From contig QMPA01000008.1 of NCBI GenBank assembly GCA_003650365.1, forward strand, positions 1 to 38,010: a stretch of 38,010 nt of DNA, written 5' to 3'. The notes beneath the pieces were generated by a model. It was not told where the DNA came from, searched no databases, and worked only from the letters and a program-made list of their open reading frames with translations. The DNA comes from Bacteroidota bacterium (GTDB lineage Bacteria; Bacteroidota; Bacteroidia; Bacteroidales; F082). Position numbers and translations under genes: made by a program. Shown piece by piece: positions 1 to 38,010 of this stretch (position 1 is the first letter of the stretch; each line of letters opens with the position of its first letter).

Positions 1-252
1 AAGAACGCGGAATTTGTTACCAAGTTCATGGCCGGGGTAAAGCCGGTAGAACTGGACAGCACAGGGCGAATCCTGATACCAAAGGATTTGCTGAAATATG
101 GTGGAATCATAAAAGAGATGGTAGTTACATCAGTTGTAAACCGCATCGAAATCTGGGACAAAGCAGCTTACGAACAGGCTGTTGACTACGACCCGGATGA
201 TTTCGCCGACCTGGCTGAAGACGTAATGGGCGAGTTTGACACTGATAAATAA
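1..252 (+). CDS. mraZ: MraZ, C-terminal part (5' end outside the window)
   Basis: This is the 3' part of mraZ, the DNA-binding regulator that usually heads the dcw cluster. The frame is open from base 1, upstream of the first ATG at 28, so the gene is cut by the window edge and not by a real start. The visible 83 residues include a second SpoVT/AbrB-type half-site (LDSTGRILIPKDLL) and an acidic tail; complete MraZ proteins are about 150 residues, so roughly half is missing. It lies 4 bp before rsmH, the standard order. In other bacteria MraZ represses its own operon through repeats upstream of the gene, which are not in view here. Identity is firm from sequence and position. Confidence 0.93.
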   Translation, partial: KNAEFVTKFMAGVKPVELDSTGRILIPKDLLKYGGIIKEMVVTSVVNRIEIWDKAAYEQAVDYDPDDFADLAEDVMGEFDTDK

Positions 253-256
253 ATAA

Positions 257-1168
257 ATGTACCACAATCCTGTATTGCTTCACGAAAGCATCTTAGGCTT
301 AAACATCATTCCCGACGGCATTTATGTGGACACCACATTTGGCGGGGGCGGGCATACGCGTGCTATTCTCGAAAAATTGGAGGGGGGGAAACTTTTTGCT
401 TTCGACCAGGACAAAGATACGCTTGCCAATACACCAAATGACGAAAGGTTTACGCTCATCAATCAGAATTTTAGGTATCTGAAAAACTTCCTTCGCTTAC
501 ACAATATCCAACAAGTGGATGGCATTCTTGCAGACCTGGGCGTGTCCTCCCACCAATTCGATACGGGGGAGCGTGGCTTTTCCACACGTTTTGATGCACG
601 CCTGGATATGCGCATGAACCAGCTTCAGGAACTTGATGCAGCAGTTGTGGTTAATACCTATTCGCTTAGAGATCTTACCCATATTTTCAGGAATTACGGA
701 GAATTAAAAAATGCTTTTCAAATCACAAAAGCAATAATTACAGCCCGCGAAATTGAACCCATAAAAACGACTGAGCAACTGCGCAATATTGTTGAAAAGA
801 GCTTCCCGGGCCACTCAAAAAATAAATTTCTGGCCATGGTTTTTCAAGCACTCCGGATTGAAGTAAACGATGAAATGACGGCACTACATGAAATGCTTTT
901 ACAAAGCCTTGAAATACTAAAGCCGGGTGGAAGGTTGGTTGTTATTTCCTATCATTCGCTGGAGGACAGACCAGTGAAAAATTTAATCAGGACGGGAAAT
1001 TTTGAAGGAAAACTGGAGAAAGACTTTTTTGGAAACCCAATTGTTCCATTCAAAAGCATCAACAGAAAACCCATAGTACCTACCAAAAAAGAAACTGAAA
1101 AAAACAGCAGGGCAAGAAGTGCCAAACTCAGAATAGCTGAAAAAAATCTGACAATAGATGGAGCCTAA
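257..1168 (+). CDS. rsmH: 16S rRNA (cytosine(1402)-N(4))-methyltransferase RsmH
   Basis: RsmH (MraW) N4-methylates C1402 of 16S rRNA in the ribosomal P site using SAM. The 303-residue length is normal. The SAM-binding loop VDTTFGGGGHT lies at about residues 24-34. GILADLGVSSHQFD and, near the C-terminus, VVISYHSLEDRPVKN are family signatures. The ATG at 257 gives the canonical MYHNPVLLHES start, 4 bp after mraZ. The end overlaps the following ftsL-like gene by 11 bp, which suggests translational coupling. It is a cytoplasmic enzyme carried in the division cluster of most bacteria. Confidence 0.97.
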   Translation: MYHNPVLLHESILGLNIIPDGIYVDTTFGGGGHTRAILEKLEGGKLFAFDQDKDTLANTPNDERFTLINQNFRYLKNFLRLHNIQQVDGILADLGVSSHQFDTGERGFSTRFDARLDMRMNQLQELDAAVVVNTYSLRDLTHIFRNYGELKNAFQITKAIITAREIEPIKTTEQLRNIVEKSFPGHSKNKFLAMVFQALRIEVNDEMTALHEMLLQSLEILKPGGRLVVISYHSLEDRPVKNLIRTGNFEGKLEKDFFGNPIVPFKSINRKPIVPTKKETEKNSRARSAKLRIAEKNLTIDGA

Positions 1169-1571
1169 CAGGATAAGAAATAAACCAAAGAAGAAGGAGA
1201 AGAAAGTCAAATCCGGCAGGAAAGGCTTAGGCATTGCTAGTGCCACACGTAGCCTTTTGGGTGGCGACAAACTGACCGAAGGTACTTTTCGGATTTTTCC
1301 CTTTGTCTTGTTTATTTCTTTTCTCGCTTTCGTTTACATCGCCAACAATTATTATGCTGAACGTAAAGTTCGCGATATCAATAAACTACATAAGGAACTT
1401 AAGGAAATAAAATACGAACACATTTCGGTAAAATCAAAACTAATGCAGCTCAGCAAACAATCGCAAATTGCAAAAAAAATGGAACATACGGGCATTAAGG
1501 AAAGTACGGAACCCGTGAAAATAATCAAGGTTGAAAAAGGGGATAGTCAATTAAACGGTAATTCACATTAG
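1158..1571 (+). CDS. FtsL-like cell division protein
   Basis: This small bitopic membrane protein sits where ftsL lies in dcw clusters. Its 137 residues have a very basic cytoplasmic N-terminus (about residues 1-30, rich in K and R), one transmembrane segment at about 46-64 (FPFVLFISFLAFVYIANN), and a periplasmic heptad-like coiled coil at about 70-110. That is the FtsL architecture: a FtsB/FtsQ partner that activates FtsWI. Sequence similarity across phyla is low, so the call rests on topology, the neighbouring rsmH and ftsI, and resemblance to the FtsL-like proteins of Bacteroidota. It overlaps rsmH by 11 bp. The N-terminal basic extension is longer than in E. coli FtsL. Confidence 0.85.
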   Translation: MEPNRIRNKPKKKEKKVKSGRKGLGIASATRSLLGGDKLTEGTFRIFPFVLFISFLAFVYIANNYYAERKVRDINKLHKELKEIKYEHISVKSKLMQLSKQSQIAKKMEHTGIKESTEPVKIIKVEKGDSQLNGNSH

Positions 1572-1619
1572 TCGTCTGACCACTATGTTGACACTGAATA
1601 TTAGTGGTCTGACGACTAA
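1568..1619. repeat. 18-bp inverted repeat (REP-like palindrome) between ftsL-like gene and ftsI
   Basis: Arms at 1568-1585 and 1602-1619 are reverse complements with one mismatch (TTAGTCGTCTGACCACTA against TAGTGGTCTGACGACTAA), around a 16-nt loop. The left arm begins in the last codons of the ftsL-like gene. No T-run follows, so it does not look like an intrinsic terminator. The right-arm core recurs exactly, in opposite orientation, at 22486-22500 after metK, so it looks like a dispersed palindromic element. Confidence 0.8.
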
Positions 1620-1632
1620 ACAAAAGTAGAAA

Positions 1633-3759
1633 ATGAGTGAAGAGCAATTAATAAATGTAAAAAAAGACATCCTGTGGCGGGTTTACTTGCTGTTCTTGGC
1701 TGTCTTTATTTTTGCCGGCGCACTCATTGCGAAAATGGTTCACATACAATTCAAGGAAGGCCCGGAATTGCGGGAAATGGCAGAAACACAAGAACTTGAT
1801 GAATTTACCATTTATGCAAACAGGGGAAATATTTTATCCGAAGATGGTAGTTTACTAGCTACATCTATTCCCATTTTTGAAATCCGGATGGATGTAGCAA
1901 ATAGCAATGTTACTGATGAATTGTTCAACAAAGAAATTGATTCTCTCGCCTATTATTTATCACTGCTTTTCGATAATAAAAACAAAATTACCTACAAACG
2001 GGACTTGGTGGCAGCACGTAAAAAAGGTGACCGTTATTACCTGATTCAAAGGAAAGTAACCTACGAACAACTCAAAAAACTCAGGACATTTCCCATTCTG
2101 AGAAAGGGGAAAAACCGCGGTGGTTTAATTACTATTCAGCAAACCAAGCGGGAACGTCCCTTTGGGGAACTGGCGAGCCGTACGATTGGTTACGTAAGCC
2201 GCGATAAAAAAATTACAGTAGGTCTGGAAGGAGCCTATACCGATGTACTTACAGGCAAGGACGGCAAGCAAATCATGCGACGTATCAATTATGGCGCATG
2301 GATTCCCATTCACGATGAAAATGAAATAGAACCTCGTGATGGCCTTGACATTGTCACCGCTATTAATGTAAACATACAAGATGTGGCTGAAAGTGCCTTG
2401 CTGGGACAGATGATTCACCACAAAGCCCAAATGGGTTGTGCCATTTTAATGGAAGTAAAAACCGGACGGATTGAAGCCATCGCTAATTTGAAATACGACC
2501 CCAAAGATGGCTATTACAAAGAAAATTACAATATGGCCATCGCCGAAAAATTTGAGCCCGGTTCTACTTTTAAGCTCCCCAATATTATTGCAGCACTTGA
2601 AGTTGGCGGTACAAAATTGACGGATAGTGTAATTACCGGTGAAGGATTTGCCGTTATCCACGGACTTTCCGTTCAGGATGTACACAAAATAGGAAACGGG
2701 CGGATTACTGTGAAAGATGTGTTCGAGCATTCGTCCAATGTAGGTATGGCAAAAGTCATCAACAAATCCTTCGAAGACAATCCTGCACAATACATTGATT
2801 TTTTGTACAGTATGTTGCTCAACCAGCCATTAGGGATCGAACTCAAAGGCGAACGCAAACCTTATATTAAGCACCCCAGCAATAAAAGTATTTGGTGGAA
2901 GACTTCGCTTACTGCCATGTCTTTTGGTTACGAAGTTGAAATTACACCATTGCAATTGCTCACTTTTTACAATGCAGTGGCCAATGATGGTGTAATGGTA
3001 AAACCACTTTTTATTAGCGAAATCCGGGATGGCGGGAAAACAGTAAAACATTTTGAAACAGAAGTTCTCAATCCGCAAATTGCATCAGCTAAAACTATCC
3101 AACAAGCCCGTCAACTCATGGAGGGAGTAGTGTTGGAAGGAACAGCAAGACGCTTGAAGAATGATTATTTCACAACTGCCGGGAAAACAGGAACAGCTAA
3201 AATTGCTGGCAGAAATGGCTATGAGAGAGGTGCATACAACTCAACATTTATCGGCTATTTTCCAGCCGATAATCCACAATATTCCTGCATTGTAGTGGTG
3301 CAACGCCCAAGCGAAAACGGATACTACGGAGGCACTGTAGCCGGTCCTGTTTTTAAGGAAATTGCTGCCAAAGTATTCTCAACTACACTGGCTTTTAAAT
3401 TGGGCGAACCCGACACAGCAAGACTAAAAATGCCGGTGTCCGGACAAGTAACAGATTATGCTGACCTGAAAACAATAGTGAACACTTTGGAGATAAACAA
3501 CAACGACTTTTTACAGGACGAGCAATGGGCTAGCCTCATTATAACGGGCAACAAAGCTGAATTTGAAGCTGTTGATTTCAATGGAAAATATGTTCCCAAC
3601 CTGCGAGGAATGAAAGCCAAAGATGCCATTTTTCTTGCTGAAAGTCTTGGATTGCAAACCAGCATCAACGGCAGGGGTTCCGTACGTTCTCAATCCTTAA
3701 AGGCTGGAACTGAATTACAAAAAGGTGATAAAATCAATCTTCAACTTGCAACTTACTAA
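1633..3759 (+). CDS. ftsI: Division-specific penicillin-binding protein FtsI (PBP3) with PASTA domain
   Basis: This is the septal peptidoglycan transpeptidase that works with FtsW. The 708 residues comprise a short cytoplasmic tail, one N-terminal membrane segment (about 15-35), a PBP dimerisation domain (about 55-230) and a transpeptidase domain. The domain has the three catalytic motifs: S311-T-F-K314 (the acyl-enzyme serine), S367-S-N369 and K518-T-G520. The C-terminus (about 645-708, YVPNLRGMKAKDAIFLAE onward) is a PASTA domain, which E. coli FtsI lacks but many Bacteroidota division PBPs have. It is preceded by the palindrome at 1568-1619 and followed 10 bp later by murE. Confidence 0.95.
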   Translation: MSEEQLINVKKDILWRVYLLFLAVFIFAGALIAKMVHIQFKEGPELREMAETQELDEFTIYANRGNILSEDGSLLATSIPIFEIRMDVANSNVTDELFNKEIDSLAYYLSLLFDNKNKITYKRDLVAARKKGDRYYLIQRKVTYEQLKKLRTFPILRKGKNRGGLITIQQTKRERPFGELASRTIGYVSRDKKITVGLEGAYTDVLTGKDGKQIMRRINYGAWIPIHDENEIEPRDGLDIVTAINVNIQDVAESALLGQMIHHKAQMGCAILMEVKTGRIEAIANLKYDPKDGYYKENYNMAIAEKFEPGSTFKLPNIIAALEVGGTKLTDSVITGEGFAVIHGLSVQDVHKIGNGRITVKDVFEHSSNVGMAKVINKSFEDNPAQYIDFLYSMLLNQPLGIELKGERKPYIKHPSNKSIWWKTSLTAMSFGYEVEITPLQLLTFYNAVANDGVMVKPLFISEIRDGGKTVKHFETEVLNPQIASAKTIQQARQLMEGVVLEGTARRLKNDYFTTAGKTGTAKIAGRNGYERGAYNSTFIGYFPADNPQYSCIVVVQRPSENGYYGGTVAGPVFKEIAAKVFSTTLAFKLGEPDTARLKMPVSGQVTDYADLKTIVNTLEINNNDFLQDEQWASLIITGNKAEFEAVDFNGKYVPNLRGMKAKDAIFLAESLGLQTSINGRGSVRSQSLKAGTELQKGDKINLQLATY

Positions 3760-3769
3760 TAAAATATAA

Positions 3770-5227
3770 TTGAAATATTTAACCGACATATTACAAGAAG
3801 TTAAGCCTGTCGAAACCAGGGGACCTGCTAATCCTGCTATTCAACACTTGGCATTTGACTCCCGGAAGGTTTCGAAAGGCACACTCTTTTTTGCCATCCG
3901 TGGAACGCAAGTGGATGGTCATGATTTTATTGAAGCGGCAATTCAAAAAGGTGCCACTGCCATTATTTGTGAAATATTTCCCAGCAACCTACAAAATGAA
4001 ATCACATACATCAGGGTAAAAAACCCGGCCTCAAGCATGGGGATTGCAGCTTCAAATTTTTACGACAATCCTTCTAAAAAATTAGACCTGCTTGGAATTA
4101 CCGGAACCAATGGCAAAACAACAACAGCAACCTTACTTTTTAATTTATTTAAATCGCTGGGATACAAAGTCGGCTTGCTCTCCACTATTCTTTACAAAAT
4201 TGACAATGAATATGTCGAAGCTACCCACACAACCCCTAATAGCATTCGCATTAACGAATTGCTAAACCAAATGGTTGAAGCCGGATGCGCCTATGCTTTC
4301 ATGGAAGTGAGCTCTCATGCCATTGATCAGGAACGCATTTCAGGACTGACTTTTTCTGGTGGTGTTTTCACGAATCTTACCCACGACCATTTAGATTACC
4401 ACACAACTTTTAAGGAATATCTGACTGCCAAGAAGAAATTCTTTGACCATTTGCCGGCTACAGCATTTGCCCTAAGCAATACTGACGATAAAAATGGTAA
4501 AGTGATGTTGCAAAATACCAAAGCTTCAAAATATTTCTACAGTTTGAAAACAGTAGCCGAATTCAAGGGCAGGATTATTGAAAACCATTTTGATGGTTTA
4601 CAAATGAATATCGGATACCATGAGTTATTCACATTACTTCCGGGAGTTTTTAATGCTTACAATATCCTTGCTGTCTATGGAACTGCTGTTTTACTCAATC
4701 AAGATGATGAAGAAATTCTAAGCGGAATTAGTCAATTGCGTGGTGCCGAGGGACGCTTTGAAACCCTTCAGTCCAAAACAGGAATTACTGCTTTTGTCGA
4801 TTATGCCCATACACCAGATGCTCTGGAAAACGTACTAAAAACCATTAACAGCCTTCGGACTTTCAACGAAAAATTAATTACGGTAGTCGGAGCCGGTGGT
4901 GATCGTGACAAAACAAAAAGGCCAAAGATGGCAAAAATTGTTTCGATGCTCAGCGACTCAATCATCCTTACTTCCGATAATCCACGAACTGAGGATCCGG
5001 AACAAATAATTGCTGATATGCTTGCAGGAATCGACCCGGCAAAAAAGAACAAAACCATGTTGATTACCAACCGCAAAGAAGCGATAAAAACGGCCTTCAA
5101 CCTGGCCAATCCCGGAGACCTTATTCTGGTGGCAGGAAAAGGCCACGAAAAATACCAGGAGATTAATGGAGTCAAGCATCCGTTTGATGACAAAAAAGTA
5201 ATAATGGAATTATTTGAAATAGAATAA
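3770..5227 (+). CDS. murE: UDP-N-acetylmuramoyl-tripeptide synthetase MurE (meso-DAP type)
   Basis: MurE adds the third residue of the peptidoglycan stem peptide to UDP-MurNAc-L-Ala-D-Glu, using ATP. The 485 residues contain the Mur ligase P-loop G112-T-N-G-K-T117, the substrate region THTTPNS, and D403-N-P-R406, the motif associated with meso-diaminopimelate specificity (lysine-adding enzymes lack it). The start appears to be TTG at 3770, giving MKYLTDIL, the expected N-terminus 10 bp after ftsI. No ATG fits without removing the N-terminal domain. It ends 1 bp before mraY. A rare TTG start may lower its translation relative to its neighbours (inference). Confidence 0.95.
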
Positions 5228-5228
5228 T

Positions 5229-6467
5229 ATGCTGTACTATTTATTTAAATATCTACACGAAACATTTGCCCTACCCGGCGCAGGTGTTTTTGAGTACATT
5301 ACTTTCAGGGCGGCCATGGCTATTATTACTTCGTTAATTATTAGTCTGTTATTTGGCAAAACATGGATTAATTATCTGAATCGCAAACAGGTAGGCGAAA
5401 CCATTCGCGATCTGGGACTGGAAGGCCAACTTGAAAAACAAGGAACACCAACAATGGGCGGGCTGATTATTCTGGCAGCCATCCTAATCCCTGCCCTGTT
5501 GTTTGCCAAATTAGACAATATCTACATCTTGCTGATGCTTTTCACAACAGTGTGGTTAGGTGGTATTGGTTTTCTTGACGATTATATCAAGGTTTTTAAA
5601 AAGAATAAAAAAGGCCTCCCCGGAAAATATAAAATAGCAGCACAGGTCGTTGCCGGTTTGGTTGTAGGCCTAGTTATGTATTATAACCCATCAGTAGTGG
5701 TTAGAGAGAAAGTCAATCAGACCACTGAAATTTACAGCAACCTTGAACAAACAGGTCCGGCCTCAAACTTTTCTATCGAAGAACAGCACTCAACAAAAAC
5801 AACAATACCTTTCTTTAAAAACAATGAGTTTGACTATGCAGTATTGCTTAAATGGATAGGAGACGGTTACAAAAAATGGGCTTTCCTGATTTTTATTCCC
5901 ATAGTTATTTTCATCATTGTTGCTGTTTCAAATGGGGCCAATCTTACCGATGGAATGGATGGCCTGGCTACAGGAACATCGGCAATCATTGGGGTCACGC
6001 TGGGCATATTGGCCTGGGTTTCGGGCAATATTATTTTTGCCAATTACCTCAATATCATGTATTTACCTGATGTGGGCGAGCTCACCATTTTTATTGCTGC
6101 TTTTGTAGGTGCGACAGTTTCCTTTTTGTGGTACAACACCTATCCTGCACAGGTATTTATGGGCGATACAGGAAGCCTGGCTCTGGGAGGAATCATTGCC
6201 GTTTTTGCCATTATCATTCGCAAGGAATTACTCATCCCAATCCTTTGTGGAATCTTTTTGGCAGAGAGTCTTTCGGTGATACTGCAAGTCAGCTATTTTA
6301 AATATACAAGAATGAAGTTTGGTGAAGGAAAGCGCATTTTCAAGATGTCGCCCTTGCACCACCACTACCAGAAAAAAGGTTATCCCGAACCCAAAATTGT
6401 CATGCGCTTTTTGATTGTGGGAATCATGCTTTCGGTACTAACAATCATCACACTAAAACTCCGGTAA
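5229..6467 (+). CDS. mraY: Phospho-N-acetylmuramoyl-pentapeptide-transferase MraY
   Basis: MraY is the integral membrane enzyme that transfers phospho-MurNAc-pentapeptide to undecaprenyl phosphate, making lipid I. The conserved motifs are present: [18 protein letters not shown], the aspartate-rich LTDGMDGLA (about residue 239), [12 protein letters not shown], and the histidine motif [12 protein letters not shown]. The 412 residues exceed the usual ~360. The excess is a hydrophilic stretch of about 45-50 residues (about 158-207, with [19 protein letters not shown]), placed before the segment that carries the aspartate motif. Such an insertion fits longer MraY proteins in this phylum. The gene starts 1 bp after murE and ends 17 bp before murD. 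Confidence 0.97.
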
Positions 6468-6484
6468 AAGGATGGAGAAGAGAC

Positions 6485-7831
6485 ATGGAAAACAAAAGCA
6501 AAATAGTGGTACTGGGAGGTGGCGAAAGCGGCACCGGGGCAGCTATTTTGGCTAAGAAAAAAGGATTTAAAGTTTTTTTAAGTGACAACAAAAAAATCAA
6601 TCCAAAATATAGTAGCGTTCTTAAACATTTTGACATTGAATTTGAAGAAGGTGCACACAGCCTGAACAGGATTTTGCAAGCTGATGAAGTGATAAAAAGT
6701 CCTGGAATTCCTGACAGTATTCCATTGATAAAAAAGATCAAGGAGAAGGGAATTCCAGTTATTTCAGAAATTGAGTTTGCAAAACGATACACCAAGGCAA
6801 AAACCATCTGCATTACAGGAAGCAACGGCAAAACCACCACTACGCTCTTAATCCATCATATTTTAAAAAATGCGGGATTAAATATCGGTGTGGCCGGAAA
6901 TATCGGAAAAAGTTTTGCCTGGCAGGTTGCGACCAGTAATTATGATACTTACGTTCTCGAAATCAGCAGCTTTCAACTTGACGGCATGTTTGACTTCAAG
7001 GCCGATATCGCCATTCTGTTAAATATTACGCCCGATCATTTGGACAGATACGATAACGACTTTGAAAAGTATACTGAATCGAAACTGCGCATTCTTCAAA
7101 ATCAAACAAAAAATGAGGCATTTATCTGGTGTTTCGACGACCCTGTATTAAACAAGGTGTTAGCAAACAGAAATATAGCCGCACAACAATATCCGTTTAG
7201 CATCCACGAAAGTGAAATAGAAAACGGGGCACATTTAGTAAACAATGAATTAGAAATAATCAACAATAAAACCAAATTGACCATGACATTGGAACAATTA
7301 GCATTGCAAGGAAAACACAATATTTACAATTCGATGGCAGCAGGTGTAGCAGCCAAATTGATGGACATCAGGAATGGCACAATCAAGCAGTGCCTTTCCG
7401 ATTTTACAAATATCCCACATCGGCTTGAGTATGTTTCCAGCGTTCATGGAATCACATTTATTAACGATTCAAAAGCCACCAATGTTAATGCAACCTGGTA
7501 CGCTCTCGAAAACATGGAAAAACCTGTCGTTTGGATTGCCGGCGGAATTGACAAAGGGAACGACTACACAGACATCAAAGCATTGGTGAAACAAAAAGTA
7601 AAAGCCATTGTTTGCCTCGGTACCAACAATTCACGCCTGCATGAATTATTTGCCAATGATGTTGACATTATTATTGACACTATTTCGGCAAAAGGCGCTG
7701 TTGAAGCAGCATACAGCCTGGCAGAAAAAGATGAGATTGTATTGCTTTCACCAGCCTGTGCAAGTTTCGATCTTTTTGAAAATTACGAAGACAGGGGCGA
7801 TCAATTTAAAGAAGCCCTAAAAAGACTTTAA
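6485..7831 (+). CDS. murD: UDP-N-acetylmuramoylalanine--D-glutamate ligase MurD
   Basis: MurD adds D-glutamate to UDP-MurNAc-L-alanine with ATP hydrolysis in the cytoplasm. The 448-residue length is typical. The N-terminal Rossmann-like domain begins IVVLGGGESGTGAAIL. The Mur ligase P-loop is G112-S-N-G-K-T117, followed by the ligase motifs EISSFQLDG and NITPDHLDRY, and by NDSKATN and LLSPACASFDLFENYEDRG in the C-terminal domain. It sits between mraY and ftsW (2-bp gap), the normal dcw order. Confidence 0.97.
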   Translation: MENKSKIVVLGGGESGTGAAILAKKKGFKVFLSDNKKINPKYSSVLKHFDIEFEEGAHSLNRILQADEVIKSPGIPDSIPLIKKIKEKGIPVISEIEFAKRYTKAKTICITGSNGKTTTTLLIHHILKNAGLNIGVAGNIGKSFAWQVATSNYDTYVLEISSFQLDGMFDFKADIAILLNITPDHLDRYDNDFEKYTESKLRILQNQTKNEAFIWCFDDPVLNKVLANRNIAAQQYPFSIHESEIENGAHLVNNELEIINNKTKLTMTLEQLALQGKHNIYNSMAAGVAAKLMDIRNGTIKQCLSDFTNIPHRLEYVSSVHGITFINDSKATNVNATWYALENMEKPVVWIAGGIDKGNDYTDIKALVKQKVKAIVCLGTNNSRLHELFANDVDIIIDTISAKGAVEAAYSLAEKDEIVLLSPACASFDLFENYEDRGDQFKEALKRL

Positions 7832-7833
7832 AC

Positions 7834-9006
7834 ATGAATGTGTTTTTAACAAAAATAAAAGGTGACAAGCTGATCTGGGCAGTGGTGTTTATTCTAAGCA
7901 TTGTGTCATTTCTTACTGTTTACAGCTCAACTGGTACACTGGCATACAAATACCACGGTGGCAATACGGAGTACTATATGCTAAAACATGCCATTATTTT
8001 GTTTCTTGGACTAGTATTAATGTACGCTGCCCACCTTGTTAAATACACTTACTATTCGCGAATTTTTCAAATCATCCTTTACATTGCCGTTCCCTTGTTA
8101 TTGATAACCTTGATTTTTGGCCAAAATATAAATGAGGCAACACGGGTATTGTACATCCCCGGTATAAACCTCACCTTTCAATCTTCCGATCTGGCCAAAG
8201 TGACTTTAATAATTTACCTGGCCCGTATGCTCAGTAAAAAGCAGGATAAAATAAAAGATTTCAAATCGGCATTTGTCCCCTTGTTGGTTCCGGTTCTCGT
8301 TGTTTGTGGTTTAATACTACCAGCCAACTTTTCGACAGCAGCCATTTTATTTACCATCAGCATTGTTTTAATGTTTATTGGGAGGGTGAGAATGAGCTAC
8401 ATTTTTGGTATGGTCGGAATCGGTATTGCGGCCCTGGCAATTGTCTTATTGTTACTGTACCTGATGCCCGTCGAAAATCAGGGTCGCTTAGGCACCTGGA
8501 AAAACCGAATTACAACTTTTGTTAGTGGTGAAGGTGGCGACAACTACCAGGTTGAACAATCGAAGATAGCAATTGCCACAGGAGGAATATTGGGGAAAAT
8601 GCCTGGCAACAGTACACAACGCAACTTTTTGCCTCACCCCTATTCCGATTTTATTTTTGCAATTATTGTTGAAGAATACGGATTAACCGGAGGTATTTTT
8701 ATCATCCTTCTGTATTTATTTTTATTCTACCGAGTGGTGATAATTGTAGTCAGGGCACCCGGAACATTCGGTTCATTCCTTGTCGCAGGGGTTGGTTTTG
8801 CCCTTGTTTTCCAGGCAATGATAAATATGGGTGTGGCTGTCAACCTGCTTCCCGTTACCGGACAACCATTGCCATTGATTAGTATGGGAGGCACTTCCAT
8901 TTGGTTCACAAGCCTTTCCGTTGGCATTATATTAAGTGTTAGTAAAGAACTCGCACAAAACGAAGAAGAATCAGAAAACCCTCAAACCGAAATTGTCCAT
9001 GCCTGA
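7834..9006 (+). CDS. ftsW: Septal peptidoglycan polymerase FtsW (SEDS family)
   Basis: FtsW is a polytopic membrane glycosyltransferase that polymerises lipid II at the septum together with FtsI. The 390 residues form about ten hydrophobic segments. SEDS signatures are visible: NFSTAAILF, the periplasmic loop with PYSDFIFAIIVEEYG, and near the end NLLPVTGQPLPLISMGGTS. The N-terminus (MNVFLTKIKGDKLIW) is a short cytoplasmic tail. The gene starts 2 bp after murD and ends 8 bp inside murG, so FtsW and MurG translation are probably coupled. Confidence 0.96.
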   Translation: MNVFLTKIKGDKLIWAVVFILSIVSFLTVYSSTGTLAYKYHGGNTEYYMLKHAIILFLGLVLMYAAHLVKYTYYSRIFQIILYIAVPLLLITLIFGQNINEATRVLYIPGINLTFQSSDLAKVTLIIYLARMLSKKQDKIKDFKSAFVPLLVPVLVVCGLILPANFSTAAILFTISIVLMFIGRVRMSYIFGMVGIGIAALAIVLLLLYLMPVENQGRLGTWKNRITTFVSGEGGDNYQVEQSKIAIATGGILGKMPGNSTQRNFLPHPYSDFIFAIIVEEYGLTGGIFIILLYLFLFYRVVIIVVRAPGTFGSFLVAGVGFALVFQAMINMGVAVNLLPVTGQPLPLISMGGTSIWFTSLSVGIILSVSKELAQNEEESENPQTEIVHA

Positions 9007-10111
9007 AAAAATAAAAATATTGGTGAGTGGAGGTGGTACGGGTGGTCACATTTTTCCGGCCATTGCAATAGCCAATGCCCTGAAATCTAAATTGAAGGAT
9101 ATTGAAATTTTGTTTGTTGGTGCCAAAGGCAGAATGGAAATGGAAAAAGTCCCTCAGTCTGGTTATCCTATCAAAGGATTGTGGATTAGCGGTTTGCAAC
9201 GAAAATTGGATTTGAGTAATCTGGCATTCCCCTTTAAACTGATAAGTAGTTTGATCGGTGCTGAGAAAATTATCAGACAGTTTAAACCTGATGTTGCTAT
9301 TGGCACCGGTGGCTATGCAAGTGGCCCTTTACTTTATATGGCAGCTAAAAAGAAAGTGCCCACACTTATTCTTGAGCAAAATTCCTATCCGGGAATTACC
9401 AATAAATTATTGGGGAAAACCGTCAACAAAATTTGTGTGGCCTACAAAGAATTGGAAAAGTATTTCCCAAAGGAAAAAATTATAGTGACCGGAACACCCA
9501 TCCGAAAAGAAATTCTCGACCTGCAAGTTTCTCGCGAAGACGGACTGAATTTCTTTGAACTACAATCCGTGAAACCAGTACTATTAATTATTGGTGGGAG
9601 CCAGGGAGCGCAAAAAATAAATGAAGCGATTGCAAAGAATCTGGAAGAAATAATGGCCCAAGACATTAACATCATCTGGCAGACCGGAAAACCATCTTTT
9701 GAAATGGCCAAAAGTGTCGCAGCAAAAAGTGCTTTCAGCAAAGCTATTAAAGTTGTTGATTTTATTGGCCGGATGGACATGGCCTATGCAGCAGCCGACC
9801 TCATTATTTCGCGTGCCGGTGCCATTGCCATTGCCGAAATAATTGCGGTCAACAAACCAGCCATATTTATTCCATTGCCTTCTGCCGCCGAAGATCACCA
9901 AACTAAAAATGCGATAACCCTGGTAAAAGGCAAAGCTGCAGTATTGGTAAAAGAAAGTGATGCGAATGACAAATTGTTGAAAGTGATTACAGATTTAATA
10001 AAAATGAAATCTACCCGATTATTACTGGCCCAGAACCTGAAACGTTTTGAACGCCCAGATGCAACAGATAGAATTGTGGAAGAAGTAATTGAATTGATAA
10101 AAAAGAAATAA
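8999..10111 (+). CDS. murG: Lipid II synthase MurG
   Basis: MurG is the peripheral membrane GT28 glycosyltransferase that adds GlcNAc to lipid I to form lipid II. I chose the ATG at 8999, giving MPEKIKILVSGGG and 370 residues, the family's usual size. An in-frame ATG 63 bp upstream lies inside ftsW and would add an implausible lysine-rich leader. Motifs are the glycine loop G11-GGTGG-H17, IGTGGYASGP, EQNSYPGITNKLLGK, the UDP-sugar loop GGSQGAQKINEAI and SRAGAIAIAEI. It overlaps ftsW by 8 bp and is followed by a degenerate repeat tract before murC. Confidence 0.96.
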   Translation: MPEKIKILVSGGGTGGHIFPAIAIANALKSKLKDIEILFVGAKGRMEMEKVPQSGYPIKGLWISGLQRKLDLSNLAFPFKLISSLIGAEKIIRQFKPDVAIGTGGYASGPLLYMAAKKKVPTLILEQNSYPGITNKLLGKTVNKICVAYKELEKYFPKEKIIVTGTPIRKEILDLQVSREDGLNFFELQSVKPVLLIIGGSQGAQKINEAIAKNLEEIMAQDINIIWQTGKPSFEMAKSVAAKSAFSKAIKVVDFIGRMDMAYAAADLIISRAGAIAIAEIIAVNKPAIFIPLPSAAEDHQTKNAITLVKGKAAVLVKESDANDKLLKVITDLIKMKSTRLLLAQNLKRFERPDATDRIVEEVIELIKKK

Positions 10112-10178
10112 GACCTGAGACTTTGAGACATGAGACTGAAGACCTATAAATCTCTTAACAGGCTGAAAGGCTGAAAGA
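10111..10178. repeat. Degenerate low-complexity intergenic repeat after murG
   Basis: The murG-murC spacer begins at the murG stop with three imperfect copies of a gAGACcTGAGACtt-like unit, followed by a second short repeat (AGGCTGAAAGGCTGAAAG). A 19-base stretch of the first part (AGACCTGAGACTTTGAGAC, 10111-10129) recurs exactly at 37564-37582, just after the nadE stop codon. No coding sense or hairpin is evident. Confidence 0.75.
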
Positions 10179-10217
10179 ACAGGATTTGGGGCATCGTCCC
10201 AAGAAAAAGGTAACCAA

Positions 10218-11570
10218 ATGAACCTGAACAAAATAAATAAGATGTATTTTCTCGGAATTGGCGGCATTGGGATGAGTGCCCTGGCCCGCTATTTCCTTCT
10301 GGAAGGAAAACAAATATTTGGTTATGACCTGACTTCAACACCGTTAACTACCGAACTTGAAGCCGAAGGCATGCGCATCCATTATACAGAAGACCCGACT
10401 GTTATTCCTGCCGACATCGATTTGGTAGTTTACACACCTGCCATTCCACTAGAAAACAAAGAACTGATTCATTTCACAGAAAAAAATATTCCCATTCTAA
10501 AACGAGCCCAATTAATTGGACAACTCAGCCAAAACTACTTTACTATTGCTATAGCCGGAACACATGGCAAAACCAGTATCAGTGCCATTGTTGCACATAT
10601 TATGAAGTCGGCAGGACTGAAGCTAACTGCTTTTGTAGGAGGTATTTGCCTGAATTACAATTCCAATCTTATTCATTCAAAAAACACCCAATACCTATTG
10701 GTTGAAGCCGATGAATACGATCGCTCATTCTTAAACATCGACCCCAACATTGCCCTTATTTCTTCAATGGATGCTGACCACCTGGATATTTATGAAAGCC
10801 CGGCTGACTTAGTAAATTCATTTAGGGAATTTGCTGAATTACTAGGGAAAAATGGCGTATTCATTCACAACAAATCATTGCCAGTATTTAATATTCCAGT
10901 TATTAAAACCATCACTTACGGCATCAATCGGGAAGCTGGTGTGAAGAGTGACAATATCCGTATCAAGAATGGTCAATTTGTTTTCGACCTGGAAACTGAA
11001 GGTCAAAAAATAACAGATATCACAATGCAAATTCCCGGCTACCATTACATTGAAAATGCATTGGCGGCGGCGGCAATCTGTTTACAACTTGAAGTGGATG
11101 CAAAACAAATAAAATCCGGGATGGAAAGTTTTGCAGGGGTTGAACGTCGTTTTGAAATCAGGATAAATGAAAGCAACTTGATTTACATCGATGACTATGC
11201 CCACCATCCTGAAGAAATTAAAGCTACAATCAGCGCTGTTAAAATGTTGCATCCAGGCAAAAAGATTACTGTAGTTTTTCAACCCCACCTGTTCAGCAGG
11301 ACAAAAGATTTTGCTGAAGAGTTTGCAACTGCTTTATCTAAAGTTGACGAAGTCATTCTACTTGACATTTATCCGGCAAGGGAAAAACCAATTTCAGGAA
11401 TTACATCCAATACGATATTGTCGAAAATCCAAATTGCCAACAAAAAAATAATGAGTAAGGAAGATTTACTCCAACAGCTCGAACAAAAAAAGCCTGAACT
11501 ACTCTTGACAATGGGCGCCGGCGATATTGGCTTGTTGACAAAACAAATAGAAAGGGTTTTGAAGAAATAA
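10218..11570 (+). CDS. murC: UDP-N-acetylmuramate--L-alanine ligase MurC
   Basis: MurC commits UDP-MurNAc to the stem peptide by adding L-alanine with ATP. The 450 residues contain the nucleotide-sugar motif G13-IGGIG-M with MSALA, the Mur ligase P-loop G114-T-H-G-K-T119, the binding motifs EADEYDRSFL and DADHLDIY, and the C-terminal DDYAHHPEEIKAT. The ATG at 10218 is used; an alternative ATG at 10242 would also keep the glycine loop. The stop overlaps the ftsQ start by one base (TAATG), a classic coupling arrangement. Confidence 0.96.
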   Translation: MNLNKINKMYFLGIGGIGMSALARYFLLEGKQIFGYDLTSTPLTTELEAEGMRIHYTEDPTVIPADIDLVVYTPAIPLENKELIHFTEKNIPILKRAQLIGQLSQNYFTIAIAGTHGKTSISAIVAHIMKSAGLKLTAFVGGICLNYNSNLIHSKNTQYLLVEADEYDRSFLNIDPNIALISSMDADHLDIYESPADLVNSFREFAELLGKNGVFIHNKSLPVFNIPVIKTITYGINREAGVKSDNIRIKNGQFVFDLETEGQKITDITMQIPGYHYIENALAAAAICLQLEVDAKQIKSGMESFAGVERRFEIRINESNLIYIDDYAHHPEEIKATISAVKMLHPGKKITVVFQPHLFSRTKDFAEEFATALSKVDEVILLDIYPAREKPISGITSNTILSKIQIANKKIMSKEDLLQQLEQKKPELLLTMGAGDIGLLTKQIERVLKK

Positions 11571-12358
11571 TGAAAAGAATCATTCAAATAGTCGCATTTA
11601 TTCTGTTTGCAATCGCATTGATTGGTCTTATGGGATTTATATATTTGGAACGAGAGAATCAAATATTGAATGAAATTTCTGTTAGGGTTTGCAGGGATGG
11701 AGACAAAGGATTTTTGGTTAAAAAGGAGCTTTACGAAATCATTGAAAGAACCGACAGTGTTCGTGCAAAAACGATTAAACAAATTGATGTAAACACTTTA
11801 GAGAAAATTATTGGTAAGAATCCCTATATCGAAAACGTTGATATTTTCGTTAACATCAACAACAATTTGATTGTCAACGTTAAGGAGAAGAACGCCATTT
11901 TACGCATCTTTAATCAGACTGGCGAAGGCTATTACATTAACGAGAATGCTGAAATTCTTCCACTTAGTAATAAGTTTAGTCCACGAGTACTTATTGCAAA
12001 CGGTTACATCAATACGTCCTATGTAAAGGGATTTGGAAATATTTACGATAGCGTTTACTACTCACCAATAACTAAAAATTCTATAATTATTGATCTTTTC
12101 GAACTTACAAAAATCATCCGTCAAAACAACTTTTTACAAGCATTAATTAGCCAGATTTATGTAAATAGCAAAGGTGAATTTGATTTAATTCCCCAGCTTG
12201 GCAAGCAAATTATCCATCTTGGAAGTATTGAGAATATAGAAAAAAAACTCAATAAACTGGAAATATTCTACAAAAAAGCAATGATGAAAGCAGGATGGGA
12301 AAAATATGCAACGATTAATTTAGAATACAAAGACCAAATAGTTTGTACAAAAAAATAA
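11570..12358 (+). CDS. ftsQ: Cell division protein FtsQ
   Basis: FtsQ is a bitopic divisome protein that connects early and late division proteins through FtsL and FtsB. The 262 residues show one N-terminal membrane segment (about 4-24, IIQIVAFILFAIALIGLMGF), then a POTRA-like region (about 35-110, with IGKNPYIENVDIFVNINNN) and a beta-rich domain. Sequence conservation is low, as usual for FtsQ, but the topology and the position between murC and ftsA make the call secure. It begins on the last base of murC and is followed by a 122-bp AT-rich spacer. Confidence 0.9.
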   Translation: MKRIIQIVAFILFAIALIGLMGFIYLERENQILNEISVRVCRDGDKGFLVKKELYEIIERTDSVRAKTIKQIDVNTLEKIIGKNPYIENVDIFVNINNNLIVNVKEKNAILRIFNQTGEGYYINENAEILPLSNKFSPRVLIANGYINTSYVKGFGNIYDSVYYSPITKNSIIIDLFELTKIIRQNNFLQALISQIYVNSKGEFDLIPQLGKQIIHLGSIENIEKKLNKLEIFYKKAMMKAGWEKYATINLEYKDQIVCTKK

Positions 12359-12460
12359 ATGCATAAATGAATGAATGCGTGAATGCATAAATAATAGAAT
12401 AGGTGAATGATGAATAACATTCTAACATTTAGGCATAATCGCATTTAAGCATTAAAAAAG
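12359..12460. repeat. Degenerate low-complexity repeat between ftsQ and ftsA
   Basis: The spacer after ftsQ consists largely of imperfect repeats of an ATGAATGc/ATGCATAAa-like unit (for example AATGAATGCGTGAATGCATA), decaying into related text up to about 12460. The unit differs from those after murG and before metK, but the style is the same. I see no gene in it. It is the longest gap between the + strand genes of the dcw cluster and could hold an ftsA promoter, though no clean TAnnTTTG box is visible. Confidence 0.65.
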
Positions 12461-12480
12461 AAAATTAATAAATCAGAGAT

Positions 12481-13782
12481 ATGGAGAAAGAAGGAGAAAT
12501 TATTGTCGGTCTCGACATTGGAACAACAAAAATTGCATGCATTGTTGGAAGAAAAGACAAACACGACAAAATTGAGGTTCTCGGCCTTGGTAAAACCGAA
12601 TCAATTGGTGTAAAGCGCGGTGTTGTGGCGAACATCGAACATACGGTGCAATCCATAAAAACTGCTGTAAACATTGCCGAGCAGAAATCGAATGTTGAAA
12701 TTAAATCGGTACATGTAGGTATTGCAGGACAACACATCAGGAGTCTGCAACACAGCGGGAACATTATTCGGGTAAATCCTGAGAAAGAAATTAGCGTAGC
12801 TGAAATCAATCAGTTAACCCAAAGCATGTATGGTTTGAATATGTCTCCCGGCGAAGAAATTATTGATGTAATTCCACAGGAATACATTGTTGATAATGAG
12901 AGTGGTATCAGGCAACCCGTTGGCATGTTAGGCAACACCCTGGAAGCCAATTTTCATATCATCATCGGACAGACAGCCGCTGCCCGAAATATTTTCAAAT
13001 GTATTCAAAAGGCCGGGCTCGAAACGGTCAACCTGATTCTGGAACCTATTGCATCAGCGCTTGCTGTACTTAGCGATGAAGAAAAAGAAGCAGGAGTTGT
13101 GCTTGTAGATATTGGTGGCGGAACAACTGACATAGCCATTTTTCAGGACGATATTATCCGCCATACAGCTGTTATCCCTTTTGGTGGCGATGTGATTACT
13201 GAAGATGTAAGGGAAGGTTGCACCATCATTAAAAAACATGCTGAAGAACTCAAGGTAAAATTCGGATCGGCACTTGCCAGCGAAAATCGCGATGATGAAG
13301 TAGTTGCCATCCCCGGCTTGCGGGGTCGTCCACCCAAAGAAATTACATTAAAAAATCTGGCCAGTATTATTCAGGCACGTATGGAGGAAATAGTGGATCA
13401 GATTTATTTCGAAATTAAAAACTCGGGTTTTGAGAAAAAACTCATTGCCGGAATTGTCCTTACCGGTGGCGGGGCACAGCTCAAACACATCGATCAGCTA
13501 ACTGAGTTTACAACTGGCATGGATACCCGTATCGGATATCCAAACGAACATTTGGCAAATAATGTATCCGACGATATGGCCAGTCCAATGTTTGCAACAG
13601 GTGTCGGGTTGGTTATTCATGGCATTAACCGCACTGAGATCGAAACAGGTTTTCATTCTCCAGAAGAAGTTCCAAGCGAGAAAACCGGCTTCTGGAAAAA
13701 GAAAAAAAGCAAGCGGGAAGAAGGCCCCAAAGGCTATTTAAACATTATTAAATCGTTTTTCGAGAACGATACAGATGGTTAA
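12481..13782 (+). CDS. ftsA: Cell division protein FtsA (actin-like)
   Basis: FtsA is the actin-fold ATPase that tethers FtsZ to the inner membrane. The 433 residues include the phosphate-1 loop VGLDIGTTKIACIVG (about 9-23), an SHS2 (1C) region around residues 80-150, the phosphate-2 motif VLVDIGGGTTDIAIF (about 207-221), and the adenosine loop VLTGGGAQLKHI. The C-terminus, KGYLNIIKSFFENDTDG, looks like the amphipathic membrane-targeting helix, after a linker rich in K and E. It is separated from ftsZ by 86 bp. Confidence 0.96.
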   Translation: MEKEGEIIVGLDIGTTKIACIVGRKDKHDKIEVLGLGKTESIGVKRGVVANIEHTVQSIKTAVNIAEQKSNVEIKSVHVGIAGQHIRSLQHSGNIIRVNPEKEISVAEINQLTQSMYGLNMSPGEEIIDVIPQEYIVDNESGIRQPVGMLGNTLEANFHIIIGQTAAARNIFKCIQKAGLETVNLILEPIASALAVLSDEEKEAGVVLVDIGGGTTDIAIFQDDIIRHTAVIPFGGDVITEDVREGCTIIKKHAEELKVKFGSALASENRDDEVVAIPGLRGRPPKEITLKNLASIIQARMEEIVDQIYFEIKNSGFEKKLIAGIVLTGGGAQLKHIDQLTEFTTGMDTRIGYPNEHLANNVSDDMASPMFATGVGLVIHGINRTEIETGFHSPEEVPSEKTGFWKKKKSKREEGPKGYLNIIKSFFENDTDG

Positions 13783-13868
13783 AATCAATTAACTTTTTAT
13801 TGTTAAAAAGAAATCTGTTAGTAGCAGAAATCAAAATTTGAAAAGAATAATTTTAAACAAAATTGAAT

Positions 13869-15557
13869 ATGGCTCAAATGATACAATTCGAACCCAAACA
13901 AGAACCGGCTTACATCAAAGTAATTGGCGTAGGCGGAGGCGGAAGCAATGCCGTCAACCACATGTTTAAGCAAGGCATTAAAGGTGTTGAATTTGCAGTT
14001 TGCAATACAGATATGCAAGCCCTCGAAACCAGCCCTGTACCCAATAAAATCCGTATTGGAGATACCGATGGGCTGGGTGCCGGATCTAAACCGAATGTTG
14101 GGGAAGAAGCTGCCAAAACATCTATCGATGCACTTAAAGAGTCTTTCACCAATGATATAAAAATGGTTTTCATTACTGCCGGAATGGGTGGTGGAACAGG
14201 AACAGGAGCTGCGCCAATTATTGCACAATTGGCACGAGAATTGGAAATCCTGACGATAGGTATTGTCACCTTACCGTTTTCCTGGGAAGGTCGAAAACGA
14301 AGGCAACAGGCTGAAGCAGGTATCGAAAGTATGAAAGCATATGTGGACACATTGCTGGTAATTAACAACGACAAATTGCGAGAACAATATGGCAACCTTC
14401 CCATGAGAGAAGCATTTGCCAGAGCAGATAATGTGCTTGCAACTGCTGCCAAAGGAATTGCCGAAATCGTTACCGTTCCGGGATACGTAAACACTGATTT
14501 CGAAGATGTGAAAACAGTAATTCAGAATAGCGGAAAAGCCATCATGGGTTCAGCAACAGTTGAAGGTGAAAACCGTGCAATGACTGCTATTGAAGAAGCC
14601 ATGAATTCGCCATTGTTAGATGATAACGATATCAAAGGTGCACAAAACATTTTACTGCACATCGTAACGGGAAATGATGAAATCACCATGGATGAAATCA
14701 CTGAGATTACAGAATATGTACAAACAGAGTGCGGAAACGATGCTGATCTTATTTGGGGTCAAGGTTTTGATGAATCCCTTGAAAACAAAATTGGCATTAC
14801 CCTTATCGCAACAGGTTTTGATTCGAAAAGAAGAAATGATGAAATAAAACCAAAAAAGATTCACGATCTGAATGAAGTAAAAGAGGAACCCGTTGCACAT
14901 GCTGAAAATGAGGAGAGTAAAGTAGACGCAATAGAACATCCGAAAGAAGTAGAGCTGATAGATTCGAAGGAAGATAAAAAATCGATGAGCGAGTTTATGC
15001 GCATTACAAAACGGGAAAAGGAAGAATCGATAAAAACAGAAAATGAAGAAACGCTACAAAAACAGTTCACTTTCAGCGAAAAAACCAATGCAACAATTTC
15101 AAAACTTCCCGAAGTAACCGATAAACAAGAGCACACAAATATACCCTTGCAAAAAGCGACGACTACTGAAGAGTTAAGTTCGGAAAAACCACTTACCATC
15201 AGCTTTAAAAAACCTACCAAGAAGGCTCCAGTCCAAAGTCATTTATCTATCCAGCGTACAGTTAACGATTATGAAATAGGTATTACTGAAAGGCCAAATC
15301 CATTGCAAAGGCAGGATGAAACAATAGAAAAGAATGCAATGGACCGGATTAACAAATTAAAAAATTTGAGCCGACTTCATGCTGGTGATATTGCACAACT
15401 TGAAACCGTTCCAGCTTATCAACGAAAAAATATTGAAATTGACAATACACCACCCTCAACCCAATCACCAATTTCGAAATTTACATTGGGCGAAGACAGT
15501 AAGAGCAATCCTGTCATTAAATCAGACAATTCGTTTTTGCACGATAATGTGGATTGA
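13869..15557 (+). CDS. ftsZ: Cell division GTPase FtsZ with long C-terminal extension
   Basis: FtsZ is the tubulin-like GTPase that forms the Z-ring. I start it at ATG 13869 (562 residues); a TTG two codons earlier is less likely. The nucleotide-binding loop V21-GGGGSN27 and the tubulin signature GMGGGTGTGAAP (105-116, with the GGGTGTG core at 107-113) are intact. The GTPase core ends near residue 320. It is followed by about 240 residues of charged, probably disordered linker, much longer than the E. coli linker. Near the end, LETVPAYQRKN resembles the conserved C-terminal peptide that binds FtsA, yet about 40 further residues follow, ending FLHDNVD. Confidence 0.97.
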   Translation: MAQMIQFEPKQEPAYIKVIGVGGGGSNAVNHMFKQGIKGVEFAVCNTDMQALETSPVPNKIRIGDTDGLGAGSKPNVGEEAAKTSIDALKESFTNDIKMVFITAGMGGGTGTGAAPIIAQLARELEILTIGIVTLPFSWEGRKRRQQAEAGIESMKAYVDTLLVINNDKLREQYGNLPMREAFARADNVLATAAKGIAEIVTVPGYVNTDFEDVKTVIQNSGKAIMGSATVEGENRAMTAIEEAMNSPLLDDNDIKGAQNILLHIVTGNDEITMDEITEITEYVQTECGNDADLIWGQGFDESLENKIGITLIATGFDSKRRNDEIKPKKIHDLNEVKEEPVAHAENEESKVDAIEHPKEVELIDSKEDKKSMSEFMRITKREKEESIKTENEETLQKQFTFSEKTNATISKLPEVTDKQEHTNIPLQKATTTEELSSEKPLTISFKKPTKKAPVQSHLSIQRTVNDYEIGITERPNPLQRQDETIEKNAMDRINKLKNLSRLHAGDIAQLETVPAYQRKNIEIDNTPPSTQSPISKFTLGEDSKSNPVIKSDNSFLHDNVD

Positions 15558-15626
15558 GGCTGGAGTAAAAAAAAGAGGAAAGATAAAAGAACCTGAATAG
15601 AAAGTACTTTCCATAATAATAAACCA

Positions 15627-16079
15627 ATGAATTTAGAAATTAAAATAAACGACGATATTAAGCAGGCCATGCTGGCCAGGGACAAGCGGAAGTTAGAGGC
15701 TTTACGTGCTATAAAAGCTGGCTTATTACTGTCCAAAACAGGAAAGGATGTAAGCGGTGGCGAAATCCCGGAAGGTGTTGAATTGAAACTGCTACAGAAA
15801 TTGGTAAAACAACGTAAAGAATCTGCTTCCATTTATCGGGAAAATGACCGTATTGACATGGCTGAAGAAGAAGAATACCAGGCAGGCATTATCGAAAAAT
15901 ACCTTCCCGAACAAATGAGTGCGGAGGATATAGAAGCGGTGGTGAAAAAAATCATCAGCGAAACAGGGGCATCATCTATGAAAGACATGGGTAAAGTAAT
16001 GGGCATCACATCTAAACAACTGACAGGCAAAGCTGATAACAAACTTATCTCGGGTTTTGTAAGAAAATTCCTGTCCTAA
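15627..16079 (+). CDS. GatB/YqeY domain-containing protein
   Basis: This 150-residue cytoplasmic protein is a stand-alone YqeY-family member, related to the tail domain of the amidotransferase subunit GatB. Conserved features are the N-terminal helix (INDDIKQAMLARDKRKLEALRAIKA), the central KQRKESASIYRENDRIDMAEEE, the YLPEQMS turn, and the C-terminal GKVMGITSKQLTGKADNKL. A role in tRNA-dependent amidation or tRNA binding has been suggested for the family but is not established. It lies 69 bp after ftsZ, a common arrangement in Bacteroidota, and the terminator at 16119 ends the cluster. Confidence 0.9.
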   Translation: MNLEIKINDDIKQAMLARDKRKLEALRAIKAGLLLSKTGKDVSGGEIPEGVELKLLQKLVKQRKESASIYRENDRIDMAEEEEYQAGIIEKYLPEQMSAEDIEAVVKKIISETGASSMKDMGKVMGITSKQLTGKADNKLISGFVRKFLS

Positions 16080-16118
16080 GACCCAACTAAAGCGCATATT
16101 GCGTAATACAACACTCTT

Positions 16119-16154
16119 AAAACCCGTCTGTTTGAAATTACAGACGGGTTTTTT
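16119..16154 (+). terminator. Rho-independent terminator after the dcw cluster/yqeY
   Basis: A perfect 10-bp stem (AACCCGTCTG at 16121-16130, CAGACGGGTT at 16141-16150) encloses a 10-nt loop and runs into six Ts. It is 40 bp downstream of the yqeY-like stop and faces the convergent tsf terminator. Confidence 0.9.
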
Positions 16155-16208
16155 AGTGCTTTCATTTCAAGCCATTTTAAAAAAGAGAACCCCCACGAGA
16201 AACAAACC

Positions 16209-16240
16209 AAAAAAAAAGACCGGCTAAAAACCGGTCTTTA
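16209..16240 (-). terminator. Rho-independent terminator after tsf
   Basis: The stem AAAGACCGG/CCGGTCTTT (16215-16223 and 16231-16239) has a 7-nt loop. On the minus strand it is followed by a run of Ts (the A-tract at 16209-16217). It lies 23 bp beyond the tsf stop and ends the rplM-rpsI-rpsB-tsf transcript. Confidence 0.88.
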
Positions 16241-16262
16241 AATTTAATACTTTCTAATTCAA

Positions 16263-17090
16263 CTATCCCAACGCAAGGCGATGGAATTCAGTAACTGTCA
16301 GTTCTTTGTCAACGCTTTGCAGATATTGCTGTACGTTTGATTTACCATCTTTAATAAAAGCCTGATTCAGTAATGTATTCTCTTTAAAGAATTTATTTAG
16401 TTTACCAGTTGCAATTTTTTCTAGCATTGCTTCTGGTTTTCCTTGCTGGCGTGCCTGGTCTTTTCCAATTTCAATTTCACGGGCAATGGTTTCTTCTGAA
16501 ACGCCATCCTTATCTAAAGCAATCGGCGACATAGCAGCAATCTGCATCACCACATCTTTACCGGCCTGGGCAAAGTCATTGCTGGCTTTATTAAATCCGG
16601 CTACAGTAGCAATACGGTTTCCCGGGTGGATGTATGCAAAGGTTTGAGCTGCCTCAACCATTCCATAACGTCCCAGCTGGATTTTTTCGCCAATAACACC
16701 AGTTTGATTGGTGATGGTTTCTTCAACAGAATAGCCATCCAGTTTCAGTGCTTTCAATGCATCAGTATCTTTTGCTTTGTTCGCAATGGCAAGATCCAAA
16801 ACAGATTGAACATAAGCAATAAAATCAGCATTCTTTGCAACAAAATCTGTTTCGCAATTAATCATTACGGCTGCGGCAAATGTTTTGTCATCACTTACTT
16901 TTGCAAGAACAACGCCTTCAGCAGCATCGCGGTCAGCACGTTTGGCAGCAACTTTTTGTCCTTTTTTTCGGAGTACGTCAATGGCTTTTTCCATGTCACC
17001 TTCCGTCTCAACCAAAGCCTTTTTGCAATCCATCATGCCGGCACCGGTTATTTTACGTAGCTCATTAACTTGTTGGGCTGTTATCTTCAT
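16263..17090 (-). CDS. tsf: Elongation factor Ts
   Basis: EF-Ts regenerates EF-Tu-GTP by catalysing GDP release. The 275 residues start MKITAQQVNELRKITGAGMM, the standard UBA-like N-terminal domain (about 1-50), followed by the core: the ETDFVAKN motif (about 80-87) contacts EF-Tu, and a second subdomain includes IHPGNRIATVAGF. The last 40 residues (KFFKENTLLNQAFIKDG and on) are the usual C-terminal module. It is the last gene of the minus-strand operon, 23 bp after rpsB. Confidence 0.97.
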   Translation of the reverse strand: MKITAQQVNELRKITGAGMMDCKKALVETEGDMEKAIDVLRKKGQKVAAKRADRDAAEGVVLAKVSDDKTFAAAVMINCETDFVAKNADFIAYVQSVLDLAIANKAKDTDALKALKLDGYSVEETITNQTGVIGEKIQLGRYGMVEAAQTFAYIHPGNRIATVAGFNKASNDFAQAGKDVVMQIAAMSPIALDKDGVSEETIAREIEIGKDQARQQGKPEAMLEKIATGKLNKFFKENTLLNQAFIKDGKSNVQQYLQSVDKELTVTEFHRLALG

Positions 17091-17113
17091 TTCAAATATC
17101 TTTTCAGTTCTTA

Positions 17114-18016
17114 TTATTTCTTAACGATTCTTTTTCTGGGCTTTTTGGCTTTTGATCCACCGTCTTGGTCTTTGGCCTTTCTTACACCCGCTTCAGACTT
17201 GGCACCTTTTTCAGCTTCCATGTCTGCCTCTTCTTCAGCCTTAGCTAAATTCTCAGATTTGGCTTTGATGTCAATTTCTTCAACACTTTTCTTCTTCTGC
17301 TCTTCAGCTTGTTGTTTGTCCCTGGCAGCTTTCCGCTCACCGAGGCCTTCAGCGACAGCCATGACAGCAGCATTAACAATAATCGAAATCGATTTTGAAG
17401 CATCATCGTTTGCAGGAATAGCAAAATCAATATTTGATGGGTCTGAATTAGTATCAACCATACCAAAAATTGGTATGTTCAATTTTCGGGCTTCTGCCAC
17501 AGCAATCTTCTCTTTGTTAACATCCACAATAAATAATGCGGCAGGAAGACGGCTCATATCGGAAATACTCCCAAGGTTCTTTTCGAGTTTTTCGCGTTCG
17601 CGGCTAATTTGCAAACGTTCTCTTTTTGATAAAGCTTTATAGGCTTCAGTATCGGCCATCTTATCGATGTTCGACATTTTTCGCACCGCCTTGCGGATGG
17701 TTGCAAAATTTGTCAACATTCCACCGGGCCAACGTTCAGTAACATAAGGCATATTTACCTTCTTTACTGATTCGGCAACAATTTCTTTGGCTTGCTTCTT
17801 CGTAGCTACAAAAAGTATTCTGCGGCCCGACATGGCAATTTGTTTCAGGGCTTTCTGTGCCTCTTCCAGTTTTGCAACTGTTTTATAAAGGTCAATAATG
17901 TGGATTCCGTTGCGCTCCATAAAAATATAAGGAGCCATGTTCGGATTCCATTTGCGCTTGAGGTGTCCAAAATGTACACCAGCATCAAGCAAATTGTCAA
18001 AACTTACTTTTGTCAT
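17114..18016 (-). CDS. rpsB: 30S ribosomal protein S2
   Basis: S2 binds the 30S body-head junction and is needed for S1 attachment and translation initiation. The core is complete: LLDAGVHFGHLKRKWNPNMAPYIF at the N-terminus, RILFVATKKQAKEIV, RWPGGMLTNF, and the conserved PIFGMVDTNSDP. At 300 residues it is longer than E. coli S2 (241). The extra part is a C-terminal tail of about 65 residues, alternating K and E/A and ending KPRKRIVKK, probably disordered. The gene lies 105 bp downstream of rpsI; that spacer contains an inverted repeat (18051-18086). rpsB-tsf pairing is near universal. Confidence 0.97.
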   Translation of the reverse strand: MTKVSFDNLLDAGVHFGHLKRKWNPNMAPYIFMERNGIHIIDLYKTVAKLEEAQKALKQIAMSGRRILFVATKKQAKEIVAESVKKVNMPYVTERWPGGMLTNFATIRKAVRKMSNIDKMADTEAYKALSKRERLQISREREKLEKNLGSISDMSRLPAALFIVDVNKEKIAVAEARKLNIPIFGMVDTNSDPSNIDFAIPANDDASKSISIIVNAAVMAVAEGLGERKAARDKQQAEEQKKKSVEEIDIKAKSENLAKAEEEADMEAEKGAKSEAGVRKAKDQDGGSKAKKPRKRIVKK

Positions 18017-18050
18017 CTTTTAAGTATTAATTGTTTACATTCTCTTTGTC

Positions 18051-18086
18051 AATTACCGAATAGTTCGCAAAGAAGTTTCGGTAATT
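18051..18086 (-). promoter_or_regulatory. Stem-loop in the rpsB leader
   Basis: A perfect 10-bp inverted repeat (AATTACCGAA at 18051-18060 and TTCGGTAATT at 18077-18086) with a 16-nt loop sits in the 105-bp spacer between rpsI and rpsB, about 35 bp before the rpsB start in the direction of transcription. No T-run follows, so it is not a standard terminator. A leader hairpin for S2 autoregulation or an RNA-processing site are possible (inference). Confidence 0.55.
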
Positions 18087-18121
18087 TGGATACTAAACTC
18101 ATTCCGGCTTTAATGAAATTT

Positions 18122-18508
18122 TTAGCGTTTGCTAAACTGGAATTTCTTACGAGCTTTTGGTTGTCCTGGTTTTTTACGCTCAACCATTCTTGGATCTCTT
18201 TTCAGTAATCCTTTTTCTTTTAATACAGGACGTAATTCAGGGTCAATAGTAATCAGTGCACGGGAAATACCAAGGCGCAATGCTTCGGCCTGACCAGTAA
18301 CACCACCACCATCGAGGTTTGCTTTTATATCGTATTTCCCCACATTATCAGTAAGCTGAAAGGGCTGCTCAACAACATAATGCAAAATTGCAGTAGGAAA
18401 AAACTCTTTGTAATCACGTTTGTTGACAGTAATTTTCCCTGTTCCTTCGCTGAGGTAAACCCTTGCAATTGCTTTTTTTCTTCTACCGAGTGTATTTACA
18501 ACTTCCAT
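18122..18508 (-). CDS. rpsI: 30S ribosomal protein S9
   Basis: S9 lies in the 30S head, and its C-terminal tail reaches the P-site tRNA. The 128 residues begin MEVVNTLGRRKKAIARVYL and contain VNGGG-type core sequence (here LDGGGVTGQAEALRLGISRAL), then the basic end KARKKFQFSKR, whose final SKR contacts the anticodon stem. It follows rplM after 7 bp, the standard rplM-rpsI pair. Confidence 0.97.
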   Translation of the reverse strand: MEVVNTLGRRKKAIARVYLSEGTGKITVNKRDYKEFFPTAILHYVVEQPFQLTDNVGKYDIKANLDGGGVTGQAEALRLGISRALITIDPELRPVLKEKGLLKRDPRMVERKKPGQPKARKKFQFSKR

Positions 18509-18515
18509 CGCTTAA

Positions 18516-18971
18516 TTATCTGATTGATTTTAAATTTAATTTCTTTGGTTTTTGCGCCTGCTGATTGTGTTCGCCTCCTGCATAAACATGTAGGTTACGA
18601 AACAGACTACTGCCCAACTTGTTCTTGGGAAGCATACCTTTGATGGCTTTTTCGACCATTGCTGTTGGCTTTTTGGCCATCAGTTCGCGTGCTGTTGTTG
18701 AACGCTGTCCGCCAGGATATCCGCTGTGGCGGATGTATTCCTTTGCATTCCATTTGTTACCGGTCAGCCTGATCTTATCAGCATTAATAATAATCACATT
18801 ATCACCGCAATCAACGTGGGGTGTGAAATCTGTTTTGTGTTTTCCGCGGAGCAAATTGGCTGCTTTTGCTGCCATTCTCCCTAACACCTCGTTCTCAGCA
18901 TCAATCAAAACCCACTCTTTACTTACAGTGTTTTTGTTTGCACTAATTGTCTTATAACTTAAAGTATTCAT
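18516..18971 (-). CDS. rplM: 50S ribosomal protein L13
   Basis: L13 is an early-assembly 50S protein. The 151 residues include [52 protein letters not shown] and the GMLPKNKLG motif followed by [16 protein letters not shown], all typical of L13. It is the first gene of the four-gene translation operon. A Bacteroidota-type promoter lies just upstream (19024-19056), leaving a leader of about 45 nt. Confidence 0.97.
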
Positions 18972-19023
18972 CTAATTATTTGTTTCTTAAGCTGTTTAAT
19001 CTAAAGCTCTGAAATTCGGGCTG

Positions 19024-19056
19024 CAAAAATAGAAACATTTTTTTAATTACACCAAA
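19024..19056 (-). promoter_or_regulatory. Bacteroidota-type promoter for rplM-rpsI-rpsB-tsf
   Basis: On the minus strand, TTTG (complement of 19053-19056) is followed after 21 nt by TATTTTTG (complement of 19024-19031), matching the -33 TTTG/-7 TAnnTTTG pattern of the Bacteroidota primary sigma factor. The rplM start codon is about 50 bp downstream. It is back to back with the promoter of the next gene. Confidence 0.7.
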
Positions 19057-19070
19057 AATGTGAACAATAA

Positions 19071-19099
19071 TTTGTGAATAGTGCTTTTTCGTATTTTTG
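19071..19099 (+). promoter_or_regulatory. Bacteroidota-type promoter for the outer-membrane protein gene
   Basis: TTTG at 19071-19074 and TATTTTTG at 19092-19099, 17 nt apart, match the -33/-7 pattern. Transcription would start near 19105, giving a leader of about 110 nt before the GTG at 19219. An in-frame GTG at 19081 lies inside this promoter and so is not the start. Confidence 0.65.
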
Positions 19100-19218
19100 C
19101 TGCCCCTCCAATACGAGGTATATTGACAACATTTCAAGTAAATAATATCGACTCCGGTACACAAGCTTGCCCAACAGACTTGAGGCAGGGAAAAACAGAA
19201 CTTAAACAAGTTAAGGTG

Positions 19219-19989
19219 GTGAAAAAAATTATACTTGCTCTTGTCATTCAGTTCATTGTGATTGGTTTATCTGCTCAGAAATTTGAGATGAGAGTTAATG
19301 CAAGCGCGAACCTTACTTTTGTGCCCGATTATGCAGACTTGGTTTTAATTGCAAATGACGGATTAATAGTACCTGGTTTAATCGTTCCCGGCAACAGCCT
19401 CACCCCCATTATTCATACTGAAACTATTGCTGAAACAACGGCCAAATTTGGTTTTGTTGCTGATTTGGAGATTCGGATGAAAGTTTGTGATAATTGCAGT
19501 TTGTCATTGGCTGCCGGAATTGCAAGAATGAATTATAAGTATGATAACTATGTTGCTGCCGAAGGAACACCAATTGTAAGGCTGAGTGAGCTGGATAATG
19601 ATTTTGGGATTACAAAGCTGCTCTATTTGAATGTGAGGCCATTGAATTTTAGCATTGATTTGTTTGACAACAAACTCACACTACAGGGCGGAGCAACTTT
19701 TAACTTTTTCCTGAAAGGCGAAAGTAACAGTACTGTAATCCTCTATGCAGAGCCGGTTACTGGTGGTACTGAAAGTGAAATTGAAAAAGTTTATTTTAGC
19801 ACAAACGGCAAAGCAAATAGTGTATTGTATGGTGTCCATTTACGGGTTGAGTTCAATATTATAAAGGCTTTGGATTTATTTTTATCAAGCCAGTATTATT
19901 TCAATTCAATTTACAGTGGTGAAGAACAAAAAGCAGCCAAGCCAACAACTATTCAGATGGGAATGAGTTATACTTTTTGGCGATTTTAA
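19219..19989 (+). CDS. Putative outer-membrane beta-barrel protein
   Basis: This 256-residue protein has a signal peptide (KKIILALVIQFIVIGLSAQ) ending in the AQ common for this phylum. The rest is alternating beta-strand sequence, ending with an aromatic final strand (MGMSYTFWRF) as expected for insertion by the BAM complex. I do not recognise a specific family. The start is taken at GTG 19219 because the signal peptide follows at once; upstream in-frame codons lie in the promoter or leader. A short internal duplication, GLIVPGLIVPGN, occurs near residue 40. It stands alone between the rplM operon and gldA. Function unknown; structural or small-molecule pore roles are both possible. Confidence 0.75.
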   Translation: MKKIILALVIQFIVIGLSAQKFEMRVNASANLTFVPDYADLVLIANDGLIVPGLIVPGNSLTPIIHTETIAETTAKFGFVADLEIRMKVCDNCSLSLAAGIARMNYKYDNYVAAEGTPIVRLSELDNDFGITKLLYLNVRPLNFSIDLFDNKLTLQGGATFNFFLKGESNSTVILYAEPVTGGTESEIEKVYFSTNGKANSVLYGVHLRVEFNIIKALDLFLSSQYYFNSIYSGEEQKAAKPTTIQMGMSYTFWRF

Positions 19990-20026
19990 TAGTACTGGGA
20001 TCAAAACAAGGAATAATCTGTTTTTG

Positions 20027-20034
20027 TATTTTTG
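20027..20034 (+). promoter_or_regulatory. -7 element of a likely gldA promoter
   Basis: TATTTTTG, followed by CC, stands 21 bp upstream of the gldA ATG. It matches TAnnTTTG, but no convincing -33 TTTG is seen at the right distance, so the call is tentative. Confidence 0.4.
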
Positions 20035-20055
20035 CCACCCTATAACATCATACCA

Positions 20056-20970
20056 ATGGCAACAATCGAAGCACAAAATATCAGTAAATATTACGGCAAG
20101 CAGAAAGCGCTCAGCAATATCAATTTGACAATCAAGAAAGGGGAAGTTGTCGGACTGCTTGGCCCCAATGGTGCAGGTAAATCTACACTGATGAAAATCC
20201 TGACTTCCTTTCTTCCCCCCACTTCCGGTACGGCGCTGATTAATGGAGTTGATGTGCAAGAAGCTTCATTGGATATCAGAAAACTCATTGGTTACCTTCC
20301 CGAAAATAACCCGCTTTATACAGATATGTACGTAAAGGAATATTTGCGTTTTGTTTTCGACATTTATAAAAACCCTGGGAATCCAAATCAGGCAGTTGAC
20401 CGCCTTATTGATTTAACAGGTTTACAATCCGAGTACAAAAAGAAAATTGGAGCACTTTCAAAGGGTTACCGTCAAAGGGTAGGGCTGGCACAAGCACTCA
20501 TTCACGATCCGGAAATTCTTATTTTTGATGAGCCTACTTCGGGCCTTGACCCAAACCAACTTATCGGTATCCGTAAAATCATCACCGATTTGGGGAAAGA
20601 AAAAACCGTCATCCTCTCCACGCATATTATGCAGGAAGTGGAAGCCGTTTGCGACCGCGTAATTATTATTGACAAGGGACGTATTGTGGCTGACGATGCA
20701 ACGATTAATTTGTTTAAGATGGCAGGAAATAAACAAAGTTTCAGGGTAGAGTTTAAAGAACAGTTTTCGGAAAACATACTGAATCAACTTCCCTTTATAG
20801 ATAAGGTGCAGTTACTGAGCAAGAATGAATGGTTAATTGAATCAAAAGACAACAAGGATATCCGTGAAGATCTTTTCAAATTTGCCGTAGCCAATAATTA
20901 CAACGTACTTTCACTCATTCAGGAAGAACAAAAAATGGAAGATGTATTTAGGAGGCTGACCGAGCAATAA
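20056..20970 (+). CDS. gldA: ABC transporter ATP-binding protein, GldA family
   Basis: This is the ATPase subunit of an ABC-2 type exporter of the gliding-motility GldA family. The 304 residues include Walker A G36-PNGAGKST44, the Q-loop region with the characteristic PENNPLYTDMYVKEYL, the signature LSKGYRQRVGLAQAL (about 134-148), Walker B LIFDEPTSGLD, and the switch histidine in LSTHIMQEVE. The C-terminal ~75 residues resemble the GldA-specific tail. The ATG at 20056 is chosen over an in-frame TTG at 20032, which lies inside the promoter-like box. GldF and GldG, its membrane partners in Flavobacterium, are not adjacent. GldA homologues occur in many non-gliding Bacteroidota. Confidence 0.85.
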   Translation: MATIEAQNISKYYGKQKALSNINLTIKKGEVVGLLGPNGAGKSTLMKILTSFLPPTSGTALINGVDVQEASLDIRKLIGYLPENNPLYTDMYVKEYLRFVFDIYKNPGNPNQAVDRLIDLTGLQSEYKKKIGALSKGYRQRVGLAQALIHDPEILIFDEPTSGLDPNQLIGIRKIITDLGKEKTVILSTHIMQEVEAVCDRVIIIDKGRIVADDATINLFKMAGNKQSFRVEFKEQFSENILNQLPFIDKVQLLSKNEWLIESKDNKDIREDLFKFAVANNYNVLSLIQEEQKMEDVFRRLTEQ

Positions 20971-20993
20971 TTACTTGTTGGGTTTTTCTTTAA

Positions 20994-21054
20994 TGCTCCA
21001 CTGACTTTGAACTTCAAACTTTAGACATTAAACTTTAAACCTTCAAACTTTTTT
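20994..21054. repeat. Degenerate low-complexity repeat upstream of metK promoter
   Basis: The segment contains imperfect repeats of a CTTtgAACTTcAAACTTTa-like unit (CTTTGAACTTCAAACTTTAG, then ACATTAAACTTTAAACCTTC), just after gldA. It resembles in style, though not in unit, the tracts after murG, ftsQ and before gldB. Confidence 0.6.
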
Positions 21055-21074
21055 CTTCATTTCAAAGAATTATT

Positions 21075-21082
21075 TACATTTG
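21075..21082 (+). promoter_or_regulatory. -7 element of the metK promoter
   Basis: TACATTTG is an exact TAnnTTTG match. Transcription would begin about 7 bp later, near 21089, just upstream of the putative riboswitch and about 140 nt before the metK ATG. No clear -33 TTTG is seen. Confidence 0.6.
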
Positions 21083-21105
21083 CGCCTCCGTTTATAAAAC
21101 GGGTT

Positions 21106-21182
21106 TTGTGGAAGGATTTGATTGCTTGCAACCACGCTAAAAAAATGCTAAAACAATTTTAGCCCGCCCGACAATCAAATCA
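21106..21182 (+). ncRNA. SAM-II-class riboswitch in the metK leader
   Basis: The leader matches the SAM-II pseudoknot layout element by element. P1 is GTGG (21108-21111) with CCAC (21132-21135). GATTTG (21115-21120) corresponds to the conserved GAUUU segment in the loop. P2 is ATTG (21121-21124) with CAAT (21154-21157). CTTGCAA (21125-21131) matches the usual UUGCAA stretch, and TGCTAAAA (21146-21153) the conserved GCUAAA that contacts SAM. Two alternative pairings are visible: GCTAAAA/TTTTAGC (21147-21153 with 21157-21163), and ATTTGATTG/CAATCAAAT (21116-21124 with 21172-21180). Both would break the pseudoknot, so they could form the expression platform. No T-run follows, so control of translation is more likely than termination. 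The next gene makes SAM, which fits feedback control. Confidence 0.8.
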
Positions 21183-21227
21183 TTCCTGCTTAAATTAGTG
21201 TATTAAAAACAATAAAATTGTAAGACT

Positions 21228-22481
21228 ATGTCCTATTTATTTACTTCAGAATCTGTTTCAGAAGGCCATCCAGATAAGGTAGCCGACCAGATTTCTGACG
21301 CTATGCTTGATTACTTTCTGGCATTTGACAAAAATTCGAAAGTTGCAGTAGAAACAATGGTCACAACTGGTCAGGTAATTGTTGCCGGCGAAGTGTACTC
21401 AAAAACTTATGTTGATGTGCATGCGGTAACACGAAAAGTCATCAATGATATTGGCTACACAAAAAGCGAGTATATGTTCGAAGGAAATTCCTGTGGAATC
21501 CTTTCCGCCATTCACGAACAATCGACTGACATCCGCCAGGGCGTTGACCGCTCTGACCTCGACCAGCAAGGCGCCGGTGACCAAGGAATGATGTTTGGCT
21601 ATGCTTGCCGCGAAACAGCCAATTATATGCCTTTGCCGGTGGAACTGTCGCATCTGTTGGTTTACGAAATGGCGCAAATTCGGAAAGAAGGCAAAGAAAT
21701 GCTTTACTTGCGTCCCGATTCGAAATCACAGGTAACTGTTGAATACGATAACGATAACAAACCCATTCGCATTGATACTATTGTTGTTTCTACACAACAT
21801 GATGATTTTGCAGACGAAAAACAAATGCAGGAAACCATTAAGAAAGATGTGATTTCCATTCTCATTCCACGAATTTTAAAACAACTTCCTGAAAATATCA
21901 GGGCAATGTTCAATAACCAGATTACCTACCACGTGAACCCAACAGGTAAATTTGTGATTGGTGGCCCACATGGTGATACCGGACTTACAGGAAGAAAAAT
22001 TATTGTTGATACTTATGGTGGAAAAGGTGCGCATGGTGGTGGTGCTTTCTCTGGAAAAGATCCCTCGAAAGTTGACCGTTCGGCTGCTTACGCCTCACGG
22101 CACATTGCCAAAAATTTGGTAGCTGCTGGTGTAGCCAACGAAGTACTCGTACAGGTTTCTTACGCCATTGGTGTGGCCAAACCCATGAATATTTTCGTTA
22201 ATACTTATGGCACAAGCAGTGTTGATTTGACTGATACTCAAATCGCTGAAAAAGTTGATGAAATATTTGACATGCGCCCGGCAGCCATCGAACAACGCTT
22301 GAAGCTTCGCAACCCCATTTATTTAGAAACTGCTGCTTACGGACATATGGGCCGCGAGCCAAAAGTCGTAATGAAACACTTTAAATCGGATTACCTTGAT
22401 GACAAGGAGATAGAAGTTGAATTGTTTACCTGGGAAAAACTGGATTATACAGATAAGGTGAAAGCTGCTTTTGGTTTATAA
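21228..22481 (+). CDS. metK: S-adenosylmethionine synthetase
   Basis: MetK makes SAM from methionine and ATP. The 417 residues carry the family signatures: [18 protein letters not shown] (H14 in the ATP site), the G115-AGDQG-120 hexapeptide with MMFGYA, and the glycine-rich [18 protein letters not shown] loop with the catalytic lysine and phosphate contacts. The length is slightly above E. coli MetK (384), with extra residues in the middle (for example after [13 protein letters not shown]). It is monocistronic by appearance: its own promoter and SAM-II-like leader come before it and a strong bidirectional terminator after. The SAM product also serves RsmH in this window. Confidence 0.97.
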
Positions 22482-22482
22482 A

Positions 22483-22533
22483 ATTGTCGTCAGACCACTA
22501 ATACGTTAATTCAAAATTGTGGTCATACAATTA
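22483..22533. repeat. Degenerate copy of the REP-like palindrome after metK
   Basis: GTCGTCAGACCACTA at 22486-22500 is the exact reverse complement of the right-arm core at 1602-1616. The partner arm (ATTGTGGTCATACAATT, about 22516-22532) is partly complementary and has lost about four bases. It begins immediately after the metK stop, just as the first copy lies at the end of the ftsL-like gene. Confidence 0.7.
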
Positions 22534-22638
22534 TTTAAGATTCTGCATGATGAAAGTCAAAAAATAATTTAACAGAAAAACCTTTCAAGCTTTTTAGTCG
22601 TTTTCAAAATATCCAACACCAACCAGAAATGTTAAACA

Positions 22639-22672
22639 AAAAAAACCCGGCCAAATTGGCCGGGTTTTTTTC
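22639..22672. terminator. Bidirectional terminator between metK and the T9SS gene
   Basis: The GC-rich inverted repeat CCCGGCCAAATTGGCCGGG (22646-22664) is flanked by eight As on the left and seven Ts on the right, so it works as an intrinsic terminator for the convergent genes on both strands. Confidence 0.93.
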
Positions 22673-22687
22673 TGCTCCTCAGAAATT

Positions 22688-23419
22688 CTAATTCTGAATA
22701 ACTAATTTCTTTGTCTTATAAACATCTCCGTTTATCAATACGGTATAAAAATAAATACCACCTTCAAGTTCAGAAATATCCATCGTTAGTTTGTTTGAAC
22801 TGCGTTCAATAACTGACTCTTTAACAACAGCACCCAATAAATTCACAATGCTAACTTTTGCAGAATTAACCTCGGCCGGCATGTTGTAATCAACACTTAC
22901 ATAATTTGTTGCGGGATTAGGATAAATATCGGAAATACTGCCGCCATTCATTGCATCTTCAGCAATTCCATCAAAGCCAGCCCAGTATTTAGCGACTACT
23001 TTCACATTCTGATCTTCATTATCTGCGTTGAAAAAAGTATACTCAACCATTGAGATACCTATTTGTCCAGCCGTGGTGTAGTGCCCCGAAAATTCTTCAT
23101 CGGTACTGCTACCATTGGCCATAATCAACCTTGAGTCTACAGATTCATCAGTGTCAGGAGGGAAACAAAGTCCCCAGCAAAACGCACTTGTTGTATTTTC
23201 AACCATTGAAAGTCGTTTTCTGCGTACTTTAATTTGCAAACCACTGTTGGTATTGTTATGCACAACAGCATGGAAGACGATTTCAAAATTAGACGGATTT
23301 CCTATAATTACAACCGTATCACCTAATGCTTCTCCTTCCCAGGAAAGGGTTAAATCCTGAGCGTTCATTGAAAATACAGCCAATAAAACGACTGCAAATG
23401 TGAGTAGTGTTTTTTTCAT
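22688..23419 (-). CDS. T9SS type A sorting-domain protein with FCWGxC motif (paralogue 1)
   Basis: This 243-residue secreted protein has a signal peptide ending SMNAQ (about residue 21), a globular domain of about 130 residues, and a C-terminal T9SS type A sorting domain (about 165-243). The latter starts with the typical SDIYPNPATNYVSVDY and ends GIYFYTVLINGDVYKTKKL, so it is exported across the outer membrane and probably anchored there. The globular domain contains WEGEALGDTVVI, HNNTNSGLQIKVRRK and F80-CWGLC-85; C81 and C85 could form a disulfide or bind metal. I do not know the family's function. The next gene upstream encodes a clear paralogue with the same layout. Confidence 0.85.
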   Translation of the reverse strand: MKKTLLTFAVVLLAVFSMNAQDLTLSWEGEALGDTVVIIGNPSNFEIVFHAVVHNNTNSGLQIKVRRKRLSMVENTTSAFCWGLCFPPDTDESVDSRLIMANGSSTDEEFSGHYTTAGQIGISMVEYTFFNADNEDQNVKVVAKYWAGFDGIAEDAMNGGSISDIYPNPATNYVSVDYNMPAEVNSAKVSIVNLLGAVVKESVIERSSNKLTMDISELEGGIYFYTVLINGDVYKTKKLVIQN

Positions 23420-23481
23420 ATTATTTATTTTTTAATTATTTAAAGTGATTCTTTACAAATTCTGTTCCAGAATTTTTTTTG

Positions 23482-23489
23482 CAAAAATA
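23482..23489 (-). promoter_or_regulatory. -7 element upstream of paralogue 1
   Basis: On the minus strand this reads TATTTTTG, followed by CA, about 63 bp before the start of the 243-residue protein gene. It suggests that the two paralogues are separately transcribed. No clear -33 element. Confidence 0.4.
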
Positions 23490-23511
23490 AGCGATTTAAA
23501 ACAGAAAATTG

Positions 23512-24249
23512 TTAATTTTTCTGAATTATCAGTTTCTTTGTCTCATAAATATTGTTGCCAATCAACATTGTATAAAAGTAAATACCGCTTTCCATATCAG
23601 AAATATCCACTGTTAATTTATGCGCATTGCGGTCAATCTCCAGCTCTTTTACAACATTTCCATAGATATTCACAATACTAATCCGGGCATTATTAAGCCC
23701 AGGTGGTATGCTATAATCAATACTTACAACTGTTGTTGCCGGATTGGGATAGATATCTGAAATGCTCCCGCCATTCGTCATACCCTCATCAATACTTTCC
23801 GGTGATGCCCAATATTTAACAAGTACTTTTACTTGCTGATCTTCATTTTCCTGGTTATAAAATATATATTCTACTAATGAGGTACCAATCTTGCTATTCG
23901 GCAGATATTGTCCTGAAAAGGCTGTATCGACACTTGACCCACCGGAGACAATAAGAATTGAATCTTGTGATTCCAGCACATCATCAGGATAACATATTCC
24001 CCAGCAAAAATAACTTGAAGTACCTTCGACCATATCAAGCTGATTTCTTCGGACTTTGGTTTTCATCCATTGATCCGTATTGTTATGCACAACTGCCTGA
24101 AAAACAATCTCGTTAGCACCTGGCTCTCCCCACACTGTAACAACATCCCCAAGTGTATCCCCTTCCCATGTCAGAACCAAATCCTGGGCATTCATAGAAA
24201 GTGCAAGCAACAATATGCTTGCAATTGTAAGTAGTTTTATCTTTTTCAT
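23512..24249 (-). CDS. T9SS type A sorting-domain protein with FCWGxC motif (paralogue 2)
   Basis: This is a 245-residue paralogue of the adjacent downstream protein, alignable end to end: WEGDTLGDVVTVWG, the IVFQAVVHNNTDQ stretch, KVRRNQLDMVEGTSSYF, C82-WGIC-86 with YPDD, then SISDIYPNPATTVVSIDY and the T9SS sorting domain ending YETKKLIIQKN. The signal peptide (KKIKLLTIASILLLALSMNA) starts at the ATG at 24249. An in-frame ATG 54 bp upstream would put an odd basic leader before the signal and lies close to the promoter box. Conservation of the cysteine pair in both copies suggests it matters. Function unknown; likely a cell-surface protein. Confidence 0.85.
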   Translation of the reverse strand: MKKIKLLTIASILLLALSMNAQDLVLTWEGDTLGDVVTVWGEPGANEIVFQAVVHNNTDQWMKTKVRRNQLDMVEGTSSYFCWGICYPDDVLESQDSILIVSGGSSVDTAFSGQYLPNSKIGTSLVEYIFYNQENEDQQVKVLVKYWASPESIDEGMTNGGSISDIYPNPATTVVSIDYSIPPGLNNARISIVNIYGNVVKELEIDRNAHKLTVDISDMESGIYFYTMLIGNNIYETKKLIIQKN

Positions 24250-24300
24250 CGTTTTGATATGTTTACTGATTAGGATAAATACTGATCTGCAAAATCTGCG

Positions 24301-24308
24301 CAAAAGTA
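24301..24308 (-). promoter_or_regulatory. -7 element upstream of paralogue 2
   Basis: On the minus strand this reads TACTTTTG, an exact TAnnTTTG match, about 52 bp before the ATG at 24249. No good -33 TTTG is visible. Confidence 0.45.
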
Positions 24309-24431
24309 ATAGATTTAAAGAAAATCTTTGTTTATTTTTTTGTTTAAGCTTTGTGAATCTTCGACTCTATTTTCGAGAAAAGCCGCAATTTAATTCTTGA
24401 ACAACTCTTTGCAAGGCATCTCTGACACCAT

Positions 24432-24941
24432 TCACCTTAACAACTCCGGCTTGTTCAGGCTGTCATCATAATCAGACGAAAAGAAATGGGGAATTACATC
24501 CATTAAAACATGTTTCATATAACCAATAAAATCTGAAGGATCGGAATAATTATAAGTCCCTTGCTTTTTACCAGTTATCAGAAATAAACCATCGGGTTTG
24601 AGAATGGCTTCATAAGACCCTCCCTGTTCATCGGGACTTAAAAATTTCAGGTTAGGATAATCGGGATCATAATTTAAAGGTGGAGAAACATTTGGATATG
24701 GAATTGAGGGGCCAGAGACAGGTGTTTTATCCGGCTGGTGAAATACGTTTCTGCTGTTGGGCTGCAATATCCATTTCAAAGCATGCTCGTCAAGATATAT
24801 TTTTCCCTCTACTTGTGTGAGTTTTCCTGTTGGAAGTTTATTCTGTTTATTTCTCTTCAAATGCCAGTCGCCCTGGCTTATCAATCCCATAATGAGAAAT
24901 AACATAAAAATGCCCAAGACACTAAAACCTATTTTTTTCAT
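24432..24941 (-). CDS. Hypothetical membrane-anchored or exported protein
   Basis: This 169-residue protein is not one I recognise. It starts KKIGFSVLGIFMLFLIMGLISQ, a signal anchor or signal peptide without a lipobox, followed by a hydrophilic domain with DEHALKWILQPNSR, a proline-rich stretch (about 72-95, with SGPSIPYPNVSPPLNYDPDY) and a C-terminal helix-like region (PSDFIGYMKHVLMDVIPHFF). I start it at ATG 24941, because the in-frame ATG 51 bp upstream would put a basic leader before the hydrophobic segment. It lies between the FCWGxC pair and the Omp28-like gene. It has no T9SS signal, so it probably stays in the periplasm, facing it from the inner membrane. No function can be given. Confidence 0.6.
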   Translation of the reverse strand: MKKIGFSVLGIFMLFLIMGLISQGDWHLKRNKQNKLPTGKLTQVEGKIYLDEHALKWILQPNSRNVFHQPDKTPVSGPSIPYPNVSPPLNYDPDYPNLKFLSPDEQGGSYEAILKPDGLFLITGKKQGTYNYSDPSDFIGYMKHVLMDVIPHFFSSDYDDSLNKPELLR

Positions 24942-25276
24942 AATGTATGTAAATCTTTTTGCAAAGGAATTAAACTTTTTTAAAAGCCCCACTCAAACTC
25001 CGGTTGGAATAGATTTTACTGTTGATAGCTGAGACATGAAAAATTACAGCACCTTGATTTGACTGACAGATAGCACTTAATACTAACTAACCACCAAAAC
25101 GTACCATTAAATCTTTATCTTTTTCCGCTTAAGTTCTTGAGGATATGCAAGCCAGCAATCGCATTAATCCAACTTCACAAATGTTAATTATTTATTAAAG
25201 TCTGATAAATAGAAGATTAATTATATTTTTGCACCAATTAAGAAAATTTCAACTTAAATCAATAAAAAAAGTATTT
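24942..25276. other. 335-bp intergenic region between divergent genes
   Basis: AT-rich spacer between the minus-strand hypothetical gene and the plus-strand Omp28-like gene. It contains one recognisable promoter box (25224-25231) near its right end. I see no open frame with coding character, no strong hairpin, and no repeat in the rest. Confidence 0.6.
25224..25231 (+). promoter_or_regulatory. -7 element of the Omp28-like gene promoter
   Basis: TATTTTTG, followed by CACC, stands 45 bp upstream of the chosen ATG. An in-frame ATG-like start at 25229 overlaps this box and cannot be the translation start. The -33 element is weak. Confidence 0.5.
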
Positions 25277-26995
25277 ATGAAAAGTCTATTCTCTTTATTA
25301 ATCGTAATCTTGTTTTCGTCTGCTCCATTAATGGCACAAACCATTGTTGGAACCGACCCGGAAAATAAAAATGTTGTACTCGAGGAATTTACCGGTATTT
25401 ATTGTGGATATTGTCCACAGGGCCATATAATTGCCCAGGGGATTTATGATAACCATCCTGATGATGTTGTATTAATAAATATTCATCAAGGAGGCTATGC
25501 AAATCCTAATCCTGGCGACCCTGATTTCAGAACCCCATGGGGCAATGCAATAGCCGGACAAAGTGGTTTGGTTGGATATCCTGCCGGAACTGTTAACAGG
25601 CACTTATTCCCGGGTTATTCGCAAGGTAGCGGAACGGCACAATCAAGAGGTACTTGGGTCACTACTTCAAATATGATAATGGCAGAACCCAGTTATCTAA
25701 ATATTGAACTCGAAGCAACGATCGTTACATCAACACGACAATTGGTTGTTTATGTTGAAGTTTATTATACTGGTGATTCGCCTGAAGAATCTAACTTTTT
25801 AAGTATTGCTATTCTTCAAAATGATATTATAGGGCCACAATCTGGAGGAGGGAGTAACTACAATCACAAGCATATGTTACGCCATTTAGTTACTGGCCAA
25901 TGGGGAGTTGAAATTACTGAAACAACAACAGGTTCATTATACACTAATACATTTACTTACGAAATGCCAGATGACTACAATGATGTAGATTTGGTTTTAG
26001 AGGATCTTGATATCGTAGGGTTTGTAGCCGAATCACATCAGGAAATAATAAGTGGAAATATGGCTGAGATAACACTTGTTGAATCATATGAGCGTGATGC
26101 TGCCGTCTATTCAACCTATGTTCCCCAAACAGTATGCACAGGCATATTAAATGCCCAGGTAATGCTTAAAAACTATGGCACAGATAATCTAAGCAATCTT
26201 AATTTTGTATATTCCGTAAATGGGGAAGAACCCGCTGAATATGCGTGGAGTGGTAATCTTACACAGAACCAAACAGAATTAGTGACTTTACCAGAATATG
26301 TTTTTGCCCCAACTGATGAGAATGATATTAGTATTGAATGCGAAATGCCAAACGGACAGGAAGACCAGCTTCCACAAAATGATGTTTATGCAAAGAACAG
26401 TCAGGGATCAGTAAAGTTTCCTTCTGAATGTGTTTTTGGAATTCAAACCCCTGAAAACCCAGAAGACCTTACATGGAGTATTGTTGACGAAAGTGGTGAA
26501 GTACTTGTTGAAGGAGGCCCATACAGCTCCACTGGGTTTAAAGTAGCCCCAGTGACTTTTTCTGAAGCGGGATGCTATACTTTAACTGTTAATGACGCAT
26601 CGGGTAGTGGTTTAAACGGGGGCATGTATGTTATGCTTGATATGAGTTCAAATACTTTGTGGTCAGGAGATCCGTTTACTGATAAGGCAACTACTGAATT
26701 TGCCTACGACATCACAATTGATATTCCTGAAACCAGTGCAGTTAATAATATTTCAATATATCCAAATCCAATTACTCAAACTGCCAATATTGACTTTACA
26801 CTGAGTACAGAAACAAATGTAAATATAGCTGTATTTGACATTTTGGGAAGAAATACTTTGAACCTTTTTGAAGGAAAAATGGAAAGCGGAAAACAAAATA
26901 TCAGAATAGATGCAAGCGGTTTAAACAAAGGCATTTATTTTGTAAAGTTTGAATTAAATAATGAGGTATTTACAAAGAAGATTAGTATCAATTAA
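25277..26995 (+). CDS. Omp28-like thioredoxin-fold protein with T9SS sorting domain
   Basis: This 572-residue secreted protein has a signal peptide (KSLFSLLIVILFSSAPLMAQ) and then an Omp28-related domain: VVLEEFTGIYCGYCPQGH, with C43-G-Y-C46 in the position of a thioredoxin-type redox motif, then VLINIHQGGYANP and GYPAGTVNRH, typical of the family. Middle domains (about 290-490) look like Ig-like or CARDB-like beta modules. The C-terminus (about 500-572, VNNISIYPNPITQTANIDF to FTKKISIN) is a T9SS type A sorting domain. The start is fixed by the signal peptide and by the promoter box. It is the largest member of the local secreted-protein group. Whether it is an active oxidoreductase, or uses CGYC structurally, is not visible from sequence. 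Confidence 0.85.
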   Translation: MKSLFSLLIVILFSSAPLMAQTIVGTDPENKNVVLEEFTGIYCGYCPQGHIIAQGIYDNHPDDVVLINIHQGGYANPNPGDPDFRTPWGNAIAGQSGLVGYPAGTVNRHLFPGYSQGSGTAQSRGTWVTTSNMIMAEPSYLNIELEATIVTSTRQLVVYVEVYYTGDSPEESNFLSIAILQNDIIGPQSGGGSNYNHKHMLRHLVTGQWGVEITETTTGSLYTNTFTYEMPDDYNDVDLVLEDLDIVGFVAESHQEIISGNMAEITLVESYERDAAVYSTYVPQTVCTGILNAQVMLKNYGTDNLSNLNFVYSVNGEEPAEYAWSGNLTQNQTELVTLPEYVFAPTDENDISIECEMPNGQEDQLPQNDVYAKNSQGSVKFPSECVFGIQTPENPEDLTWSIVDESGEVLVEGGPYSSTGFKVAPVTFSEAGCYTLTVNDASGSGLNGGMYVMLDMSSNTLWSGDPFTDKATTEFAYDITIDIPETSAVNNISIYPNPITQTANIDFTLSTETNVNIAVFDILGRNTLNLFEGKMESGKQNIRIDASGLNKGIYFVKFELNNEVFTKKISIN

Positions 26996-27013
26996 TCTGA
27001 TTTTCGGAAAAGG

Positions 27014-27041
27014 AAAAGGCGCTTTATAAAGCGCCTTTTTT
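27014..27041. terminator. Intrinsic terminator after the Omp28-like gene
   Basis: Perfect 13-bp arms (AAAAGGCGCTTTA at 27014-27026, TAAAGCGCCTTTT at 27027-27039) run into further Ts, 18 bp after the stop codon. The A-rich left flank lets it act on the minus strand too, for hutU. Confidence 0.92.
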
Positions 27042-27053
27042 CTCACTTTCTTA

Positions 27054-27075
27054 TTGTAAGCGAAGACGCTTACAA
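27054..27075 (-). repeat. 9-bp hairpin downstream of hutU
   Basis: TTGTAAGCG (27054-27062) and CGCTTACAA (27067-27075) form a perfect stem around a 4-nt loop, 25 bp beyond the hutU stop. It lacks a T-run, so it may be an mRNA 3'-end stabiliser acting with the terminator at 27014, or part of it. Confidence 0.55.
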
Positions 27076-27099
27076 CGGAGGCGGAATCAGTCCTTTAAA

Positions 27100-29112
27100 T
27101 TAGAAAAGCTCATCAATTAAACCATCGGCAACTATATTAGGAAGCGTGACTTTTAGGTTTGGATTTTGCTCCATTGCTCTTTCAATAGCCAGAACAGCTC
27201 CTTTGTTACGTGCCCATCCCCTACGGGAAATACCATTGTTTACATCCCAAAACAGCATCGATTTCAGTCTTCGTTCGGCATCGTCACTGCCATCCAGCAA
27301 CATCCCAAATCCTCCATTGATTACTTCTCCCCAGCCAACACCACCTCCATTGTGGATGGATACCCAGGTGGCGCCACGGAAAGCATCACCAATTACATTC
27401 TGGATAGCCATGTCGGCAGTAAAAGCAGAACCATCATAAATATTTGATGTTTCCCGAAAAGGCGAATCCGTTCCTGAAACATCGTGGTGGTCGCGTCCCA
27501 ATACTATTGGAGCCGATATTTTTCCATCCCGAATGGCCTTGTTAAATGCTGTTGCAATTTTAATGCGTCCATCTGCATCAGCATATAGTATTCGGGCCTG
27601 CGAGCCAACCACCAGTTTAGTCTCCTGTGCACCTTTGATCCATTGAATATTATCGGCCATTTGACTTTGAATATTCTTGGGTGAAGATTTCATCAAATCT
27701 TCGAGTACACTCGAGGCAATTTCATCCGTCAGCTCCAAATCTATCGATTTACCAGATGTACAAACCCAACGGAAAGGCCCAAATCCAAAATCGAAAAACA
27801 AAGGACCCATAATATCCTGAACATAAGAGGGATATTTAAAAGTAATTCCATCGGCTGCCATTACATCGGCACCAGCCCTTGAAGCTTCCAGAAGAAAAGC
27901 ATTTCCATAATCGAAAAAATAGGTCCCACGGGAAGTGTGCTTATTAATGGCTGTAGCTTGACGACGCAGGCTTTCCTGAACCTTTTCTTTAAATAGTTCT
28001 GGCTGCTCAGCCATCATTTTATTTGATTCATTATAAGTAAGACCAGCAGGATAATAACCACCCGCCCATGGGTTGTGCAAAGATGTTTGGTCGGTTCCTA
28101 AATCCACTGTAATTTTTTCTTCGTCAAATTTTTCCCACACATCAACAATGTTTCCATCGTAAGCAATAGAAACGACTTCTTTGTTTGTTTTGGCCTTTTT
28201 TACACGAACAATCAATTCATCCAGATCGCCAATCACTTCATCTACCCAGCCTTGCTCATGACGTTTATAAGCTGCATCAGGATTTATTTCGGCAGTTACC
28301 GAAACCACTCCGGCAATATTAGCAGCCTTGGGTTGAGCACCCGACATACCCCCCAATCCGGAGGTCACGAATAATTTTCCAGCAAATGGATTCTCACCTT
28401 TTTTTACAATCTTCCTTGCTGCATTCATTACTGTAATTGTTGTGCCGTGAACAATACCTTGCGGACCAATGTACATAAACGAACCGGCAGTCATTTGGCC
28501 ATATTGCGAAACACCAAGTGCATTGAATTTTTCCCAATCGTCCTGGCTCGAATAATTGGGAATGACCATCCCATTTGTTACGACAACCCGAGGTGCATCC
28601 TTATGTGACGGAAACAAACCCATCGGATGTCCAGAATACATGGCCAGGGTTTGCTCATCAGTCATTGTAGCCAGGTATTGCATCGTCAGCAGATACTGCG
28701 CCCAGTTTTGAAAAACAGCACCATTTCCGCCATAAGTAATCAATTCATGTGGATGTTGTGCAATGGCATAATCCAGATTGTTTTGGATCATAAGCATAAT
28801 TGCTGCTGCTTGCTTTGATTGATGGGGATAATCGGTAATGGAACGCGCAAACATTTTGTAATCAGGACGAAAACGATACATATAAATCCGACCAAATTTT
28901 TTCAACTCACCGGCAAATTCTTTGGACAATACCTTATGGTGCTTATCCGGAAAATACCGCAATGCGTTTTTGATGGCCAAACGCTTTTCATCTGTTGTCA
29001 AAATATCTTTGCGCTTTGGCGCATGACTTATACTGTTATCGATAGGTTTTGGCGAAGGTAATTCATCAGGAATCCCTTCCAGTATGATTTTTTTGAATGC
29101 ATCTAATTCCAT
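27100..29112 (-). CDS. hutU: Urocanate hydratase
   Basis: Urocanase converts urocanate to imidazolonepropionate, the second step of histidine breakdown, using tightly bound NAD as an electrophile. The 670 residues are longer than the Pseudomonas enzyme (about 557) but match the longer Bacteroidota form. Signatures are YGGNGAVFQNWAQYLLTMQ, MYSGHPMGLFP, the NAD-binding TSGLGGMSGAQPKA, and the late RWVCTSGKSIDL and HNGGGVGWGEVINGG. C-terminal GISRRGWARNKGA is also conserved. No other hut gene is in the window, so the pathway is presumably scattered. It lies 61 bp downstream of the sigma factor gene on the same strand and may share its transcript. Confidence 0.95.
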   Translation of the reverse strand: MELDAFKKIILEGIPDELPSPKPIDNSISHAPKRKDILTTDEKRLAIKNALRYFPDKHHKVLSKEFAGELKKFGRIYMYRFRPDYKMFARSITDYPHQSKQAAAIMLMIQNNLDYAIAQHPHELITYGGNGAVFQNWAQYLLTMQYLATMTDEQTLAMYSGHPMGLFPSHKDAPRVVVTNGMVIPNYSSQDDWEKFNALGVSQYGQMTAGSFMYIGPQGIVHGTTITVMNAARKIVKKGENPFAGKLFVTSGLGGMSGAQPKAANIAGVVSVTAEINPDAAYKRHEQGWVDEVIGDLDELIVRVKKAKTNKEVVSIAYDGNIVDVWEKFDEEKITVDLGTDQTSLHNPWAGGYYPAGLTYNESNKMMAEQPELFKEKVQESLRRQATAINKHTSRGTYFFDYGNAFLLEASRAGADVMAADGITFKYPSYVQDIMGPLFFDFGFGPFRWVCTSGKSIDLELTDEIASSVLEDLMKSSPKNIQSQMADNIQWIKGAQETKLVVGSQARILYADADGRIKIATAFNKAIRDGKISAPIVLGRDHHDVSGTDSPFRETSNIYDGSAFTADMAIQNVIGDAFRGATWVSIHNGGGVGWGEVINGGFGMLLDGSDDAERRLKSMLFWDVNNGISRRGWARNKGAVLAIERAMEQNPNLKVTLPNIVADGLIDELF

Positions 29113-29173
29113 AGTAACCGCTTTTTTAATGGGGTAAAATTATGAAAAAACAGGTTTATAAATTGATGCGAAA

Positions 29174-29779
29174 CTAAATTCGTTCACGCGAGTCTTGAAG
29201 AATATTATAAAGAAATTCACGGGCACGGAACAATTGGGCTTTAACGGTTCCAAGGGGCAAATCAAGTTCATTCACCAATTCATCGTAAGTGTATTCTTTA
29301 AAGTAACGCAATTCAATCAATTTTTTGTAATGCGGTTTTAAACGATGAACCACTTTTTGCATGGTAGCAATTTTTTGTTCCTTGATAAATACTTCCTCGG
29401 GATCAAGTTTTGTATCGGGAACCATCTGCACAAAATCAATATTGCTTTCATCACCAACAGGGTTAATTGCTTGTATTCCTTTGCTCTTCTTTCGCATAAA
29501 GTCGATGCAATTGTTGGTTGCAATCTTAAATAACCAGGTACTGAAAGCATATTTTGGCGTATACTGTTTCAGGTTTTTAAATGCTTTACCAAAAGCTTCA
29601 ATGGTAAGATCATCCGCATCATGCGGATTCTGTGTCATTTTTAACATCATAAAATAAAGAGAATCACGATAATAGCCAAGCAAATCGGCATACGCTTGCT
29701 GGTCCTTATTATTAAGGGCGCGATTAATTAATTCGAAATCGCGCTGCCCCTTTTCTGTTAACTGACTATTTATTTCCAT
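29174..29779 (-). CDS. ECF-type RNA polymerase sigma factor
   Basis: This 201-residue sigma-70 family protein has region 2 (about 40-105: DADDLTIEAFGKAFKNL for core binding, then TWLFKIATNNCIDFMRKKS for -10 recognition and melting) and region 4 (about 140-195: YKKLIELRYFKEYTYDEL, with the helix-turn-helix DLPLGTVKAQLFRARE). Regions 1 and 3 are absent, as in ECF factors. No anti-sigma gene is adjacent; the partner is instead a glycosyltransferase gene whose last 10 bp it overlaps. The regulon is unknown; control of cell-surface glycan or envelope functions is a reasonable guess from context only. Confidence 0.93.
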   Translation of the reverse strand: MEINSQLTEKGQRDFELINRALNNKDQQAYADLLGYYRDSLYFMMLKMTQNPHDADDLTIEAFGKAFKNLKQYTPKYAFSTWLFKIATNNCIDFMRKKSKGIQAINPVGDESNIDFVQMVPDTKLDPEEVFIKEQKIATMQKVVHRLKPHYKKLIELRYFKEYTYDELVNELDLPLGTVKAQLFRAREFLYNILQDSRERI

Positions 29780-30909
29780 TTAATCGTTTTACTGAACACT
29801 GTCGTAAGTGCAAGCAATGGGATTAAAAGCATGTAAAACAACTCCCCCACTAGCGAAAATATATATAAATGCTTCTCTTGAAGTTTCCCAATTGTTTTTT
29901 TATTAACAATGGATTGCGTAATAAATCGAAGGAAAAACAGTCCGACTACAAACAAAGGTAAAATATTAAATACCAATAAGATAACTCCAGATACATATAC
30001 AAGAAATTGCGAAAAACTAAAAGTTCCTAACAAAATTTTGAATTTTAATTTATAGTTTTTCCCTGTTGTCAAATGCCTCCGCTTTTGTCGTATCCATTCA
30101 CTAAATGTTTGCTTGGGAATGGAATACGAGAAGCTGTCTTTTTGAATGGCAATTTTTACATTGCGCTTATTGGCTGCCTGGTTAATAAACAGGTCATCAT
30201 CGCCCGAAGCAATTTGATAATGTGACGTAAAGCCCTTATTGCGAAAAAACATCGTTCTTGTGTACGACAAATTACGTCCGACACCCATATAAGCCATTCC
30301 CATTAATGCGAAAGAAAAATACTGCAACGCAACCAAAAAGGTATCGTATCTGATCAATAAGTTCAGCAATCCTTTCTCCTCTTTATAGGGACCGTAACCC
30401 AATACAATTTCCGTATCAGGTGTATAATTTTCAACCATCGATGTAATCCAGTTTTTTCCAATTGGTTTACAATCTGCATCGGTCATTAATAAAATATCGT
30501 TGGTTGCCGCTTTAATCCCCAGTGACAGTGGAAATTTTTTTCCTTGGAAAAAATTCAAATCTCTTGCAATCTGTACAACTCTTAGGTTGGTATATTTCGT
30601 TTGAAACTCTTTTAATAGTAAGACAGATTCGTCTGTTGAAGCATGGTTTACCACCACCACTTCAAAGTCAGGATAATCCTGTTCGAGAATAAGAGGAAGA
30701 TTTTCCTGTAAATTATAATACTCATTCCGCGCAGCGATAACAACAGAAACAGGAGGTTTATGCAAATCGTTAACAACAGGAAATTTATAAAATGCCAGCC
30801 TGCCAAAAACAACCCAGTAATAAAACAACTGTATGAGTATTGCAACAGAAAACAAGCTTAGCAAAACCAGCTCAAAAACTGTAAGAGACTGAAGAAAGGA
30901 ATTAATCAC
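29770..30909 (-). CDS. Family 2 glycosyltransferase, membrane-bound
   Basis: This processive-type GT2 enzyme (379 residues from GTG 30909) has an N-terminal membrane segment (about 9-30), the nucleotide-sugar domain with PPVSVVIAARNEYYNLQENL, the metal-binding LLMTDADCKP, the acceptor motif SGDDDLFINQA and a QxxRW-like IRQKRRHLTTG, then about three C-terminal membrane segments. That is the layout of inner-membrane synthases of polysaccharide or glycolipid; the product cannot be told. An upstream in-frame ATG at 30963 would add 18 basic residues. I prefer the GTG, which puts the membrane segment near the start, but the longer form is possible. It overlaps the sigma gene by 10 bp. Confidence 0.88.
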   Translation of the reverse strand: MINSFLQSLTVFELVLLSLFSVAILIQLFYYWVVFGRLAFYKFPVVNDLHKPPVSVVIAARNEYYNLQENLPLILEQDYPDFEVVVVNHASTDESVLLLKEFQTKYTNLRVVQIARDLNFFQGKKFPLSLGIKAATNDILLMTDADCKPIGKNWITSMVENYTPDTEIVLGYGPYKEEKGLLNLLIRYDTFLVALQYFSFALMGMAYMGVGRNLSYTRTMFFRNKGFTSHYQIASGDDDLFINQAANKRNVKIAIQKDSFSYSIPKQTFSEWIRQKRRHLTTGKNYKLKFKILLGTFSFSQFLVYVSGVILLVFNILPLFVVGLFFLRFITQSIVNKKTIGKLQEKHLYIFSLVGELFYMLLIPLLALTTVFSKTIKWK

Positions 30910-31018
30910 GGTACTTTTTCTTTTCGAGCGTAAAAATAGAAAGTTAAAACAATCTATCGGCATTCATCAGAACAAATTTCTCTATAAAAAAGGCAATCCT
31001 TTTCCCGTTCCTATTCCT

Positions 31019-31026
31019 TATCTTTG
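31019..31026 (+). promoter_or_regulatory. -7 element of the tgt promoter
   Basis: TATCTTTG, followed by CC, is an exact TAnnTTTG match 19 bp upstream of the tgt ATG, which gives a very short leader. No clear -33 TTTG. Confidence 0.55.
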
Positions 31027-31045
31027 CCAAAATTTATAAATTAGT

Positions 31046-32176
31046 ATGCAATTCAAGCTGTTATCAACAGATTCAAAATCCAGTGCACGAGCAGGAGAAC
31101 TCAGCACCGGTCATGGCAAAATCGAAACGCCCATTTTTATGCCTGTCGGAACCCTTGGTTCGGTAAAAGGAATCCACATGAAAGATGTTCACGATGACAT
31201 CAATGCCGATATTATCCTGGGCAATACTTATCATTTGTATTTACGCCCGGGTATCGAAATTATTGAACAGGCTGGTGGGCTGCACAAATTCAATGGATGG
31301 GACAGGCCAATATTAACCGACAGTGGTGGCTACCAGGTTTACTCACTAAGCGACCGGCGGAAACTGGACGAAAACGGTGTCCTTTTTCAATCGCATATTG
31401 ATGGCTCAAGACATCTTTTTAGCCCGGAAAATGTAATGGACACACAACGAACAATAGGTGCCGATATCGTAATGGCTTTTGATGAATGCACACCTTATCC
31501 CTGTGATTACGACTATGCAAAAAACTCCATGGAAATAACACACCGGTGGCTTGATCGTTGTATCAACCGTTTTGATGAAACAAAGCCAAAGTATGGATAC
31601 AACCAAAGTCTTTTCCCCATTGTGCAGGGAAGTACTTATCGTGACCTGCGAAAACAATCGGCAGAAGTTATTGCCTCAAAAGGTGCTGAAGGAAATGCCA
31701 TTGGCGGACTCTCGGTTGGCGAACCTCATGAAATGATGTATGAAATGACTGAGCTGGTTTGTGGCATACTTCCGAAGGATAAACCACGTTACTTAATGGG
31801 TGTTGGTACGCCTGCAAATATCCTGGAAAGTATTGCGCTGGGTGTGGATATGTTCGACTGTGTAATGCCCACACGAAATGGCAGGAACGGCATGCTTTTT
31901 ACAAAAGAAGGAATTATCAATATTAAAAACAAAAAATGGCAAAATGATTTTAACCCGATTGAAAAAAACGGTGAATCTTTTGTCGACCAGCAATACAGCA
32001 AGGCTTACCTCCGTCATTTATTTGTGGCGAAAGAAATGCTGGGTAGCATGATTGCCAGTCAGCATAATCTGGCATTTTACCTGTGGTTGGTTCGCGAAGC
32101 ACGCAAACACATTCTATCGGGTGATTTTTCGGAATGGAAAGAAGGCATGATAAAAAAAGTAACTGTGCGTCTATAA
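31046..32176 (+). CDS. tgt: Queuine/preQ1 tRNA-ribosyltransferase (no zinc cysteines)
   Basis: TGT swaps guanine 34 of GUN-anticodon tRNAs for preQ1, the first tRNA step of queuosine synthesis. The 376-residue length is normal. The general acid-base Asp is D92 (LTDSGGYQVYSLS) and the nucleophile is D271 (MFDCVMPTRNGRNG); LGNTYHLYLRPG and GGLSVGEP are also present. The usual zinc triad CxCxxC is missing: the aligned positions read G309, S311 and D314, while the fourth ligand, a His in QHNLAFYLW, is kept. The rest of the C-terminal fold (YSKAYLRHLF) is normal, so I expect an active enzyme with a zinc-free or altered site. It starts a two-gene run with the LptF/LptG-family gene 55 bp downstream. 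Confidence 0.95.
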   Translation: MQFKLLSTDSKSSARAGELSTGHGKIETPIFMPVGTLGSVKGIHMKDVHDDINADIILGNTYHLYLRPGIEIIEQAGGLHKFNGWDRPILTDSGGYQVYSLSDRRKLDENGVLFQSHIDGSRHLFSPENVMDTQRTIGADIVMAFDECTPYPCDYDYAKNSMEITHRWLDRCINRFDETKPKYGYNQSLFPIVQGSTYRDLRKQSAEVIASKGAEGNAIGGLSVGEPHEMMYEMTELVCGILPKDKPRYLMGVGTPANILESIALGVDMFDCVMPTRNGRNGMLFTKEGIINIKNKKWQNDFNPIEKNGESFVDQQYSKAYLRHLFVAKEMLGSMIASQHNLAFYLWLVREARKHILSGDFSEWKEGMIKKVTVRL

Positions 32177-32231
32177 TAAAGTGATCAAACGGCTACTAAT
32201 CAATAAAAAGAAGGAAGCAATAAGTTAACAA

Positions 32232-33308
32232 ATGAGAATAATCGACAAATACATTATTAAGAAATTTCTTGGCACATTTATTTATGCCATAAGTTTGTTG
32301 ATACTCATTGTCGTTGTTTTTGATGTTTCAGAAAATCTTGACAGTTTTATTAAAAATGAAGCCCCGCTAAAAGCCATAATCATTGACAATTACCTGAATT
32401 TTATTCCTTATTTTATTAACCTCTTTATCTATCTTTTTACATTTATTTCGGTTATCTTGTTTACATCTAAACTGGCAGGCGATACGGAAATCGTTGCCAT
32501 ACTAAGTAGTGGTATAAGTTTCCGCCGATTGTTGTTGCCTTATCTGATTGCCTCTATTATACTTGCTGTGTTTTCGTTTTATCTTGGTAACTTTCTTATT
32601 CCCAAAACCAACCACACACGACGCGTATTCAAGAATACCTATATGGGGAAGTTGGCCAAAGACAATGACAGAAATATTCATTTGCAAATTTCTCCCGGTA
32701 CTTTTGTTTATGTAGAAACCTACAACAGCGAGCATCAGGTAGGTTATAAATTTTCACTTGAAAAGTTTCAAGAGCAGCAATTGGTCTATAAATTAATGGC
32801 CGATCGCATCAGTTGGGACACAAGCATTAACAAATGGAAACTTAAAAATTTTTATATCAGAACAATCGACAGCAGTGGGCAACATCTTTTTAAAGGTGTC
32901 GAAATGGATACTGTACTGGCAATAAAAAAAACAGACCTCTATACAATTAAAGAAGAGTTTGAAGAAATGAATTTATATGAACTGAATGACTTTATTACCA
33001 GCGAAAAAAGCAAAGGTTCAATCGCTTACAAAAAATACGAGATCGAAAAACACAAACGCATTGCTGGTCCTGCGGCCGTTATTATTCTCACTTTTATCGG
33101 TGTAGCACTTTCAAGCCGAAAAGTACGCGGAGGTATAGGTATGCATTTGGGTGCGGGTCTTGGACTTACTTTCTCTTATATCCTGCTTTTACAGATGACA
33201 ACAGTTTTCTCTGTTTCGGGCAGCCTCTCCCCCCTTATGGCAGCCTGGCTTCCAAATATTCTTTATTCGCTCATTGGACTTTACTTATTGAAAAAAGCAC
33301 CGAAATAA
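32232..33308 (+). CDS. LptF/LptG (YjgP/YjgQ) family permease
   Basis: This is an inner-membrane subunit of the LPS exporter LptB2FG, which extracts LPS and passes it to the LptC/LptA bridge. The 358 residues show the family layout: MRIIDKYIIKKFLGTFIYA at the start (coupling helix and TM1), three N-terminal membrane segments (about 12-34, 55-78, 98-118), a periplasmic beta-jellyroll (about 130-270), then three C-terminal segments (about 275-295, 303-325, 332-352). The usual RR/RRL motif is seen in GISFRRLLLPYL. I cannot separate LptF from LptG safely. It follows tgt by 55 bp, and tgt next to this gene is a common Bacteroidota pair. Confidence 0.9.
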   Translation: MRIIDKYIIKKFLGTFIYAISLLILIVVVFDVSENLDSFIKNEAPLKAIIIDNYLNFIPYFINLFIYLFTFISVILFTSKLAGDTEIVAILSSGISFRRLLLPYLIASIILAVFSFYLGNFLIPKTNHTRRVFKNTYMGKLAKDNDRNIHLQISPGTFVYVETYNSEHQVGYKFSLEKFQEQQLVYKLMADRISWDTSINKWKLKNFYIRTIDSSGQHLFKGVEMDTVLAIKKTDLYTIKEEFEEMNLYELNDFITSEKSKGSIAYKKYEIEKHKRIAGPAAVIILTFIGVALSSRKVRGGIGMHLGAGLGLTFSYILLLQMTTVFSVSGSLSPLMAAWLPNILYSLIGLYLLKKAPK

Positions 33309-33324
33309 ATTATATTGTTGGATG

Positions 33325-33384
33325 GTTTGAATTATCTAATGACCATGACCCAATGACCAATTTCCAAATAACCAATAACCCAAC
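33325..33384. repeat. Degenerate low-complexity repeat between LptF/G and gldB genes
   Basis: The spacer between these convergent genes contains imperfect repeats of an AATGACCa-type unit (ATGACCATGACCCAATGACC, then AATAACCAATAACCC). No terminator hairpin is visible, so it may have taken that place. It is of the same kind as the other tracts noted here. Confidence 0.65.
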
Positions 33385-34380
33385 TCAAGGTTTGTAAGCC
33401 GATTCCTGTAAAATCTTTTGCGAATCTGTCATTTGTAAAAATTGCTCCAAGGATACTTCTGGATGACGACTAATGTAACTGTTTACAATTTGCCATCCAA
33501 TAAAAAAACCGAGTCGGGGGGGGGATTTATTAGAGAAACCTGTCGTAAAAGGTGCATCCTGAATGAGCTTGGTCTGGGTCTGGTAATCGGTTGAATAAAG
33601 CAGTTGATTACCCACCAGGAAAGCCCAAACACTTTCTTCATTTTTCCTTGCCCATTCGAGTTTCTTTGCTGTATAGCAAATTTTCAAACTGTCGGGAGTA
33701 TTTGGCAACACAGCATCAAGGTATATCATAAGCTTACCTCCATCAATCATTCTGTCGAGCAAAGTTCGCTGCTTATAACTGGGTGCCAGATCATTAAAAT
33801 ACAAAGTTTTCATAACATCAACAGGAAAGCTGGCCGGCTCCATACATCTGACTTTATAGAATGGCAGACCCAATTGTTGATAGAGTGGGAAACTGCTTCC
33901 TAGGTAAACATCTAAAGCAACAACAAGTGCCAATTCTGTTTGCAATACCGGTTTCTCAAAATACAGATCTGAAATATAAGTGTAAACAGAAGGAATTTTT
34001 TCTTTGGGGAAAAAATATTGGTATCGACTGAAAGCATCTGACAAAGAAGCTTCAACCCCATCCAGATTGGGATACACTTCCATTGTTTTCTTAGAAATAA
34101 AAATGAGTTGCGTATCACTTACAAAATCATAAATCTGCTGCACATTTTCAGGGTCGTTGAGATCAGCAGCTAAAAATAAACTAAACTCATTTTGAATTCC
34201 TTTCAATCCTACTTGTAAATTTGAAGTATCCAGGTCAAACAAAGCTTTTCCGTAACGATGAATTTTTAATTCAATTTCAGGCAACTCAGAGGAACTGACA
34301 GAAAAAGGCTTCTTTTCCTTGTTTATACATGAACTCAAAAAAAGAATACTGATAGTGAAAAAGAGGAGAAAGTGTTTCAT
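33385..34380 (-). CDS. gldB: GldB-like lipoprotein
   Basis: This 331-residue lipoprotein has a signal II sequence with lipobox L15-S-S-C18, so it is lipid-anchored to the periplasmic side of a membrane. The body matches gliding-motility lipoprotein GldB: IELKIHRYGKALFDLD near the N-terminus, DLYFEKPVLQTELALVVALDVYLG in the middle, and FFIGWQIVNSYISRHPEVSLEQFLQ at the end. GldB is essential for gliding in Flavobacterium, but homologues are conserved in non-gliding Bacteroidota, so motility cannot be inferred. A nine-base C run (33516-33524 on the + strand as Gs) lies in the codons for SPPRLG near residue 286; the frame is intact here. The neighbouring terminator isolates it from the next gene upstream. 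Confidence 0.85.
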   Translation of the reverse strand: MKHFLLFFTISILFLSSCINKEKKPFSVSSSELPEIELKIHRYGKALFDLDTSNLQVGLKGIQNEFSLFLAADLNDPENVQQIYDFVSDTQLIFISKKTMEVYPNLDGVEASLSDAFSRYQYFFPKEKIPSVYTYISDLYFEKPVLQTELALVVALDVYLGSSFPLYQQLGLPFYKVRCMEPASFPVDVMKTLYFNDLAPSYKQRTLLDRMIDGGKLMIYLDAVLPNTPDSLKICYTAKKLEWARKNEESVWAFLVGNQLLYSTDYQTQTKLIQDAPFTTGFSNKSPPRLGFFIGWQIVNSYISRHPEVSLEQFLQMTDSQKILQESAYKP

Positions 34381-34406
34381 TCTAAAATATATTTCTTCAA
34401 AAATAG

Positions 34407-34433
34407 AAAACCTGCCAAAAGCTGACAGGTTTT
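34407..34433 (-). terminator. Intrinsic terminator after the 208-residue barrel gene
   Basis: Arms AAAACCTG (34407-34414) and CAGGTTTT (34426-34433) pair with an 11-nt loop that may pair further. On the minus strand it is followed by a T-rich stretch. It separates the barrel gene from gldB, only 27 bp before gldB's start codon. Confidence 0.75.
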
Positions 34434-34483
34434 CGATAAGATTTATGGTTCTATTTATAGACTTCTAAATATTATTGCGATCT

Positions 34484-35110
34484 CTAAAAAATCTTCCAGC
34501 CCAGTGTTACTACAAATAAGTTAGATTTGGAAGTAATGGAATTTCCATCAATCTTAAAATCTTCTAAAACATTGGTCAGGCCGCCCATATACTTTACATC
34601 AATGGCAAACATTAAAACGTCCACACCAAGACCAGCATCCCATTGCCAGGTTACAGTTTTAAAATCATCCGGGACAAGTGCATCATTATAATCCGCTGGA
34701 TCACCACTTTTTGTATCGATAACTGCATTCATCAAAAAATTGGCAGCCACTCCGGCGAACAACCTAATATTCACAACCTCCAAATTGATAATCCGCCAGC
34801 CCAAATTAACAGGAACCTGAATTGTATTCAGTTTAATATTCTGCTCAAGCGGAACAATGCCATCCTGAAATGAAGGGTATTTAAACACGCTCCCTTGCGT
34901 CATCCAGTTTACTTCGGGCTGCAAATAGATTTTCTTTCCCATGCGAACAAAAACCCCCAATAATAGATTGTTCTTTAATCCGTTGCTTATCGAATCTGTA
35001 TCCAAAGTAAGATTAGAAGCGGAATAGCCAATCTGTGGGCCAAAATGAAACTGCCCAAACATGCTTCCCGAAATAAGGAAAGCTGCAATAATTAAAGTAA
35101 TTTTTCTCAT
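34484..35110 (-). CDS. Outer-membrane beta-barrel (PorT-like family) protein
   Basis: The 208 residues begin with a signal peptide (RKITLIIAAFLISGSMFGQ) and continue FHFGPQIGYSASNLTLD, a typical opening for the PorT/outer-membrane beta-barrel family of this phylum. Strands such as LGVFVRMGKKIYLQPEVNW, LNTIQVPVNLGWRI and NIRLFAGVAANFLM follow, ending with the aromatic strand NLFVVTLGWKIF. I take the ATG at 35110, six codons inside the longest frame, because the signal peptide begins there. The protein is divergent from a second barrel gene (35240). Specific function unknown. Confidence 0.8.
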   Translation of the reverse strand: MRKITLIIAAFLISGSMFGQFHFGPQIGYSASNLTLDTDSISNGLKNNLLLGVFVRMGKKIYLQPEVNWMTQGSVFKYPSFQDGIVPLEQNIKLNTIQVPVNLGWRIINLEVVNIRLFAGVAANFLMNAVIDTKSGDPADYNDALVPDDFKTVTWQWDAGLGVDVLMFAIDVKYMGGLTNVLEDFKIDGNSITSKSNLFVVTLGWKIF

Positions 35111-35205
35111 AACGTTTTGGTTTTTCAATTAATCTTCCAAAAGTAGTATTTAATCGCTTTTGTTCAAATGCTAACGAAGAAATAGCCCTATTTATTTTGA
35201 ATGAC

Positions 35206-35213
35206 TATTTTTG
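35206..35213 (+). promoter_or_regulatory. -7 element of the second barrel gene promoter
   Basis: TATTTTTG, followed by CTC, stands 26 bp before the chosen ATG at 35240. It overlaps an upstream in-frame ATG at 35201, which excludes that codon as the start. Confidence 0.5.
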
Positions 35214-35239
35214 CTCAAGCGATATCTATTTTTCAAAAA

Positions 35240-35914
35240 ATGAAAAGACTGTTCCTGATTTTATTTCTTTTTGGCACACTTTCCCTCCAAGCCCAACACA
35301 AACCTTTTCAATTTGGTTTTAGGGGAGGCGTAAATCTTGGCTGGTTTAAAACAGACAATGAATTTATTAAAAATGAATCGGCACAATGGGGTGCTTCCTG
35401 GGGATTTGTAGCTGATTTTTTCTTAATGGAAAACTACTCCCTAAGTAGTGGCTTCAATGTTTTATACCTAAATGGTGAAACCAAAAGGGATGGGCTAAAT
35501 ATCGAAGATGAAGGAGATATCCAAATTAACGGATATATTTACACTAAGATCAGATCAAAATACATTCAGATTCCTGTTATTTTCACAATGAAAACAAACA
35601 ACATCAAAGACAAAATCAGGATATATGGCCAGATTGGCTATGGCTTGGGAATTTTGTTACAATCGAAAATGGACGTAAGAATTGTTTCTTATGATGGGGA
35701 ATTAATAGCTGAGAGCAATGGGCAGGAGTACGAAGGGCTCACTGCCACGCGGTCATCACTTATCCTTGGAGTTGGCGTAGAGGTTCCTCTTCATAAATCA
35801 ACATATTTACGAACGGGTTTTACCTTCGATAATTGTTTTATTGACGTAATCAAAGCTGACGAATTAAACATGAGAAATAACTTTGTTGAATTCAATCTAT
35901 CTATCATTTTTTAA
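35240..35914 (+). CDS. Outer-membrane beta-barrel (PorT-like family) protein
   Basis: The 224 residues begin with a signal peptide (KRLFLILFLFGTLSLQAQ) and continue FQFGFRGGVNLGWFKTD, the opening strand of the PorT/barrel family. Later strands include YIQIPVIFTMKTN, IRIYGQIGYGLGILLQSK and SSLILGVGVEVPLHKSTYLRTGF, and the chain ends NNFVEFNLSIIF. It is similar in design to the divergent neighbour but not obviously a recent duplicate. The gene ends 10 bp before nadE, so the two are probably co-transcribed. T9SS component PorT belongs to the same broad family; I cannot claim that specific identity here. Confidence 0.8.
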   Translation: MKRLFLILFLFGTLSLQAQHKPFQFGFRGGVNLGWFKTDNEFIKNESAQWGASWGFVADFFLMENYSLSSGFNVLYLNGETKRDGLNIEDEGDIQINGYIYTKIRSKYIQIPVIFTMKTNNIKDKIRIYGQIGYGLGILLQSKMDVRIVSYDGELIAESNGQEYEGLTATRSSLILGVGVEVPLHKSTYLRTGFTFDNCFIDVIKADELNMRNNFVEFNLSIIF

Positions 35915-35924
35915 ACCTGAAATA

Positions 35925-37562
35925 GTGAAAATAGCCTTAGCACAAATCAATTACCACATTGGCAACTTTGCCAACAATGCTTCCAAAATTATTGAAAGCA
36001 TCGGCGAAGCTAAACAGGCTGGTGCCGATTTGGTGGTATTTGCCGAATTGGCCATTTCAGGTTATCCTCCTCGGGATTTTCTGGAATTTGATGATTTTAT
36101 CAGCCAGTGTGCTGTAACGATTGAAGAGATTGCACCCCACTGCAAAAACATTGCTGCCATTGTTGGGATACCTACAAAAAATCCTAATAAAAAAGGGAAA
36201 CCATTACACAATTCAGCAGCGTTTTTATCCGAAGGGAAAGTGCAACATTTCACCCACAAAACCTTGCTCCCCAATTACGATATTTTTGATGAATACCGCT
36301 ATTTTGAGCCCAATCGGGTGTTCAATGTCATTGAATTTAAAGGATACAAAATCGCACTCACAATTTGCGAAGACTTGTGGAATGTTCAGGACAATCCACT
36401 GTACAACATTAATCCGGCGGATGAGTTGATGGGTCAAAATCCTGACTTACTGATTAACATCGCGGCATCACCTTTTAATTACCAACAAACTGACATCCGT
36501 ACAGAAGTATTAAAAAGAAATGCAAAACAGTATAAATTGCCCTTATTTTACGTGAATCATGTGGGGGCACAAACCGAATTGCTTTTTGACGGTGGTTCGC
36601 TGGTAATGAATAATCAGGGAGAAATTGTCAGCGAATTAAAATACTTTGAAGAAGATTTCCAGGTTTTTGATCTGGAAGAAATAAACAAGCCAAATCCGGA
36701 TTATAAGCAAGTGGTCTTTTCTGAAATCGAAGCCATTCATGATGCGCTGGTAATGGGTATCAAGAATTACTTTGATAAACTTGGTTTTAAAAAGGCGATT
36801 CTCGGTTCATCTGGAGGAATTGATTCTGCAGTTACAGCAGCATTGGCAGCGGATGCATTGGGCAACGAAAATGTGCTGAATGTTTTGATGCCTTCCCGTT
36901 TTTCTTCCGATCATTCGGTAAATGACGCCATTCAATTGGCTGAGAATCTGGCGATGCCCTATGAAACAATCACAATTGAAAGAGGTTTTAAGGCTTTTGA
37001 AGAAATGTTAAATCCCATCTTTAAAAACCTTCCCTTTAATATTGCCGAAGAAAACTTACAGGCCAGAACCAGGGGTGTACTTTTGATGGCACTGTCTAAT
37101 AAATTCGGTTACATATTATTGAACACCAGCAATAAAAGTGAAGCTGCTGTGGGTTATGGAACACTTTATGGCGATATGAACGGAGGGCTTTCAGTAATTG
37201 GTGACGTTTATAAAACCCAGGTTTTTGAGCTGGCACGCTACATAAACCGCGACAAAGAAATCATCCCGGAAAACATCATCACCAAACCACCATCGGCTGA
37301 ATTAAGGCCCGATCAAAAAGATTCAGATTCATTGCCTGATTATGAAATTCTTGACGAAATCCTTTACCAATACATCGAACTCCGTCAAGGACCAAAAGAA
37401 ATTATTGCCATGGGTTTTGATGAAAATTTGGTGAAACGTATTCTGAAACTCGTTAATTTAAACGAATACAAACGCTACCAAACCCCACCCATGTTAAGGG
37501 TTTCCACAAAGGCTTTTGGAATGGGCAGAAGAATGCCGATTGTAGCAAAGTATTTGGCTTAG
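35925..37562 (+). CDS. nadE: Glutamine-dependent NAD+ synthetase
   Basis: This makes NAD+ from deamido-NAD+ with glutamine as nitrogen source. The 545 residues (GTG at 35925, giving the classical KIALAQINYHIGNF start) comprise an N-terminal nitrilase-type glutaminase domain with the catalytic triad E41 (FAELAISGYPP), K112 (HKTLLPNYDIFDE) and C148 (LTICEDLWN). The C-terminal synthetase domain has the PP-loop S295-SGGIDS-301, NTSNKSEAAVGYGTLYGD and KPPSAELRPDQKDSDSLPDY. An in-frame ATG at 35883 overlaps the preceding gene and adds residues not found in the family. It follows the barrel gene by 10 bp and ends at the repeat region. NAD is also the cofactor of the nearby urocanase, but I see no regulatory link. 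Confidence 0.96.
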   Translation: MKIALAQINYHIGNFANNASKIIESIGEAKQAGADLVVFAELAISGYPPRDFLEFDDFISQCAVTIEEIAPHCKNIAAIVGIPTKNPNKKGKPLHNSAAFLSEGKVQHFTHKTLLPNYDIFDEYRYFEPNRVFNVIEFKGYKIALTICEDLWNVQDNPLYNINPADELMGQNPDLLINIAASPFNYQQTDIRTEVLKRNAKQYKLPLFYVNHVGAQTELLFDGGSLVMNNQGEIVSELKYFEEDFQVFDLEEINKPNPDYKQVVFSEIEAIHDALVMGIKNYFDKLGFKKAILGSSGGIDSAVTAALAADALGNENVLNVLMPSRFSSDHSVNDAIQLAENLAMPYETITIERGFKAFEEMLNPIFKNLPFNIAEENLQARTRGVLLMALSNKFGYILLNTSNKSEAAVGYGTLYGDMNGGLSVIGDVYKTQVFELARYINRDKEIIPENIITKPPSAELRPDQKDSDSLPDYEILDEILYQYIELRQGPKEIIAMGFDENLVKRILKLVNLNEYKRYQTPPMLRVSTKAFGMGRRMPIVAKYLA

Positions 37563-37598
37563 GAGACCTGAGACTTTGAGACCTGAGATTATGGGACT
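37563..37598. repeat. Degenerate low-complexity repeat after nadE
   Basis: Imperfect copies of a GAGACCTGAGActtt unit directly after the nadE stop. AGACCTGAGACTTTGAGAC (37564-37582) is identical to the stretch at 10111-10129 after murG. It leads into the hairpin-bearing tandem repeat. Confidence 0.75.
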
Positions 37599-37604
37599 GT
37601 ACTA

Positions 37605-38010
37605 GCGCGCGAATTTTTTGCGTGCTTATTTAGCTATTGTCACGCGAAAAATTCGCGCGCCAGTTGAGTTGACGAAGTTCGCGTGCCAGATGAAGGATGC
37701 AAGAATCAAGATTGGGCAAACCCGACGGGTAGTATTTTTTCCCGACAAATCTTCCTGTATTCAATGCATTTGCTGAAAAAATTTCCCGGCGGGTTGAAAG
37801 TTAAGACCCTTCACTTGCGCGCGAATTTTTTGCGTGCTTATTTACTAATGTCACGCGAAAAATTCGCGCGCCAGTTGAGTTGACGAAGTTCGCGTGCCAG
37901 ATGAAGTATGCAAGAATCAAGATTGGGCAAACCCGACGGGTAGTATTTTTTCCCGACAAATCTTCCTGTATTCAATGCATTTGCTGAAAAAATTTCCCGG
38001 CGGGTTGAAA
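37605..38010. repeat. Tandem repeat, 212-bp period, with a long stem-loop in each unit
   Basis: Two nearly identical units, 37605-37799 and 37817-38010, are separated by a 17-base spacer, so the period is 212 bp. The second runs to the window edge, and further copies may follow. Apart from a one-base indel and a few substitutions, the units are the same. Each unit opens with an inverted repeat: GCGCGCGAATTTTTTGCGTG (37605-37624) against CACGCGAAAAATTCGCGCGC (37641-37660), 20 bp with one mismatch and a 16-nt loop; the second copy is at 37817-37836 and 37852-37871. The remainder has no convincing open reading frame. Its function is unknown. Confidence 0.9.

Follow-up and report, generated by a model that had tools for sequence, protein, structure and literature searches.

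Aptamer-complementary strands downstream of SAM-II long-loop riboswitches in Bacteroidota metK leaders: a candidate strand-competition switch

The metK leader in the 38,010-nt stretch of Bacteroidota DNA analyzed here (the window) contains a SAM-II long-loop aptamer followed by a strand complementary, at 14 of 15 positions, to the part of the aptamer that runs from the end of P1 through L1 into the 5' strand of the pseudoknot helix P2. This competing helix is conserved in Bacteroidales and Flavobacteriales, and competition between the two strands is very probably the switch. How riboswitches act on expression in Bacteroidota is poorly defined, since to our knowledge their leaders largely lack Shine-Dalgarno pairing. 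A conserved competitor, with no terminator and a start codon that is hardly affected, is a concrete and testable answer for metK; it suggests a route to switching this gene without ribosome-binding or terminator signals, and gives a way to search for like platforms on other aptamers.

Both the aptamer and the gene it precedes are already known. The competitor strand and expression platform appear to be new: no description of either for Bacteroidota SAM-II was found in main text among the open PMC papers listed by the searches (the SAM-II details of PMC2864571 are in its Additional file 1), and the term “SAM-II” is absent from the main text of a Bacteroides RNA-seq study (PMC12121620).

The aptamer and its gene

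A cmscan search gave a match to RF01726 (SAM-II long loop) with a score of 69.4 bits (E 1.5e-11; gathering score 44), covering model positions 1-60, the whole of the model. It is the single RF01726 match in the source genome, which is 94.5% complete. By family membership, this is almost certainly a SAM-sensing RNA. An earlier note on this DNA had proposed a SAM-II-type riboswitch ahead of the SAM synthetase gene, with P1, GATTTG, P2, CTTGCAA and GCTAAAA in order; all of these are in place, and the next gene is metK (Table 1). The Rfam model it had named was the wrong one: the alphaproteobacterial SAM-II family (RF00521) scores 17.9 bits here, with a cut-off of 36.

Table 1. Features of the metK leader, in window coordinates; all are on the forward strand.
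Feature	Position	Strand	Evidence
Bacteroidota -7 promoter box TACATTTG (TAnnTTTG)	21075-21082	+	sequence and consensus
5'-terminal hairpin TCCGTTT ATA AAACGGG	21087-21103	+	terminator scan and leader fold
SAM-II (long loop) riboswitch aptamer	21102-21161	+	RF01726, 69.4 bits
P1 5' strand GTGG, pairs with 21132-21135	21108-21111	+	RF01726 match and covariation
Competitor target GGAAGGATTTGATTG (P1 5' strand end, GATTTG, P2b 5' strand)	21110-21124	+	14/15 pairs with 21172-21186
GATTTG motif (L1)	21115-21120	+	sequence
Pseudoknot P2b 5' strand ATTG, pairs with 21154-21157	21121-21124	+	covariation at one variable pair
TTGCAA motif	21126-21131	+	sequence
P1 3' strand CCAC	21132-21135	+	RF01726 match and covariation
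Conserved GCTAAAA, presumed P2a side of SAM pocket	21147-21153	+	sequence
Pseudoknot P2b 3' strand CAAT	21154-21157	+	covariation
TTTTAGC, pairs with GCTAAAA at 21147-21153 or its second copy at 21136-21142	21157-21163	+	sequence, shuffles, fold
C-rich, G-poor stretch (set-wide), proposed Rho-loading (rut-like) segment with SAM bound	21161-21197	+	composition; role of Rho proposed
Anti-aptamer (competitor) strand CAATCAAATCATTCC	21172-21186	+	window p 0.0008; complementarity conserved across 201 leaders
metK, methionine adenosyltransferase (S-adenosylmethionine synthetase)	21228-22481	+	TIGR01034, 513.4 bits, cut-off 309.4

Covariation among 201 non-redundant metK leaders (described below) supports P1 and one pair of P2b. 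At the third P1 position, 196 of the 201 have a standard pair (TA 158, AT 33, GC 3, CG 2), with a shuffled maximum of 150; at the P2b pair t-4:g+9, 146 do (TA 71 and CG 60 among them), with a shuffled maximum of 126. Pairing at the four other P2b pairs examined was not above shuffles. In all 201 leaders the G and C of GCTAAAA pair with the C and G of TTGC, which is no test, because leaders were picked by those motifs. The window has two copies of GCTAAAA in its aptamer tail, at 21136-21142 and 21147-21153; the second copy is the one we take to be part of the SAM pocket. A variant with a larger loop is found in three metK leaders (L136, L267, and L269), where a hairpin-like insertion in L1 lies between GATTTG and TTGCAACCAC.

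Upstream of the aptamer is a sequence fitting the Bacteroidota -7 box, for which PMC9723704 gives the consensus TAnnTTTG and the place -12 to -5. Transcription would on this basis probably start near 21087, about 20 nt ahead of P1. A TAnnTTTG box lies no more than 48 nt upstream of P1 in 183/201 leaders vs. 5% of shuffles. The transcript so predicted would begin with a 7-bp hairpin, with TTTT directly after it, which could perhaps have a role in 5' protection. Farther upstream, a 302-amino-acid ORF (19081-19986, forward strand) is located between the gene for ribosomal protein L13 and gldA; it had no Pfam or NCBIfam match at E 0.001.

Distribution of the aptamer

A SAM-II aptamer ahead of metK is ordinary in Bacteroidota, and already known. 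RF01726 was found in 3/3 genomes of the genus, 131/149 of the family, 172/247 of the order, and 38/247 of a sample of the phylum, the searches of sets of more than 40 genomes being done with stricter filters that lose weak matches. Among the 211 matches that were retrieved as loci (not all those in the preceding counts), 210 are ahead of metK: 205 of these could be parsed as metK leaders, and the other five have variant cores. The remaining one is ahead of metH. Among the named Bacteroidota metK loci, RF01726 was over the cut-off in 55 of 80 (17, 13, 13, and 12 per 20). By title, the 25 without it include a Prevotellaceae (L072) and a Flavobacteriales (L101) genome; Cytophagales, Chitinophagales, and Saprospiraceae are presumably also among them, the orders having been taken in part from genus names. 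The earlier note considered the use of SAM-II on metK in this phylum to be notable, which these counts and the literature both speak against: “SAM-II long loops” are given for Bacteroidetes and marine samples in Table 1 of a 2010 paper (PMC2864571), and Bacteroides thetaiotaomicron is named in connection with SAM-II in one from 2005 (PMC1273637).

Some individual loci have less usual arrangements. The sole non-metK target among the 211 is metH (methionine synthase, TIGR02082; L292 1-2461, the same place as L187), with a CAATCA downstream of the aptamer; the same genome (G472) has a second match ahead of metK (L293). Another genome (G107) has two matches, at C16:6523 and C41:46545, both ahead of metK (L006 and L296); metK may be duplicated there, or the assembly mixed. 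On nine of the 80 named contig stretches (L039, L048, L055, L064, L075, L080, L082, L108, and L111), a SAM-I riboswitch (RF00162) is found in addition to the metK SAM-II; a 2007 survey reports no species with both classes (PMC2258182).

The competitor strand

In the window, the competing helix consists of 10 contiguous pairs (21115-21124 with 21172-21181), one mismatch (21114/21182), and four further pairs (21110-21113 with 21183-21186). The earlier note had described it as a 9-bp helix (21116-21124/21172-21180); it is real, competing, and conserved, but its extent was understated. Compared to 5000 dinucleotide shuffles, its stem score has a p of 0.0008 and its duplex energy a p of 0.0086. It is also the core of the minimum-free-energy fold of 21087-21227, which at -28.5 kcal/mol (z -2.34) was equalled by one of 200 shuffles. 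Because the helix ties up L1, the P2 5' strand, and the terminal part of P1, it would be expected to exclude the SAM-bound pseudoknot. In two sister genomes (L002, CAATCAGTATTTTTCCC; L003, CAATCAACTTTTTCC) the middle of the strand has drifted and both ends are retained.

The comparison set was assembled from 291 loci. In thirty of these, a metK leader with an aptamer core could not be parsed: 24 belong to the 80 named loci, and the other six are RF01726 loci (the five with variant cores and the metH locus). Of the 261 left, three were dropped, and 57 of the remaining 258 were removed for redundancy, for a final 201. The motif pattern used for parsing counted 56 of the 80 named loci as having an aptamer, compared to 55 by Rfam: it missed L040, and took in L053, which is below the Rfam cut-off, and L061, which has no match and was dropped from the 201 set. 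GCTAA is found 21 nt after the core in three leaders. For each leader, the stretch between aptamer and start codon (D) was compared with that leader's own P1/L1/P2 5' strand (T1).

Over the 201 leaders, the T1 x D duplex energy is -16.10 kcal/mol with the leader's own strand, vs. -11.56 for dinucleotide-shuffled D (p 1.1e-32) and -13.58 for T1 from other leaders (p 4.9e-24). With composition subtracted, the excess is -4.50 for own and -2.20 for swapped strands (p 1.5e-25), the own strand being the stronger in 171/201. A stringent subset of 29 mutually unlike leaders gave -5.12 vs. -2.53 (p 3.7e-8), with 16/29 individually at p<=0.05, and for these reversing D weakens the duplex from -17.9 to -12.2. 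In the same 201 leaders, D showed no such signal toward four other segments: one upstream, toward the 5' end (p 0.12); the codons of metK (p 0.21); the 3' strand of P2 (p 0.42); and the segment after P1 (p 0.85).

Taken singly (40 shuffles each), 96/201 leaders reach p<=0.05. By group, the counts are 20/29 in Flavobacteriales, 10/24 in Bacteroidales, and 0/1 in Sphingobacteriaceae, where groups were assigned by title or kinship and the named Flavobacteriales and Bacteroidales were picked from among loci with an apparent aptamer. Within the family of the window genome, 31/53 do so, in a set that was not thinned for redundancy. The competitor strand ends 41 nt before the ATG in the window, and at a median of 33 nt (interquartile range 28-39) in the 68 leaders with p<=0.1.

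A word count made blind to the aptamer points the same way. The most enriched 6-mer of D relative to shuffles is CAATCA (55 leaders, 5.3 expected), the second GCAATC (21, 2.7 expected), and the seventh CTTTCC (29, 8.2 expected); these are the complements of the aptamer words TGATTG, GATTGC, and GGAAAG. Other enriched words (GCCAAT, CTTTAG, and CCTGCC) are aptamer complements in part or not at all. Of 61 leaders with TGATTG, 42 have CAATCA in D, with 6.5 expected from the other 140. A few other loop words also come with their complement, in small numbers. CTACTC accompanies GAGTAG loops in 3/7 cases (0.11 expected), CAACTC accompanies GAGTTG in 2/5 (0 expected), and TTCACA accompanies TGTGAA in 2/2 (0.03 expected). 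Exact complements are scarce or lacking for several of the common loop words (TGACTG 4/34, TGGCTG 1/18, GAACTG 0/13, GTATTG 0/7), and the P1-proximal word has no leader-specific signal (26/201, with a permuted mean of 19.3 and maximum of 30).

The complementarity could conceivably be a by-product of composition or descent, without function, with the aptamer acting alone. A G-rich T1 and a C-rich D would be expected to pair to some degree, and 105/201 leaders miss individual significance. This explanation is nevertheless very unlikely: the dinucleotide shuffles, the swapped T1, the reversed D, and the stringent subset all oppose it, as does the complementarity to the aptamer of the first two enriched 6-mers, although shuffles and strand swaps are not a full model of descent or phylogeny.

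Other alternative pairings

The earlier note paired the competing helix with a second, 7-bp one (21147-21163) in a two-helix switch model. Both are present in the window, but they are unequal. GCTAAAA and TTTTAGC do form an exact 7-bp hairpin here; TTTTAGC appears within the first 30 nt of the tail in 0.36% of 5000 dinucleotide shuffles, and the leader fold pairs it with the first GCTAAAA copy. Among the 201 leaders, a rightly placed TTTAGC is found in 22 (3.2 expected), and pairing of this kind is slightly above shuffles (p 0.0013) but has a p of 0.70 relative to swapped strands: it is not leader-specific, and was rejected as a general feature. A further alternative helix behind P1 was likewise rejected, with no signal when D was taken from g+16 and a weak one from g+11 (p 0.016, 0.0039).

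Expression platform

The earlier note expected an unusual expression platform, and the leader bears this out. Ordinary intrinsic termination has a precedent in the putative terminators after some alphaproteobacterial SAM-II RNAs (PMC1273637). In a scan of 20980-21500, however, no terminator-like site lies behind the aptamer, the sole match being the 5' hairpin; and from the aptamer to ATG+40, a stem of at least six pairs, at least four of them G-C, followed by a T-run was found in 0/201 leaders, a count of little power because the shuffled expectation under this strict definition is also 0.0. Intrinsic termination is highly improbable as the output.

D is biased in composition. Its C content is 0.29 and its G content 0.11, with C exceeding G in 96% of leaders; this is partly forced, because the complement of T1 is itself 0.285 C and 0.107 G. 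For 247 background intergenic stretches the corresponding values are 0.159 and 0.168, with C exceeding G in 43%. The bias is present outside the best stem as well (C 0.285, G 0.121; n=180). Among the named metK leaders, 21 that lack an RF01726 match are near background (C-G 0.035); they come from the 24 named loci that could not be parsed, with L040 and L042, which have a visible aptamer, and L072 left out.

In predicted foldings of the 201 leaders, the unpaired fraction of D is 0.344 with the aptamer free to pair and 0.557 once the aptamer is made unavailable. It rises by more than 0.1 in 149 leaders and falls by that much in none; the rise is 0.213 for real D and 0.100 for shuffled D. These foldings contain neither the pseudoknot nor SAM. 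The 30 nt before the start codon (ATG-30 to -1) are unaffected by the same change (0.523/0.524), and accessibility from ATG-15 to +15 drops by 0.016 with the aptamer locked (p 0.012).

Start-codon accessibility is thus nearly constant, and this bears on a translational reading, in which the two structures would alter ribosome recruitment, for example at an S1 or standby site before the start codon, with the start codon itself not hidden. Shine-Dalgarno pairing is largely lacking in Bacteroidota leaders, and the accessibility of an AU-rich leader may therefore matter; the competitor ends near enough to the ATG for a standby site, and the small drop around the start codon has the needed sign. 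That drop is very small, however, with none over the preceding 30 nt, and D is not complementary to the metK start. Moreover, the main effect of SAM, opening of the stretch, should favor ribosomes, which is opposite to the sign that feedback requires. Translational control is on balance rather unlikely.

Proposed mechanism

The model we propose is feedback control of metK by the SAM-II long-loop riboswitch through strand competition. In the SAM-free RNA, the 5' strand of P2 and L1 would be exposed, and a strand about 30 nt after GCTAA (in the window, the competitor strand) would pair with L1, the P2 5' strand, and P1. Aptamer and downstream stretch would then form one long hairpin, and RNA polymerase would continue into metK. 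With SAM, the pseudoknot would close over L1 and P2 and release the competitor strand, leaving some 40 nt of C-rich, G-poor sequence open between aptamer and start codon; Rho could load there and end transcription before ribosomes cover metK. The computations above give the aptamer class, its gene, a competing helix with complementarity specific to each leader, the base composition, and a predicted shift in accessibility; repression of metK by SAM, the direction of the switch in the cell, and the reading of the open stretch by Rho are inferred.

For the first part of the model there is a parallel in a metX SAM-II RNA, in which P1 is protected whether or not ligand is present, whereas P2 and L1 become protected with SAM and are otherwise exposed (reviewed in PMC10907184). 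If the metK aptamer is gated similarly, a strand invading L1/P2 would read SAM occupancy directly.

The choice of Rho as output draws on composition, on the sign of the predicted change, and on the absence of other signals; a rho gene is present in the genome (634 bits). A C-rich, G-poor exposed stretch, as in a Rho-controlled riboswitch, is found here in composition and predicted folding, with the OFF state itself a proposal. If SAM represses metK, Rho loading fits better than a start-codon effect, because the main event on SAM binding would be the opening of the C-rich stretch. The predicted opening of D would fit equally well with control of mRNA stability, in which SAM binding would expose a C/U-rich stretch to an endonuclease; the bias of C over G, however, favors Rho over a nuclease with a preference for A/U, and this alternative is distinctly unlikely. 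Rho remains a tentative assignment, judged a shade short of an even chance, and strand competition together with a Rho output, the model as a whole, an evenly balanced proposition. In its most specific form, the proposal is that metK SAM-II leaders of Bacteroidales and Flavobacteriales combine a coevolving competitor, for which L1/P2 serves as a SAM-gated toehold, with a C-rich Rho window opened by SAM, and use no Shine-Dalgarno sequence, terminator, or start-codon masking; this full combination is possible, and put forward with some reserve.

Comparison with known systems

The alphaproteobacterial SAM-II riboswitches (RF00521), found with metA, metX, and metZ, share the pseudoknot plan and core motifs, although the window falls below the cut-off of that model. 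They are described as using either a terminator or a ribosome-binding site located in P2 (PMC1273637, PMC10907184, PMC9373788), neither of which was seen in the window leader. From RF01726 the aptamer differs in nothing: the whole aptamer, a SAM-cycle gene downstream, and the occurrence in Bacteroidota are the same, with the competitor strand of the window falling outside the 60-position Rfam model.

For the output, the closest likeness is to Rho-controlled riboswitches such as the E. coli ribB FMN and Salmonella mgtA Mg2+ riboswitches, in which the ligand exposes a C-rich stretch of the leader. Exposure of such a stretch by ligand is what is proposed for metK; the aptamer and the phylum are different, and here dependence on Rho is predicted from leader composition and the presence of the rho gene.
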